A stretch of DNA of 64,000 nt, taken from NCBI GenBank assembly GCA_021833365.1, contig JAKBFV010000004.1, positions 1 to 64,000 of the forward strand, given 5' to 3'. The DNA comes from Pseudomonadota bacterium (GTDB taxonomy: Bacteria; Pseudomonadota; Gammaproteobacteria; Pseudomonadales; Moraxellaceae). Under the pieces are notes generated by a model. That model was not told where the DNA came from. It saw only the letters and a program-made list of their open reading frames with translations, and made no database searches. This document shows, one piece after another, positions 1 to 64,000 of the stretch. Position numbers and translations under genes: made by a program. The stretch's first letter is position 1, and every line of letters starts with the position of its first letter.

Positions 1-329
1 CTGGCCGAGTGTCTGGATGGACGGCTTGACGCGAGATCATCTCCCGCAATTCTTCTTGGCCGTGCTACGGCCCCCGCATAGGCGAAGTACGTCCGTTGAT
101 CACTACGTGGAGGCCAACGGCGGGATCAAGCCGCCCGCGGTGGCGACAAAAATGCCCATCAGACGGTGAAAAGCGACACCGTAAGGGCCAGGCGTCATAT
201 CATGTCGTGTGGCAGGGTCAAGCGGCTTTAGGGCTGCGGCGCCGAGGCGTAACATCCCAGTCAAAGGTGAGTAGCAAGAGAGCGCAGAGCATTCACTGAG
301 ACGGGACATGCTCCCGCGTGAGGTTTGTC
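1..329. other. Left-edge region without a recognised gene
   Basis: No convincing coding sequence is visible. One plus-strand frame is open from base 2 to a stop at 167-169 and could be the tail of a gene entering from the left, but its translation resembles no family I recognise. Short ORFs on both strands across 96-309 look random. The stretch adjoins an orphan ORF and a decayed transposase, so it may be degraded mobile DNA. That is inference. Confidence 0.4.
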
Positions 330-674
330 ATGTTGGACAAAGCAACATTAAAAAGTTACTACCAGGCCATGATTGCGCACGGGCCTCGTAACGAAGCTCT
401 GGAACAGCTCATCGATGGTATCCAGGCCAATGAATGCGTCATTTCCGTACAAATGCAGGCCCTGCATCTCCTGATGGCCTATGAGACCGAACGTCGTCAA
501 AATGAACCCACCGACGATATCAGTTGTTGGATTCTCAACAAGACCATCAATCTGATCTGCGGCCAGACTGAAGAAGATGAGATTTTAGAAAATCCGGAAA
601 CGATCTTCCGGCGGTCTTTGATGGCATCTCAAAGTATGTTGGAGACAGTAAGGTGGACCCGTCAGTCAAGATAG
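330..674 (+). CDS. Small hypothetical protein beside IS remnant
   Basis: A 114-residue soluble protein with no signal peptide or membrane segment. I do not recognise it. The ATG at 330 is preferred to the GTG at 318; neither has a strong Shine-Dalgarno sequence. The protein is mildly acidic in its second half, looks largely helical and has scattered cysteines. Its base composition is clearly less GC-rich than the rest of the window, and it lies between an unassigned edge and a broken transposase. Transfer from elsewhere is therefore plausible. Whether it is expressed cannot be judged. Confidence 0.45.
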   Translation: MLDKATLKSYYQAMIAHGPRNEALEQLIDGIQANECVISVQMQALHLLMAYETERRQNEPTDDISCWILNKTINLICGQTEEDEILENPETIFRRSLMASQSMLETVRWTRQSR

Positions 675-832
675 TTTTTCACCGAGTTTAAGCGCTCTCC
701 ACGACTTCATGCGCAACGGAAAGGCGCTGCCCACTGTCGGCGGAGCGTCTTGCTGCTGACCGTATTGGTCTACAAGCTTCGCGCCGCCGCCGCTCGACTC
801 TGCATACACCTTGTCGGGCGCCCGATAGTCAG
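675..832. other. Non-coding stretch upstream of the transposase remnant
   Basis: No supported gene is present. Short frames on both strands look random. This may be further decayed transposon sequence, but no residue-level match to a transposase could be made here. Confidence 0.35.
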
Positions 833-1074
833 GCCTACATGAATTTTCGCTGTGCACCGCCCCAACGGCACTCCACGAACCTCATTGAGTGGCTGAACGG
901 GCCGCACCGACGTGGTGGGGATCTTCCCCAATGAGGCCGCCATCATCCGTCTCATCGAGGCGATACTCCTGGAGCAAAACGACGAGTGGGCCGCGTAATG
1001 GGCGCGCTCTATGACGCTGGAAACCATGGCTCCTTTGAGCGATGATGCGATGGTCACATTGCCCACCAGGCAGC
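833..1074 (+). pseudogene. Remnant of an IS256/Mutator-type transposase C-terminus
   Basis: Two plus-strand segments in different frames translate to the conserved C-terminal end of IS256-family transposases. Bases 833-907 give AYMNF followed by [11 protein letters not shown], corresponding to the usual STNPLERLN block. From 906 another frame gives [16 protein letters not shown], then LLEQNDEWA, then MTLETMAPLSDD. There is a frameshift near 905 and an in-frame TAA at 996-998 where the family normally has Gln, which fits a C-to-T change. The N-terminal catalytic two thirds were not found, and I saw no terminal inverted repeats. It is a dead remnant. Confidence 0.75.
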
Positions 1075-1145
1075 CTGCCAGGAACAGGCGCGCGATAATC
1101 GCTGCCCGTGTCCGTCCTGCAGGAGCAGGTCGCGGCAGGGCGTGC

Positions 1146-1153
1146 AGGAGGAG
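1146..1153 (+). promoter_or_regulatory. Ribosome binding site deciding the hydrolase start
   Basis: The bases AGGAGGAG lie 9 bases before the ATG at 1163. This favours that ATG over the in-frame GTG at 1142, which overlaps the site. Confidence 0.7.
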
Positions 1154-1162
1154 CGGCAGGCT

Positions 1163-1996
1163 ATGCAGACGCAGGAATCAGCCGGATTTACCACGCAGGA
1201 TGGTGTCTGGCTGGATGTGCGCATCATCCGTCCGCCGCACAGTGTCGCCACCTTGGTGATCTGGCCCTGCATGGGGGGTGTCACCGCGATGCTGCAGGTG
1301 CCGGTGGCGACCTTGCTGGCGCTGGGGTTCAGTCTCATCTTTTATCATCCGCGCGGACACGGCCGTTCTGAGGGCGCCATGGGACTGACAGCGGCGGTGG
1401 CTGATCTCGTCGCGCTGGTGCAGGCGCGGGTACCGACGCAGCACGCCCTGTTTCTCCTCGGACACAGCGCTGGCGCGCAGGGGTGTCTGCGTTTTGCGGC
1501 GCAGCAGCGCCCGGTGCAGCGTCTCTTTTTGCTGGCGCCGGTCCTCGATACGCGCGCCTCCATCCTCGCCCTGTACGAGCACGGCAGCAGCCATGAACTC
1601 GCCCAGGCCCTGTCGCCTTACAGCACGGCAACGACAGCCTTGTCGGCCCTCCTCGCTGATCCTGACTGGCTCGATCCTTCGATCTGGCAGGAGCGCGGTG
1701 ATCGCCAGCGTCTCAATGCCAGCTCGCGGCGCTTCGCCGTCGGCGACTTCATGCAGGACATGTTCGTCCAAGGTCATCGCGCTGACACCGCCCTGCGCAC
1801 CGTCGCGGCGCGGGTGAGCGTCATGCTGGCGGTGCGCGATACCTGGCAGCCAGCGACGACGCTGCCCTTGCTGCAAGAGGCCGAGGTCCACGCCTTCAGC
1901 CTGCTCAGTGCTGGTGACCACTTTTTTCAGGGGGCCTGGGGTGATGTCTGGGCGCTGCTGCTGCTCGCCCTCAAAAACGACCCTGGCGCAGCATGA
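1163..1996 (+). CDS. Alpha/beta hydrolase fold protein
   Basis: Predicted cytoplasmic alpha/beta hydrolase of 277 residues. The nucleophile elbow GHSAG, with Ser as nucleophile, follows a typical strand (ALFLLGHSAG). An HPRGHG segment resembles the common turn after strand 4, and a late GDH supplies a likely catalytic His. The substrate is unknown; esterases and lysophospholipases of this fold look similar. The start at 1163 is chosen by the strong ribosome binding site. The gene stands alone on the plus strand and its last 26 bases overlap the end of the converging CoA-binding protein gene. It is the first typical chromosomal gene after the mobile-element debris. Confidence 0.75.
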   Translation: MQTQESAGFTTQDGVWLDVRIIRPPHSVATLVIWPCMGGVTAMLQVPVATLLALGFSLIFYHPRGHGRSEGAMGLTAAVADLVALVQARVPTQHALFLLGHSAGAQGCLRFAAQQRPVQRLFLLAPVLDTRASILALYEHGSSHELAQALSPYSTATTALSALLADPDWLDPSIWQERGDRQRLNASSRRFAVGDFMQDMFVQGHRADTALRTVAARVSVMLAVRDTWQPATTLPLLQEAEVHAFSLLSAGDHFFQGAWGDVWALLLLALKNDPGAA

Positions 1997-2336
1997 CCAG
2001 GGTGCAGTCCTCCTGCCAGGGGATGCCGGCGGCATCGAGAGCTGCCTGTGCTTGCGCTGATTCCGTGCCGGGATTGAAGATGACGCGTCCGGGATGCAGG
2101 CGCAGCAAGGCGGGCAGCGACTTCTCCAGAGCCGCAGCGGCGACGTAGAGGGTCAGGGTGTCGATGCGCGCAGCGAGATCGTCGAGGCGGGCGTAGACCG
2201 GCATGCCGGCGATCTCGCCGCCGCGCGGATGCACCAATAGGACACGGTGGCCAGCCGCCAGCAGAGCATTCATGGCGCGGTGGGCGAAGCGCTCGGGCTT
2301 GGCGCTGGCGCCGAGGATGGCGACGGTCTGGCTCAC
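1971..2336 (-). CDS. CoA-binding domain protein (YccU family)
   Basis: A 121-residue single-domain protein of the CoA-binding family. The N-terminus has a Rossmann-type strand and turn (VAILGASAKPERFAHRA). It is followed by the family HPRG element and a late FNPGTES segment. This is the usual length for free-standing members, related to the N-terminal domain of succinyl-CoA synthetase alpha. The physiological role is unknown. The start is GTG, which overlaps the stop of the upstream hybrid kinase as GTGA, so translation is probably coupled to it. The 3' end overlaps the converging hydrolase gene by 26 bases. Confidence 0.8.
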   Translation of the reverse strand: MSQTVAILGASAKPERFAHRAMNALLAAGHRVLLVHPRGGEIAGMPVYARLDDLAARIDTLTLYVAAAALEKSLPALLRLHPGRVIFNPGTESAQAQAALDAAGIPWQEDCTLVMLRQGRF

Positions 2337-5074
2337 GATGATACCTCCTGATGGCTCAGATGCTTGAGCAGGACACCCTGCAGATCCTGCAGTTTCAGGG
2401 GTTTGCTGAGGAAGTCGTCCATGCCGGCGGCGAGGCAGCGTTCGCGCTCGCCTTCCATGATGTTGGCGGTCAGCGCGATGATGGGGATGGCGCGGGCGCT
2501 GGCGGCCAGCTTCTGCAGGCTGCGGATCTCGCGGGTGCAGGCGATGCCATCCATATCGGGCATCTGGCAGTCCATCAAGATGATGTCATAGCGCGCTTGC
2601 AGGTAGAGACGCACCGCTTCGATGCCATTGTGCGCCAGATCGACGCTGACACCGAAGCGCTCCAGCATCTTGGTCGCGACCTTCTGATTGACCAGATTGT
2701 CTTCGGCGAGCAGAGCGCGCAGACCCGGGCGCAGGGCCAGGGGCATGGGGGCGGGCAAGGTGAGTTCGGCGGTGCTGCTGGTGATGTCAGGAAGCAGGAT
2801 GCTGCGCAGGGTACGGACGAGAGCATCCTGACGCAGCGGTTTGGACAGGACGCTGGCGAATCCCGCTGCATGCAGACGATGCGCATCAGCGCGCTGATTG
2901 GGCGGTGTCAGCAACACGACCTTGCATTCGCGTAAGGCCTTGTCGGAGATGATGAAGCGCCCGAGGGTCAGACCATTGATATCGGGTAGAGCGTAGTCGA
3001 CCAGCAAGGTCTGCATGGGAATGCCGCGCTGGCGTGCAGCATTGAGCAGACTCAAGGCTTGACGGGCATTGCTCGCTTCCTGGACGAGAGCGCCGCGGCG
3101 GGCGAGGATCTCGTGCACGACTTTGCGCTGCAGGGCGCTGGCGTCGACGACCAAGATGCGCAGGTCCGCGAGATTGCGCTCAGGCTCCGTCGCCAGTCCC
3201 TGCAGAGGCAGGGTGAGCTCCATCCAGAAGGTCGACCCCTGACCAAACTCGCTGTTGACGCCGACCTGTCCGCCCATCATCTCGGTCAGGGCTTTGCAGA
3301 TGGCCAGACCGAGACCGGTACCACCGAAACGGCGGGTGGTCGAGGCATCGGCTTGGGTAAAGCGCTGAAACAGGGTGCCGGCCTTGTCGGCGGCGATGCC
3401 GATGCCGCTATCGCTGACACTGATGCGCAGACGCACACGCGTGCGCTCGACCTTGAGCGTGCTGACATCGACGAGGACGTGCCCGTGTTCGGTGAATTTC
3501 ACCGCATTGCTCAGATAGTTGAGCACGATCTGGCGGATGCGACCGGTATCGCCGATCACCAGGCGCGGGCAGGAGGGGTCGTAGCGCAGCATCAGTTCAA
3601 GCTTCTTCTGCTGGACCTGCGGCGTCATCAGTTCACAGACTTCCTCGAGGGCGCTGAGCAGATCGAAAGGCAGGGGCTCGATGGTGAGTTTGCCGGCTTC
3701 GATCTTGGAGAAGTCGAGAATGTCATTGATGATGGTGAGAAGGCCGAGGCCGGACTGGTAGATGGTGCGCACATAGTCGCGCTGTTCGGCGCTCATCGGC
3801 GTTTCACTGAGCAGCTGCGCCATCCCCAGCACACCGTTCATCGGTGTACGGATCTCGTGCGACATGGTGGCAAGAAACTCCGACTTGGCGCGGGTGGCGG
3901 CTTCCGCCTGGTCGCGCGCCGCGATGAGCTCACTCTCGGCAGCCTTACGGCTGCTGATGTCGTTGAGTGTGCCGGTGGTGCCGATGGCCCAGCCGGCGTC
4001 ATTGCGCTGCACCGAGATCCACACGTCCATCCAGCGGATGATGCCGTCGGCGGCGATGAAGCGCACCTCACCACGGGCGGTGTCCATGCTCAGATCGCGC
4101 AGGGGGTTGAGCATCTCCTCGAGTTTGGCGCCGTCTTCCGGCGAGACGTGCTCGAGCGCCGAGCGGCCGAGGCTGCTTTCGACGGTATAGCCGGTCATCG
4201 TCTCCCAGGCGGGATTGAGAAAGGTCCAATGGCCGCGCACATCGGTTTGAAAGATGACTTCGCGGATGGCCTGGATCACCTGCCGGTGTTGCGCTTCCGA
4301 ACGCAGGATCTGCTGGCTCTGCTGAAACAGGCGGGTGGCCGACTGGTTGAGGGCGCGGTTGAGAAGACGGATCTCCCGCGTCGAAGTGTCGATGTGGATC
4401 TGCGCCTGGCCCTGATAGACGTCGAGGCCTTGCGCGAAGTCGATCAATTGGCGCAGTTGCCGCAGCGGGCGCCCGAGCTGCAGGAAGAAGTAGAGGGCGA
4501 TGATGGCCGAGAGCAGGAGGGCGGTGCCGATCTGGCTGCGCAGGGCGGCGAGATAGCTGGCTGATTGGCTGGCGGCGTCATAGACCAGCATCACCCAGCC
4601 ATCGTCACCATAGGACTGCCAGAGGATGAGGTCGTTGGCTTGGCGCTGGATGCTCAGTCCCTGCAGGATGGGCGGGCTGAGGTCGCGGCTGCTGTGCTGC
4701 AGATAGGCATGCTGGCCATCGGGATTGATGGCCGCAGCGATGATACGGCCGTGGTTGTCGGTGACGGCGATGCGGCGGACAGGCCCGAATTCGGCGGTGC
4801 GCAGACACAGGTTCTGCAGGACGGAGAGCTCGTCATTGGTCATCGCCAGCGAACTTGCGGTGACGAAGCTACCGAGCACGAGATTGGCCTGTTGCGTGGT
4901 GCTGGCGTCGTAGATCTCGGTCTGTTTGTCGTAGACCAGCCAGCCGAAGACGAGCAGAGCGGCGAGCAGGGCAAGAAAGCCGATGACCGCCACCTGGCGG
5001 CCCAGGGAGCGTGGCAGCAGGCGCCCGAGCAGGGTGCGCCAAAAGCGTGGGGACGATAGGTTCGAAGACTTCAT
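2333..5074 (-). CDS. Membrane hybrid histidine kinase with PAS and two receivers
   Basis: A BarA-like hybrid sensor kinase of 913 residues. Two membrane segments (about 27-48 and 182-200) flank a periplasmic sensor of about 130 residues. A linker, a PAS domain (about 265-380), HisKA with phospho-acceptor His406 in [10 protein letters not shown], and an HATPase with DSGIGI and GGTGLGL follow. Receiver 1 has Asp693 and Lys745 but only one Asp in its acidic pocket (VVDAS). Receiver 2 has an intact pocket (AEDN) and Asp835. There is no C-terminal Hpt domain, unlike BarA, so a separate phosphotransferase is needed. The gene overlaps the preceding kinase gene by 4 bases and the following CoA-binding gene by 4. 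The signal sensed is unknown. Confidence 0.9.
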
Positions 5075-6918
5075 GCTTGCGAGTGTAGCATCTGTGCATC
5101 ATCGCCCTGGGCGTAGTCAGGCAAATGACGCTCGAGGACGTCGAGCAGGCGATCGGGCGACAAGGGCTTGCTCACCACTTCATCCATGCCCGCCGCCAGG
5201 CAGCTCTGACGCTGCTCCCCAGGTGGATGTGCGGTGAAAGCGATGATTGGGGTGCGGGCGTAGCTCGGTAAGATGCGCAAGGCGCGAGTCGTCTGGCGGC
5301 CATCCATCTCCGGCATCTCGCAGTCCATGAGCACGAGGTCGAAGACACGCGTTTGCGCTGCCTGCAGAGCCGCCTGACCGCTGCTGACGCCTTGCACCTG
5401 ACAGCCGAGACGCTCGAGGCTGCGCCGACTGATCAGCAGGTTGACCGGATTGTCATCGACGACCAGTACATGCCAGCCCTCGCGTCGCCGTGCCGTACGC
5501 TGCGCTGTACGCTGCCGGCGGTGTTGTTCATGCAGACCGGCGAGGGTGATGAAGTCCGGTGGCGGTGCCGCCTGTAGCCAGGTCAGGGTCGTCGCCAGGT
5601 GTTCGGGTCGCAAGGGGCGGCGCAGCAGGGCGCGCGCCTGCAGACGCTGTGCCGTCAGTTCACGCTGCCAGGACCAGTGATCGCTGAGCAGGAGGCAGGG
5701 ACGGCTGGGATGCATCGGCCAGGGCTGGCGCTCGCAGCTGTCGAAATCACCGATCACGACGTCGACGTCAGCGGCGAGCACGTCGGCGCGTGGCCCGCTG
5801 ACGACCGCATAGCCAGCTGCGCGCAGTTGTGCGGCGAGCGGCCCTGGCCGCTCTTCGATGAGGCCGAGGCGGAACTCCCCGGGCGCGCGTATGGCCAGCG
5901 TCGGCGTCGTGGCGGCGAGCAGGGGCAGGGAGAGACCGAAGACCGACCCCTGCTGTGGCATGCTGTGCACCCAGATGTCCCCACCCATCAGCCGTGCCAG
6001 GGAACGGCTGATGACCAGGCCGAGACCACTGCCGCCATATTGGCGATGGATGGCGGCATGGCCCTGGCTGAAGCTGCGAAAAAGCCGCTCGATCTGCGCT
6101 TCACTCATGCCGATGCCGGTGTCCTCGACGGTGATCGACAGATGGCAGAGGCCGGCTTCAGAGCGAGTCGCGATGTCGACATGAACCTGGCCCTGGGCGG
6201 TGAACTTGATGGCATTGCCGAGCAGGTTGAGCAGAATCTGGCGCAGTCGCTGCGGATCGCCGCACAAGGTGAATTGTGTCTGTGGCGCAAAATGGACGCT
6301 GAGATCGAGGCCTTTGTCGCGCGCTTTCGGGCTGAGGATATGGAGGAGGCCATCGACCAATGCCTCGAGATCGAAATCACGGGTCTCCAGCTGCAGATGA
6401 CCGAGATCGAGGCGGGCAGCGTCGAGGATGTCATTGATCAGGGTGGTGAGCAGCTCACCGGACTGGATCAGCGTGCTGACGTAACCGCGCTGTTCGGCGT
6501 CGAGCTTGGTGTCGCCGAGCAGTCGCGCCATGCCGAGCAGCGCATTGAGCGGTGTACGCAGCTCGTGCGAGAGCATGGCGAAGGACTCGGCTTGATGGTG
6601 CAGGGCGCTCGCCAGCGCAGTGGCCGATTCGCGAGCTTGTGCCGGCATCTGCACCAGCAGCCAGCGCTGGCGGTGGGCGGGGCGCAGGGAGAGCGAGCAG
6701 GACCAGCGCCGGACGCGCAAGCGTTGCCGCAGATACTGCCAGGGGCGGCCGCGCAAACTGCGCGCCAGCCCCAGACACCGCCGCAGCTCGGCGTGATCGG
6801 CGATGATGCGGCCGCGCGTATCCAGCGCGATCGCCCACATCGTCGTCTCGTCAGGTGGACCGCTGTGCCGCCTGTGCGTCATGAGCTCCATCCCTGAGCC
6901 GGGTGATCGCCGCTTCAC
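5071..6918 (-). CDS. Soluble hybrid histidine kinase with degenerate and intact receivers
   Basis: About 615 residues with no membrane segment, so cytoplasmic. A short poorly conserved sensor region comes first, then HisKA with SHELRTPLNALLG (His near 118). The HATPase has EDTGIGM and GGSGLGL. A middle region (about 350-450) has the length of a receiver but lacks the acidic pair and conserved Lys, so it looks like a pseudo-receiver. The last domain is an intact receiver (VVDDN, LMDCEMPEMDG, Lys in SKPL). No Hpt domain is seen. The GTG at 6918 follows an AGGG element just after the ilvD stop; an ATG at 6891 is the alternative start. The 3' end overlaps the next kinase by 4 bases, which suggests the two kinases act together. 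Confidence 0.85.
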   Translation of the reverse strand: MKRRSPGSGMELMTHRRHSGPPDETTMWAIALDTRGRIIADHAELRRCLGLARSLRGRPWQYLRQRLRVRRWSCSLSLRPAHRQRWLLVQMPAQARESATALASALHHQAESFAMLSHELRTPLNALLGMARLLGDTKLDAEQRGYVSTLIQSGELLTTLINDILDAARLDLGHLQLETRDFDLEALVDGLLHILSPKARDKGLDLSVHFAPQTQFTLCGDPQRLRQILLNLLGNAIKFTAQGQVHVDIATRSEAGLCHLSITVEDTGIGMSEAQIERLFRSFSQGHAAIHRQYGGSGLGLVISRSLARLMGGDIWVHSMPQQGSVFGLSLPLLAATTPTLAIRAPGEFRLGLIEERPGPLAAQLRAAGYAVVSGPRADVLAADVDVVIGDFDSCERQPWPMHPSRPCLLLSDHWSWQRELTAQRLQARALLRRPLRPEHLATTLTWLQAAPPPDFITLAGLHEQHRRQRTAQRTARRREGWHVLVVDDNPVNLLISRRSLERLGCQVQGVSSGQAALQAAQTRVFDLVLMDCEMPEMDGRQTTRALRILPSYARTPIIAFTAHPPGEQRQSCLAAGMDEVVSKPLSPDRLLDVLERHLPDYAQGDDAQMLHSQA

Positions 6919-6927
6919 CAAGCCCTA

Positions 6928-8603
<1,676 letters not shown>

Positions 8604-8607
<4 letters not shown>

Positions 8608-9392
8608 GGTTCATTTGCCTTCGTATCCGACGGGAGGGTATGGGCGTCGTCGACCAGGTCCTGCCAGAGCTGCATGACATCGCTCGGCAATTTGGCGTCG
8701 ACGTATTCAGGACGGTTGACATGGTGCATGAGGTTGCGCACCGAGTAGTAAGGGGCGTCGAGCTGCACCATGTTGTCGATCCAGCGCGGGATCCATCCGC
8801 CCGGATCGGCGTAGCCGAGCAACTGGATGTGGATGATGCCATCGGGCTTGGCGGTGAAGGTCCACTCCAGCTCTTCATGGATCATGCGCACCAGATGCGG
8901 CTGCTCCGGCAAAGCGTAACGCTCTTCCCAGGTCTTGATGATTACGGCGTGGTGGGCGGGATCGCGATAGGCCTTGCCGTGGATGATGGTGTCGCGGTCA
9001 CTGACGCCGTAGGGGGCGCGATGGATGATGTAGATCAGATATTCGGTATCGGAGATGCGCTTGAGGACGCGAGCTTCGCCGCAGCGGTAGATCCAGTCAC
9101 AATAATGATCGAAGTCGGTAAAGATGGCGCCGAGGGCAGGCGCCGAGGTGCGCACGTCAGCCTCGATGCGAAAGGATTTCAGGCGCTGGCCGGGATCCTG
9201 TCGCAGATAAGTATGGAGGTTCTCGGTATGGCGCGCCGGTTTCCAGCCACCGGCGAGGATGGCTGCTTCATCACTCGGTGCGTCGGCCATCGTGACGAGG
9301 CTGACGAGGGCGAGCAGCAGGCTGAGCGTCAGGCGCAGCAGAAGGTGGTGAGGACGCATGGAGCTGAAATGGCTCTTGGGGAGTGTCGACAT
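8604..9392 (-). CDS. Exported START-domain lipid-binding-like protein
   Basis: A 262-residue protein. An N-terminal signal peptide or anchor (about residues 15-37) is followed by a START/polyketide-cyclase-like domain. The segments FTDFDHYCDWIYRCGEARVL and RAPYGVSDRDTI match the pattern of bacterial START proteins, which bind hydrophobic ligands. The protein is probably periplasmic; its ligand is unknown. An internal ATG at 9359, just before the hydrophobic stretch, is an alternative start because the site before 9392 is weak. It is the first gene of a run that continues through ilvD, both hybrid kinases and the CoA-binding protein by short overlaps. Confidence 0.8.
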
Positions 9393-9436
9393 GGTTTCAA
9401 TGCCCTGGGGTTATTGTTCTTGTCATGGCCGGGAGT

Positions 9437-10780
9437 TTAGAGTTTTTTGCTGAAGACCAGCGAGTTACGCTGCAGATTGTAAAGCGCCTGCCGCGAGGAC
9501 GGTAGGTCGTCGACGGAAGCCGGGGTGAAGCCGTGCTCGATGAACCAGTGCGCCGTGCGCGTGGTCAGCACGAAGAGACAGCGCAAGCCTTTGATGACGG
9601 CACGGCGCTCGAGAAAGTCGAGGAGCTCCGAGCCACGCTCGGACTTGCGGTACAGGGGATGGATGGCGACGCAGGCGATCTCACCACAGGCGGGCAGGCC
9701 GCTGTCGACGGGGAGGGGATAGAGGGCGCCGCAGCCGACGATCATGCCGTCACGTTCGATGACGGCAAAATGCTGGATCTCGTTCTCCAGCTTTTCGCGC
9801 GAACGACGCACCAGGATGCCCTCATCCTCGAGCGGGCGCAGCAGCTCAAGCAGGCCGCCGATGTCCTCGATCTCGGCATTGCGGATCTCCTCGTAAGGAT
9901 CCTGGGTGATCAGAGTGCCCGCACCGTCGCGGGTGAAGAGCTCCTGCAGCAGCGCGCCATCGCGCCGGTAGCTGACGATATGGATGCGTCTGACGCCACC
10001 ACGACAGGCGGCGCGGGCGGCATTGAGATAGCGCAGCAGCTCATTGTCGAGAGGGCGATCGCGCAGATAGCGGTCGACTTCGTTGGGGATCATCTCGCGC
10101 AGCAGGTGCGAGTCCTCCTCGAGGCCATCGTACTCCGACAAGCAAATGAGCTTATCGGCCTGCAGGGCCTCCGCGACGCTGACCGCGACATCCTCAGCGA
10201 GCAGATTGAAGACCTCGCCGGTGGGCGAGTAGCCCATCGGTCCGAGGATGACGATATGGCGGTTGACCAGCTGCTTTTGAATGGCTTCAGTGTCGACCGA
10301 GCGCACCTCGCCGGTGAGGGCGTGATCGATACCGTCGCGCACGCCATAAGGGCGGGCGGTGACGAAGTTGCCGGAGACGGCATCGATGCGCGCGCCATAC
10401 ATGGGAGAGTTGGCCAGTCCCATCGACAGCAGGCCCTCGATCTGGATACGCACCGAACCGACGGCGTCGAGCACGCACCGCAGCGACTCGCGGGTGGTGA
10501 TGCGCAGGCCGTCATGAAAGGGGGTGTGCAGGCCGTTTTCGATGAGGTTCTCATCGATCTGCGGGCGCGCGCCATGCACCAGGACGAGGTGGATGCCGAG
10601 CGAATGCAGCAGGGCGATGTCATGGACGATGTTATGAAAGCTCTCATGCATCACCGCCTCGCCGCCAAAGAGCAGGACAAAGGTCTTACCGCGATGGGCA
10701 TTGATATAGGGGGCGGAATTGCGGAACCAGTGCACATACTGCTGGCTCATGCTGGCAGGGGCGGAGAGATCATCAGACAC
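9437..10780 (-). CDS. argA: Amino-acid N-acetyltransferase (N-acetylglutamate synthase)
   Basis: Makes N-acetylglutamate from glutamate and acetyl-CoA, the first step of arginine synthesis. An amino-acid-kinase-like domain (about residues 30-280, with VLVHGARPQI and GPMGYSPTGE) carries the arginine feedback site in this family. A GNAT acetyltransferase domain follows (about 300-447, RPLEDEGILVRRS and FVLTTRTAHWF). Both match the Pseudomonas ArgA pattern closely. The start shown is GTG; an ATG at 10750 is equally possible because homologues begin close to the YINAHRGKTF segment. It lies 93 bases downstream of argE on the same strand, as a two-gene arginine set. Confidence 0.95.
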   Translation of the reverse strand: MSDDLSAPASMSQQYVHWFRNSAPYINAHRGKTFVLLFGGEAVMHESFHNIVHDIALLHSLGIHLVLVHGARPQIDENLIENGLHTPFHDGLRITTRESLRCVLDAVGSVRIQIEGLLSMGLANSPMYGARIDAVSGNFVTARPYGVRDGIDHALTGEVRSVDTEAIQKQLVNRHIVILGPMGYSPTGEVFNLLAEDVAVSVAEALQADKLICLSEYDGLEEDSHLLREMIPNEVDRYLRDRPLDNELLRYLNAARAACRGGVRRIHIVSYRRDGALLQELFTRDGAGTLITQDPYEEIRNAEIEDIGGLLELLRPLEDEGILVRRSREKLENEIQHFAVIERDGMIVGCGALYPLPVDSGLPACGEIACVAIHPLYRKSERGSELLDFLERRAVIKGLRCLFVLTTRTAHWFIEHGFTPASVDDLPSSRQALYNLQRNSLVFSKKL

Positions 10781-10873
10781 GGACAGGCTCGCTCAGATAT
10801 CGATCAGACCATTCTATGCCCAGAAGCGCGGCCGCGAAAGGCCCCGCTGGTATCGAGGCGGCATCGGTCTTTT

Positions 10874-12022
10874 TCATGCCAGACAAAAACGCGTGATGAG
10901 CGACTGCAGAAGATCTTGCATGGGCACCAGGCTGGCGCACTCGAGGTATTCGTCGGGCTGATGCGCCACGGCGATATTGCCTGGGCCGAGGATGACGGTG
11001 TCGAGGTCGAGAGCGCTCAGATAAGGCGCCTCGGTGGCAAAGGCGACGGCGATACCGGCATGGCCGGTGAGCTCCTGGCAGGCGTGCAGAATCGCCGCCT
11101 CATCGCGGCAGTGGAAAGCTGGCGTGGCCGCCGACAGGGGGCGCAGGTGCATGTCGACATGATGCTGGTGGCAGGTCGCAAGCAGGCGTGTCTGCAAGTC
11201 CTGCAACAGGGCTGTGACCGGCATGCCGGGCAGCGGCCGCAGGTCGAACTGCAGTCGGCACTGGGCACAGATACGGTTGGGATTGTCGCCGCCATGGATG
11301 GCGCCGAGATTGAGGGTGGGGACCGGCACCTGGAAGACGTCCTGACGGTAGCGCGCCTGCAGATCGCTGCGAAAATCGAGCAGGGTCGCCAGACAGGCAT
11401 GCATCGCCTCGAGAGCGCTGCGTCCGAGACCGGGGTCGGAGGAGTGCCCGCTGCGCCCTTGCAGAGAGAGCTCCTGCATGACGATGCCCTTATGCCGGGT
11501 CACCGGCCGCAGTCCCGTTGGTTCACCGATGAGGGCCTGATGCAGTCCGTGCACATCGTCGCGCACCAGGGCCTGGGCGCCGCGCATCGAACTCTCCTCG
11601 TCACAGGTGGCGAGCAGAACGAGAGGCGCGCGCCAGCGCCGCTGCGGTAGCGTGGCGATGGCGTGCAGGGCGATGGCAAAAAAGCCTTTCATGTCAGCGC
11701 TGCCGAGGCCGTAAAGGCGGTCATCGCGGCGGGTCAGACAAAAAGGATCGGAACTCCATCCCTCCCGGTCATAAGGGACGGTGTCGGTGTGGCCGGCGAG
11801 CAGCAGGCCCTGCTCACCGGCGCCGAGACGGGCGAGCAGATTGAACTTGCCGGCAGCGACTTCCTGAACCTGGCAGCTGAAACCGAGGGTGCTGCACCAT
11901 TGCGCCAGAAGCTCGACGACAGCGCGGTTGCTCATGTCGAAAGCGGGATCGACGGAACTCACCGAGGGCAGGGCGACCAGTTCGGCGAGCATACGCTCGG
12001 GGGCGGGCAGCGGCGATCTCAC
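10874..12022 (-). CDS. argE: Acetylornithine deacetylase
   Basis: M20 metallopeptidase-family enzyme that hydrolyses N-acetylornithine to ornithine. Di-zinc motifs are visible: AGHTDTVP, then GSADMKG, the EE pair in CDEESS, and a late VAHQPDEYL His. Starting at the GTG at 12022 gives 382 residues, essentially the E. coli ArgE length. This GTG overlaps the stop of the upstream cyclic-di-GMP gene as GTGA. A longer frame to 12100 exists but would lie inside that gene. Translational coupling to a c-di-GMP protein is odd for an arginine gene. Confidence 0.93.
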   Translation of the reverse strand: MRSPLPAPERMLAELVALPSVSSVDPAFDMSNRAVVELLAQWCSTLGFSCQVQEVAAGKFNLLARLGAGEQGLLLAGHTDTVPYDREGWSSDPFCLTRRDDRLYGLGSADMKGFFAIALHAIATLPQRRWRAPLVLLATCDEESSMRGAQALVRDDVHGLHQALIGEPTGLRPVTRHKGIVMQELSLQGRSGHSSDPGLGRSALEAMHACLATLLDFRSDLQARYRQDVFQVPVPTLNLGAIHGGDNPNRICAQCRLQFDLRPLPGMPVTALLQDLQTRLLATCHQHHVDMHLRPLSAATPAFHCRDEAAILHACQELTGHAGIAVAFATEAPYLSALDLDTVILGPGNIAVAHQPDEYLECASLVPMQDLLQSLITRFCLA

Positions 12023-14259
12023 GTTGCCTGCATCTGCTGGCGATAGCGTTGCAGCCACAGACGCAGCTCCGGCATCGGCATGGCGCGCGCATAGAGCCAA
12101 CCCTGTGCATCCGAGCAGCCGAGCTGACGCAGCAGGCCGGCCTGCTCCTCGGTCTCGACACCTTCGGCGACCGTTTCGACGCCGAGGCGCTTGCTCATGC
12201 CGATGATGGTCTCGGCGAACAGGGCACCCTGCCCTTGCGCGATCTCGCGCACGAACATCTGATCGACCTTGATCGTGTCGATGGGCAGGGCGCGCAGCTG
12301 GCCCATGGAAGAATAGCCGGTGCCGAAATCGTCGATGGCGATGCGCACGCCGATCTCTTTGAGAGCGTGGAAGCTGCGCTGCACCACCTTGGGCTCGTCC
12401 ATGGCGATGCTCTCGGTGATCTCGAGCTCGAGTCGATCCGGTTGCAGGCCCTGCAGTTTGAGGATGTCGATGACCTCGGCGACGTCATGGACGAAGCTCT
12501 GCGTACGAAACTGCGGCATGCTGACGTTGACCGCGACACGGCCCTCGAACAGACCCTCTTCATCGAGCTGGATCAGGGTGTCGGCGGAGCGTTCAAGCAC
12601 CCATTGACCGATGTCGATGATGAGGCCGGAGTCTTCGGCGAGCGGGATGAAGACGTTGGGCGGGTGGACGAAGCCACCATGCTCGTTCGGCCAGCGAATG
12701 AGCGCCTCCATGCCGCTGATGCGGCCGTCATGCAGGCTGATCTGTGGCTGGAACCAGACGTCGAGCTTCTCGGCGTCGAAAGCCTGGCGCAGATCGCGGA
12801 TGATCTCGAGGTGGCGCTGGGTATGCTCCTCCATCTCCGGAAGAAAATACTCGAAGTGGGTGACCACGCTCTTTTTGGCGCGACTGAGGGCGATGTTGGC
12901 CGACTTCAACAGGCTGATGCCGTCGCCGCCATCGCTGTGCAGCTGGCGCAGGCCAAGGGTCACCGACACCGGGATGTTGTTGTCGCCGACCTGGCAGGGC
13001 GTGTCGAAAATGTGCAGCAGACTGCTCGGATTGGCCTCGCTCTCCGGACCGACGACGGCGAAGACGTCGCCACCGATGCGCGCGATATGGCTATGCGTCA
13101 GACGCGAACTCAGGCGCTCGCCGACACTGCGCAGCAGCTCATCGCCGAGTTCGTCGCCGAGGGCGTCGTTGACCTCGGCGAAATTGTTGATATCGAGGAG
13201 GGCGAGGACGTCATGCCGGCCCTCGCTGTGCGGATGCTCGTCGAGGTGATTGATCAGATGCTGGCGGTTCCAGAGCGCGGTGAGGTGATCGTGGGTGGCA
13301 TTGAAATGCAGTTGTTCGAACAGGCTGGCCGTGGCGAAGGCGGTGTTCAGATTGGCGGCGAACAGGTGGATCGCCTGACGCTCGACGGCGGAGGGCGGCG
13401 GCAGGATCTCGAGCAGAACGATGGCGACGAGAAATTCACCATAAAGATGCAGCGTGCAATGTTCGTCTTCGAAAAGATGTTGCGCCAGGTTGAGGCAGCG
13501 CGTCACGCGATCGGTGGTGGCGGCCGGCAAACAGGCCCATTCAGCGTCGGTGTGCGCGGCCAAGCTGCCCTGGCTGGCGAGGATGCGCAGATGGCCGGGG
13601 TCATCATCGGCCGGAGCCTCGTCGCCGGCCGGAGTCTGTGCCGCGAACAAGCCGCTGATCGGGCGGCCGAGGATGCTCTCCAGTGACGCCAGGCCCTGCT
13701 GCGACAGGCTGTGCAGGGTGTGCTGACCATTGAGTTTGGCGGATTCGCGCGCGATCCTTTCCATCAGCTCGGTATTGCGGCGATTCGTTTCGATCTGCTC
13801 GTAAGAACGCAAAGCAGCGGTCATCGCCGTCATCAGGCGGGCATGCGTCAGCTCGGTCTTGGCGTGGTAGTCATTGATGTCGTACTCGGCAAAGACCTCG
13901 AGTTCCGGAGCGTAACCGGGTTGACCGGTGCGCAGGATGATGCGCGTTTCGAGCATCTGCAGCTGCGCGCGGATGTGGGTGATCAGGCGCAGACCGGCAT
14001 CGGGGGTCTCCATGACCACATCCAGCCAGACGACGGCGAAGTCGCGATCCTCGGCGAGCAGACTCATGCTCTGCGCCATCGAGTAGCTGTCGACGATTTC
14101 TATCGGGCGACCGAGCAGCTTGACGTTCTGCAGCACCAGACGGGTCACCTGGTGCACTTCCGGATCATCGTCCACCACCAGCACGCGCCAGGGCGGCAGA
14201 GCGCGTGCTGCATCGACGGCATCGCTGTCGTCAAAGAGTAGGAGATCGTCGTCAGGCAT
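12019..14259 (-). CDS. REC-DUF3369-GGDEF-EAL c-di-GMP protein, probably a phosphodiesterase
   Basis: A 746-residue response regulator. Receiver (residues 24-150) has VVDDDPE and Asp80. A DUF3369 region (about 160-310) follows, the usual partner of this receiver type. The GGDEF domain (about 315-470) has GGDVF at 396-400, so the metal-binding Glu is missing and cyclase activity is unlikely. The EAL domain (about 485-740) has MEALIRW (Glu518), NVSMPQ, EITES, DDFGTGYSS, KVDQMF and AEGVE, which suits an active c-di-GMP phosphodiesterase. The GGDEF part may be a GTP sensor, as known for other degenerate members. The stop overlaps the argE start. No partner kinase is adjacent. Confidence 0.9.
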   Translation of the reverse strand: MPDDDLLLFDDSDAVDAARALPPWRVLVVDDDPEVHQVTRLVLQNVKLLGRPIEIVDSYSMAQSMSLLAEDRDFAVVWLDVVMETPDAGLRLITHIRAQLQMLETRIILRTGQPGYAPELEVFAEYDINDYHAKTELTHARLMTAMTAALRSYEQIETNRRNTELMERIARESAKLNGQHTLHSLSQQGLASLESILGRPISGLFAAQTPAGDEAPADDDPGHLRILASQGSLAAHTDAEWACLPAATTDRVTRCLNLAQHLFEDEHCTLHLYGEFLVAIVLLEILPPPSAVERQAIHLFAANLNTAFATASLFEQLHFNATHDHLTALWNRQHLINHLDEHPHSEGRHDVLALLDINNFAEVNDALGDELGDELLRSVGERLSSRLTHSHIARIGGDVFAVVGPESEANPSSLLHIFDTPCQVGDNNIPVSVTLGLRQLHSDGGDGISLLKSANIALSRAKKSVVTHFEYFLPEMEEHTQRHLEIIRDLRQAFDAEKLDVWFQPQISLHDGRISGMEALIRWPNEHGGFVHPPNVFIPLAEDSGLIIDIGQWVLERSADTLIQLDEEGLFEGRVAVNVSMPQFRTQSFVHDVAEVIDILKLQGLQPDRLELEITESIAMDEPKVVQRSFHALKEIGVRIAIDDFGTGYSSMGQLRALPIDTIKVDQMFVREIAQGQGALFAETIIGMSKRLGVETVAEGVETEEQAGLLRQLGCSDAQGWLYARAMPMPELRLWLQRYRQQMQAT

Positions 14260-14323
14260 GTCGATTCAGACTCAGGTTTTGCATCAGTGTAGTCAATATT
14301 TCTTGAAAGATGAAATCACCGAC

Positions 14324-14971
14324 TCAGGGGAAAAGACGGCTGCGCTGCCAGACTGACGGTGTTTCCGGGAGGTAGAGCAGGCGGTCGTGCATGCGGCTCG
14401 GTCGCCCTTGCCAAAACTCGAAGCGGCGGCCGCGCAGGACATAGCCGCCCCAGAAATCAGGACGCGGCACCTGCAGGGGATAGCGCAGGCCGATCTGCGC
14501 CGCCCGGCTCATCAGCTGCGTACGCGAGGGCATCGTGGCGCTTTGCCGTGAAGCCCAGGCACCGATGCGGCTGGCGTAGGGGCGTGAAGCGAAGTAGGCG
14601 TCCGACTCGGCGGCGGGGAGGCGCTCGACGTCGCCCTCGATGCGCACCTGACGCTCCAGTTCCGGCCAGAAAAACGTCGCCGCGGCGCGCGGCCGGCCAT
14701 CGAGCTGCAGGCCTTTGCGGCTGGCATAGTTGGTGTAAAAGAGCAGGCCGCGCGCATCGATGCCCTTGCACAGGACGATGCGCCCGCTCGGATAGCCGTC
14801 TTCGGCGACGGTGGCGAGGTGCATGGCCGAAGCTTCCTGAACCCCGGCGGCGATGGCTTCTTCCATCCAATGCAGCAGTTGCGTGATCGGATCCGCCGCC
14901 GCGCTCTCAGGATCGAGCTCCTGTTGGCCATAGTCCTTGCGCAACTGACTGAGGTCGGTTTTGCTGTGCAC
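14324..14971 (-). CDS. pdxH: Pyridoxamine/pyridoxine 5'-phosphate oxidase
   Basis: FMN flavoprotein that oxidises pyridoxine or pyridoxamine 5'-phosphate to pyridoxal phosphate. At 215 residues it has the normal length. Family segments seen are MHLATVAEDGYPSGRIVLCKG, FYTNYASRKGLQL, FFWPELERQVRIEG, SRIGAWASRQS and the C-terminal WGGYVLRGRRFEFWQG, ending in the typical RLFP. It is a single gene with 64 bases separating it from the c-di-GMP gene start and 80 bases upstream to the next stop. Those gaps probably hold promoters, but I see no strong consensus. Confidence 0.95.
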   Translation of the reverse strand: MHSKTDLSQLRKDYGQQELDPESAAADPITQLLHWMEEAIAAGVQEASAMHLATVAEDGYPSGRIVLCKGIDARGLLFYTNYASRKGLQLDGRPRAAATFFWPELERQVRIEGDVERLPAAESDAYFASRPYASRIGAWASRQSATMPSRTQLMSRAAQIGLRYPLQVPRPDFWGGYVLRGRRFEFWQGRPSRMHDRLLYLPETPSVWQRSRLFP

Positions 14972-15051
14972 GATCGGGCTCCTCGGAACGACCTGGCGGG
15001 CGAGGCCTCACCATACCGGGAAACCAGCGACACGCCAAGCGCCGTCCGACC

Positions 15052-16062
15052 TCAAGAGAGCAGTTGTGTGACCTCGGGGCTGGCGTAGAACAGGCTGAGA
15101 TGGGCGCGCAGGCGCTGTTCCAGATGCCCCGACTGGCGCAACTGCGCGAGGGCAGGCTCGATACAGGCGAGCACCTCAGTGCCGATGGCGGCGACGTCGA
15201 GATCGAGCTGAGCCAGTGTCTGCGCCAGGGTCAGTTCGGCGAGGCTGGCGGCGATGGCGTCGACGATGGCGTCGAGCAGAGCGCTGGCGTAGGGGGTCTG
15301 CCGCACATCCTCCCAGAAGGTATGGAGCATGCTTTCGGTGTCGACGAGTTCGCGCTCACCGACATAGGCGGTGAACTTGTCCAGGCTGAGTCCGCGCGCC
15401 TTCGTCCAGGCTTCGAGCAGGGTCTGGCGCAGGCGTGGCCCCTTGCAGGCTTTCTCGATCAGCTGTTCGCTCAATTCGAGGGAGGCGCGCAGGTTCTTGG
15501 CGATGGTCTGCTTGATGGTGCGCTCGATGCCCTCCTCGAGCCCACCCATGCGGTTGACCATGCCTTTGCCGAGCTTCATCAGAGAAGACATGCCGGGTAC
15601 TTTCTTGGTCAGGATGTTGTCTTCGAGAAGATAGTCACGGATGCCGTTGTAGAGCAGATCGGAGAGCACGTCGCTGTAGACCGGGCTGGCGAGCACAGCA
15701 TTGACGACGTCGCGGCGCAGGTCCTCGAGGTCGAGCAGGCGGTCGATGAGAGTCTCGATGTGACCGGAGGCGACCAGGTCAGCGACGCGCGTCTGGCGTT
15801 GCAGAGGCAGAGCCAGCAGATGACGCGCCAGGTCGCGGTTGATCTGACGCAGCAGATCCGGCGCCGGACGCTGCAGGATCTGCTGGCGCAACAGGCGTTT
15901 GAGGGCATCCAGGTCGACGAGGGTGACGATGGGACGGTCGGCGATGGCGGAGATCACGGCGGTGATCTCGGACGGCACGGTCTGTTGCAGTTGCTCGGTC
16001 GACAGCTGTTGCAGCAGTTGTCGGGTGTGCGCATCGAGCAGGGTCTGGGCGAGCGGGTGCAT
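15052..16062 (-). CDS. Uncharacterised helical protein, paralogue A
   Basis: A 336-residue protein with no signal peptide or clear membrane span, predicted almost wholly helical. I do not recognise the family. It is a paralogue of the product at 17054-18040. Both begin PLAQTLLDA. Both have an LxDLR block near the middle and an LLxAW block. Both share LRQT followed by a LLD...VDA stretch, and both end FYAS-x-E-x-x-QLL. The start at 16062 has AAGGAG at 16071-16076, 8 bases upstream, rather than the in-frame start 18 bases earlier. The central part has an extra basic KKVPGMSSLMKLGKGMVNRMGG stretch absent from the paralogue. It lies immediately downstream of an HSL-type hydrolase on the same strand. 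Confidence 0.75.
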   Translation of the reverse strand: MHPLAQTLLDAHTRQLLQQLSTEQLQQTVPSEITAVISAIADRPIVTLVDLDALKRLLRQQILQRPAPDLLRQINRDLARHLLALPLQRQTRVADLVASGHIETLIDRLLDLEDLRRDVVNAVLASPVYSDVLSDLLYNGIRDYLLEDNILTKKVPGMSSLMKLGKGMVNRMGGLEEGIERTIKQTIAKNLRASLELSEQLIEKACKGPRLRQTLLEAWTKARGLSLDKFTAYVGERELVDTESMLHTFWEDVRQTPYASALLDAIVDAIAASLAELTLAQTLAQLDLDVAAIGTEVLACIEPALAQLRQSGHLEQRLRAHLSLFYASPEVTQLLS

Positions 16063-16070
16063 CGGCGATT

Positions 16071-16076
16071 CTCCTT
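16071..16076 (-). promoter_or_regulatory. Ribosome binding site for paralogue A
   Basis: CTCCTT on the plus strand is AAGGAG on the coding strand, 8 bases before the ATG at 16062. It fixes the start there and lies just after the stop of the preceding hydrolase gene. Confidence 0.7.
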
Positions 16077-16080
16077 GCAA

Positions 16081-16974
16081 TCAGTTCAGGTGTGCGCGCA
16101 GAAACCGCAAAAGGTCGCGCTGATCGGCGCGCGCTTCCGCGATGAAGGGATGAAAAATGGGCCACACATGCGGCATGTCAGGCCTTTGCAGCAGATCGAC
16201 ATGGACACCGGCGGCACGCGCCCGCCGTGCCACTTCGACGGCGTCATCGGCGAAGCACTCGCTGGCGCTGCAGCTCAACCATAGGGGCGGCAGGCCATGA
16301 TAGTCGCCGAACAGCGGTGAGGCGTAAGGATGGCGCGGGTCGGCGCCGGCCAGGTAGAGGTCGCGGCCGACATGCAGCATATCGAGGGAGAGCATGTCAT
16401 CGCTGGCGTTGCAGCGTATCCGGCTGTTCACGCTGTTGCTCAGATCGGCGTAGGGCGAGATGGCGATCGCCGCCGCTGGCAAGGGCCGCCCTTCGTCACG
16501 CAGGCGCAGGAGCAGGGAGAGGGCGAGGGCGCCGCCGGCAGAATCACCGGCGATGACCAGCTGCTGCGCGGAAAAATGCTGCAACATGGCGAGATAGACG
16601 CTGTGCGCATCATCGAGGGCGGCAGGATAAGGGTGTTCCGGTGCCAGGCGGTAGTCGGGCAGCCAGACCGCGAGGTCGAGATGGCGCGCCCAGCTTGAGC
16701 ACAGATTGAAGTAAGTGCGCGCGACGCCGGCGACAAAGCCGCCACCATGCAGATAGAGGACGGCAGCCTGCGTCTGGCGCGGCTGCAGCATATCGACGCC
16801 GATGCCCGCGACCTGACGCGTCAGGTGGGTCACGCCCATGGCCGTCAGCCAGGGCAGCGGTGCAGCGTTGAAGTGGCGGCGCAGATGGCGCACCAGCCCT
16901 TGTGGTGAATCAGGCGACGCCTTGATCGTGCGTCGCACGAAGGTTTTGAGAACCCGCGCGCTGAGACTGGTCAT
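16081..16974 (-). CDS. HSL-family alpha/beta hydrolase (esterase/lipase)
   Basis: A 297-residue cytoplasmic alpha/beta hydrolase of the hormone-sensitive-lipase group (alpha/beta hydrolase fold 3). YLHGGGFVAG forms the oxyanion hole and GDSAGGALA holds the nucleophile Ser. A late MPHVWPIF segment carries the likely catalytic His, and DYRLAPEHPYPAAL is typical of the group. Substrates are usually short- to medium-chain acyl esters; the real one is unknown. It stands between two paralogous helical proteins on the same strand and ends 18 bases before the ATG of the second, so it is probably part of one functional unit with them. Confidence 0.85.
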   Translation of the reverse strand: MTSLSARVLKTFVRRTIKASPDSPQGLVRHLRRHFNAAPLPWLTAMGVTHLTRQVAGIGVDMLQPRQTQAAVLYLHGGGFVAGVARTYFNLCSSWARHLDLAVWLPDYRLAPEHPYPAALDDAHSVYLAMLQHFSAQQLVIAGDSAGGALALSLLLRLRDEGRPLPAAAIAISPYADLSNSVNSRIRCNASDDMLSLDMLHVGRDLYLAGADPRHPYASPLFGDYHGLPPLWLSCSASECFADDAVEVARRARAAGVHVDLLQRPDMPHVWPIFHPFIAEARADQRDLLRFLRAHLN

Positions 16975-17053
16975 GGACGAAGCTCCTGTGGTGTTCGATC
17001 CGGGATGACAACACTCTAGCGACTCGTCGCGGCTTGACCATGTCTGGCCGGAC

Positions 17054-18040
17054 TCAGGGCGCCGGCACGCCGGTCAGTAGCTGCTGCAGCTCGGCGGACG
17101 CATAAAACGGTTGCAGGATTTCGCGCAGGATAGGCTCGAGCATTTTCTTGCGCCGCAACACGCGCAGGACCGGCGGGGCGAAACGCAGAGCGTCCTGCAA
17201 CATCATGGTGCGGGTGATGCCGAGATCGGCGAGCAGATCGCCGAGAGTGACTTCGCCATAGACCGAAAAGAAGGCATCGACACCGGTATCGAGCAGCTCG
17301 CTGTAGAAATCGGTCTGACGCAGGTGCTGCCAGTACTGATAAAAGATGACGAAGAACTCCTCGACATCGAGAGGACTGATGTAGTCGCTGATGCGACCGA
17401 TGGCGCGATGGCGGACCTGTTCCCAGGCATCGAGCAAGGTTTCCAGCCATTGCTGGTCATCGAGGCTCTTCAGCTGCTCGCACAGATCCTGCAAGCTGGT
17501 GCTGATGAAGTGCAGCAGCAGATCATGGGTCTTGTCTGGCCAGTGGCCGTGCTCTAGACGTGGCCAAAGTCGCTGCAGGGCGGTGGGCGTGTGTTCCCTG
17601 GCCCAGGTATGAGCGCGGCGCAGCAGCATGTCGGTGAGCATCTGAGCAAAAATGGGATGATCCTTGATCTCATCGAGCGTGTTCTGTCGCAAGTCCTGCA
17701 GCTCCAGCGATTTTGCGAAGAATTCGCGCACATAGAGGCTGGGCAGAATGGCGTCGATGTGTGTCTGCTTCTGCGCGATCTTGGCATGCAGGAGGTGGGC
17801 TACGGCACTGGCGATCTCCGGGATGGCCGAGCGTAGTTGCAGATTGACGGCGTATTGCCGCACCGTGCTCTTGATCATGTCGGGCGTGACCAGTTCATTC
17901 AGGCGCAAGCGCTGCGCGCGCGCGAGCAAATCATCGAGGCCACGCTCGATGAAAGGCTGCAGGCGCGGTCCGGAGAGGTCGCGCAGCATGAATTTGACCT
18001 GGGCGTCCAGCAAGGTCTGGGCCAGGGGGAGCATCTCCAT
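17054..18040 (-). CDS. Uncharacterised helical protein, paralogue B
   Basis: A 328-residue, mainly helical soluble protein related to the product at 15052-16062. It shares the N-terminal LPLAQTLLDA, central LQDLR, LLDAW, LRQTDFYSELLDTGVDA and C-terminal PFYASAELQQLLT blocks. I do not recognise a function. The ATG at 18040 follows GGAG by about 7 bases; the ATG two codons later (18034) aligns best with the paralogue. The frame remains open further upstream to 18166, but that extension has no homology to the paralogue and is low-complexity. It is the first gene of the three-gene set with the HSL-type hydrolase. Confidence 0.75.
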   Translation of the reverse strand: MEMLPLAQTLLDAQVKFMLRDLSGPRLQPFIERGLDDLLARAQRLRLNELVTPDMIKSTVRQYAVNLQLRSAIPEIASAVAHLLHAKIAQKQTHIDAILPSLYVREFFAKSLELQDLRQNTLDEIKDHPIFAQMLTDMLLRRAHTWAREHTPTALQRLWPRLEHGHWPDKTHDLLLHFISTSLQDLCEQLKSLDDQQWLETLLDAWEQVRHRAIGRISDYISPLDVEEFFVIFYQYWQHLRQTDFYSELLDTGVDAFFSVYGEVTLGDLLADLGITRTMMLQDALRFAPPVLRVLRRKKMLEPILREILQPFYASAELQQLLTGVPAP

Positions 18041-18180
18041 AGCACAACTCCACATATCCATGTCCATGGTGGGGGTCATTCTATACAGGATCATGGCGAC
18101 TGGCGATGAGGAGAGAAGCACCATAGCGGTCATAAGGGGGGGCAAATTTTGTGCATCATCTAACAATCTGAAACAAATCC

Positions 18181-18196
18181 ACCCTCATGAGAGGGT
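18181..18196. promoter_or_regulatory. Inverted repeat in divergent intergenic region
   Basis: Six-base arms ACCCTC and GAGGGT surround an ATGA centre between the divergent paralogue B gene and the NlpC/P60 gene. A regulator site or a small hairpin are both possible. No regulator is identified. Confidence 0.35.
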
Positions 18197-18314
18197 CAAA
18201 TCGGCACGCTTTATGGCACACTCGGGCAAGTTTTGTGTGCTGGCGGCGCCTGATGCGGTGGATACGGACCGACAGCATGCCCTGAGATTTCGTTGAGCGA
18301 CGGATGTTGAACCC

Positions 18315-18875
18315 ATGATCGAACGACTGCGCACATCTTGCCTTCTCGCCGCGACCTTGCTCGTGGTGGTGGGAGCTGCGCGTGCCGATGCGCCCATGGA
18401 AGGCGCCGCTAGTAGCGCCGATGCCCCCGTCCTCAGTGTCAGCGAACTCGGTGCTGCCGACGTGGTCATGGAGACCCTGAGCCTGATCGGCACGCCCTAT
18501 CGCTGGGCCGGCGCCAGTCCGGAAGGTGGCTTCGATTGCTCGGGCCTCGTCTCCTATGTCTATCGCGACGTCCTGGCGCGCGATCTGCCGCATTCGGCCG
18601 AAGAGCTCTTCCATCATGCCGGTGGGCAGAAAATTGACAACCCGAGTCGCTTGCAGCCGGGCGATCTGGTGTTCTTCCATATGGGCCGACATCATCACCG
18701 TATCGACCATGTCGCCGTCTATATCGGCGATGGTCGTTTCGTGCATGCGCCGACCACCGGCAGCACGGTGCGCGTCGATAATCTGAGTGATGCTTTCTGG
18801 CACGCACATTATCGTGGTGGCGTGCGTCTCATCCCCGATCATCTCGCTCTCAATCAGAGCGACCCTCACTCCTGA
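18315..18875 (+). CDS. NlpC/P60 family cell-wall hydrolase
   Basis: A 186-residue exported protein with a signal peptide (about 1-25, cleavage near ARA/DAP). A single NlpC/P60 cysteine peptidase domain follows, with GTPYRWAGASPEGGFDCSG carrying the nucleophile Cys. HVAVYIGDGRFVHAP holds the catalytic His residues. Such enzymes cut peptide links in peptidoglycan stems; this one lacks any SH3 or LysM targeting domain. It is transcribed alone, divergent from paralogue B, and its last 10 bases overlap the converging MFS gene. Confidence 0.88.
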   Translation: MIERLRTSCLLAATLLVVVGAARADAPMEGAASSADAPVLSVSELGAADVVMETLSLIGTPYRWAGASPEGGFDCSGLVSYVYRDVLARDLPHSAEELFHHAGGQKIDNPSRLQPGDLVFFHMGRHHHRIDHVAVYIGDGRFVHAPTTGSTVRVDNLSDAFWHAHYRGGVRLIPDHLALNQSDPHS

Positions 18876-20065
18876 GTCGTCACCCCCGGGTAACGATGCA
18901 TCTCGGGAAAATAGCGATACCACAAGCCAGCGATGAGCAGGCTGCCGAGGCCACCGAGAACGATGGCAGGTTCGGCACCGAGCCATGCCGCGGTCACGCC
19001 TGATTCAAATTCCCCGAGCTGATTCGACGTGCCGATGAAGAGAAAATTCACCGCACTGACCCGCCCACGCATTTCGTCGGGTGTCTCCAGCTGAACCATC
19101 GCTGAGCGGATGACGACGCTGATCATATCGCTGCCACCGGCCGCTGCCAGAGCCAGCAGGGACAGTGACATGTGATGGGAGAGGCCGAAGACGATGGTGC
19201 AGACACCGAAGCCGGCGACGGCGACGAACATCCAGCGACCGGCATGTTGCAGGGTATGACGGCTGAGCCAGAGTGAAACGAGCAGTGCACCGGCCGCCGG
19301 GGCGCTGCGCAGCAAGCCGAGGCCGAGGGGGCCGGCGTGCAGGATGTCGTGCGCTACCATGGGTAGGAGGGCGGTAGCGCCGCCGAGGAGGACGGCAAAC
19401 AGATCGAGTGACAAGGTGCCGAGGAGGATGCGGCGTGCCCAGATATAACGTATGCCGGCGAGCATGGTATGCCAACGTGGCGGCGTGCTGGCGCGCAGGC
19501 GCGGGCGGCGCAGGGGCGAGAGAGCGATGAGGGCGCAGACATAGAGGCTGGCGGCAGTGATATAGACGGCCGCCGGCGAGAGGGCGTAGAGCAGGCCGCC
19601 GAGGGCGGGGCCGGCGATGACGGCGACCTGCATGGCGGCGCTCGAAGCGCTGATGGCGCGCGGCAGCTGTGCGCTATCGACCAGCTCCGGCAGCAAGGCC
19701 GCTAGTGCCGGCGACTCGAAGGCTTTGGCGCTGCCGAGCAGAAAAATGAAGGTGAACAGAACGTCACGTCCGGGTGCGGCGCTGCGACTGTGCCAGGCGA
19801 GGCCGATGGCGAGCAGGCAGGAGAGCGCCTGACAGGCCATGGCCAGCTTGCGGCGCTCAAAATGATCGGCAGCCTGACCGATGACGAGCATGAGCAGGAC
19901 GGCCGGCATAAAGCTGATCAGGCCGACCCAGGCCAGGTCCATGGCGCGATGATGCAGGGCATAGACTTGCCAGCCAAGGGCGACGGCCTGCATCTGGAAA
20001 GCCATGATGGTACAAACACGGGTGAGCCAGAAGCGACGAAACGGCGTCAAGGTCGGGGCGGTCAT
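18866..20065 (-). CDS. MFS transporter (EntS-like exporter)
   Basis: A 399-residue inner-membrane protein with about 12 hydrophobic helices in the major facilitator pattern. The loop GQAADHFERRKL between helices 2 and 3 is the MFS motif A equivalent. DEMRGRVSAVNFLF in the second half is typical of the drug and siderophore exporter branch that includes EntS. The substrate is unknown, and no siderophore genes are nearby. It is a single gene divergent from the saccharopine-dehydrogenase-like gene, and its 3' end overlaps the NlpC/P60 gene by 10 bases. Confidence 0.85.
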   Translation of the reverse strand: MTAPTLTPFRRFWLTRVCTIMAFQMQAVALGWQVYALHHRAMDLAWVGLISFMPAVLLMLVIGQAADHFERRKLAMACQALSCLLAIGLAWHSRSAAPGRDVLFTFIFLLGSAKAFESPALAALLPELVDSAQLPRAISASSAAMQVAVIAGPALGGLLYALSPAAVYITAASLYVCALIALSPLRRPRLRASTPPRWHTMLAGIRYIWARRILLGTLSLDLFAVLLGGATALLPMVAHDILHAGPLGLGLLRSAPAAGALLVSLWLSRHTLQHAGRWMFVAVAGFGVCTIVFGLSHHMSLSLLALAAAGGSDMISVVIRSAMVQLETPDEMRGRVSAVNFLFIGTSNQLGEFESGVTAAWLGAEPAIVLGGLGSLLIAGLWYRYFPEMHRYPGVTTQE

Positions 20066-20172
20066 CGGCGGTCTCCTTGGCCATGCAGGATAGCGCAGTT
20101 GCGCCGCTTTGCGGAAAGCGCAAAATAGAGTTGGGCGGTGCGCACCAATAGACTTTAATCGGCGCAGGGACA

Positions 20173-20178
20173 GGGAGG
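20173..20178 (+). promoter_or_regulatory. Ribosome binding site setting the start at 20187
   Basis: GGGAGG lies 8 bases before the ATG at 20187. It supports that start over the upstream in-frame ATG at 20109, whose extension has no family similarity. Confidence 0.7.
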
Positions 20179-20186
20179 ATGTCGCG

Positions 20187-21359
20187 ATGACGTCGGCGCG
20201 GCCTTACGATGTGGTCTTGTATGGCGCCAGTGGCTATACCGGCGCGCTGGTCGCCGATCGCCTGGCGCAATCCTGTGCCGCGGCCGGGCTGCGCTGGGCG
20301 CTTGCCGGTCGTCATCTCGCCAAACTCGAGGCCGTGCGCAGCCAGCTGCCGCTGCACTCGGTGCACGACATTCCCGATCTTCTGCAGGCGCACAGCGAGG
20401 ATGAGCTGAGCTTGCGCGCGATGGCGCGGCGCGCCCGCATCCTCATCAGTACGGCCGGGCCCTATGCGGCGCAGGGCGATGCCCTGGTGCACGCCTGCAT
20501 CGCGCAGGGTACGCACTATCTCGATCTCTGCGATGAACCGCAGACGGTCGATCATCTGCGCCGTCACTGGCACCATCTGGCGGTACGTAAAAAAGTCTGC
20601 ATTCTGCCCTGTTGCGGTTTCATGAGCCTGCCGACCGACCTCGGTGTCTTGCACCTGCTCGCCGGTGTGCGCGAGGATCTGGGCAGCGATTTGCGACACC
20701 AGCGCGTCGATGTCTGCGCTGGCGTCGAGGCTGATGGCGCCATCTCCGGTGGCAGCTGGGCGGCCCTGTTGCAGTCTCTGGCGGCGAGTTCGCCGCTACG
20801 TCGCCGGCCAGGTGGCAGGATTTCATCCTTGCCGGTGCGGCCGCAATATCGTCGTGATCTGCAGCGCTGGGCTCTGCCTCTGGCGACCATCGATGCTGAC
20901 GTCGTGCGCCAGTCGGCGCGTCTGCGCGGCGACTATGGCGCGGACTTCCGCTATGCTCATTTCGCCCTCGGTGAGCACTTCTTACCCATGCTCGCTCTGG
21001 CGGCGGGTATCGCCGGCCTGACGCTGGCGGCGCAGTGGTCGCCGATGCGGCAATGGCTGCAAGGCCGCCTGCCGAGCGGGCGCGGGCCGAGCGCCGAAGA
21101 GCGGGCGCGCGGCTGGTTTCGCATCAGCCTCAGCGCCGAGGTGCGCGGGGCGCGCTGGCAGACCCAGGTGAGTGGCGGTGATCCCGGTTATGGATCCACC
21201 GCACACATGCTGACGCAGGCTGCCCTGCTGCTCGCCGGTGGCGGTGTCGCCGCCTATGGCGTCTTGACGCCGGCCTCGGCCCTGGGCTTGACCTTGCTTC
21301 CTGCGCTCGCGAGTGGCGGCGTGCAGTTCGCGCCCGTGCGTGCAGGCCCCGCGCTCTAA
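20187..21359 (+). CDS. Saccharopine dehydrogenase-like NAD(P)-binding oxidoreductase
   Basis: A 390-residue protein of the saccharopine-dehydrogenase-like (SCCPDH / trans-acting enoyl reductase) group. The N-terminal Rossmann motif is VVLYGASGYTGALVADRL, followed by WALAGRH. Conserved AGPYAAQGDALVHACIAQGTHYLDLCDE gives the second part of the nucleotide fold. A C-terminal region holds hydrophobic segments (about 260-280 and 345-375) that may touch the membrane. The exact reaction is unknown; lipid or polyketide reduction is known for related proteins. The 3' end overlaps the converging membrane-protein gene by 4 bases. Confidence 0.8.
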   Translation: MTSARPYDVVLYGASGYTGALVADRLAQSCAAAGLRWALAGRHLAKLEAVRSQLPLHSVHDIPDLLQAHSEDELSLRAMARRARILISTAGPYAAQGDALVHACIAQGTHYLDLCDEPQTVDHLRRHWHHLAVRKKVCILPCCGFMSLPTDLGVLHLLAGVREDLGSDLRHQRVDVCAGVEADGAISGGSWAALLQSLAASSPLRRRPGGRISSLPVRPQYRRDLQRWALPLATIDADVVRQSARLRGDYGADFRYAHFALGEHFLPMLALAAGIAGLTLAAQWSPMRQWLQGRLPSGRGPSAEERARGWFRISLSAEVRGARWQTQVSGGDPGYGSTAHMLTQAALLLAGGGVAAYGVLTPASALGLTLLPALASGGVQFAPVRAGPAL

Positions 21360-21991
21360 ATCCAGGCGAGAAGGTCAGCGAAGACATACAGGGCGAGGGC
21401 CACCGCGGTGGCGAGAGCGGCGACGATGCTGACCTGACGACGACGGCAGTTCAGGTCGTGCACAGCGTAGGCGGCGACGAAGAAAGGCAGATAGCCGAGC
21501 AGCCAGATCAGCCAGGGATGATCGGCATTCCAGTCGGCCCAGGCCCACTGCAGGGCACCGACGTGATGCAGCCAGAGTTCGACCAGGACACAGGCGACGG
21601 ATGCCGTCGCCGCCAGCACCAGGCGATTGGGCAGGCCGAGCCAGCGTTGCCGGGCGTCGTCCGGTAGCATGCGCAGGGCGAGCAGACCCATCACCGCGAA
21701 CATCAGGCTGATCTCGACATTGAGGCCGATGAGGACGGTATAGGCGGAACTACCCGCCGTCGACCAGGCGGGCGCGAAGCTGGAGAAGTGAAACAGCAGG
21801 CCATTGACGATCTCGTTGACCCAGTCCATCAGCCAGAACGTGATGCCGCCGAGGACGACACTCCAGCGCCCGGCGCGGGCCTGTTCGACATAGGCATGCA
21901 GGACGAGGAGGAGCAGGGTGATCACCGGCCACTGAAAATGACCGGGGGTTCTCACCTGCTCGGCAGCGAGCAGGGCGGATGCGGCGATCAT
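21356..21991 (-). CDS. Multi-pass membrane protein of unknown function
   Basis: A 211-residue inner-membrane protein with about five or six hydrophobic helices and very many Trp residues. Notable is the segment FWLMDWVNEIVNGLLFHF, with acidic and amide residues inside a predicted helix, which could be an active or binding site. I do not recognise the family. It is a single gene, divergent from the MBL-fold hydrolase gene with 110 bases between the starts. Confidence 0.6.
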   Translation of the reverse strand: MIAASALLAAEQVRTPGHFQWPVITLLLLVLHAYVEQARAGRWSVVLGGITFWLMDWVNEIVNGLLFHFSSFAPAWSTAGSSAYTVLIGLNVEISLMFAVMGLLALRMLPDDARQRWLGLPNRLVLAATASVACVLVELWLHHVGALQWAWADWNADHPWLIWLLGYLPFFVAAYAVHDLNCRRRQVSIVAALATAVALALYVFADLLAWI

Positions 21992-22008
21992 GGCGGTCTC
22001 CTGAAGAC

Positions 22009-22037
22009 TTGCTGAGGAAAAGGACAGTCTCTATAGT
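22009..22037 (+). promoter_or_regulatory. Candidate sigma-70 promoter for the MBL-fold gene
   Basis: TTGCTG (22009-22014) and TATAGT (22032-22037) are separated by exactly 17 bases. Transcription would start near 22044, leaving about 58 bases of leader before the ATG at 22102. Confidence 0.55.
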
Positions 22038-22064
22038 CCTGGCAGTGAAGATCTTGACCAATGG

Positions 22065-22082
22065 CGTCACGCGCGTGTGACG
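22065..22082. promoter_or_regulatory. Perfect inverted repeat in the MBL-gene leader
   Basis: The arms CGTCAC and GTGACG surround a GCGCGT centre. It lies between the predicted transcription start and the ribosome binding site, so it could be an operator or a leader hairpin. No regulator gene is adjacent. Confidence 0.45.
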
Positions 22083-22101
22083 ACCTGTCCAGGGAGGAAA
22101 T

Positions 22102-23007
22102 ATGTCGATATGGCAGCGTTGCTTCAAGCGCCCGGCGGCGACGGACTACCATGCGCAAGCCTGCCTCGGTGAGGGTGAGGGGGCGCCGGTGCAGCTGACC
22201 TATCTCGGCACGGCGGGCTTCGTCCTGCAAGGCTATGAGCGTACGCTGGTGCTCGATCCCTACCTCAGTCGTATTCCACCCTGGCGTCTGTTCACCCAGC
22301 CCTTGCGCGCCGACGCCGAGCGCCTGGCGCGTTACATCCCGGTCGCCGATGACGTCCTGGTCGGGCATGCCCACTATGATCACGTCCTCGACGCCCCCTG
22401 CCTGTGTCAGCAGACGGGGGCGCGCCTGATCGGCTCCAGCGCGACGATCATGGTCGGACGCGCCGCCGGCCTGCCGGAGGCGCAGATGCTCGCCACGTCG
22501 GGCGACGAGGACATCGCCTGCGGTTCCTGGCGCGTGCGCGGCCTGCCCTCCCGGCACGGTCGTGTTTTCGGCCGCATCCCCTTTCCCGGCGACATCACCG
22601 CGCCGCCGGCCTGGCCGCCACGCCTGCATACCCTGCGCCATGGGCAGGTTCTGAACTGGTCGGTGCAGGTGGCCGGACTGCGCATCCTGCATGTCGACTC
22701 CGCCGACTATATCGACGAGTCCTTGCAGGGTCTGCGTGTCGACGTTCTCTGCCTGTGCGCCGTTGGGCGCCAGTCGCGGCCGTCTTACACGCGTACGATC
22801 ATCGAACGCGTGCGGCCACGCTGGGTCATCCCCTGTCACTGGGACACCATGATGACGCCGCTGGAATCGCCACCCGATCTTATTCCGGGTGTCGACTTGC
22901 CGGGATTTCTCGATGAGATCCGTCAGGCTGGCGCCGAGCCCCTGCTCCTGCCGCTGCTGGGGCGTATGCAGTTTCGCCCACTGGCAGGGTCGGCGAGCGC
23001 CGGGTAG
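22102..23007 (+). CDS. MBL-fold metallo-hydrolase
   Basis: A 301-residue metallo-beta-lactamase-fold protein. The zinc motif is VGHAHYDHVLD (HxHxDH), with further ligand candidates in LPSRHGRV, HVDSADYID and IPCHWD. The pattern is closest to the UlaG/RomA-like group of lactonase or phosphodiesterase-type members. It has no signal peptide; the substrate is unknown. GGGAGG precedes the ATG at a good distance. It is transcribed alone from a candidate promoter at 22009-22037 with an inverted repeat in the leader. Confidence 0.8.
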   Translation: MSIWQRCFKRPAATDYHAQACLGEGEGAPVQLTYLGTAGFVLQGYERTLVLDPYLSRIPPWRLFTQPLRADAERLARYIPVADDVLVGHAHYDHVLDAPCLCQQTGARLIGSSATIMVGRAAGLPEAQMLATSGDEDIACGSWRVRGLPSRHGRVFGRIPFPGDITAPPAWPPRLHTLRHGQVLNWSVQVAGLRILHVDSADYIDESLQGLRVDVLCLCAVGRQSRPSYTRTIIERVRPRWVIPCHWDTMMTPLESPPDLIPGVDLPGFLDEIRQAGAEPLLLPLLGRMQFRPLAGSASAG

Positions 23008-23126
23008 AGTGTGATCGCACCGGCAAAATGCGACAGATAACAGCGGATTCATGCAACTTTTTTCGAGCAGGAGCGTTATGCTTGAGGCAGAGGCAAGAAA
23101 GTGTGTTGTCATGAGGAGATGAAATC

Positions 23127-23585
23127 ATGAACTTACGCCATATATCGATGGTCGCTTTGTTGGGTTGTTCCCTCGCTCTTCCGGTGCATGCCGATATGGA
23201 AGGGGCGATCGGGGCGGTCACTGGCGGCCTGTTCGGCAGTATGTTCGGGGAAGGCAATGGCCGTCTCGCGGCGACGGCGGCGGGTGCGGTGCTCGGCTAC
23301 GCGGCGGGGCAGCAGATGGAGGGTGGCTATGGCTACGGCCCGGCCTACGGTGCTCAGCCCGTCTATCCGCAAGCTTACCCGCAGGCGGCTTACCCGCAGG
23401 CGGTCTATCCGCAACAGCCGGTCTATGTCCAGCAGCAGCCCGTTTATCCGGCGCCGATGGTGGTGGTGCAGCCAGGCTATGGTGGTGGTTATTATGGTGG
23501 CGGCGAGGATGGTGACCGCTGGCGTGGTGGTTGGGGCGGCGGCTGGGGTGGTGGTTGGGGACGCTGGCATCACGATGATGACTGA
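23127..23585 (+). CDS. Exported glycine-zipper protein with Tyr-Pro-Gln repeats
   Basis: A 152-residue secreted or envelope protein. It has a signal peptide (1-22, ending VHA/D). A glycine-zipper segment (about 24-64) with alternating small residues, GAVTGGLFGSMFG and AAGAVLGYAAGQQ, is of the kind that packs into membranes. A low-complexity tract of YPQA repeats (about 80-101) and a C-terminal tail rich in Gly, Trp and Asp complete it. Related small proteins are usually outer-membrane or stress-associated, but no exact function can be given. AGGAG lies upstream of the ATG. The CDF metal exporter gene follows 11 bases later; the HHDDD end might bind metal (inference). Confidence 0.7.
   Translation: MNLRHISMVALLGCSLALPVHADMEGAIGAVTGGLFGSMFGEGNGRLAATAAGAVLGYAAGQQMEGGYGYGPAYGAQPVYPQAYPQAAYPQAVYPQQPVYVQQQPVYPAPMVVVQPGYGGGYYGGGEDGDRWRGGWGGGWGGGWGRWHHDDD
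23361..23429 (+). repeat. In-gene short tandem repeats coding for YPQA units
   Basis: Four consecutive variants of a 12- to 15-base unit encode VYPQA, YPQAA, YPQAV and YPQQP inside the glycine-zipper gene. The unit length is a multiple of three, so copy-number change would keep the frame. Confidence 0.6.
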
Positions 23586-23596
23586 GCGCGGGCTCG

Positions 23597-24496
23597 ATGC
23601 ACGCGCATCATGAGCATCATGGTGCGGAGCACGCCGTCGTAAGCTGGGGGCGGACTTTTCTCATCGGTATCGTCCTCAATGCCGCTTTTGCCGGGTGCGA
23701 GGCAGCCTTTGGATGGTCTGCACATTCCCTCGCCCTGCTCGCCGACGCCGGTCACAATGCCGGCGACGTCGCCGGCCTTTTCCTCGCCGCTCTTGCCGCC
23801 CAGGTGGCGCAGCGTCGTGCTGATGAGCGCCATACCTATGGCTGGCGCCGTATCACCGTTCTGGCGGGTTTCATCAATGCGCTCTTTCTGTCCTTGGCCA
23901 TGCTGGCGCTGGCCATCGCCGCCGTGCAGCGTCTGGCGCATCCGCAAGCCCTGGCGGCGGGGCTGATGATGCTGGTGGCAGGGGCTGGGGTGCTGATCAA
24001 TGGCGCCAGCGCTTTGCTCTTTCGCGCCCATGCCGATGATGTCAATGTGTCGGCGGTCTTCTGGCATCTGCTGGCCGATGCCCTGGTGTCGCTGGCGGTG
24101 GTCGTCACCGGCGCCCTGTATCTGTGGCGGGGCTGGGCCTGGCTCGATCCCTTGGCCAGCCTGCTCATCGCGGTGGTCATTCTCTATGGCGCCTGGCGTC
24201 TGCTGCGTCAATCCCTGCGGCGTCTGGTCGACACCGTGCCCGATCATCTCGATAGCCGTGTCATCCGCGCACGCCTGCTGGCTCTGGACGGAGTGGTCGA
24301 CATCCATGATCTGCACATCTGGCTGCCGGGCAACACGGAAGTGGCGTTGACCGCGCATATGGTCTTGAGTCGGCAGGCCGATCACGAGCAGGTGCTGCAC
24401 CACGCACTACACCTGCTCGCCGATGAATTCGCCATTCGCCACGTCACCTTGCAGCAGGAGTCGGTGGACTTCCAGCACTCCTGTCAGGTGTGCTGA
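23597..24496 (+). CDS. Cation diffusion facilitator metal exporter
   Basis: A 299-residue CDF family transporter that exports Zn(II) or a similar divalent metal from the cytoplasm by proton exchange. The His-rich N-terminus (MHAHHEHHGAEH) and six membrane helices are typical. The site residues are in helix 2 (LLADAGHNAGD, His53 and Asp57) and helix 5 (HLLADAL), the HxxxD pairs of zinc members. A C-terminal cytoplasmic domain (about 210-290) contains DIHDLHIW. The HxxxD arrangement points to zinc or cadmium rather than manganese. It ends 4 bases before the converging minE stop. Confidence 0.9.
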   Translation: MHAHHEHHGAEHAVVSWGRTFLIGIVLNAAFAGCEAAFGWSAHSLALLADAGHNAGDVAGLFLAALAAQVAQRRADERHTYGWRRITVLAGFINALFLSLAMLALAIAAVQRLAHPQALAAGLMMLVAGAGVLINGASALLFRAHADDVNVSAVFWHLLADALVSLAVVVTGALYLWRGWAWLDPLASLLIAVVILYGAWRLLRQSLRRLVDTVPDHLDSRVIRARLLALDGVVDIHDLHIWLPGNTEVALTAHMVLSRQADHEQVLHHALHLLADEFAIRHVTLQQESVDFQHSCQVC

Positions 24497-24500
24497 GGAT

Positions 24501-24755
24501 TCAGCGCTCCGGCAAGGTGATGTTCAGCTCGAGGATGGAGTAGTCGCCCTGATTGGCCATCTCGACTTGTACTTGATCATCGTCGATGGCGACGTATTTG
24601 CGGATGACCTCGAGCAGGTCGCGCTGCAGGGCCGGCATGAAGTCGGGCTGGTCGCGCAGCTTTCTCTCACTGGCCACCAGAATCTGCAGCCTTTCCCGGG
24701 CGATACTCGCCGAGTTCGGCTCCTTGCGCGCACGAAAGAAGTCGAGAAGGTTCAT
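24501..24755 (-). CDS. minE: Cell division topological specificity factor MinE
   Basis: 84 residues, the normal length. It has the N-terminal membrane-binding and MinD-activating helix (LLDFFRARK, then [15 protein letters not shown]). The C-terminal dimerisation part ends in [11 protein letters not shown]. MinE drives MinD off the membrane and sets up the pole-to-pole oscillation that keeps FtsZ rings at midcell. Its ATG overlaps the minD stop by 4 bases. It is the last gene of the minCDE set. Confidence 0.96.
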
Positions 24756-25570
24756 GCACGGGCTCCCGCGAACAGGCGGTTGAACAGGCCTTTCTTCTCG
24801 GCGTCGAGGAAACGGTGCGGACGATCGTCGCCGAGCAGGCGGGCGACGGCATCAGCATAGGCCTGACCAGCCGGGCTCTCCTGGTCGAGGATAACCGGGA
24901 TGCCCGAGTTCGAGGCCTTGAGGACGGCGGTCGATTCAGGAATGACGCCGAGGAGTTCGACGGCGAGGATCTCTTGAACGTCATTGACCGAGAGCATTTC
25001 GCCTTTTTGCACGCGCTCGGGATTGTAGCGCGTCAACAGCAGATGCTGGCGCACCGGCTCCATGTTCTGTTCGGCGCGCCGGCTCTTGCTGGCGACCAGG
25101 CCGAGCATGCGATCGGAGTCGCGCACCGAAGAGACCTCAGGATTGGTGACGACGATGGCGATGTCGGCGAAATACATCGCCAGATGCGCGCCCTTTTCGA
25201 TACCGGCCGGTGAGTCACAGATGATGTAGTCGAACTGTGTCGACAACTCCTGCAGGACGCGCTCGACGCCTTCTTGCGTGAGAGCATCCTTGTCGCGCGT
25301 CTGGCTGGCGGCGAGGATGGACAGGTTCTCATAGCGTTTGTCCTTGATCAGCGCCTGGTGCAGATGCGCTTCTTCGCGTACGACATTGATCAGGTCGTAG
25401 ACGACGCGACGCTCACAGCCCATGATGAGATCGAGATTGCGCAGCCCGACGTCGAAATCGATGACGACGGTGCGCTGGCCGCGTTGTGCCAGGCCGGTGC
25501 TGATGGCGGCGCTGGTGGTGGTCTTACCGACACCGCCTTTGCCGGAAGTCACAACGATGATCTTGGCCAC
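24752..25570 (-). CDS. minD: Septum site-determining ATPase MinD
   Basis: 272 residues, a deviant Walker A ATPase (GKGGVGKTT at 10-18) that dimerises on ATP and binds the membrane through the C-terminal amphipathic helix [12 protein letters not shown]. It recruits MinC as the division inhibitor and is released by MinE. The switch motif [13 protein letters not shown] is intact. It lies 43 bases downstream of minC and overlaps minE. Confidence 0.97.
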
Positions 25571-25613
25571 GTCTCGTAATCCTTGCCTGAGTCTGCAGAT
25601 GCTGAATTGTCCG

Positions 25614-26303
25614 TCAAAGCGCGACGATGTGCAATTGATCCGCGTGCAATTGGATCTGCGCGGAATGGCCAGCCAGGGGGTGTTCCTGCAGGGTTTCGGC
25701 GATCAGATAGCGGCCGGCGATGGCGACCAGCTCGGCTTCCAGCTGACGACAGTAGATGCGCGCCTGCTCATCGCCACCGACACCGGCCAGGGCACGACCG
25801 CGTAAGGCGGCATAGACGTGGATATGACCGTCGGCGACGACTTCGGCGCCAGCGTTGACGGTGGCGGTGAGGATGAGGTCGCAGCCTTGAGCGTAGATCT
25901 GCTGGCCGCTACGCACGGGCTGATCGATGACCAGACTGGCGCGCGGCAGCGTTGGCGCGACCTTGTTCTCCGGGCGTGGTGATGCTGGCGCCGGCGATAG
26001 CGGCAAGAGACCGAGAGCCTGTGCCGAGTCCTGTTCATCGGCGCGCAGACCGCGTATGCCGAAGACCTGCAGGGAGCGGTCGCGTAAAAGGGTGCTCAGG
26101 ATGGCGAGATCGGGGCGTGGCAGATGTTCCGGATACTTGTCGAGACTGAGGACGAGACCGGCGGCACGCAGCATCTGTGGTGCCTGGGCGAGCTTGGCAT
26201 CGAGCTCCTGCGCCCAGGCGTTGGGGTCGGCGACGAGCACCTCGAGACTGAAAGCGGGCACTTGGGTGGGGCGCAGAGTGAGCGTGGGTGTGGCGGTGGT
26301 CAT
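25614..26303 (-). CDS. minC: Septum site-determining protein MinC
   Basis: 229 residues. The N-terminal FtsZ-inhibiting domain (about 1-105) is followed by a short linker rich in Pro and Ala. The C-terminal beta-helical MinD-binding domain (about 125-225) has GQQIYAQGCDLILTATVNAGAEVVADGHIHVY and YRRLRG-like AALRGRALAG. It blocks FtsZ assembly away from midcell. Its ATG overlaps the stop of the upstream S1/P1 nuclease by 4 bases, which ties the min genes to an apparently unrelated pair. Confidence 0.95.
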   Translation of the reverse strand: MTTATPTLTLRPTQVPAFSLEVLVADPNAWAQELDAKLAQAPQMLRAAGLVLSLDKYPEHLPRPDLAILSTLLRDRSLQVFGIRGLRADEQDSAQALGLLPLSPAPASPRPENKVAPTLPRASLVIDQPVRSGQQIYAQGCDLILTATVNAGAEVVADGHIHVYAALRGRALAGVGGDEQARIYCRQLEAELVAIAGRYLIAETLQEHPLAGHSAQIQLHADQLHIVAL

Positions 26304-27124
26304 GGATGCGTACCAGCGGGAGCGAGAGTGTCATTGAGCAGATGTGCCAGGCGCAGGCCGGCGCGTTGCAATTGCAGCGCGACGCTGTGGCGGGCGAGGG
26401 ATTGATAGTGGTCATCGAGCACGAGATTCTGCGTCACCGGTATGCCGCAGTGGAAACCCGGCAGGGCACCGTAGGCGACATCGACACCGAGGGCATGCGA
26501 TTGTGCGATCCAGGCCGGGATGTCGTCATCGATGGCGCCGACTTCTTGCGCACTCAAGGTCGGTGGGTGGCGCAGAACCTGGCGCACCCAGGTCGTATCC
26601 CAGACATGATGCAGGTTGCGCACGCGACCACCTGGACGTAGCAGGACGTCGAGATGGTTGCCACCGGCGTCGCCATCATCGCTGACGTGCAGGGGCTGAT
26701 GCAGATCGGCGACCAGATGCACCACCCATTTCAGCGCCACTTCGCGACGGGCGTCGGTCTGCTGGCGATCGGCGAGGATGGCGAGCTGACGGCGCAAGGC
26801 TGCTTCCAGGCAGCGCCCCTGCGGACAAGGCGGCGGCATGCGGGTACATACGGGCAGATCTTCATAATGCCAGGCGGCACGCTGACGGCCATAGGCATGG
26901 CTCTTGATCGTGTCGGCCCAGGTGGCGACCTGCACCAGGTCAGACACAGCGCTGGGCTGCCCATCGGCGTCGAGATCGCTGGCGAGCAGGCGATCGATCT
27001 CCCGTCGCGCCGCCACCGAAAGATGGGTCTCGGCGATGCGCGCCACTTCCCGGTGCCCGCGTGCCCCCCAGGGCCAGGCCGACAGGGACAGGCCGATGAG
27101 CAGCCAGGCCAGCAGCCATCTCAT
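26300..27124 (-). CDS. Secreted S1/P1-type zinc nuclease
   Basis: A 274-residue exported nuclease. The signal peptide (about 1-16) leads to WPWGARGHREVARIAE. In this family the mature N-terminal Trp and the following His bind zinc. Further ligands are in QVATWADTI, AWHYEDLP, KWVVHLVADLHQPLHV and GGNHLDV. These enzymes cleave single-stranded DNA or RNA and 3'-nucleotides in the periplasm or outside the cell. The start overlaps the dioxygenase stop by 4 bases and the stop overlaps minC by 4. There is no known functional link to cell division. Confidence 0.88.
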   Translation of the reverse strand: MRWLLAWLLIGLSLSAWPWGARGHREVARIAETHLSVAARREIDRLLASDLDADGQPSAVSDLVQVATWADTIKSHAYGRQRAAWHYEDLPVCTRMPPPCPQGRCLEAALRRQLAILADRQQTDARREVALKWVVHLVADLHQPLHVSDDGDAGGNHLDVLLRPGGRVRNLHHVWDTTWVRQVLRHPPTLSAQEVGAIDDDIPAWIAQSHALGVDVAYGALPGFHCGIPVTQNLVLDDHYQSLARHSVALQLQRAGLRLAHLLNDTLAPAGTHP

Positions 27125-27918
27125 AGAACGGGGCCGGGATGAAAGACGACGGCGTCCATGGCGAGCATGCCATATTGCACACCGAGATCGATGATCTCGG
27201 CGCTGCTGTCGGGGCCGGCAGCCCCCATGCAGACGAAGAGCGGGTGCAGGTGTTCACTGCTCGGGTGGTTGGCTTTCGCTTCCGGAGCCAGCCTTTGATA
27301 GGCGAGGAGGTCTTGCCATTGGCGCGCGCGCAGGCGCTCGAACAGCCATTGGCGGAAACTGGCGACGAAGGGCAGCACCGGACCTTGCTCATCGATGAAG
27401 CCAAAATAGCCGAGGTTGTGGGTGAGACCGCCGGAGCCGAGCAGGAGGATGCCCTGTTCGGACAGTTGTCGGAGGGCTTCACCGACGCGGTGATGGTCGA
27501 GAGGGTCGTCACTCTTGAGCAGGCTCAACTGCAACACCGGAACGTCGCCCTGCGGATACATCGACAGCAAAGGCACCCAGGCGCCATGATCGAGGCCGCG
27601 CACCGGCTCGAGTCGCGCGTCGAGGCCAAACTCGGTGAGGTGGGCGACGATCTCCTGGGCTATCACTGGCGCGCCATGGGGCAGATAGCGTTTTTCATAA
27701 AGCTCACGCGGAAAGCCATAGAAATCAAAAAGCTGACCAGGCTGCTCGGCGGCGGTGACGGAGAGTCGCGCACTCAGCCAGTGCGCCGAGATGACGAGGA
27801 TGGCGCGCGGTTGTGGCCAGCGCTCGGCGAGGTTCCGCCAGGCCACACCCACTTCACCCGCATGCGCCGCCAGCGCTGGCGAGCCATGAGAGACGAAGAC
27901 CACGGGTAGGGCGCTCAT
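27121..27918 (-). CDS. ygiD: DODA-type extradiol aromatic ring dioxygenase
   Basis: A 265-residue member of the LigB superfamily 4,5-DOPA dioxygenase group (E. coli YgiD-like). FVSHGSPALA, ISAHWLSARL and GLDHGAWVPLLSMYP supply the metal-binding His residues. GSGGLTHNLG and a C-terminal FHPGPV are also family marks. It opens catechol-type rings; the natural substrate is uncertain. A good ribosome site (GAGGAGA) precedes the ATG. It is the first gene of a run that continues by 4-base overlaps through the S1/P1 nuclease into minC. Confidence 0.88.
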   Translation of the reverse strand: MSALPVVFVSHGSPALAAHAGEVGVAWRNLAERWPQPRAILVISAHWLSARLSVTAAEQPGQLFDFYGFPRELYEKRYLPHGAPVIAQEIVAHLTEFGLDARLEPVRGLDHGAWVPLLSMYPQGDVPVLQLSLLKSDDPLDHHRVGEALRQLSEQGILLLGSGGLTHNLGYFGFIDEQGPVLPFVASFRQWLFERLRARQWQDLLAYQRLAPEAKANHPSSEHLHPLFVCMGAAGPDSSAEIIDLGVQYGMLAMDAVVFHPGPVL

Positions 27919-27978
27919 GCTGCAATCTCCTCAAGCTTGAAGATGGCGGTGATTATGCCGCTGATTATGACAGAAGTC

Positions 27979-29118
27979 TTAGGCCGATGCTGCCGGTGTC
28001 GGCGTGAAGACATGGCGCTGCTCTCCCCAGGCCGCTGGCCAGCGGAAGAAGGGTGCGACGTCGACGGCGGCGACATGCACGTAGCGCCAGTGTGGGGCAG
28101 GATCCTTGTCGATGAGGCGGGCGCGCACACCTTCGGCAAAATCGCCGAACTGACAGCAGTTCAAGGCGACGATGAACTCCATTTCGAAGCACTCGCGCAA
28201 GGACAGATGGCGCGCCCGGCGCAGTTGCTCGAAGACGATGGCGGCGGTCAGGGGCGAACCCTGTTGCAGATTCTGCCGAGCCTGCTGCAGCCAGGCGTCA
28301 TCCGTTGTGCAGGCCAGGAGCTGGCTGACCACTTCGAGGACGCTGTCGCCGCGCATCAGCTGAGTGATGAGAGCATGGTGCTCGTAGAGACGGGAGGCAG
28401 GCAGGGGGCTGGCTTGTGTCTGCAAGGAGCGCAGGATATGACTGAGCAGGCGATGATTGTAGGCCGGATCGACGTCAAACTCGGCTTCTTGCAGGGTGGC
28501 GATGAGGTCTGCGTGCTGCGCGTCTTCGAGATAAAAATCGGCGAGGCCGACGAACAGTGCGTCAGCCGCGTTCATGCCGGCGCCGGTCATGCCGAGAAAG
28601 CGTCCGAGGGGGGGCGGCAGGCGATTGAGAAACCAGCTGGCGGCGACGTCGGGAAAGAGGCCGATGCTGATCTCCGGCATGGCCAGGCGGCTGCTGGCGG
28701 TGACGACGCGATGGCTGGCCCCGGCCATGAGCCCCAGGCCGCCGCCCATGACGACACCATGCCCCCAGACGAGGATAGGTTTGCGGTAGATATGGATGAG
28801 GTGATCGAGGCGATACTCGTGCGCGAAAAAATCTTCGGCATCGCTGTTGCGTGCCCCGGCTGGGCGTTCGAGGATGCTCGTCCGCAGGCGGCGCACATCG
28901 CCGCCGGCACAGAAGGCGCGCTCTCCGGCACCGTCGAGGAGGACCATGGCGATACCTGGGTCCTCCTGCCAGGCGTGCAGGGTGCTGGCGAGTTCCTCGA
29001 CCATGCCCAGATCGAGAGCATTGAGGCTACGTTCGGCCTGCAGACGCAGATGGCCGAGTCGCAGGCCGCCGGGTAGCGGCAGGGTGTGGGCAGTGATCGA
29101 TGCGCTCATGGCAGCCAT
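27979..29118 (-). CDS. Enoyl-CoA hydratase family protein, HIBCH-like
   Basis: A 379-residue crotonase-superfamily protein, long enough for the 3-hydroxyisobutyryl-CoA hydrolase branch rather than a simple hydratase. Segments include ERAFCAGGDVRRL (oxyanion hole), GHGVVMGGGLGLMAGASHRV and MPEISIGLFPDVAASWFLNRLP, which is characteristic of HIBCH. That enzyme frees 3-hydroxyisobutyrate in valine breakdown. The neighbour mmsA supports this role. The ATG at 29118 lies 6 bases after the mmsA stop; an ATG three codons later is possible. A plain enoyl-CoA hydratase cannot be excluded. Confidence 0.85.
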   Translation of the reverse strand: MAAMSASITAHTLPLPGGLRLGHLRLQAERSLNALDLGMVEELASTLHAWQEDPGIAMVLLDGAGERAFCAGGDVRRLRTSILERPAGARNSDAEDFFAHEYRLDHLIHIYRKPILVWGHGVVMGGGLGLMAGASHRVVTASSRLAMPEISIGLFPDVAASWFLNRLPPPLGRFLGMTGAGMNAADALFVGLADFYLEDAQHADLIATLQEAEFDVDPAYNHRLLSHILRSLQTQASPLPASRLYEHHALITQLMRGDSVLEVVSQLLACTTDDAWLQQARQNLQQGSPLTAAIVFEQLRRARHLSLRECFEMEFIVALNCCQFGDFAEGVRARLIDKDPAPHWRYVHVAAVDVAPFFRWPAAWGEQRHVFTPTPAASA

Positions 29119-29124
29119 GCTCGT

Positions 29125-30612
29125 TCAGGTCAGGATGGTCGATGACTGGCGCGGGGCCTGCCCCTGCCAGCGTGTGGTGACGGTCTTGGTTTCGGTATAG
29201 AACTGTATCGCCTGTTCACCATAGGCGTGCAGATCGCCATAAAAGGAGCGACGCCAGCCGGTGAAGCTGAAGAAGGGCAGGGGGACCGGGATCGCCAGAT
29301 TGATGCCGATCTGGCCGACTTCCACCTGATGAATGAAGCGCCGGGCGCTGGCACCGCTGGCGGTGAATAAGGCGGTGCCATTGCCATAAGGGTTGGCATT
29401 GATCAGGGCGATGGCGGCGTCGAGATCGTCGACCTCGAGGGCGCATAGGACGGGCCCGAAGATCTCCTCGCGATAGATCGCCATCGCTGGCGTGACGCCG
29501 GTGAACAGGGTGGGGCCCAGCCAGTAGCCGCCGGCATGACCAGCGGGCGCCGTCAGGGTACGGCCATCGAGCCGGCAGACGGCGCCTTCCTGACTGCCCT
29601 GCGCGATCAGTGACTGCACGCGCGCCTGTGCCTGCGCCGAGATGAGTGGGCCAAAGGCGGCGTCGGCCTGCGTCGGTGGACCGGGGCGCAGCTGACGCAG
29701 GTGGTCGACCAGTTCCTCCTGCCAGTGGCGCGCCGCGCCGACGAAAACTGCCGCCGAGATGGCCATACAGCGTTGACCGGCGGCACCGCAGGCAGCGCCG
29801 GCGAGGGCGCGCAGGGTGGTCTCGCGATCAGCGTCGGGCAGGATGACCATATGGTTCTTGGCACCGGCCAGACACTGTGCGCGCTTCAAGGCCTGGGTGG
29901 CGCGCCGATAGACGGCCTGGGCGCCGGCGACCGAACCGACGAAGGATACGGCGCGCACCTGAGCGTGATCGATGAGCGCTTCGACCTGGGCGGCTTGGCC
30001 ATGAACGACCTGGAGGACACCGGTAGGAGCGCCGGCGGCGATGAGCAGCTCGGCGAGACGCAAGGCGGTGCGCGCCACCTGCTCGGAAGGTTTGAGGATG
30101 AAAGTATTGCCGCAGGCGATGGCGAGAGGGAACATCCAGAGCGGGATCATCGCCGGGAAGTTGAAAGGCGTGATACCGAGGCAGACGCCGAGAGGCTGGC
30201 GCAGGGAGTAGGTGTCGACGCCCTGCGCGACGTTCTCGCTGTAGTCGCCTTGCAGCAGGCGTGCGATGCCGGTGGCTTGCTCGACGACCTCGATGCCGCG
30301 CCAGAGGTCACCGTGCGCATCGGCCAGGGTCTTGCCGCTCTCCTCGGATATCAGGCGGGCCAGCTCGTCGGCGTGTTCCTTGAGCAGTTGTTGATATTTC
30401 AACATCAGACGGGCGCGCTGCGGTACGCTGGTCTCGCGCCAGTCCTGGAAGGCGCGTGCCGCGCCGGCGACCGCAGCTTCGAGTTCGGCGGCCGTGCTAA
30501 GCGGGACGCGCTGACGCGCCTCGCCGGTGCAGGGGTCATGGGTCTGATGAAACTCCGTGGCAGCGCTGACGACATGCTCGCCGTCGATGAAGAGGGGCAG
30601 CGTGGCGTTCAT
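29125..30612 (-). CDS. mmsA: Methylmalonate-semialdehyde dehydrogenase (CoA-acylating)
   Basis: A 495-residue aldehyde dehydrogenase of the MmsA branch. It converts (methyl)malonate semialdehyde to propionyl- or acetyl-CoA in valine and beta-alanine breakdown. The cofactor segment [18 protein letters not shown] and catalytic Cys282 in GQRCMAIS are diagnostic; this branch does not use the usual general-base Glu. The next gene downstream encodes an HIBCH-like hydrolase, the enzyme two steps earlier in valine breakdown. A 3-hydroxyisobutyrate dehydrogenase (mmsB) is not in the cluster, but an SDR gene stands just upstream. Confidence 0.93.
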
Positions 30613-30625
30613 CGCTGTACCCTCC

Positions 30626-31384
30626 TCATGGCCGCGACAGCAGTTGCATGATGCGGCGATTGGCGGTGTCGGGGAGCCAGCGTGACAAGGTGGCGAGCAC
30701 CTTGAAAGGCAGCGTCATCGGATTGTGCAGATGACGTTCCTGCGTCAGGCTCCAGACCTGCTCGGCGACGTCGGGGGCTTCCAGGTGGATGCCGAGACGG
30801 TCGATCATGCGGCTGTTCGCGCTCTCATCGTGCAGCATCTGGGTGCGCACGAAAGGCGGCATGAGATCGCAGACACGGATGCCGACGTCGGCCCATTCGC
30901 TCGCCAAAGCCTCGGTCAGGCCGCGCACGGCAAATTTCGAGGCGGAATAGCTGGCGAAATCAGGCGTGCCGAAGATGGCCGAGGCCGAACTCATATTGAT
31001 CAGCAGGCCCTGGTTTTGCCGCAGGTAGGGATAAGCCAGCCAGGCCGTCTGCAGGACGCCGATGACGTTGATCTCGAGGAGACGGCGATGCTCGGCGAGG
31101 GCGATCTCGTGAAAGCTGCCGACGCGCAGAATGCCGGCATTGTTATGCAGGACGTCGAGACCCTGATCGGCACAGAAGTCCTGCAGGGCGGCGGCGAGGG
31201 CCTGATCGTCACAGACATCGAGCTCGTAGAGGTGCAATTCGGCGCTCGCCAGTTCGGCGCGCACGCGGTCGAGGGCGCCGGCATCGACGTCGGCGAGGCC
31301 GAGGCGCCAGCCCTCGGCAGCAAAACGCTGTGCGGTGGCGCGGCCTATACCGGAAGCGGCGCCGGTGATGAAGATGGAGGGCAT
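30626..31384 (-). CDS. Short-chain dehydrogenase/reductase
   Basis: A 252-residue classical [17 protein letters not shown] is the nucleotide-binding loop, NNAGILRVG the second motif, [10 protein letters not shown] holds the active Ser, and YSASKFAV gives the catalytic Tyr and Lys. After GLADVDAG an Asp at the end of strand 2 suggests preference for NAD(H). The substrate is unknown. It lies 13 bases before the mmsA start and 12 bases after the lipoprotein hydrolase stop on the same strand, so it probably belongs to the same catabolic operon. Confidence 0.85.
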
Positions 31385-31396
31385 GCGGCGAACTCC

Positions 31397-33013
31397 TCAG
31401 GAACGGGGAAAGGGCTTGGGTAGCGCCAGGGTGGCACGAACATCGATCGTCGTCGGCGACCAGGAGCCGTTGCCCAAGTATTGACCGGAAAATCCACGCA
31501 CGACAAGCCCCAGTTGATCGCCACGCCGCAGTGCGGCGGCGACCATCGGCAACTGTATCTGCCAGTGGCCTATGCCGGGCAGGGGTGCCCACTGATCGCT
31601 GAGGGCGCGGTAACTGCGTTGCCCGGCGCGGCGTAGGCCCACTGCCACGAAGAGGTGGGTGTTGAAGACGGCGTGTTGGGCGGTGACATCGATGTCGAGG
31701 CGGGGGGCAGCGAAGAAGTCGCCATTCCCGGTTTCAGCCGGCAGCGGTAGGAAGAGGGCGCGGCCGAAACCACCGCTGGCGGCTGACAGAGGCGCGGCGC
31801 TGGGCAGAAGGTGATCGCCGAAGCGCAGTAGCGGCTCACTCCAGCCGTCGAAAGTGCCGCTGAAGAGGGGGCGCAGGGAGCCGGCGGGCAAGGGGGTGGG
31901 GGCGGCGTTGTTGGGCAAGCCGGTGAGAGTCAGGCCGTGGTCGTGGCTGATATTGACGCAGAAGGCGGGTACGGCCGGGGCGTTCGTGCGCCCGCGCAGT
32001 TTCAGGTCCCACCAGGCCAGGATGGTCTGCGTCATCGTCGCCGCCGGCTGCCCGCAGTCGACGTGGCGATCGGTATGAAACAGTGGTAGGCCGGCGTGCA
32101 CCTGGATCGGCCAGAACAGCATGTGTCCGCCCTGGATGGCGAGCAGGCGGGCGTCATGGTGAGCAGCGAGGATGCAGTCGCGGTTGGCGATGGCGTCATC
32201 GAGGGGGAACAAACTGTCGCGCAGACCTTGAATGAGCAGGGCATCGGCCTGGGGTGGGTGACCGTGCTGGCAAGCATAGGCCGGGCTGTGCTCATAGAGA
32301 AGATCGCGGGCGTGCGCGTTGAGATGGCCAGAGAGGAGATCGACGTAGGGCGGGTGGAGAAGGATGCCGGCATCGCCGTGACTCATCAGTTCGCCACTGA
32401 CGCCGAGGACGCTGAGCCAGGTCGTCTTGACCACCCCGGCAGGAGCGAGATCCTGCGACAGGTCATACCAGGTGGCGATGGGGACGATGGCGGTGATGCG
32501 CGGATCCTGCGCCGCTGCCAGCAATTGCACGGCGCCGCCGTAGCTCTCGCCGATCATGCCGATGCGCGGGTGCGCTTTGCCACCCTGCACCGCCGGTAGG
32601 TGCGCCAGCGACCAGTCGATGACGCTGCTGACGTCGCTGACTTCGTAGCGCGGATCCATGAGCATGACTTTGCCATGGCTCTCGCCCCAACCGCGCTGAT
32701 CATAACTGACCACCCAGTAACCGGCTTTCCAGGCGGCGAGGGCGGCACGCCCGGAGATCATGACGCGGCTGTAGAAGCCGGACGGCGAGGTCATGCGCCA
32801 GCCAGCGAAGGCATGGGTGTGGATGATCAGGGGGGCACTGGCGCCGGGCGCCAGCGCCGGCTGATAGACCGTGGCGGCGAGCAGGGTGCCGTCGGCGGCG
32901 GGGATGTGCACGACGTAATAGCGCGCCTGACCGGGCTTGACCGGGTTGCCGGAGCAGGCGACGAGGAGCAGTGCGATGAGGAGACAGGCTCCGCGTACCG
33001 AAAATGAACGCAT
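31397..33013 (-). CDS. Lipoprotein CocE/NonD (S15)-family hydrolase
   Basis: A 538-residue predicted lipoprotein. A signal peptide ends in the lipobox LLVAC (Cys20). The following alpha/beta hydrolase domain has the nucleophile motif GESYGG, with SYDQRGWGES upstream. Asp and His candidates are in LLIQGLRDSLFP and QGGHMLFWP. A C-terminal beta-rich part (about 390-538) matches the jelly-roll domain of CocE and X-Pro dipeptidyl-peptidase proteins. The enzyme is anchored to a membrane facing the periplasm or outside. The substrate could be an ester or a peptide. It is the first gene of the run leading to mmsA. Confidence 0.82.
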   Translation of the reverse strand: MRSFSVRGACLLIALLLVACSGNPVKPGQARYYVVHIPAADGTLLAATVYQPALAPGASAPLIIHTHAFAGWRMTSPSGFYSRVMISGRAALAAWKAGYWVVSYDQRGWGESHGKVMLMDPRYEVSDVSSVIDWSLAHLPAVQGGKAHPRIGMIGESYGGAVQLLAAAQDPRITAIVPIATWYDLSQDLAPAGVVKTTWLSVLGVSGELMSHGDAGILLHPPYVDLLSGHLNAHARDLLYEHSPAYACQHGHPPQADALLIQGLRDSLFPLDDAIANRDCILAAHHDARLLAIQGGHMLFWPIQVHAGLPLFHTDRHVDCGQPAATMTQTILAWWDLKLRGRTNAPAVPAFCVNISHDHGLTLTGLPNNAAPTPLPAGSLRPLFSGTFDGWSEPLLRFGDHLLPSAAPLSAASGGFGRALFLPLPAETGNGDFFAAPRLDIDVTAQHAVFNTHLFVAVGLRRAGQRSYRALSDQWAPLPGIGHWQIQLPMVAAALRRGDQLGLVVRGFSGQYLGNGSWSPTTIDVRATLALPKPFPRS

Positions 33014-33078
33014 ACAGGCATCCTTGTCATGTGAGCGGCGAGCGATTATAAGGGTAAAAGTCTAAGGAAGGAGACGTG

Positions 33079-34038
33079 ATGTCGGCTGAAACGTGGCGTA
33101 CACAGATGCCGGACTGGGCGGGTTCCGCCACCGCCTTACATGCACAGGCCGAGGCCATCGCCGCGTGTTATGCCCTGCCACCGCCAGCGCAGTGGCGGGT
33201 CGGCTACCGTGATCTTGGCCATTGGCGCATCGCCTGCTGGGGTTTTTGGCCGGCAGAGCCGGCCGTCGGCACCCTATGGATCTGGCATGGCCTGTTCGAT
33301 CACGTCGGTCTCTGCCGGCACCTCATCCGCGTCGCTCTGGCCTGCCGTTACGTCGTCCTCGCCATCGATCTGCCCGGCCATGGACTGTCTTCCGGGGCGG
33401 CGGCGTGTATCGATGATTTCTCCGCTTACCAGGACTTGCTGCACGCCGCCATCGCCGATGTCGACGACGTCGCTCCACGACCGTGGAAGGCGCTCGGCCA
33501 GAGCACGGGTGGCGGCATCCTCATCGAGCACCTGCTGCGTTCACCCGTGCCGGCTTTCCGTGAGGTCCTGCTGCTGGCGCCCCTGGTGCGTCCGGCGGCG
33601 TTCTGGCAGGCGCGCATCCTGCATGCGCTGCTGCGCCGCTGGGTATCGAGCTGGCCACGCAACTTTCGCGCCAACAGCAGCGATGCGGCGTTTTTGCATT
33701 TCATCCGCCACGACGATCCCTTGCAGGCGCAAGCCCTGAGTGTCGCCTGGGTGGGCGCGATGCTCGCCTGGGAACGCCGTCTGCGCCACCTTCCTAGCAG
33801 TCCGGCGCACATCCACGTGTTGCAGGGGGAGTGTGACGCCACCGTCGACTGGCGCTACAACCTGCCCTGGCTGCAAAGACATTTTCCCCATGCCGACATC
33901 CAGCGTCTGCCACAGGCCAGCCATCAGCTGGCCAATGAGCGCGCCGATCTGCGTCAGCCGGTGGAACAGGCTTTGCGTCTGTTTTTAGGCGGCACAGCCG
34001 TGCCGACCCATCTATCCCGTGATGAGAACTCTGTATGA
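33079..34038 (+). CDS. Alpha/beta hydrolase, monoacylglycerol lipase-like
   Basis: A 319-residue cytoplasmic alpha/beta hydrolase. LDLPGHGLSSG-like text is seen as IDLPGHGLSSG, and the nucleophile elbow is GQSTGG. The late GECDATVDW and QASHQLANE segments give Asp and His. The overall pattern resembles lysophospholipases and monoacylglycerol lipases. The ATG at 33079 follows AAGGAG (33068-33073); the GTG 3 bases earlier is less likely. The stop overlaps the ATG of the 695-residue EF-hand-like protein by 4 bases, so the two are translationally coupled. Confidence 0.82.
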   Translation: MSAETWRTQMPDWAGSATALHAQAEAIAACYALPPPAQWRVGYRDLGHWRIACWGFWPAEPAVGTLWIWHGLFDHVGLCRHLIRVALACRYVVLAIDLPGHGLSSGAAACIDDFSAYQDLLHAAIADVDDVAPRPWKALGQSTGGGILIEHLLRSPVPAFREVLLLAPLVRPAAFWQARILHALLRRWVSSWPRNFRANSSDAAFLHFIRHDDPLQAQALSVAWVGAMLAWERRLRHLPSSPAHIHVLQGECDATVDWRYNLPWLQRHFPHADIQRLPQASHQLANERADLRQPVEQALRLFLGGTAVPTHLSRDENSV

Positions 34039-36122
34039 GCGACAAGCCCTATGTCTGGCGGTTCACCCGCTCCGGCGGTTTCGATCAGGTGCGCATCGAG
34101 CGCCCCGAGGATCTTCTGCATCTGGCCGAGCTCGATCCCAAATTGTGGGCGGCGCTGGCCTGTCCGACGCAGGGTCTGGTCTTCGATCAGGCGACCCTCG
34201 ACGCCATGGATCGCGACCAGGACGGCCGCATCCGCATCCCGGAAGTCCTCGCTGCCATCGAGTTCGTGCGTGCCTCCTTGCGCGATCTGCATCTGCTCTT
34301 CGGTGCCGATCGCCTGCCGGTAGCGGCCCTGCGCGACGATACCGACACCGGCCGCCGTCTCGCCGCTGCGGCACAGCAGCTGCTCAAGGCCCTGGGTCTG
34401 CCAGCGGATACGGCCTTGAGCCTGGAGCACGTCGCCGATCGCGCCGCCATCTTCCCACCCGGACATGCCAATGGCGATGGCCTGATCACCGTCGCTGATC
34501 TGCGCGCGGTCGGCGAGGATGGCCTTTTGCAGGCGATCATCGACGCCCAGGGCGCGCGCCTCGATCGCAGTGGCGATCCTGGTGTTGGCAGCGACGAGGT
34601 GGCGGCTTTCTTTACCCGCGTTGAGCAGCAGCTCGCCTGGTCGCAGGCGCAGCCTGTGCATGCGCAGATCGATCTGGCGTATGCCTGGGCCCTGACGGAG
34701 CCGCTACTGGCCAAGATCGATGACTACTTCGCGCGCTGTCGCCTCGCCGCTTTCGATGCACGCGCAGCCCTCCTGCTCGATGCGCGTGAAGAGCAGATCA
34801 GTGCCCTCGCCACCACCCTCATCGCGGCGGATTCCCCGGAGGCGCGTGATCTGCCCCTGGCGCACATCGACGTGGCGGCCTTGCTGCCGCTGTCGCCAGC
34901 CCTCAATCCCGCCTGGGGCGAGGCGGTGCTGCAGCTCGCCGAGGCGGTGTGGCGGCCCTTGCTCGGCCCGATCGACGTGCTCAGTCTGGCTGACTGGCAG
35001 ACGGTGCGGGCCATCGTCTGCGCCTATGGTGACTGGTTGCGGCAACAGCCCCAGCCGCCCCTGGCGCTGGCGCGCGAAGATCTGGCGCGCTACGCCGAGG
35101 CGGAGCGCCGTCTCTGTCTCGAGCAGGCGATCGCCGCCGATCTCGCCGTCGCCGACGCTGCCGACAGCACGCTCGAGCTGCTGACACTGTTGCATTATCA
35201 GCGTTATCTCGTGCAGTTCCTGCATAATTTCGTCTCGTTCCGCGATTTTTACGAAAGACGGCAACCCGCCTTGTTCCAGGCCGGCCGCCTCTACATCGAT
35301 CGGCGCAGCTGTGATCTTTGTGTCGAGGTCACTCATCTCGACAGCTATACCGCCCTCGCTGCGCACAGCCGCACCTATCTCGTCTACTGTCGCTGTACCC
35401 GCGCCGGCGCCAAGGACAAGATCATCGTCGCTGCGGTCAGCGCCGGCGACGCCGGCCAGATCATGCTCGGACGGCACGCGGTCTTCTATGATCAGCAGGG
35501 CTGCGACTGGGACGCCACCATCATCAAGCTCGATGAGAACCCGATCAGCGTGCGCGAGGCTTTCTGGACGCCTTATCGGCGCATGGGCAATATGGTCGCC
35601 GAACAGATGCAGAAGATGGCCAAGGCCAAAGAGGCCGGCGTCCAGGCACAGGCGATGCAGGACGTCACCGCCCTGGGCAAAGGCAGTGCTCCGCCCGCTT
35701 TCGACGTCGGACGTTTTGCTGGTATTTTCGCCGCCATCGGCCTCGCCCTCGGTGCCATCGGTACGGCACTGGCATCGGTGACGACCGGGTTTTTATCGCT
35801 GCACTTCTGGCAGATGCCGCTCGCCTTGCTCGCCATCCTCGCTCTGATCTCGGGACCGAGCATGGTGCTCGCCTGGTTCAAGCTGCGCGCCCGCAACCTC
35901 GGTCCCATCCTCGAAGGCAATGGCTGGGCGATCAATTCGCAGGCGCGCATCAACATCGTCTTCGGCACCACGCTGACGCAGCTGGCGACGCTGCCGCCCG
36001 GCGCCGATCGCACGCTCGTCGATCCCTACGCTGCGCGCCGACACGTCAGCCCCTGGTGGTGGGCGGTTCTGGTGCTGCTCATCGCCGCTGTCCTGGCCTG
36101 GCTGTGGCGGCGACACGCTTGA
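34035..36122 (+). CDS. Large membrane protein with EF-hand-like loops, unknown function
   Basis: A 695-residue protein I cannot assign to a family. The N-terminal part has one perfect EF-hand loop at 59-70 (DRDQDGRIRIPE). Two degenerate ones lie at 144-155 (HANGDGLITVAD) and 177-188 (DRSGDPGVGSDE). A long helical middle follows. A region at about 420-540 (RRSCDLCVEVTH, YLVYCRCTR, FWTPYRRMGNMVAEQMQ) looks the most conserved. The C-terminal quarter has three hydrophobic segments near 560-590, 592-612 and 670-690. No signal peptide is seen, so the loops are probably cytoplasmic. It is coupled to the preceding hydrolase by a 4-base overlap. Confidence 0.75.
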   Translation: MSDKPYVWRFTRSGGFDQVRIERPEDLLHLAELDPKLWAALACPTQGLVFDQATLDAMDRDQDGRIRIPEVLAAIEFVRASLRDLHLLFGADRLPVAALRDDTDTGRRLAAAAQQLLKALGLPADTALSLEHVADRAAIFPPGHANGDGLITVADLRAVGEDGLLQAIIDAQGARLDRSGDPGVGSDEVAAFFTRVEQQLAWSQAQPVHAQIDLAYAWALTEPLLAKIDDYFARCRLAAFDARAALLLDAREEQISALATTLIAADSPEARDLPLAHIDVAALLPLSPALNPAWGEAVLQLAEAVWRPLLGPIDVLSLADWQTVRAIVCAYGDWLRQQPQPPLALAREDLARYAEAERRLCLEQAIAADLAVADAADSTLELLTLLHYQRYLVQFLHNFVSFRDFYERRQPALFQAGRLYIDRRSCDLCVEVTHLDSYTALAAHSRTYLVYCRCTRAGAKDKIIVAAVSAGDAGQIMLGRHAVFYDQQGCDWDATIIKLDENPISVREAFWTPYRRMGNMVAEQMQKMAKAKEAGVQAQAMQDVTALGKGSAPPAFDVGRFAGIFAAIGLALGAIGTALASVTTGFLSLHFWQMPLALLAILALISGPSMVLAWFKLRARNLGPILEGNGWAINSQARINIVFGTTLTQLATLPPGADRTLVDPYAARRHVSPWWWAVLVLLIAAVLAWLWRRHA

Positions 36123-36187
36123 GCGACGGGCTGGAGATTTCATGAAAATCACCTTAACTGGAGGGTATTGACGCGAGAGGTGGCGGG

Positions 36188-37195
36188 ATGAGCAGTCGTA
36201 TCCTGATTTGTGATGATTCGGCGATGGCGCGCAAGCAGTTGTCGCGTGCCTTGCCGGAGGATTGGGATGTGGTGCAGGATTTCGCCGAGCACGGTCGCGA
36301 AGCTCTCGAGAAGATTCAGACTGGCGGTGTCGACGTCATGTTTCTCGATCTCAATATGCCGGTGATGGATGGCTATGAGACGCTGGCGGCGATCAAGGCC
36401 GGCGATCTGCCGGTCATCGTCATCGTCGTTTCGGGCGACGTGCAAAGCGAGGCGGTGGCGCGCACGCGCGCTCTCGGTGCCTACGATTTCATCAAAAAGC
36501 CGGTCAGCCGCGAACGACTGGAGCAGATCCAGAGCGATTTCGGTTTGTTCTCCTTGCGCAGCCTCTCGGCGCCGCCGCCACCGCCGGTGGTCAGTGCCCT
36601 CATTCATCCGCGCGGTTTCGATGCTTTACAGGAAGTCGCCAATGTCGCCATGGGGCGTGCCGCCAGCCTGCTGGCGCAGTTGCTCGGCGTCTTTGTCGAG
36701 CTGCCGATTCCGCGCATCAATCTGCTGGCGCCGAGTGAACTGCACATGGCCCTCGATCTGGCCGCGCATCATGAGACCTTTTCGGCGGTCTGTCAGGGCC
36801 TCATCGGGGAGGGCGTTGCCGGTGAGGCCCTACTCATCCTGCACGACTCCTCCTATGCCGACATCGCAGCCCTCCTGCATCGCCAGGACGGCGATGATCC
36901 GACCGCACAGGCGGAGATGGTCATGGACATCGCCAGCATCCTCATCGGCTCTTTCGCCAAAGGGCTCGCCGATCAGCTCGACATGGCCTTCAGTGCCGGA
37001 CACCCCATGGTCCTCGGACGGCATTTCGAACATGATGAACTGCTGCGCCAGCAAGGCAAGTGGCGCCAGACCTTGGCCATCGAAGTCAGTTACCGCATCG
37101 AGGCGCATGCCATCGACTGTGCCCTGCTGCTCCTGCTGACCGAGGCGTCGCTGCCCATCCTGCAACGCAAGGCCGGCTATCTGGAGGTCGTCTGA
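36188..37195 (+). CDS. Response regulator with CheC-like phosphatase domain
   Basis: 335 residues. The N-terminal receiver (1-120) has CDDS, phospho-acceptor Asp54 in MFLDLNMPVMDG, Ser82 and Lys104. After a Pro-rich linker (129-133) comes a CheC/CheX-like domain (about 140-330). Its first active helix is intact (LQEVANVAMG, Glu149 and Asn152). The second is altered (MDIASILIG, Asp247 and Ser250). Such domains remove phosphate from receivers, in chemotaxis or related pathways. The stop overlaps the start of the adjoining GGEEF cyclase gene by one base, which suggests the pair links phosphorelay to c-di-GMP. Confidence 0.85.
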   Translation: MSSRILICDDSAMARKQLSRALPEDWDVVQDFAEHGREALEKIQTGGVDVMFLDLNMPVMDGYETLAAIKAGDLPVIVIVVSGDVQSEAVARTRALGAYDFIKKPVSRERLEQIQSDFGLFSLRSLSAPPPPPVVSALIHPRGFDALQEVANVAMGRAASLLAQLLGVFVELPIPRINLLAPSELHMALDLAAHHETFSAVCQGLIGEGVAGEALLILHDSSYADIAALLHRQDGDDPTAQAEMVMDIASILIGSFAKGLADQLDMAFSAGHPMVLGRHFEHDELLRQQGKWRQTLAIEVSYRIEAHAIDCALLLLLTEASLPILQRKAGYLEVV

Positions 37196-38151
37196 TGAGT
37201 GGTGTCGATCTGGGTGAACTGCACTGGATGATGGGCCTGCTCCAGAACATCGATGTTGGCCTGTGTGTCCTCGATCGCGAGTTTCGCATCCAGCTGTGGA
37301 ACTCCTTCATGGAGAATCACAGCGCCCGCAAGGCGCAGGAAGTCAAAGGGCAGGTCATCTTCGATTTTTTCCCGGAGCTCGACAGGGCTTGGCTCGAACA
37401 GAAGCTGCGGCCGGTCCTGCTCTTGCAGACCCAGGTCTTCACCCATTGGGAGCAGCGCCCCTGTCTTTTCCGTTTCGCCAGCTACCGTCCGATCACCGGG
37501 CAGGTGGACTTCATGTACCAGAATGTGACGATGATTCCGCTCAGCTCGACGCATGCCGAGATCGAGCACGTCGGCATCCTCGTCTACGACGTCACCGACG
37601 TCGCCGTCAATCGCCTCGCTGCCCTCGCTGCCAACCGCGAACTCGAGCGCCTCAGTCGTACCGATCGCCTGACCCAGCTCTATAATCGCGGTTATTGGGA
37701 AGAGTGCCTGCTGCGCGAGTTCAAGCGTGTGCAACGCAACCGCGCCATGACGGCGACCCTGGTGATGTTCGACATCGACCATTTCAAGCGTGTCAACGAC
37801 ACCTATGGGCATCCCGCTGGCGATGAGGTCATCCGTGCCACCGCATCGGCACTGATGCAGCAGCTGCGCGAGACCGATATCGGTGGTCGCTATGGTGGCG
37901 AGGAGTTCACCGCTATTCTCGTCGGCGCCGATGCGCAAGGCGGCATGATCTTCGCTGAACGCTTGCGCCAGTTCGTCGCTGCCCATACGGTCATGTACGA
38001 AGGCGGCGAGATCAGCTATACCATCAGCCTCGGCGTCGCCGCTTTGAGTGAGGACGTCGAGGATATCAAGACCTGGATCGCGCGCGCTGATCAAGCGCTC
38101 TATCGCTCCAAGGAAGGCGGTCGCAATCGCGTGACCCTCTTCGCTCCCTGA
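37195..38151 (+). CDS. PAS-GGDEF diguanylate cyclase
   Basis: A 318-residue soluble enzyme predicted to make c-di-GMP from two GTP. A PAS domain (about 10-135, IDVGLCVLDREFRIQLWN) leads into a GGDEF domain (about 150-315). The active motif is GGEEF at 234-238, with the inhibitory RxxD site at 225-228 five residues before it, so product feedback is likely. FDIDHFKRVND is the metal- and GTP-binding segment. The ATG overlaps the CheC-type regulator stop as TGATG. The 3' end overlaps the converging glycosyltransferase gene by 86 bases. Confidence 0.92.
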   Translation: MSGVDLGELHWMMGLLQNIDVGLCVLDREFRIQLWNSFMENHSARKAQEVKGQVIFDFFPELDRAWLEQKLRPVLLLQTQVFTHWEQRPCLFRFASYRPITGQVDFMYQNVTMIPLSSTHAEIEHVGILVYDVTDVAVNRLAALAANRELERLSRTDRLTQLYNRGYWEECLLREFKRVQRNRAMTATLVMFDIDHFKRVNDTYGHPAGDEVIRATASALMQQLRETDIGGRYGGEEFTAILVGADAQGGMIFAERLRQFVAAHTVMYEGGEISYTISLGVAALSEDVEDIKTWIARADQALYRSKEGGRNRVTLFAP

Positions 38152-39250
38152 GCAGTTCGTCATAGACACCGTGCAGGCGCCGGGCGAAGTGCTCGGCGTT
38201 GTGGCCGGTCGCCGCCTGGCGCGCCGCGCGTGGCCGGCTGAGGTCGCCACACTGGCGCGCCTGCAGGGCGGCGAGCAGGGCGCGACGCAGGTCGGCGGCG
38301 TCGCCGCAGGTGAAGAACCAGGCGGCCTCGGCCGGCAGAAGTTCACGAAAAGCTGGCAGATCGCTGAGCACCAGATAGCGACTGGCGGCGGCAGCTTCCA
38401 TGGCGGCGAGACCAAAACTCTCGCTCAGGGAAGGTAGCAGGACGATGTCGGACTCCCCGAGCAGGCGCAGGTAGGCGGCGCGCTCGAGGTAGGGCAGGAG
38501 GTGCCAGCGCCGGTCGCCACCGACGTCAGCGCCGAGCTCCCGGCCACAGACGTACAGTGACCAGTCGCAAGCAGGCTCAAACTCCGCGTTCAGCGCCGCG
38601 CGCACCAGATGCAGGCCCTTGCCGGGCTGTCCACCGCCGCTGAACAGCAGGCGCACCGGGTCGCGTGCTGGCGCCGTCAGCTCGGGCAGGGAGAAGGAGG
38701 TGGCGGCGATGGGGTTGCTGAGGACGCGCCAGTCACCCGTGGCGCCTAAGTCCTGAAAATATTGTAGCGAAGCCTGGCTCGGTACCAGGCAGAGGTCGGC
38801 CGCCGGTAAAGCCGGTTGGCGAAAGTGGCGGTGGTAATGCAGGACACAGAGCGGCCGATGCGTGAGGCGACGCTGGATCGCCGGTAACAGCTCCTGACGA
38901 TTGTGCAGATGCAGGATGTCCGGGCGCCAGGCGTCGATCAGGCGCGGCAGCTCGCTGAAGGTAAATACGTGCAGACCGAGGATCTTGTTGAAGCAGCGGT
39001 TGCGCCAGCGATCTTCACTGAAATTCAAGTAGTCGATGCCGGCGATCTCGGCTTCGGGCTGCGCGGCGCCGACATGGGCGACGGCGATGTCGAATTCCTG
39101 CAGATGGCGGCATTGCACATCGATGATCTGCTGCACGCTGCCGCGCAGATCGTGCAGATTTCCCCAAAAATGCACCAGCATCAGGCGCGGGCGCCTGACA
39201 TCGCCGTGGGGGCTTGCCGATCTCCCGGTAAGTTCGCTAACCTTGACCAT
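38066..39250 (-). CDS. Glycosyltransferase family 4
   Basis: A 394-residue GT-B fold glycosyltransferase, probably acting on the LPS core or O-antigen on the cytoplasmic face. The C-terminal donor domain shows LLFSGGGQPGKGLHL and the family signature SLSESFGLAAMEAAAA. The N-terminal domain begins LMLVHFWGNLHDLRGS. The start is uncertain: ATG at 39250 (used here), 39256 or 39181, none with a good ribosome site. The first leaves only 21 bases to the divergent ligase start. The 3' end overlaps the GGEEF cyclase by 86 bases, an unusually long overlap that may be real. Confidence 0.82.
   Translation of the reverse strand: MVKVSELTGRSASPHGDVRRPRLMLVHFWGNLHDLRGSVQQIIDVQCRHLQEFDIAVAHVGAAQPEAEIAGIDYLNFSEDRWRNRCFNKILGLHVFTFSELPRLIDAWRPDILHLHNRQELLPAIQRRLTHRPLCVLHYHRHFRQPALPAADLCLVPSQASLQYFQDLGATGDWRVLSNPIAATSFSLPELTAPARDPVRLLFSGGGQPGKGLHLVRAALNAEFEPACDWSLYVCGRELGADVGGDRRWHLLPYLERAAYLRLLGESDIVLLPSLSESFGLAAMEAAAASRYLVLSDLPAFRELLPAEAAWFFTCGDAADLRRALLAALQARQCGDLSRPRAARQAATGHNAEHFARRLHGVYDELLRERRGSRDCDRLPWSDRALDQRARSRS
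39181..39198. repeat. Perfect 8-base inverted repeat near divergent starts
   Basis: TCAGGCGC and GCGCCTGA flank a GG centre, giving a strong GC-rich hairpin or regulator site. It lies between the possible glycosyltransferase starts and upstream of the ligase start. Confidence 0.5.
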
Positions 39251-39271
39251 CTGCATGCTCTGGTAATTATC

Positions 39272-40510
39272 GTGCCGCTGTCCTTCCCCGCTATCCGCTG
39301 GCGAGAGCCACAAGCGATCGTCGCGCTGCTGTTTCTCTGCGGTCTGCCATGGTATCACTTTCTCGGCTGGCAACGCTCGACCGCCCTGGCACTGGTGCTG
39401 CTCGGCCTCTCCGGCGTCGGCGCGGTGATGCGCCGGCAGTCCTGGGTGGGAGCGGTGTATCTGTGGTGGGTGGTATTGGTCCTCGGCCTCGCCGCTTCGG
39501 TGCGCCCGGTCGAGTCCTTGCGGATCCTGCTCTGGAACGCTTTTTTGCCGAGCCTGATGTTTTTCGTGCTGGTGCAGCAGCGGCAGCGCAGCACAGTGCT
39601 GTTGCAGGCTTTTCTGGTGGCCATCCTGCTGCTCGTGCTGATGTTGAGCCGCATGGCCTGGCAGGGGGTCGATCTGCAGGTCGGTGCTCCGCCCGGTTGG
39701 CGTCATTATCCGGGGCCGGGTCTGAGCAGCACCTTTCTCGTCCTCGCCTTCCCGGTGGCCTGGGGCCTCTATCGCCGCGCCCGTGCCGCGGCCCGTCTAT
39801 TGCCGGCTCTGACCCTGCTGGCCATTCCCTGGGGCGTCTATCTGACCCTCAACCGTATGGCCTGGCTGGTCCTGGCGCTGAGTGCTGCCATGCTGCTGTA
39901 CGCGACCATGCGGACGTCCTGGCGCCGTTCGCGCTATACCGTCCTGCTCATTCTGCTGGTGATGGCGGTATGCGCCGGCCTCGCCTGGAAGACGACGCGT
40001 GTGCGCATGGGCGAGACCAGCCTCGGCCAGGTCTATACCCAGGACGCCCGGCACGGCGTCTGGCGCTACTGGTGCGCGCGTATCCCATCGGCGCCCTGGT
40101 GGGGACATGGCTATGGTATCCGCGTCGAGCAGGCCTATTATCGCGATCTCGGCGGCATCGCCTCGGTGCCGCCAGCCTTGCTGCCGGAGGAGGGGGCGAT
40201 ACGCGCGCACGCCCACAATCTGTTCATCGATCAGCTGGTGCAGGTCGGCTTGATCGGAACCCTCGCCTGGTCAGCCATGATCGCCAGTCTGTGCTGGCAC
40301 TTCCTGCGCCTGGCGCGCGCTGGTGAGGATCTCGCCTGGGCCGCCCTGGCGGTGATCATGGCGCTCATCGTCAAGAATATGAGCGATGACTTCGTCGAAT
40401 TCGCCGTCAGCCTCACCTTCTGGAGCCTGTTGGCCCTGCTTCAGGCCGGCATCGAGGGTGGCCGGATGGAAGCCAAGAAAGCAGCGAGTTCAGTCGCCAG
40501 GGCGGGGTAG
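39272..40510 (+). CDS. O-antigen ligase/polymerase family membrane protein
   Basis: A 412-residue inner-membrane protein with about 10-11 helices. It has the Wzy_C / WaaL pattern: a large periplasmic loop (about 230-330) contains RHGVWRYW, PWWGHGYG and EGAIRAHAHNLFIDQLVQVGLIG, with the HNLF His typical of O-antigen ligases. It probably joins O-antigen to the lipid A core, or polymerises a similar glycan. The genomic context favours a ligase (waaL-like). The GTG at 39272 is chosen because upstream frame has no family character; the start is uncertain. The 3' end overlaps the converging glycosyltransferase by 70 bases. Confidence 0.82.
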   Translation: MPLSFPAIRWREPQAIVALLFLCGLPWYHFLGWQRSTALALVLLGLSGVGAVMRRQSWVGAVYLWWVVLVLGLAASVRPVESLRILLWNAFLPSLMFFVLVQQRQRSTVLLQAFLVAILLLVLMLSRMAWQGVDLQVGAPPGWRHYPGPGLSSTFLVLAFPVAWGLYRRARAAARLLPALTLLAIPWGVYLTLNRMAWLVLALSAAMLLYATMRTSWRRSRYTVLLILLVMAVCAGLAWKTTRVRMGETSLGQVYTQDARHGVWRYWCARIPSAPWWGHGYGIRVEQAYYRDLGGIASVPPALLPEEGAIRAHAHNLFIDQLVQVGLIGTLAWSAMIASLCWHFLRLARAGEDLAWAALAVIMALIVKNMSDDFVEFAVSLTFWSLLALLQAGIEGGRMEAKKAASSVARAG

Positions 40511-41562
40511 CTGCGTTTTTCCAGGACGGCGGCGCGGGCGCGTCGCCCCATCGCCTGCAAGGATGGACGTGGCGTGGCAAACAGACGATCGAGACCGCTC
40601 GCCAGTCCGGCGCTGTCGAAGCTGCAGTAGATGGCGTCATCGCTGTCGAGCACGGCGACGTGCTCGGGCAGGGGGTTGAGCAGGACTGCCAGTCCGAGTG
40701 CAGCGTATTCGAAGGTCTTGGTCGGTGAAGCGACGCGATAGAGCGCGTCATCAGGGATGAGGGCGATGCCGACGTCATAGTCCTGCAGGCGCTCGAACAG
40801 CGCGCGCCGCGGCAGAGCGGGCAGGATGCGGATACGCGCATCGTCGATCTGACGCAAGGAGGCGAGGCTGGCGTTGTCGCTCGAGGTATAGAAATCGAGC
40901 TGAAAATCCTCTTTGCGCGCGTGCAGAGCGGCGGCGAGCAGATCGACGCGGCGCAGGGCGTCGATGGTGCCGATGTAGACCAGGCGCAAGGGGCCGTTGC
41001 GCGGCGGCGCCGGCTGCCTGGGCAGATCGAGCAGGTCGACGCCCATGGGCAGGGCCAGCCAGGGGCGTTGCACCTGCGGTCGTATCTGCTGTTGAAAGCC
41101 GGCGCTGATGAAGAGATGAAAGTCGACCTGGGCGAGAAGACGGTCTTCCCACAAGGTTTTGAGCTTGACCTCGATGGCCTTGCGCCAGAGGGCGCGGCCT
41201 TCCGTGCGCGCTTCATGCAGGCGCCGGTAAGTGTGCGGAAAGGACTCCCACATGCCGAGGCGCAGCGACGGAACATCCTGGCGCAGGCGCAGGCATTGGC
41301 GCAGCAGGGAGAACCAGTTGCGCACGATGACGACATCGATTTCATGAAAGTCGATGACTTGCTGCAAAGCGGCGACGACGCCATGGCGGCGGCAGCTCAG
41401 CGGCAGACGGATGACCTCGCCATCGCGCTGCGGTACGGTGAGGTGGCGCTCGAAATAGACGCGCCAAACGCGACCGAGGCGGGCAGCTTCGGTGTGAAAC
41501 AAGCCTTCGACGGAAGAGTGCTGGCTTGGATACATCTGGTCGGTGAGCAGCAGGATGTTCAT
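40441..41562 (-). CDS. Glycosyltransferase, group 1-like
   Basis: A 373-residue GT-B glycosyltransferase. The N-terminus MNILLLTDQMYPSQHSSVEG has the strand and loop of family 4 acceptor domains. The C-terminal donor site has SPTKTFEYAALGLAVL, the PxKxxEY signature. LVYIGTIDALRRVDLL marks the start of the second domain. It probably adds a sugar to the LPS core or a surface glycan. The start overlaps the GT9 gene stop by 4 bases. It is the last gene of the six-gene run from lpxL. Confidence 0.85.
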   Translation of the reverse strand: MNILLLTDQMYPSQHSSVEGLFHTEAARLGRVWRVYFERHLTVPQRDGEVIRLPLSCRRHGVVAALQQVIDFHEIDVVIVRNWFSLLRQCLRLRQDVPSLRLGMWESFPHTYRRLHEARTEGRALWRKAIEVKLKTLWEDRLLAQVDFHLFISAGFQQQIRPQVQRPWLALPMGVDLLDLPRQPAPPRNGPLRLVYIGTIDALRRVDLLAAALHARKEDFQLDFYTSSDNASLASLRQIDDARIRILPALPRRALFERLQDYDVGIALIPDDALYRVASPTKTFEYAALGLAVLLNPLPEHVAVLDSDDAIYCSFDSAGLASGLDRLFATPRPSLQAMGRRARAAVLEKRSYPALATELAAFLASIRPPSMPA

Positions 41563-42632
41563 GACAGCATCGCCTCGGCGGCGGCGAGCACTTCCGCCAC
41601 TGGAATTTTGCGCATGGCGACGTCGCTGCGCTGTTTTTTCGGCAACTTCTGCACGTCGAGACCATCGTGAAAGATGACGCGGTGCCGGTCGAGGTCCTGA
41701 TAGGGGCCGATACGCACGGGGTCGGTGGCGGCGAACAGACAGAGCGTCGGCACGCCGAGGGCGATGGCCAGGTGCATGGGGCCGGTGTCATTGCTGATCA
41801 GCAGGTCGAGCGCGCGCAGCGCCGCCGGCAGTTCGTCGATGCGGTAGCGACCACAGTCCATGCTGATGTCGCTCCCCGCGCCATCGGCGAGCAGGGCTTC
41901 GGCGCGGGCGATCTCGGCGCTGCTGCCGATGAGATGGATGCGCCGGCCAGGGCGTTGCAGCAGTCCCCGCGCCAGTTCGGCGAAACGCTCGCCCGGCCAG
42001 CACTTGTAGACGTCGGCAGCGCCGAGCTGAAAGCCGATATGCACGAGGCCATCGCGCGCACCATCGCCGACGAGATGCCGCCGTCCCGGCTGCATGCGCG
42101 TGCAAGTGATGTCGACGCCGAGCTGGCGCAGGGTGTCGAGTTTGTCTTCGATGACGTGCTGGCGTCGCTGCGGCAGGCGCGCCGAGAGCAGCGCCGCCCA
42201 TTCGCTGTGATTGTAGGGTTTGAGGACGATGCTGGCGCCGCTGAGGACGGCCATCGGCACGTCCTGCGGGCCGTTCGAGTGCAGGAGCAGGACGACATCG
42301 GGCCGTTCGCGGCGCAGACGGCGCAGGGTCGAGAGCATGCCGCGCCAGCCGCCCGTATCCGACAACAGCACGTCGACCGCTTCATGCTCGCTGAACAGGG
42401 GGGCGTAGCGCTGATGCACCAGGAAGAGAATGCGCGCCTGTGGCCAGTTGTCGCGGATGACCTTGAGCGCCGGCGTGCACAGCAAGGTGTCGCCGAGCGC
42501 CGTGTTGGCGACGACCAGAACCGTCGCCGGCGGGGTGGCCAGGGGTGCGGGCAGCGGCCAGGGCTGTGGCCGATCGGGGTGGCGCCAGCGATAGATGCGC
42601 AGCCATAACAAGATCCACCAACGCATGATCAC
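41559..42632 (-). CDS. Glycosyltransferase family 9 (heptosyltransferase-like)
   Basis: A 357-residue GT9 member, the family of ADP-heptose:LPS heptosyltransferases. The N-terminal ANTALGDTLLCTPALKVIRDNWP is the acceptor loop and HIGFQLGAADVYKCWP the interdomain donor region. LLISNDTGPMHLAIALGVPTLCLF is the donor signature, with SNDTGPMHLA shared by WaaC, WaaF and WaaQ. The N-terminal 25 residues are Trp- and Arg-rich and may touch the membrane. It overlaps both neighbours by 4 bases. Which heptose it adds cannot be told. Confidence 0.87.
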   Translation of the reverse strand: MIMRWWILLWLRIYRWRHPDRPQPWPLPAPLATPPATVLVVANTALGDTLLCTPALKVIRDNWPQARILFLVHQRYAPLFSEHEAVDVLLSDTGGWRGMLSTLRRLRRERPDVVLLLHSNGPQDVPMAVLSGASIVLKPYNHSEWAALLSARLPQRRQHVIEDKLDTLRQLGVDITCTRMQPGRRHLVGDGARDGLVHIGFQLGAADVYKCWPGERFAELARGLLQRPGRRIHLIGSSAEIARAEALLADGAGSDISMDCGRYRIDELPAALRALDLLISNDTGPMHLAIALGVPTLCLFAATDPVRIGPYQDLDRHRVIFHDGLDVQKLPKKQRSDVAMRKIPVAEVLAAAEAMLS

Positions 42633-43390
42633 TCCGGCTTGAATCGAGCATAGAGCCGGGCCAGGGGAGCGTGCTGCGCAATCCAGAGGTTGCGCCGCAA
42701 CCAGCCCTGACCTTCTTTCGCCGCCAGACGGTAGAGGCGACGACCATCACCATCGTCGACATTGGCTCCGCGCTGGGTCGTATAGAGCATATCAAAGCCG
42801 AGACTTTGTGCCAGATCGATCTGCTCCTGCTGGTAGACGCCACGTGGCCAGCACAGGTGCGTGCTGCGGTAGCCGAGTTCGGCCTCGATGCGCGCGCGCG
42901 AACGCAGGATATCCTCACGCCAGTCGAGGCTGCCAAAATAGTCGTCACGATGCGTATGGGTGTGCGGATGGATGTCGAAGACGTCCTGCATGGCCGCGAG
43001 TTCCTGCCAGTTGAGCAGCACGCTGCGCGCTGCGCCCGGCGCCAGGCGCTTGCACTCCTTGTGCTGCCGCGGCAGGTAATCGCCTTGCGCGGCGCTGGCA
43101 GCGTCGATCCAGCCGGTGACGACGAAGAGGGTGGCGCGCAGTCGCAGCGCCTTGAGGATGGGGTAGGCGTAGATCAGATTATCGCGCCAGCCGTCGTCGA
43201 AGGTGATCAGCAGTGAGCGTTGCGGCAGTCTGCGGCCGTTCAGCTTGTAATCGCGGAAGGTGGCGCTGTCGAGGCTGTGCCAGCCGTGCTCGACCAGCCA
43301 CTGCATCTGCTCGCCGAATTGTGCGACGCTGCTGCTGATGAAGCCGGGCGTCGGCAGCACGTGGTGGTACATGAGGATGGGCACGCTCAT
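42629..43390 (-). CDS. Polysaccharide deacetylase
   Basis: A 253-residue NodB-homology deacetylase. The first motif is LLITFDDGWRDN with the base and metal Asp. The second metal motif is HPHTHTHRDD, with the two zinc His. LCWPRGVYQQ is the later Arg motif. It has no signal peptide, so it acts in the cytoplasm or at its membrane face, probably removing an acetyl group from an amino sugar of the LPS core. A deacetylase inside a core operon is known in Acinetobacter. It overlaps the neighbours on both sides by 4 bases. Confidence 0.88.
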   Translation of the reverse strand: MSVPILMYHHVLPTPGFISSSVAQFGEQMQWLVEHGWHSLDSATFRDYKLNGRRLPQRSLLITFDDGWRDNLIYAYPILKALRLRATLFVVTGWIDAASAAQGDYLPRQHKECKRLAPGAARSVLLNWQELAAMQDVFDIHPHTHTHRDDYFGSLDWREDILRSRARIEAELGYRSTHLCWPRGVYQQEQIDLAQSLGFDMLYTTQRGANVDDGDGRRLYRLAAKEGQGWLRRNLWIAQHAPLARLYARFKPE

Positions 43391-44514
43391 GCCGCCTCCT
43401 GCAGCAGACGGCCATAAAGGGACAGCAGCTGTGCCGTCATGCTGGCATAGTCGAGTTTCTCGGCGAGCTGACGGCCTTGCTGGCCGAGGCGGCGACGGCG
43501 ATCGTCGTCATACAGACTCATCATGTGCAGGCGCAGCATCTCATCATCGCGCGCCGGCGCCACCAGACCGGCCTGGTCGGCGATCAGTTCGGCACCGCCA
43601 CAGGTGTCACTGGTGATGATCGGCAGGCCGCTGGCCATGGCTTCGAGGATGACGTTGGGAAAAGGATCGTAGAGAGTGGGCAGCACCAAGGTGTCGGCCA
43701 TGCCGTAGAGAGCCGGCAGATCGTGGCGGACGCCGAGAAAATGCACGCGATGCGCGATGCCGAGGCGGTGGGCGCGGCGCTGGTAGGCAGCGACATGGCT
43801 GTCGCGGCCGACGATGGCGGCCTGATGCTCGGTGGGCAGGCGCGCCAGGGCGAGCATGAGGGTCTCGAGGTTCTTGCGCTCAAAGCCGGAGCCGACGAAA
43901 AGATGCAGCAGGGCGGCTTGCGGAATGCCGAGCTGTTCGCGCAGGGCGGCGCGCCCGACTTGCCAGCGCGGATGAAAAAGCTCGCTGTCGACCCCGCTGT
44001 AGATGACCTCGAGGCGAGCGCTGTCAACCCCGTAATAGTCGATGATCTCCTGGCGCACCATGGCTGAGTTGCAGATCACCGTGCGCAGCCGGCTGTCGGT
44101 GAACATGGCGCGTTCAGCGGCGATGACGTAGCGGTGATAAGCGCTGTGCTCCTGCCACCAGCGCGCCGCCGGAAAGAGGATCTGGCGGCGCAGATCGAGC
44201 CAGCGTCGGTGCACGCCATCACCGGCGCGGTAGAGGCTGCAGCCGGGGATGCGCTCATGCGACTGGACGATGTCGAAGTGCTCGCGGGCGCAGAGGGCGC
44301 TGGCCTGGCGGGCGAAGTCGCGTTCGCGCGAGATACGATTGCGGATCGGCGGGTCGCAGGGATAGACCTTGAACGGGCCCTCGTCCAGCCATTGCCGGGT
44401 GATCAGCGCGAGTTCGACGCCGTGTTGCGCCAAGGCCTGCAGGGCGCGGCTGACAAAGCGCTCGGCGCCACCGTCGGGGCGGTACTGCTGGCGGATGAGG
44501 GCGATGCGGGTCAT
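43387..44514 (-). CDS. Glycosyltransferase family 4, WaaG-like
   Basis: A 375-residue GT4 enzyme close in length and layout to WaaG (LPS core alpha-1,3-glucosyltransferase). The N-terminal YRPDGGAERFV matches the FPFGGLQR-type loop of WaaG. LFVGSGFERKNLETLMLALARLP and the donor signature LYDPFPNVILEAMASGLPIITS follow. GDGVHRRWLD occupies the acceptor region. The start at 44514 overlaps the waaQ-like stop by 4 bases, although the frame is open further upstream. The exact sugar is not certain. Confidence 0.87.
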   Translation of the reverse strand: MTRIALIRQQYRPDGGAERFVSRALQALAQHGVELALITRQWLDEGPFKVYPCDPPIRNRISRERDFARQASALCAREHFDIVQSHERIPGCSLYRAGDGVHRRWLDLRRQILFPAARWWQEHSAYHRYVIAAERAMFTDSRLRTVICNSAMVRQEIIDYYGVDSARLEVIYSGVDSELFHPRWQVGRAALREQLGIPQAALLHLFVGSGFERKNLETLMLALARLPTEHQAAIVGRDSHVAAYQRRAHRLGIAHRVHFLGVRHDLPALYGMADTLVLPTLYDPFPNVILEAMASGLPIITSDTCGGAELIADQAGLVAPARDDEMLRLHMMSLYDDDRRRRLGQQGRQLAEKLDYASMTAQLLSLYGRLLQEAA

Positions 44515-45599
44515 GGACGTAACTCGGCGATGGCTTGGGTGACGGCGCTGACCGGTATGGCGCTCAGACAATCGGCGTGTTTGCTGCCGGCGCAGCCATC
44601 GAGGCCGCAGGGGCGGCAGGGAAAATCTTCGGCGTCAGCGGTGAGGATACGTCGTTTATCCGCCGAGGTGTAGGGGCCCCATTCGCGGTCGCCGCTCGGA
44701 CCGAACAGGGCGATGCACGGCGTGCCGAGGGCCGCCGCCATATGCATGGGCGCTGAATCGACGCCGATGAAGAGCTCGGCGCGGGCGATCAGCGCCGCCA
44801 GATCAGGCAATTGCAGCTGTCCGCCGAGATCGAGGCGGGGGGGCTGCTGCAGGGCCTGGCGCAGGCTCGCCAGACTGGCCATCTCGCGCGCATCGGGAGC
44901 GCAGCTGAGGACGACGGCGTGGCCGTCGCTCTGGAGGCGGTCGATGAGCTGCACCATCTTGTCCTCATCCCAGCACTTGAACATCCAGCGTGAAGTCGGG
45001 TGGATGAGGATGAAGGCGCGGTTTTCGAGGCCGGCGGCGCGCAGATGGGCATCGATGCGCTGCTGTGCGCTGTCCTGCAGGGCGAGGATGAGGCGGCGTT
45101 CGGAAACGGCGGGCTGCAGGCCGAGCACGCGCAGCAGGTCGAGGTGTTTTTCGACGGTGTGGCGCAGGCGGCCGGGCAAGGCGGCGTGATGCGTGAAGCT
45201 GGCACGCCAGAAGCGGCTGTGGCGGCGACGCGGGTAAGCGGCGACGGCGGCGTAAGGAGCGCCGAGCAGACGACAGAGCACGGCGCCACGCCAGGATTCG
45301 GTGAGGTGCAGGATGAGATCATAACGCCGTGCCTTGAGCTTTTGCAGCAAGGCCCACTCCGCGCTGAGCTGGGTATGCCAGCCCTGCTCACGCCAGCGCT
45401 TGTCGATGACGTGCAGTTCCTGCAGATCGGGATGGCCGGCGAGCATCGGTGCGGTATCGGCGTAGACCAGGGCGTCGACCTCGAGATGCGGGTGTTGCGC
45501 GCGCAAGGCGCGCGGCAGCGGCGAGCAGAGGAGGACGTCGCCATGATGGCGCAGCTTGATCAGCAGGACGCGCCGGATGGTGCTGAAGTCAATCGCCAT
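44511..45599 (-). CDS. waaQ: LPS heptosyltransferase III-like (GT9)
   Basis: A 362-residue GT9 heptosyltransferase with the near-exact WaaQ N-terminal motif VLLIKLRHHGDVLLCSP. The donor domain shows IHPTSRWMFKCWDEDKM and FIGVDSAPMHMAAALGTPCIALFGPSG, typical of the family. A C-terminal Cys cluster (FPCRPCGLDGCAG) is notable and is found in many WaaQ-type proteins. It would add a branching heptose to the inner core. The ATG at 45599 overlaps the lpxL end by 11 bases; the ATG at 45611 is possible. Confidence 0.88.
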   Translation of the reverse strand: MAIDFSTIRRVLLIKLRHHGDVLLCSPLPRALRAQHPHLEVDALVYADTAPMLAGHPDLQELHVIDKRWREQGWHTQLSAEWALLQKLKARRYDLILHLTESWRGAVLCRLLGAPYAAVAAYPRRRHSRFWRASFTHHAALPGRLRHTVEKHLDLLRVLGLQPAVSERRLILALQDSAQQRIDAHLRAAGLENRAFILIHPTSRWMFKCWDEDKMVQLIDRLQSDGHAVVLSCAPDAREMASLASLRQALQQPPRLDLGGQLQLPDLAALIARAELFIGVDSAPMHMAAALGTPCIALFGPSGDREWGPYTSADKRRILTADAEDFPCRPCGLDGCAGSKHADCLSAIPVSAVTQAIAELRP

Positions 45600-46533
45600 A
45601 ACGTCGCCCATCCGTGCGTTGATAGTGTTCGGGTATACCCGGCGGTCGCGTCTTGAACTTGCGATGCACCCAGAGGTACTGCTCAGGATGCAGGCGGATG
45701 GCGTGCTCGAGAAAATCATTGATGCGGCGGGCGTCCTTCTGCGCATCGCCGGTCGGGAAGCCGGCGGCGGACTCGAAGGTGATGCCATAGCCGCGCGCTC
45801 GTTCGAGACGGTGGTAGTGGATGAACACCACCGGGGTATTGTAAAGGCCGGCGATGCGCGCCAGGGCGGTCACCGTCGCCGCCGGAACGCCGAAAAAGTT
45901 GGAGAAGACGCCATGCGTCAGGCCATGGTCCTGATCGGGTGCGTACCAGACGATGTGCCCCTGGCGCAGGCAGCTGCGCAGATGGTGTGTGGCCTTGCGC
46001 TCGATGGCCTCGTTGAAGTAGCGGCGCCGCGCCCGCGTCATCGCCGTGCGCAGCAGAGGATCGCGACGCTCCTGCTCGATGTAGTCCATACGATAACGCT
46101 TGTTGATGAGGCGACCGATGATGTCCAGGCAGGTCATGTGCAGGCCGACCAGCAGCACGCCGCGTCCTTGCGCCATGGCCGCCTGCAGGATCTCCTCCCC
46201 CTGCCACTCGATCGTCTGTGGTGGATTTCGTCCCCAGCAGGCATAGATGGATTCGACGATGCCCATGCCGGTGCTGGCGGCGTTGGCGCGCAGCAGCGCG
46301 GCACGCTGCGCTGCATCGAGTTCGGGGAAGCAGAGCTCGAGATTGATTTCGGCGATGCGCCGTCGCGACGGCGCCACAAAGAAGAAGAGCCGCCCGAGAG
46401 CGCCGCCGAGACGCATCAGCCAGGCATAGGGCAGAAGGACGAGCAGGCGCAGACTGGCCAGCAGCAGCCAGGTGGGCCAGAAGCGTGGCGCAGCCATTTT
46501 CCATTCATAGGCAGGCAGGTCGCTGGGCGGCAT
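45589..46533 (-). CDS. lpxL: Lipid A biosynthesis lauroyl/myristoyl acyltransferase
   Basis: A 314-residue LpxL/LpxM (HtrB) family acyltransferase, anchored by an N-terminal hydrophobic segment (about 20-53). The catalytic HX4D motif is His132 to Asp137 in [18 protein letters not shown] and [14 protein letters not shown] are also conserved, and the C-terminal [13 protein letters not shown] is typical. It adds a secondary acyl chain to Kdo-lipid A at the inner membrane. Which paralogue (LpxL or LpxM) cannot be decided. It heads a six-gene minus-strand operon for LPS core synthesis and is divergent from hldE. Confidence 0.9.
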
Positions 46534-46604
46534 GGATTCTCGCTACTCGTCAGTCGTGCATACGGGGCCTTATGGTATCATTCCCGGCTTTGGAGGGCGA
46601 AAGG

Positions 46605-48032
46605 ATGAAGCTGAGTTTGCCGGATTTCTCGCGTGGCCGTGTCCTGGTGCTCGGTGACGTTATGCTCGATCGCTACTGGACGGGATCGACGGCGCGCATC
46701 TCGCCGGAAGCGCCGGTGCCGGTGGTCAATATCGATGGACTCGAGGATCGCCCGGGCGGTGCCGCCAACGTCGCGCTCAATGTCGCGACCCTGGGTACAG
46801 CGGTGAGCCTGTGCGGCCTCGTCGGCGCCGATGCCAACGCCGGCATTCTCGAGAGCACCCTGATGGCGGCCGGTGTCGTCTGCCATCTGGCGGTGGTGCC
46901 GGACAAACCGACCATCACCAAACTGCGCGTCCTCAGCCGTCATCAGCAACTCCTGCGTCTCGACTTTGAACAGCGCTTTTCAGCGCCTGAGGCGCAGCGG
47001 TTGCGCGATGATCTGGGGCGCCATCTGAGCGATGTCGCGGTGCTGGTGCTGTCCGACTATGCCAAGGGCAGTCTGCACGATTATCCCGCCCTCATCGCGC
47101 TGGCGCGGGCGCGTGGCATACCCGTGCTCATCGATCCGAAAGGGCGCGATTTCTCGCTTTACCGTGGCGCCACCCTGCTCACGCCCAATCTCAGCGAATT
47201 CGAAGCGGTGGTCGGGCCTTGCGCCGACGAGGCCACGCTCATCGACAAGGGCCACGCCCTGATGCGCGAGCTCGACATGCCGGCCCTGCTCATCACGCGT
47301 AGCGAACAGGGCATGACCCTGCTGCGTCAGGGCGAGGAACCGTTGCACCTGCCGACGCACGCGCGCGAGGTCTTCGACGTCACCGGCGCCGGCGACACCG
47401 TCATCTCGGTGCTGGCGGCGGCCCTCGCCAGCGGCGAGGATCTGGCGACGGCGGTGGCCCTGTCCAACGTCGCCGCTGGCGTCGTCGTCGGCAAGCTCGG
47501 CACCTATGCCATCAGCGCCGAGGAACTGGCGGTGGCGATCGCGCCGGTCGAGCGCGCCGAAGATGGCGTGCTCAATGTCGAGCAGCTGCAGTCGGCCCTG
47601 CGCGCGGCGCGCCTGCGCGGTGAGCGCATCGTCATGACCAATGGCTGCTTCGACATCCTGCACGCCGGCCACGTCAGTTATCTGCAGCAGGCCAGGGCGC
47701 AGGGTGACCGTCTCATCGTCGCGGTCAACGACGACGCTTCGATCACCCGCCTCAAGGGCGAGGGGCGGCCGATCAACCACCTCGCCCGGCGCATGGCGGT
47801 GCTGGCGGGACTGAAGTCGGTCGACTGGGTGGTGCCTTTCAGTGACGATACGCCGGAGTCGCTGCTGCGCCTGTTGCAGCCCGACATTCTCGTCAAAGGT
47901 GGCGACTATCAGGTCGATGGCGTCGTCGGCGCCGACATCGTGCGCGCCTATGGCGGCGAGGTCAAAGTGCTGGGCCTGGTGCCGCAGCTGTCGACCACGG
48001 CCATCGTCGACAAAATACGTCAGCCGCGGTGA
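46605..48032 (+). CDS. hldE: Bifunctional heptose-7-phosphate kinase / heptose-1-phosphate adenylyltransferase
   Basis: 475 residues, matching the E. coli HldE length. The N-terminal ribokinase-like domain (about 1-320) has [15 protein letters not shown] and the catalytic anion-hole DVTGAGDTV. The C-terminal nucleotidyltransferase (about 340-475) has [16 protein letters not shown] with the HxGH motif. It makes ADP-glycero-manno-heptose precursor for the LPS inner core. A GGAGGG ribosome site precedes the ATG at 46605. The stop overlaps the rsmE start as GTGA. It is divergent from lpxL, with about 71 bases shared for both promoters. Confidence 0.96.
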
Positions 48033-48736
48033 ACCTGCTGCTCATCGAGACGCAGGAGCTGCTCGCGTCTGGGCATGCGTGTGTGCGCGGTGAGCGCGTC
48101 CGCCATCTGCGCCAGGTGCTCGATCTGCACGTCGGCGACGTCGTGCGCGCCGGGCTGGTCGGCGGCCTCGTCGGACAGGCGCAGCTCTTGCGCATCGATG
48201 CGCAGGAGGCCGAGCTCGCTCTCGATCTCACACAAACCCCGCCACCGCCTCTGCCCCTGACCGTGCTGCTCGCCCTGCCGCGCCCGAAGATGCTGCGCCG
48301 CATCCTGCAGATGAGCGCCGGACTCGGCGTCGCCCGTCTCGTCCTGATGCAGACCTACCGTGTCGAGAAGAGCTACTGGAGCAGCCCCTGGCTGAGCGCG
48401 GCGGCGATACGCCAGGAGCTGCTGCTCGGCCTGGCGCAGGCGCGCGCCACGGCCCTGCCCGAGGTCATCCTGGCGCGGCGTTTTCGCCCCTTCGTCGAGG
48501 ATGAGTTGCCGCTGTATCTGCGAGGAGCGCAGGGCTGGGTGGCGCATCCCGGTACGGCGCAGGCCTGTCCGCGCGATCTGCTGGGGGCGGCCGTTCTGGC
48601 GGTCGGTCCGGAAGGCGGCTTCATCCCCTTCGAAGTCGATTTGCTGCAGGCACAGGGTATGACCGGCATCGATCTTGGGCCGCGCATCCAGCGCGTCGAG
48701 TGGGCGCTGCCCAGTCTCATCGCACGCCTGTTCTGA
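48029..48736 (+). CDS. rsmE: 16S rRNA (uracil-1498-N3)-methyltransferase family protein
   Basis: A 235-residue RsmE-family SPOUT methyltransferase. [14 protein letters not shown] begins the RNA-binding PUA-like part. [22 protein letters not shown] leads into the knot domain, and [16 protein letters not shown] is the S-adenosylmethionine loop. The next motif reads [13 protein letters not shown], whereas classical RsmE has LGxRILRxETA, so this is a divergent subgroup. The GTG start overlaps the hldE stop by 4 bases, linking ribosome modification with heptose synthesis only by position. Confidence 0.82.
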
Positions 48737-48786
48737 GCGGCGCGATTCGGGCTATCCTGTGGCGATGTCGCAGCGCTGGAGTTGGC

Positions 48787-49701
48787 ATGTACGAATTACC
48801 CCTGATCATCGCCGCCCTCGATAAGATCATCCTCGGCAAGCCGCAGCAGATCCGCTTGGCCCTGGCCTGTCTGCTGGCGCGTGGACATCTGCTCATCGAG
48901 GATCTGCCGGGCATGGGCAAGACGACGCTCGCCGAGGCCCTGGCGCGTGTCCTCGGTCTTAACTACCAACGCATCCAGTTCACCAGCGATCTCCTGCCCG
49001 CCGACCTCATCGGGGTGTCGATCTTTCATCCCGGTGAGCAGAGCTTCGTTTTTCATCCCGGGCCCTTGTTCACCCAGCTCGTCCTCGCCGATGAAATCAA
49101 TCGCACGACGCCCAAGACCCAGAGTGCCCTCCTCGAGGCCATGGCCGAAGGTCAGGTCAGCAGCGATGGTGTGACGCGCCGCCTGGCGCCACCGTTCTTC
49201 GTCATCGCTACCCAGAATCCGCTCAGCCAGGCCGGCACCTACCCTCTGCCCGAGTCGCAGCTGGATCGTTTTCTCATGCGCATCGAGCTCGGCTATCCCG
49301 ACGCCAGGGCCGAGCGCGAGTTGCTGCGCGGCGGTGGCCGGCAGGCGAGGGTTCAGGGGATGACGGCGCTGGCCAGTGCGACGGCGGTGCTTGAGTGGCA
49401 ACAACGGGTCGATGAAGTCCACGTCAGCGAGCCTGTCCTCGACTATCTGCAGCGCCTGCTGCAGTACACGCGCACGCAGCCGGACTTTCCTCAAGGGCTG
49501 TCGCCGCGTGCCGCTCTCGGTCTGTTGCAGGCGGCACGCGCCTGGGCCTATGTCGCCGGGCGTGCCTATGTGCAACCCGAGGATCTGCAGGCGGTGCTGC
49601 CGGCGGTGGCCGAACATCGCCTGCGCGTCGGCCTTGACGACCAGGGTGAGACCGGCCGTCTCAGCCGGCGCCTGCTCACCAGCGTCGACGTCCTCGGCTG
49701 A
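48787..49701 (+). CDS. MoxR-family AAA+ ATPase
   Basis: 304 residues. Walker A is LIEDLPGMGKTTLAEALA and Walker B LVLADEINRTTPKTQSALLEAM. The sensor 1 region is FFVIATQNPLSQAGTYPLPESQLDRFLM, which is typical of MoxR. These ATPases are chaperone-like and usually act on a partner with DUF58 or a VWA domain. Both partners of the TgpA type follow immediately (DUF58, then transglutaminase). GGAG lies just before the ATG at 48787. Confidence 0.92.
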   Translation: MYELPLIIAALDKIILGKPQQIRLALACLLARGHLLIEDLPGMGKTTLAEALARVLGLNYQRIQFTSDLLPADLIGVSIFHPGEQSFVFHPGPLFTQLVLADEINRTTPKTQSALLEAMAEGQVSSDGVTRRLAPPFFVIATQNPLSQAGTYPLPESQLDRFLMRIELGYPDARAERELLRGGGRQARVQGMTALASATAVLEWQQRVDEVHVSEPVLDYLQRLLQYTRTQPDFPQGLSPRAALGLLQAARAWAYVAGRAYVQPEDLQAVLPAVAEHRLRVGLDDQGETGRLSRRLLTSVDVLG

Positions 49702-49704
49702 ATC

Positions 49705-50655
49705 ATGCGCGCGCGTCTGCAACGGTGGTGGCAGGGCTGGCTCACCCGACGTCTGCCGGCGCGTCGCGAGGTCACGCTCGATCATCGGCGCATCTTCATC
49801 TTTCTCAGCGCCACCGGCGCCACCCTGGTCTTGATCAGCCTGGCGGTCTTCATCGCCGGTCTCGATTATGGCAACAACCTCCTGCTCGGTCTGAGTTTTC
49901 TTCTCGCCAGTCTACTTCTGCTCAGCATCTATCACACTTACGCCAATCTTTCCGGTCTGCGCATCCGCGCCTGGGTCGGCAGCCCCGGCTATGCCGGCGC
50001 ACAGGCGCGCTTTCATCTGCAGTTGTCGGTGCCGCCGCAGCGACGTGAGTGTGGCGCTGTGCGCTGTGTCTGGGCGGGGCAGGAGATCGAAGTGGCGGTG
50101 GTCGGTGCAGAGATGCGTGTCGACTTCGCTCTGCCGGTGCATCGTCGCGGCTGGTACCGGCCCCCGCGTCTGCAGCTGAGCAGCACCTATCCGCTCGGTC
50201 TGCTGCGGTGCTGGACCTGGATCGAGTTCGATCTGCGCGCTCTCGTCTATCCGGCACCGCTCGCCGCTACCGTGCTGCCGGTCAGCGGCGCTGCGGAGCG
50301 TGCCGGTGCCGGTGTGGCGCTGCCGGGTGAGGAGGATTTTGCCGGGTTGCGCACTTACCGCCCTGGCGATGCGCGCGCCCAGATCGCCTGGCGGCAGGCG
50401 GCGCGCGCCCAGACCCTGCTGAGCAAGGTGCGGGTCACGGAAGCGGCGTCGGTGCCCATGCTCGACTGGGCCTTTTATGCAGGCTTGGCGCGTGAGCAGC
50501 GCCTTTCCCATCTGTGTTGGTGGGTTCTCACCCTGACACGCCAGGAGCGTGCTTACGGTCTGCGCCTGCCGGGTGTGGAGATCGCTATAGCCGCCGGCGC
50601 ACCTCAGCAACAGCGCTGCCTCGAGGCTCTCGCCTTGTTCGAGCTGGCGCCATGA
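49705..50655 (+). CDS. DUF58 domain membrane protein
   Basis: A 316-residue protein with two N-terminal membrane helices (about 30-52 and 55-75). The DUF58 signature GEEDFAGLRTYRPGDARAQIAWRQAAR lies at about 208-234. It is the usual companion of MoxR ATPases in bacterial envelope-stress or maturation systems. It begins 4 bases after the MoxR stop and its own stop overlaps the transglutaminase start by 4 bases. The molecular role is not known. Confidence 0.85.
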   Translation: MRARLQRWWQGWLTRRLPARREVTLDHRRIFIFLSATGATLVLISLAVFIAGLDYGNNLLLGLSFLLASLLLLSIYHTYANLSGLRIRAWVGSPGYAGAQARFHLQLSVPPQRRECGAVRCVWAGQEIEVAVVGAEMRVDFALPVHRRGWYRPPRLQLSSTYPLGLLRCWTWIEFDLRALVYPAPLAATVLPVSGAAERAGAGVALPGEEDFAGLRTYRPGDARAQIAWRQAARAQTLLSKVRVTEAASVPMLDWAFYAGLAREQRLSHLCWWVLTLTRQERAYGLRLPGVEIAIAAGAPQQQRCLEALALFELAP

Positions 50656-52610
50656 GAGACGACGATATCGCTGCCGCCCGTCCCTGGGTGCTGGGCGTGG
50701 AGATCGCGACGATGCTGCCACAGTGGCAGCGCCTGCCATGGTGGCTGCCGCCCCTCCTGCTGTTCGCCTGCGCCTGGCGCCTGCCGGTGGTCGAGCGGCG
50801 TCTGCCCTTGCCGTCGCCGTCGCTGCGCTGGCTGCTCTTCCTGTTCTGCCTGCTCGGTCTATGGAGCCACTATCACAGCCTCGTCGGTGCCGAGGCGGGG
50901 TCGGCCTTTCTCGTCGTCTGCATGATCATCAAACTGCTCGAGATGCGGCGTCGGCGCGATGTCCACGTCCTGCTGCTCATCGCCGGATTCGTGCTGGCGA
51001 CGGACTTTCTTTTCGACACGTCGTTGTGGCTGGGCCTCTACGGCCTGCTGGTGGTCGTGCTCATGCTCGCCGGTCTGCTCGCCCTGCAACGCCGCGAGAC
51101 GCATGTCCTGCTCCTGCGGCGGGCGCTGGCGCTGCTGTTGCAGGCGCTGCCGATCACCCTCATTCTCTACCTGTTCTTTCCGCGTCTGCCGCCCTTATGG
51201 ACTTTGCACACGCAGGCCGGCACCAGTGTCACCGGTTTGTCGGCGGTGATGGCGCCGGGCGATCTGTCGCATCTCAGTGAATCGGACGACCTGGCTTTTC
51301 GTGTCGAGTTTCATGGCCGACGCCCCGATCGCAGCCAGCTCTATTGGCGCGGCATCGTGCTCAGCCAGTTCGATGGTCACGCCTGGCGGCCGGCGCCGCA
51401 AGATGAAGAGGTGCGGCCACTATCCAGCACCACGCCGACCGCCAGAGGCGAGCGCATCGACTATCGCGTCACGCTCGAACCGACCGGACAGCCCTGGCTT
51501 TTTGCGCTGGCGCATGCGCGCAGTGACGCCGCCGACATCGTGCTCACCCGTGGTGGCACGCTGCGCGCCCGTGCGCCGATCACCCGCACCCGGCGCTATG
51601 ACGTCAGTAGTCGCCGCGTCGACGTCGGCACGGCGGCTTTATCACGATCGGCCTGGCAGCGCGATCTGCAGCTGCCCGCCGGCAATACGCGCACGCGCAG
51701 GCTGGCCCTGGCCTGGCGCGCGGCGGCGACGAGCGATGCGGCCTATGTGCGGCGCGTCCTGCTCTGGTTTCATGGCGGCGGTTTCGTCTACAGCCTCGAT
51801 CCGCCGAGATGGGTAGGAGAGCCGATCGACGACTTCCTCTTTCGTACGCGCAGCGGTTTCTGTGAGCACTACGCCGCAGCCTTTGTCTTCATGATGCGTG
51901 CGGCTGGTATTCCGGCGCGCGTGGTGATCGGCTATCAGGGCGGGCAACCCGGACTCAGCGGCGGCTACTGGGAAGTGCGGCAGATGGATGCGCACGCCTG
52001 GGCCGAGATCTGGACGCAAGAGCGGTGGCTGCGCGTCGATCCGACCGCCGCCGTCGCACCGGAGCGGATCAGCCATGGTGCCCTGGTCCTGTGGCAGCAT
52101 CAGGCGGCTGAGATCGCCGGCCAGTTCTTCCCGGCCGCTGTCTTCGGCTGGCATCTGCATGTGCGCGCCTGGCTCGATGATCTCGATTTTCGCTGGCGGC
52201 GCGATGTTCTGGCTTATGACGTGGCGCAGCAAAACCACCTGATGCTGAGCTGGCTGGGCAGTACCGACGTCCTCCGCCGGGCCCTGGTCATGGTCGCCGC
52301 CATCGCCCTTCTCTTCGCACTCATGGCCTTGCTGCGCCGTCAGGCCGGCCGACCGGCGATGCCGGCCGCCGAGCGCCACTATCGCCGTTATTGCCGGCGC
52401 ATGGCCGCTCTCGGCCTACCGCGCCAGATCGCCGAGGGGCCGCACAGCTACGCCGAGCGCATCGCCCGCCGGCGTCCCGATCTCGCCGCTGCGGCGCGCG
52501 CCCTGGCCGAGCTTTACAGTCAGCTCTGTTATCAGGGGCCGGATCAGGCGCCGGATGCAGGGCGGGCAACACGCCTGGCGCAGCTAAAGCGACTCGCCCG
52601 CCGGCCTTGA
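50652..52610 (+). CDS. TgpA-like periplasmic transglutaminase membrane protein
   Basis: A 652-residue inner-membrane protein. About five N-terminal helices (to about residue 178) are followed by a periplasmic transglutaminase-like domain. The catalytic triad is Cys404 (RSGFCEHYA), His448 (DAHAWAEIW) and Asp463 (RVDPTAAV). A further helix (near 550-570) leads to a C-terminal cytoplasmic part. It matches the Pseudomonas TgpA pattern, where the gene lies in the same MoxR-DUF58 operon. The substrate is unknown. The 3' end overlaps the converging aldo/keto reductase gene by 27 bases. Confidence 0.9.
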   Translation: MRDDDIAAARPWVLGVEIATMLPQWQRLPWWLPPLLLFACAWRLPVVERRLPLPSPSLRWLLFLFCLLGLWSHYHSLVGAEAGSAFLVVCMIIKLLEMRRRRDVHVLLLIAGFVLATDFLFDTSLWLGLYGLLVVVLMLAGLLALQRRETHVLLLRRALALLLQALPITLILYLFFPRLPPLWTLHTQAGTSVTGLSAVMAPGDLSHLSESDDLAFRVEFHGRRPDRSQLYWRGIVLSQFDGHAWRPAPQDEEVRPLSSTTPTARGERIDYRVTLEPTGQPWLFALAHARSDAADIVLTRGGTLRARAPITRTRRYDVSSRRVDVGTAALSRSAWQRDLQLPAGNTRTRRLALAWRAAATSDAAYVRRVLLWFHGGGFVYSLDPPRWVGEPIDDFLFRTRSGFCEHYAAAFVFMMRAAGIPARVVIGYQGGQPGLSGGYWEVRQMDAHAWAEIWTQERWLRVDPTAAVAPERISHGALVLWQHQAAEIAGQFFPAAVFGWHLHVRAWLDDLDFRWRRDVLAYDVAQQNHLMLSWLGSTDVLRRALVMVAAIALLFALMALLRRQAGRPAMPAAERHYRRYCRRMAALGLPRQIAEGPHSYAERIARRRPDLAAAARALAELYSQLCYQGPDQAPDAGRATRLAQLKRLARRP

Positions 52611-53372
52611 GAAGGCGGCAGCGTTGCTACGCAGATGTTGCGGGTTGAGGGTGCCGACGACGATGCAGCTGGTGGCGGGATGATCCCAGATGAAGCGCAG
52701 CTGCTCTTGCGCTTGCCGTTCCGGGTCGCCACCGAGATGGCCGGAACTGAGGGCTTTCTTGATCAGCACACCGATGCCGCGTTCCTGACAGGCGGCGAGG
52801 ACCGGCGCTTCGACGAGATGGTCGGGCCGATAGCTCAGCATCATGACGTCGGCCTGCGACAGGCAGGCGAGAGCACCGTCGACGGTCTTGCTGGAGACGC
52901 CGACGGCGACGACCTTGCCTTCCTCACGCAATTGCACCAGGGTGGCGAGGGCGCCTTCTTCCAAACGCTGGCGATCGGCGCCATCGGAATGCAGGAGCAG
53001 GACATCGATGCGATCGGTGCGCAGGCGGCGCAGGCTGCGCTCGACGCTGGCACGCAGGCCGGCGGCACTGAAATCGAAATGCGATTGCCCGTCGTGAAAA
53101 TCCTCGCCGGCCTTGCTCACCAGCACCCAACGCTCGCGATCCTGCAGCAGGCGGCCGAGACGCTCCTCGCTGCTGCCATAGGCAGGTGCGGTGTCGAGGA
53201 CATTGATGCCGAGTTCGCGGGCGCAGTCGAGCAGGGTGAGCACCTGACGATCATCGGGCAGATCAAAACCCTGCGGGTACTTGATGCCCTGATTGCGACC
53301 GATCTTGACGGTGCCGAGACCGAGGGCGCTGACGAGTGGGCCATGCTGGCCGAGGCGGCGGCGGGGCAGCAT
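52584..53372 (-). CDS. Aldo/keto reductase
   Basis: A 262-residue AKR-fold oxidoreductase. The catalytic tetrad is visible as Asp and Tyr in NVLDTAPAYGSSEERLG, Lys in WVLVSKAGE, and His in DVLLLHSDG. It uses NADP(H) in the family and reduces carbonyls; the substrate is unknown. Its ATG overlaps the stop of the FAD oxidoreductase as TGATG. The same pair lies next to waaA in Pseudomonas. Confidence 0.88.
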   Translation of the reverse strand: MLPRRRLGQHGPLVSALGLGTVKIGRNQGIKYPQGFDLPDDRQVLTLLDCARELGINVLDTAPAYGSSEERLGRLLQDRERWVLVSKAGEDFHDGQSHFDFSAAGLRASVERSLRRLRTDRIDVLLLHSDGADRQRLEEGALATLVQLREEGKVVAVGVSSKTVDGALACLSQADVMMLSYRPDHLVEAPVLAACQERGIGVLIKKALSSGHLGGDPERQAQEQLRFIWDHPATSCIVVGTLNPQHLRSNAAAFSRPAGESL

Positions 53373-54574
53373 CAGAGCGGCTCACGGCGATCCCAGATCG
53401 GCGTGGCGATCTCGGGAAAGAGCAGGGGCAGGGCTTGTGGCAGAGCCGGTGCCAGCGGTTCGATCTGATGCGCCTTGAGCTGTTCGCTGATCTGTTCGGC
53501 GAGATTGGGCGCCAGCGCCAGCTTGGTCGGCCAGCAGATGATGTTGTTGCCGACCCAGGAGGCGTAGGCGTGATCGGGTTTGACCAGGTGTTCCTGCTGC
53601 GGCTCGGCACGGTCGACACGCAAGGTCGACCAGTGTGCACCACGCACGTCGAGCCAGGGAAAGAGCTCACGTATCTCGCGTTGTGCGACTTCGATCTGCA
53701 GGCGGGCGTCGCGTTCGACGCCGGACTCGGCGAGTTCACCGCCGAGATACCAGACCGTCTCGCCGGTCGCCGTCCTATGCGTGGTGATGGTGATGCGTGG
53801 CTTGCTGCTGGTGCCGACACAGTGCGCATAGAGCGGCGGCAGCTGTGCATGCCGCATCAGCACCATGTGCAGAGGGCGCAGTTGCATGCGCTGCTGGGTC
53901 AGTCCGATGTCGTCGAGCAGTTCGCGATTACCGGCGCCGGCGGCGAGGATGACGACGCGCGGGTGGATGCGCAGGGGCTCGGTGCCGGCGCCGGTGATGA
54001 AGATGGCGCGTGTGCGATGCTGGTCGTCAGCCTCGAGGTGGCAGTTGTGGCGCGAGATCTGGTAGATGCGATTCTTCTGGCCTTGTGCCAGGGCGGCGAT
54101 CAGGCTGTGGGTGTCGACGACGATGTCATCGAGGCGATAGACGCTGCCCTTGAAGGCGGCATCGCGCAAGGGCGTCGGGCGCTCATCGCCGTGTACCTGG
54201 GCGATGCGACCACGCAGCATCTTGCTGCCGAAAAAAGTGGTCAGGCGCGAGGCCAGGCTCGATTGCGACCACATATAGTGATGGTCGCTGAGGATGCGCA
54301 CGCCGCTGAGGTCGACGTCGCCCTCGCCGCGCAGGGCGCGCCGCCAACGCTCCGGCATGCCGGCGATGGCCTCGGCTTCGGCGTTGAGGATGCCGGACAG
54401 GGCGTACTTCATGCCGCCGTGGATGATGCCTTGTGAGCGCAGGGTCTGGCCATCGCCGAGCTGTCCATGCTCGAGAAGCAGGGCTTCATAACCGAGGTGG
54501 CGCAGATGGTGCAGGGTCCAAAGACCGGCGATGCCGCCGCCAAAAATGACGATGTCGGTGTCGATAGTCAGCAT
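53372..54574 (-). CDS. FAD-dependent oxidoreductase (DAO family)
   Basis: A 400-residue flavoprotein. The N-terminal FAD motif is DIVIFGGGIAGLWTLHHL. RSQGIIHGGMKYALSG and VVILAAGAGNREL are further DAO-type marks. The C-terminal VGNNIICWPTKLALAPNL is in the position of the second FAD contact. The substrate is unknown. It is coupled to the aldo/keto reductase by one base of overlap, and this gene pair beside waaA is conserved in Pseudomonas. The start at 54574 is chosen because the upstream frame would run into the divergent waaA promoter region. Confidence 0.85.
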   Translation of the reverse strand: MLTIDTDIVIFGGGIAGLWTLHHLRHLGYEALLLEHGQLGDGQTLRSQGIIHGGMKYALSGILNAEAEAIAGMPERWRRALRGEGDVDLSGVRILSDHHYMWSQSSLASRLTTFFGSKMLRGRIAQVHGDERPTPLRDAAFKGSVYRLDDIVVDTHSLIAALAQGQKNRIYQISRHNCHLEADDQHRTRAIFITGAGTEPLRIHPRVVILAAGAGNRELLDDIGLTQQRMQLRPLHMVLMRHAQLPPLYAHCVGTSSKPRITITTHRTATGETVWYLGGELAESGVERDARLQIEVAQREIRELFPWLDVRGAHWSTLRVDRAEPQQEHLVKPDHAYASWVGNNIICWPTKLALAPNLAEQISEQLKAHQIEPLAPALPQALPLLFPEIATPIWDRREPL

Positions 54575-54652
54575 GACGAGATCAAAACATTCCTTGCCGA
54601 GGGTCGGTGGCGCCCATGTTACCATGAGCACGACCCTCCTTCGGAGATGTTT

Positions 54653-55902
54653 GTGCTACGACTGTATTCCTGGCTCTATCCCCTGCTGCTGCCCCTGCTG
54701 CTGCTACGCATGCTGCTGCGCAGCCGTCATGCCGCCGACTATCGCCGCCGCCTGCCCGAGCGCCTGGCGCGCCATCTGCCGGCGCCGTGCGACGTCTGGG
54801 TGCATGCCGTGTCGGTGGGTGAGAGCGTCGCTGCGGCGCCCCTCATCCGCGCCCTGCAGCGGGCACATCCGGGCCTGCGTGTCCTCGTCACCGGCATGAC
54901 GCCGACCGGCGCCGAGCGTGTGCGCGCCCTGCTCGGCGACAGCGTCCAACATCGCTATCTGCCCTGGGATCATCATCGCTGGCAGGGACGCCTGCTCGAC
55001 GCCGTCCGGCCGCGCCTGCTGGTGATCATGGAGACCGAGCTATGGCCCTGTCTGATCGCCGAAGCGCAGCGGCGCGCCATCCCGGTGGTCCTCGCCAATG
55101 CCCGCCTGTCATCGCGCTCGGCGGCCGGTTATGCGCGTCTACCGGCGCTGGCAGGCCCCATGCTGCAAGGGCTGCAGTGCATCCTGGCGCAGGATGCGGC
55201 GACGGCGCAACGCTTCGCCAGCCTCGGCGTCGCAGCCGAGCGTCTGCAGGTGTGCGGTAGCCTCAAGTTCGATATGCCGGTGGCGGCGCTGTCACGAGCG
55301 GCTTTGCGCGCGCAGTTTCAGCTCGGCGAGCGGCCGGTCTGGGTGGTGGGCAGTACGCATGCTGGCGAGGAGGCGCTCATCCTCACCGCCCTGCCGGCCT
55401 TGCTGGCGGCTGTTCCCGATCTGCTGCTGATCCTGGTGCCTCGACATCCAGAGCGCTTTGCCAGTGTCGCGCGCGCCATCACCACCGCTGGCTGGGACGA
55501 CTGCCGACGTAGCCGCGGCGATCGACCGACGGCGGCGACGCCGATCTGGCTGGGCGACAGCATGGGTGAGCTCAATCAATGGTATGCCATCGCCGACGTC
55601 GCCCTGGTCGCCGGCTCCCTGCTGCCGCATCTGGGCGGCCACAATGTGCTCGAACCCATGGCCTGCGGGGTGCCGACCCTGTGTGGTCGCAACGTCACCA
55701 ATTTTCAGCAGATCGTCGACGCCGCCTGTGCCGCTGGCGCTCTGCGCACGGTCGCCAGCACTGATGAGCTGGTCGCTGCCGTGCTCGCCATCCTGCAGGA
55801 CAGCGCACAGGCGCAAGGCCTGCGTCGGGCAGCGCAAGAGCTGCTCGCCGCCAACCGTGGCGCGCTGCAGCGGCAACTGCAGGCGATCGACGCCATCCTC
55901 GC

Positions 55903-55909
<7 letters not shown>
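54653..55909 (+). CDS. waaA: 3-deoxy-D-manno-octulosonic acid transferase
   Basis: A 418-residue GT30 enzyme that transfers Kdo from CMP-Kdo to lipid IVA on the inner-membrane cytoplasmic face. An N-terminal hydrophobic anchor (LYSWLYPLLLPLLLLRMLL) is followed by WVHAVSVGESVAAAPLIRAL, with the catalytic Glu. The donor domain has LVAGSLLPHLGGHNVLEPMA, the family signature. The GTG at 54653 lies 6 bases after GGAG; the in-frame ATG at 54647 abuts that site. The 3' end overlaps the converging tolC by 7 bases. Confidence 0.93.
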
Positions 55910-59324
<3,415 letters not shown>

Positions 59325-59326
59325 TC

Positions 59327-59938
59327 ATGGTGGCGCCGACCCGTCGTTTCGAGATCCTGCGTCGTGAACGCCTCTATGACGGCTTCTTCCGCGCTGAGCG
59401 CGTGCATCTGCAGCACGAGCTCTTTAACGGCGGCATGAGCCCGCCCATCGCCCGCGAACTGATGATCAAACCGGCGGCGGCCGGCGTCCTGCCCTATGAT
59501 CCGCAGCGCGATGAGGTTCTCCTCATCGAGCAGTTTCGTGTCGGCGCCCTGCAGGCGGCGCGCGGCCCCTGGCTGCTCGAGATCATCGCCGGCTACATCG
59601 AGGCGGGGGAGAGCGGCGAGGAGATGGTGCGCCGTGAGGCCCAGGAAGAGGCCGGGCAAACTCTGCTGCGCGTCGAGCACGCCATCGACTTTCTGCTCAG
59701 TCCAGCTTCCTGCGATGAGGTGTTCAGCCTCTATGTGGCGCACGCCGACCTCACCCAGGCCGGCGGTGTGCACGGTTTGGCCAGCGAGGGCGAAGACATC
59801 CAGGTACACGTCCTGCGTCTCGAACAGGCCTGGCAGGCGGCACTGCAGGGGCGGGTCAACAACGCTCCAGCGCTCCTCGCCCTGCAGTGGTTGCGCAGTG
59901 AAAAACCGCGTCTGCTGCAGCGCTGGCAGACGCCATGA
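59327..59938 (+). CDS. nudF: ADP-ribose diphosphatase, NUDIX family
   Basis: A 203-residue Nudix hydrolase that splits ADP-ribose into AMP and ribose 5-phosphate. The Nudix box is GYIEAGESGEEMVRREAQEEAGQ (about residues 91-113). The preceding LIEQFRVGALQ and late SPASCDEVFSLYVA match NudF. It lies 2 bases after the thiC stop and overlaps the next gene by 4 bases, so it is in the same transcription unit. The NudF-DUF1249-CpdA order is conserved in gammaproteobacteria. Confidence 0.93.
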   Translation: MVAPTRRFEILRRERLYDGFFRAERVHLQHELFNGGMSPPIARELMIKPAAAGVLPYDPQRDEVLLIEQFRVGALQAARGPWLLEIIAGYIEAGESGEEMVRREAQEEAGQTLLRVEHAIDFLLSPASCDEVFSLYVAHADLTQAGGVHGLASEGEDIQVHVLRLEQAWQAALQGRVNNAPALLALQWLRSEKPRLLQRWQTP

Positions 59939-60336
59939 TCGATCTGCTCGCCTTGCAGGAGCTGTGCGCGCTCAACTACCAGCGTATGCGCCTGCTCCTG
60001 CAGGGGCGTGCGGCGCTGCGCGCCCGCCTGCCCGGTACTTGGGGCGAGATCGACCTGCAGGCCGAGCGCCTCTCACCGCATACCTCGAGCATCACCTTGC
60101 ACTGGCGTCGTCCCGACCTTGCCTGGTGGCCGCAGGCAGGCTGGTCTTTGCACATGTATCACGATGCCGCCATGCTCGAGGTACGGGCGGTGGGCGAGCG
60201 TCGTGACTTCCTCGTTCGTCATGCCCAGCCGCATCCGCATGGCTATGCGCGCGATGAGAAATGGCAGGTCAACCATTTTCTCGCCGAGATGCTGCAGCAG
60301 GCACTGCGCCACGACGTCCGCGTCGCCCTCGCCTAA
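59935..60336 (+). CDS. yqiB: DUF1249 family protein
   Basis: A 133-residue protein of the DUF1249 (YqiB) family. The conserved LCALNYQRMRLLL N-terminus and the MYHDAAMLEVRAV segment are seen, and KWQVNHFLAEML is a later family mark. It has no signal peptide; function is unknown. It overlaps nudF by 4 bases and is followed by cpdA after 74 bases. Confidence 0.9.
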   Translation: MIDLLALQELCALNYQRMRLLLQGRAALRARLPGTWGEIDLQAERLSPHTSSITLHWRRPDLAWWPQAGWSLHMYHDAAMLEVRAVGERRDFLVRHAQPHPHGYARDEKWQVNHFLAEMLQQALRHDVRVALA

Positions 60337-60410
60337 AGTCAGCGGCGCCAAAATGCGAACGGTACGACAAAGCTTTTGTCTAAGGCTGGTCAGGCGGCCA
60401 GCTCTGAGTT

Positions 60411-61250
60411 ATGGTGTCATCAAGCATGGACGACGGACGGCAGGCGGTGGCAAGGGCGCAGAGCTGGCATCTCGTACAGATTACCGATACCCACCTCTTT
60501 GCGGAGCCGGGTGGCAAGCTCTTGGGGCTCGATACCGACCTCAGCCTGCAGCGCGTCCTCACGCATGTGCAGGAGCACGACGCCGACGCCGATCTCTTTC
60601 TGGCGACCGGCGATATTGCCCAGGACGGCAGCCTCGCCGCCTACCAGCGCTTTCATGCCCTGCTGGCGCCGCTGACCCAGCGTCAGCCTTGCCTGTGGAT
60701 GTACGGCAACCATGATCTGCAGCAGCCTCTGCGCGCCGCCGTCGGACCGGCAGCCTGGGTCAGCCCCTGCGTCTATCAGCTCGGGCCGTGGACCATCATC
60801 CTGCTCAATTCCGCCGTCGAGCATCAGGTGCACGGCCTGTTCGTGCCGGCGCAGCTGCAGTTCCTCGAGCAGGCGCTGGCCGCTGCCGGCGAGCACGTCC
60901 TGGTCGCCCTGCACCATCATCCGGTGGCGGTCGGCAGCCGCTGGCTCGATCAGCAGGTGGTGGAGAATGCCGCTGCCTTCTGGCGCATCATCGATACCTG
61001 CCGGCGCGTGCGCGCCGTGCTGTTCGGACATGTGCATCAAGTCTTCGAGGCGCGGCGCGGCGCGGTGCGACTGCTGTCGACGCCGTCGACCTGCGTGCAA
61101 TTTGCCGTCGGCAGCGACGCTTTTGCGGTCAGCGCCGAGGCCCCCGGCTACCGCTGGCTGCGGCTGTTCGCTGACGGCGAACTGGAGAGCGGCGTCGAGC
61201 GTGTCGCCGCCTTCCACTTTGCGCCTGACTTCAGCGTGCGCGGCTACTGA
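60411..61250 (+). CDS. cpdA: 3',5'-cyclic-AMP phosphodiesterase
   Basis: A 279-residue metallophosphoesterase of the CpdA family. The di-metal motifs are ITDTHLF, ATGDIAQDGS, YGNHDL, LHHHPVAVGSRWLD and GHVHQVF. It hydrolyses cAMP and so lowers Crp signalling. An ATG at 60426 is an alternative start; neither has a strong ribosome site. It is the last plus-strand gene in the thiC-nudF-DUF1249 run. The stop codon sits inside a 14-base tandem repeat shared with the converging parC end. Confidence 0.92.
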   Translation: MVSSSMDDGRQAVARAQSWHLVQITDTHLFAEPGGKLLGLDTDLSLQRVLTHVQEHDADADLFLATGDIAQDGSLAAYQRFHALLAPLTQRQPCLWMYGNHDLQQPLRAAVGPAAWVSPCVYQLGPWTIILLNSAVEHQVHGLFVPAQLQFLEQALAAAGEHVLVALHHHPVAVGSRWLDQQVVENAAAFWRIIDTCRRVRAVLFGHVHQVFEARRGAVRLLSTPSTCVQFAVGSDAFAVSAEAPGYRWLRLFADGELESGVERVAAFHFAPDFSVRGY

Positions 61251-61283
61251 TCGACGGCTGCTGATCGACGGCTACTGGTCGAC
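61242..61283. repeat. Three 14-base tandem repeats spanning two stop codons
   Basis: Three copies lie end to end: GGCTACTGATCGAC (61242-61255), GGCTGCTGATCGAC (61256-61269) and GGCTACTGGTCGAC (61270-61283). Copy 1 holds the cpdA stop (61248-61250) and copy 3 the parC stop (61272-61274). Fourteen is not a multiple of three, so any change in copy number would move the frames. Confidence 0.85.
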
Positions 61284-63476
61284 GATAAGCTGCTCGGCTT
61301 TCTGAAAACCGCGCGGTAGCAGGTGGCCACGGCGACCGCGTTCGCCGCGATAGTGCTCGAGATCCTGCCCCTTGAGGACGACGTGACGCGCTCCGGCGAT
61401 GATCTTGAGCGGTGCCCCGGCCGCCAGCACGGCCATCATCAGCAGGCTTTCATCGGCGCCGAGGTTCATCAGTTTGTTGCCCTTGCCCTTGCTCAAGTGT
61501 GGCAGTTCCGCCATGCGGATGATGAGCAGGCGACCGAGGGAGGAGAGCAGGGCGAGATGATCGTCGCCCGCCGGCGACAGGCGTAGCGGCGGCAGCAGGC
61601 GCGCCTCGCCGAGATTGATCATCGCCTTGCCCTGGCGGTGACTGGTCTCGAAGTCGGCGCTGCGGGTGATGAAGCCATAGCCCTGATCGCTGGCCAGAAG
61701 CCAGTTCTGCTCCGCCTCACCCATGACCAGGGCGACGAACGTGGCTCCCGCCGGTGGACTCAGGCGGGTGGTCAGCGGCTCGCCCTGGCCGCGTGCTGAC
61801 GGCAGGGTGGCGGCGCTCAGGGAATAGCTGCGCCCGCTGCTGTCGAGCAGATGCACACGTTGCTGGCTGCGTCCCTCGATCTGGGTGAGCAGGGCATCGC
61901 CGGCGCGATAGGACAGGCTGGCGGCGTCGACGTCATGACCTTTGGCGGCGCGTATCCAGCCATTGCTGGAGAGGATGACGGTCAGGGCCTCGTTGGGAAG
62001 GAGTTCGCTCTCGGTCAGTGCGCGCGCCTCGGCGCGGCTCACCAGTGGCGAGCAGCGTTCATCGCCATAGGTCTGCAGATCGCGGCGCAGTTCATCGATC
62101 AGCAGCTGCTTGAGGGCGTCGTAAGAGGCGAGCAGATGTTCGAGCGACTGCCTCTCCTGCGCCAGGGCGTCCTGTTCAGCGCGAATACGCATCTCTTCGA
62201 GGCGGGCGAGATGGCGCAGCTTCAGTTCGAGGATGGCTTCCGCCTGCAATTCGCTGAGCGCGAAGCGCGCCTGCAGCACCGGCTTGGGCTCCTCATACTC
62301 GCGGATGATGGCGATCACTTCATCGATGTTGAGAAAGGCGATGAGCAGGCCGGCGAGCAGGTGCAAGCGCGCCAGCACCTTGTCGAGGCGGAACTGCAGG
62401 CGCCGGGTGAGGGTGCGTAGACGATACTCGAGCCATTCATTGAGCAGGGCGGGCAGGGCTTTGACCTGCGGTCGGCCATCGAGGCCGATGAGGTTGAGGT
62501 TGACGCGGTAGCTCGATTCGAGATCGGTGGTGGCGCACAGATGCGCCATCAAGGCCTCGGCATCGACGCGTTGCGAGCGCGGCACGATGACCAGCCGTGT
62601 CGGGTTCTCGTGATCGGACTCATCGCGCAGATCGGCGACCATGGGCAGTTTTTTCGCCTGCATCTGCTCGGCGATCTGTGTCAGCACCTTGGCGCCGGAG
62701 ACCTGATGCGGCAGGGCGGTGATGATGATGTCGCCATCCTCCTCCCTCTCCCAGGTGGCGCGCATGCGAAAGCTGCCGCGTCCACTGGCATAGAGGGCGA
62801 CGAGCTCATGGCGTGGGGTGATGATCTCGGCGCGCGTCGGCAGGTCGGGGCCGGGCAGGATCTGACACAAGTCGTCCACCGACAGGCCGGGGTTTTCGAG
62901 CAGGGCGATGCAGGCCGCCGCCACTTCGCGCAGATTGTGCGGCGGGATGTCGGTGGCCATGCCGACGGCGATGCCGGTGCTGCCATTGAGCAGCACATTG
63001 GGCAGGCGCGCCGGCAGGGTCAGCGGTTCCTCGAGGCTGCCGTCGAAGTTCGGTCCCCATTCGACGGTGCCCTGTTCGAGCTCGGCGAGCAGGACGTCGG
63101 CATAGGGCGACAGGCGCGCCTCGGTGTAGCGCATGGCGGCGAAGGACTTGGGATCGTCCGCCGACCCCCAGTTGCCCTGGCCGTCGATGAGGGGATAGCG
63201 ATAGCTGAAGGTCTGCGCCATCAGCACCATCGCCTCGTAGCAGGCGCTGTCGCCGTGCGGATGGTATTTGCCGAGCACGTCGCCGACGGTGCGCGCCGAT
63301 TTCTTGTGCTTGGCGCTGTTTCTCAGGCCGAGCTCGCTCATCGCATAGACGATGCGGCGCTGCACCGGCTTCAGGCCATCGCCGATGTGCGGCAGGGCGC
63401 GGTCGAGGATCACATACATCGAATAATCGAGGTAGGCGCGTTCGGCGTAGGTGTGCAGGGGCAGTTGTTCGGTCAT
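61272..63476 (-). CDS. parC: DNA topoisomerase IV subunit A
   Basis: 734 residues, close to the E. coli ParC length. It cuts and rejoins DNA to unlink replicated chromosomes. Catalytic Tyr117 lies in [11 protein letters not shown]. The quinolone-determining region [16 protein letters not shown] has the susceptible-type Ser77 and Glu81 (E. coli Ser80 and Glu84 positions). A C-terminal domain with degenerate beta-pinwheel blades follows (about 500-720). parE lies 12 bases upstream on the same strand, so the two subunits are made together. Confidence 0.96.
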
Positions 63477-63488
63477 CGTCCTTCTCGA

Positions 63489-64000
63489 TCACGCCAGGGA
63501 GGCAAGATTGCCTTTGCTTTCCAGCCACTCCTTGCGGTCGCCGGCGCGGCGCTTGGCGAGCAGCATGTCCATCAGGGCATGGGTGGCGGGTGCCGCTTCG
63601 AGGACGAGTTGCACGAGACGGCGGGTGTCTGGATTCATGGTGGTCTCGCGCAGCTGCCCCGGGCTCATCTCGCCGAGGCCCTTGAAGCGCGTCACCTGCG
63701 CCTTGGCACGCTTGCGTTCAGCGTAGAGGCGGTCGAGGAGTCCCTGTTTTTCGGCCTCGTCGAGGGCGTAGTAGACCTCCTTGCCGAGATCGATACGGAA
63801 CAGCGGCGGCATGGCGACATAGACGTGGCCGCGCTCGACCAGACTCGGAAAGTGCTTGAGGAACAAGGCGCAGAGCAGGGTGGCGATGTGCAGGCCGTCG
63901 GAGTCGGCGTCGGCGAGGATGCAGATCTTGCCGTAGCGCAGACCGGACAGATCGCTCTGGCCGGGGTCGACGCCGATGGCGACGGCGATGTCGTGCACTT
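63489..64000 (-). CDS. parE: DNA topoisomerase IV subunit B, C-terminal part
   Basis: Only the C-terminal 170 residues lie in the window; the gene continues past the right edge. The Toprim motif LADADSDGLHIATLL is followed by RFKGLGEMSPGQLRETTMNPDTRRL, characteristic of ParE. The C-terminus ends KRRAGDRKEWLESKGN, as in ParE and GyrB. It is the ATPase subunit partner of ParC and starts the operon with it. Confidence 0.95.
   Translation of the reverse strand, partial: VHDIAVAIGVDPGQSDLSGLRYGKICILADADSDGLHIATLLCALFLKHFPSLVERGHVYVAMPPLFRIDLGKEVYYALDEAEKQGLLDRLYAERKRAKAQVTRFKGLGEMSPGQLRETTMNPDTRRLVQLVLEAAPATHALMDMLLAKRRAGDRKEWLESKGNLASLA

Follow-up and report, generated by a model that had tools for sequence, protein, structure and literature searches.

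Bacterial lipid-inclusion proteins, such as MLDS/TadA of Rhodococcus, the inclusion proteins of mycobacteria and the phasins, are often encoded near the enzymes of the stored compound. In the open-access literature we found inclusion proteins described for actinobacteria, and none for the wax ester or triacylglycerol (TAG) inclusions of bacteria of the Acinetobacter, Marinobacter and Alcanivorax type. A gene-neighbourhood survey of WS/DGAT, the enzyme that makes both lipids, describes alpha/beta hydrolases in the vicinity, along with hypothetical proteins that it does not name; in the part of that survey considered here, the family described below is not singled out (PMC10351704). The locus analysed here encodes two members, P0001 and P0002, of an unnamed family that may be likened to the inclusion proteins in its proposed role only. 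Its members are multi-helix proteins of about 330 aa found mainly in Gram-negative carriers of WS/DGAT, and neither phasins nor other curated inclusion-protein families were among the Pfam and NCBIfam matches of P0001, P0002 or the member sets, a comparison confined to curated families.

Layout of the locus and the esterase gene

The window, that is, the whole stretch of 64,000 nucleotides that was analysed, comes from a Moraxellaceae genome and contains the following features:

17054..18040, minus strand: P0002 (328 aa), which opens the unit and belongs to clade II of the unnamed helical family
16081..16974, minus strand: HSL-type esterase (297 aa), middle gene
15052..16062, minus strand: P0001 (336 aa), which belongs to clade I of that family
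14324..14971, minus strand: pdxH (pyridoxamine 5'-phosphate oxidase; TIGR00558, E 6.3e-73), next gene downstream
18078..18106, minus strand: promoter-like site and possible transcript start, 38 bases before the start of P0002

P0002, HSL and P0001 lie head-to-tail, separated by 79 bp (P0002/HSL) and 18 bp (HSL/P0001), in keeping with the original prediction that a closely spaced pair flanks an HSL-family esterase on the same strand. A Shine-Dalgarno-like AGGAG lies ahead of the HSL start, and AAGGAG at positions 16071-16076 lies ahead of the ATG of P0001. Compared with congener G001, the substitutions at codon positions 1, 2 and 3 number 36/28/111 in P0001, 44/30/101 in P0002 and 35/17/86 in HSL, and this excess at the third position indicates that all three genes are coding; a long plus-strand open reading frame (15064-16284) is read as an antisense shadow. 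The HSL esterase is probably made from the same transcript as P0001 and P0002, a co-transcription that we infer. The promoter-like site before P0002 matches the consensus at 9 of 12 positions in a scan, which is not above shuffled sequences. In several relatives pdxH is also found downstream of a family gene, as seen in the neighbourhood comparison, and this adjacency is probably positional only. Further out lie two ordinary neighbours: a gene for an NlpC/P60 peptidase (18315-18875, plus strand), divergent from P0002, and one for a DUF3369-GGDEF-EAL protein (12019-14259, minus strand), downstream of pdxH. Rfam and tRNA scans of the window gave no matches.

The middle gene encodes a family IV (hormone-sensitive-lipase-like) alpha/beta hydrolase, for which ester hydrolysis is predicted. 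Its product matches Pfam PF07859 (Abhydrolase_3; E 4.8e-54), the NCBIfam GESAG HSL subfamily (E 3.2e-61, yet below the curated subfamily cut-off) and, in the PDB, EstD11 (E 2.3e-54). The HGGG motif occupies residues 76-79 and GDSAG residues 143-147 (Ser145); the candidate acid within SECFADD (238-244) and the histidine of PHVW at 268 (His269) were assigned from the family pattern. Sharing PF07859, HGGG and GDSAG with EstD11, Est8 and other bacterial family IV esterases, it is unremarkable among them, and differs in falling below the curated NCBIfam subfamily cut-offs. Among 58 relatives, 49 have HSL homologues, in most cases at other genomic sites.

Paralogy and predicted structure of P0001 and P0002

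BLASTP aligns P0001 with P0002 along the whole of both sequences (107 bits, E 4e-31, 27% identity), and the two are almost certainly real paralogues of one family, as the original prediction had proposed. The shared motifs that it listed are present as PLAQTLLDA, LEDLR/LQDLR, LLEAW/LLDAW and FYASPEVTQLL/FYASAELQQLL, but P0001 reads VRQT where LRQT had been given. In a tree of 104 rows, P0001 falls in a Moraxellaceae clade (clade I; 31 rows, support 99/98) and P0002 in a separate, wider one (clade II; 39 rows, support 98/94). Because each copy belongs to a different clade with good support, a recent tandem duplication is rejected; the two are ancient paralogues.

Neither protein matches a Pfam or NCBIfam model at a meaningful score, and no such model fits the member sets of 42 and 40 sequences, which agrees with the earlier statement that no family could be recognised. 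The likeness to DUF445 (PF04286) consists of weak matches of 4 of the 42 and 1 of the 40 members (best E 2.3e-5), and of neither P0001 nor P0002; the genomes with weakly matching members also encode true DUF445 proteins separately, and membership was rejected (hhalign profile-profile probability 1.5%). The sole PDB sequence match, a weak one to GerD (E 0.0012, 84 residues), is read as helical composition. A Foldseek search of the PDB with both models returned nothing at E <= 0.001, and a second fold comparison with the P0001 model yielded loose long-helix matches only (best Z 6.7, rmsd 34.7). Internal repeats found no profile support. In the open-access literature we found no named protein of this kind. 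For the annotation 'XynC protein' in Acinetobacter no supporting paper was found; in A. baumannii records the homologue is titled only 'hypothetical protein' and lies beside an 'alpha/beta hydrolase'.

The AlphaFold models of P0001 (pLDDT 83.9, pTM 0.56) and P0002 (pLDDT 84.0, pTM 0.57) consist entirely of helices, with no sheet and with an identical helix order, in line with the original description of helical proteins; their overall packing is unsure because the pTM values are modest. The proteins lack a transmembrane stretch or hydrophobic anchor (best 19-residue Kyte-Doolittle mean 1.63) and contain amphipathic segments. Both are predicted to be soluble and all-helical. One segment of P0001 stands out:

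15538..15591, minus strand: cationic amphipathic stretch MSSLMKLGKGMVNRMGGL, P0001 residues 158-175, low pLDDT

With a hydrophobic moment of 0.505 and a net charge of +3, this stretch is a candidate lipid-surface contact. It overlaps the best conserved block of clade I-type sequences, N-x-L-x-K-K-V-P-G-M-S-S-L-M-K-x-G-K-G, around residues 149-167, and P156, G157, L161, K163, G165 and K166 are invariant across 15 such sequences. A strict motif pattern is satisfied by 41 of 124 family members; since P0002 and many others have diverged at the block, a function common to the family cannot centre on it.

Distribution and co-occurrence with WS/DGAT

Relatives of P0001 are present in 30 of 58 related genomes, and the family extends over Moraxellaceae, Marinobacter, Hahellaceae, other Pseudomonadales, Desulfobacteraceae and a few spirochaetes, the spirochaete carriers in the named-genome scan being two MAGs. 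Most Moraxellaceae have copies of both clades at separate sites. The order clade II-HSL-clade I on one strand was found in the home genus (g1, 3/3) and in the lineage of L076, L077, L078, L079 and L081. Between these two groups the HSLs share 47-51% identity, which barely exceeds their identity to some HSLs elsewhere. The view that the three genes form one functional unit is therefore upheld in part: a same-strand unit exists here and its order recurs in two Moraxellaceae lineages, but it is not a general unit, since the paralogues are usually unlinked. The adjacency of pair and hydrolase, whose occurrence in other genomes the original prediction had proposed to survey, was seen in these two lineages only, with the HSL gene between the copies. 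The record of L081, under the title Pedobacter sp. (Bacteroidota), has the cassette typical of Moraxellaceae and groups with Moraxellaceae in the tree; it is probably mislabelled or a mixed metagenome bin.

Among the 323 genomes of the class-wide sample, the family occurs in 8, 7 of which also have WS/DGAT. With the home genus left out, WS/DGAT is found in 5 of 6 carriers as compared with 18 of 321 genomes overall (Fisher p 1.8e-6), and counting by GTDB family gives p about 9e-5, on an approximate family count. PHA synthase, taken as a control in these genomes, is not enriched in carriers (p 0.31). For the home order (294 genomes), WS/DGAT is present in 51 of 54 carriers and 65 of 240 non-carriers; by GTDB family the figures are 6/9 and about 15/37 (p 0.15, not significant), and so much of the 51/54 may reflect shared ancestry. 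These co-occurrence tables were transcribed by hand, with only approximate totals for families. WS/DGAT is present in all five Desulfobacteraceae-type carriers. Five carriers so far are without it (G057, G068, G069, G522 and the spirochaete genome of L101), the spirochaete genome of L103 has a match below the cut-off only, and many WS/DGAT-rich lineages lack the family. The genome of the window itself encodes two WS/DGAT genes and a PHA synthase (contigs C79 and C13), the PhaC_N match lying on C79 some 12 kb away from one of the WS/DGAT genes, and may thus store both kinds of compound.

Gene neighbourhoods and proposed role

The neighbours of 124 family genes, a partly redundant set, were surveyed. 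Of these genes, 74 have a close same-strand upstream gene and 50 have none, neighbour counts being lower bounds because the gene caller picks long open reading frames. The commonest upstream neighbour, directly upstream at 16 loci, encodes an Abhydrolase_1 protein, which in A. baumannii lies 26 bp from the family gene; an HSL gene adjoins a family gene at 7 loci in the operon count and at 8 in the HSL tree. Other upstream neighbours include a dienelactone hydrolase, the putative metal-dependent hydrolase PF10118, a fatty acid desaturase, NadE, TetR, AraC, a GST-like protein and DegV. Neighbours of lipid type further include a Tle1-like lipase, two kinds of fatty acid desaturase, a DAGAT-like acyltransferase, a lipase chaperone and a DegV/FakB-like fatty-acid binder, while NadE, MotB, AraC, a DEAD helicase, aconitase and polysaccharide deacetylase have no lipid link (NadE, the ferredoxin reductase mentioned below and the Hahella-type desaturase were identified by eye from sequence). 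In Desulfobacteraceae, genes for a DAGAT-like acyltransferase and TetR lie upstream of the family gene; WS/DGAT itself is two genes upstream in L131, and a homologue is about 2.8 kb away in L100. By raw counts, lipid genes are frequent around family genes but not exclusive.

The neutral-lipid link is the best supported functional hint, and it is an association. The storage-lipid role guessed in the original prediction has gained indirect support from the co-occurrence with WS/DGAT and the lipid-type neighbours, while the function itself is inferred. Tentatively, we propose that the family acts in the cytoplasm, at the inclusion surface or in lipid access, together with partners that hydrolyse or modify lipids. 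The family would be tied to neutral storage lipids, that is, the wax esters and TAG made by WS/DGAT; the protein would remain in the cytoplasm, where its amphipathic helices may bind the surface of the lipid inclusion or the adjacent membrane, in clade I possibly with participation of the conserved PGxSSLMKxGK stretch. Once bound, it could give access to, or help, its partner, which here would be the HSL esterase. Location, lipid binding, contact with the hydrolase and direction of the effect are all putative. A point against this proposal is that in Acinetobacter-type genomes the Abhydrolase_1 partner seems, from a signal-like N-terminus in its sequence, to be a secreted protein, a poor fit to a helper in the cytoplasm. 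A more specific version, in which the family is the inclusion coat of Gram-negative wax ester and TAG storers, a counterpart of perilipin that recruits lipases and that duplicated early, with pair and lipase in one operon in some Moraxellaceae, appears somewhat doubtful.

The variety of hydrolases also bears on another explanation, namely that family members assist alpha/beta hydrolases and lipases in general, or help them to fold, in a role comparable to that of lipase foldases, with every copy acting on the hydrolase encoded next to it. At least four different alpha/beta hydrolase families adjoin family genes, and in L140 a lipase chaperone gene itself is found two genes upstream. Lipase foldases are periplasmic proteins with a membrane anchor; those of the Lipase_chap family (PF03280) are lipase-specific, likewise about 330 aa and helical, and sometimes encoded beside lipases, so that P0001 and P0002 resemble them in general terms in size and helical make-up. 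However, the two proteins match no PF03280 model and lack the anchor, PF03280 is not among the matches listed for the 42 and 40 members, and many members have no adjoining hydrolase, which together make a folding role unlikely.

A different set of neighbours, a desaturase, ferredoxin reductase and TetR cluster beside a family gene, together with another desaturase and the DegV/FakB-like gene, would fit a role in membrane lipid homeostasis (fatty acid uptake, desaturation or phospholipid handling), with WS/DGAT merely marking lipid-rich or alkane-using lifestyles. The carriers without WS/DGAT point the same way, but the family is associated with WS/DGAT and shows no such link to PHA synthase, and for such near-universal pathways one would expect it in more than 8 of 323 genomes; we regard this explanation as somewhat unlikely. 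It is still less probable that hydrolase adjacency is largely passive and the function of the family unrelated to lipids. Partners do differ between lineages, several have no lipid connection, and the 50 genes lacking a close upstream partner would be expected under passive adjacency; the II-HSL-I order in two lineages, the hydrolase directly upstream at 16 loci and the WS/DGAT association outside the home genus all argue against it.

A family without a Pfam or NCBIfam name that tracks WS/DGAT and lies beside lipases offers a concrete candidate that can be tested quickly, and it may prove useful for making oil and wax with microbes.

Several further neighbours were observed. In the Marinobacter type (L046, L093, L149, L151), the PF10118 hydrolase recurs just upstream, in some cases with the DegV/FakB-like fatty-acid binder. 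In the Hahellaceae type, a helical-looking protein of about 130 aa is encoded directly upstream of the family gene (L100:6548-6955 and L051:5719-6102, both plus strand, and L137); by eye it is phasin-like, and it has no meaningful Pfam match. The window also encodes a saccharopine dehydrogenase-like NADP-binding protein (PF03435; 20109-21359, plus strand), distant relatives of which are encoded immediately ahead of the family gene in L144 and L145, from the carriers G068 and G069 without WS/DGAT.
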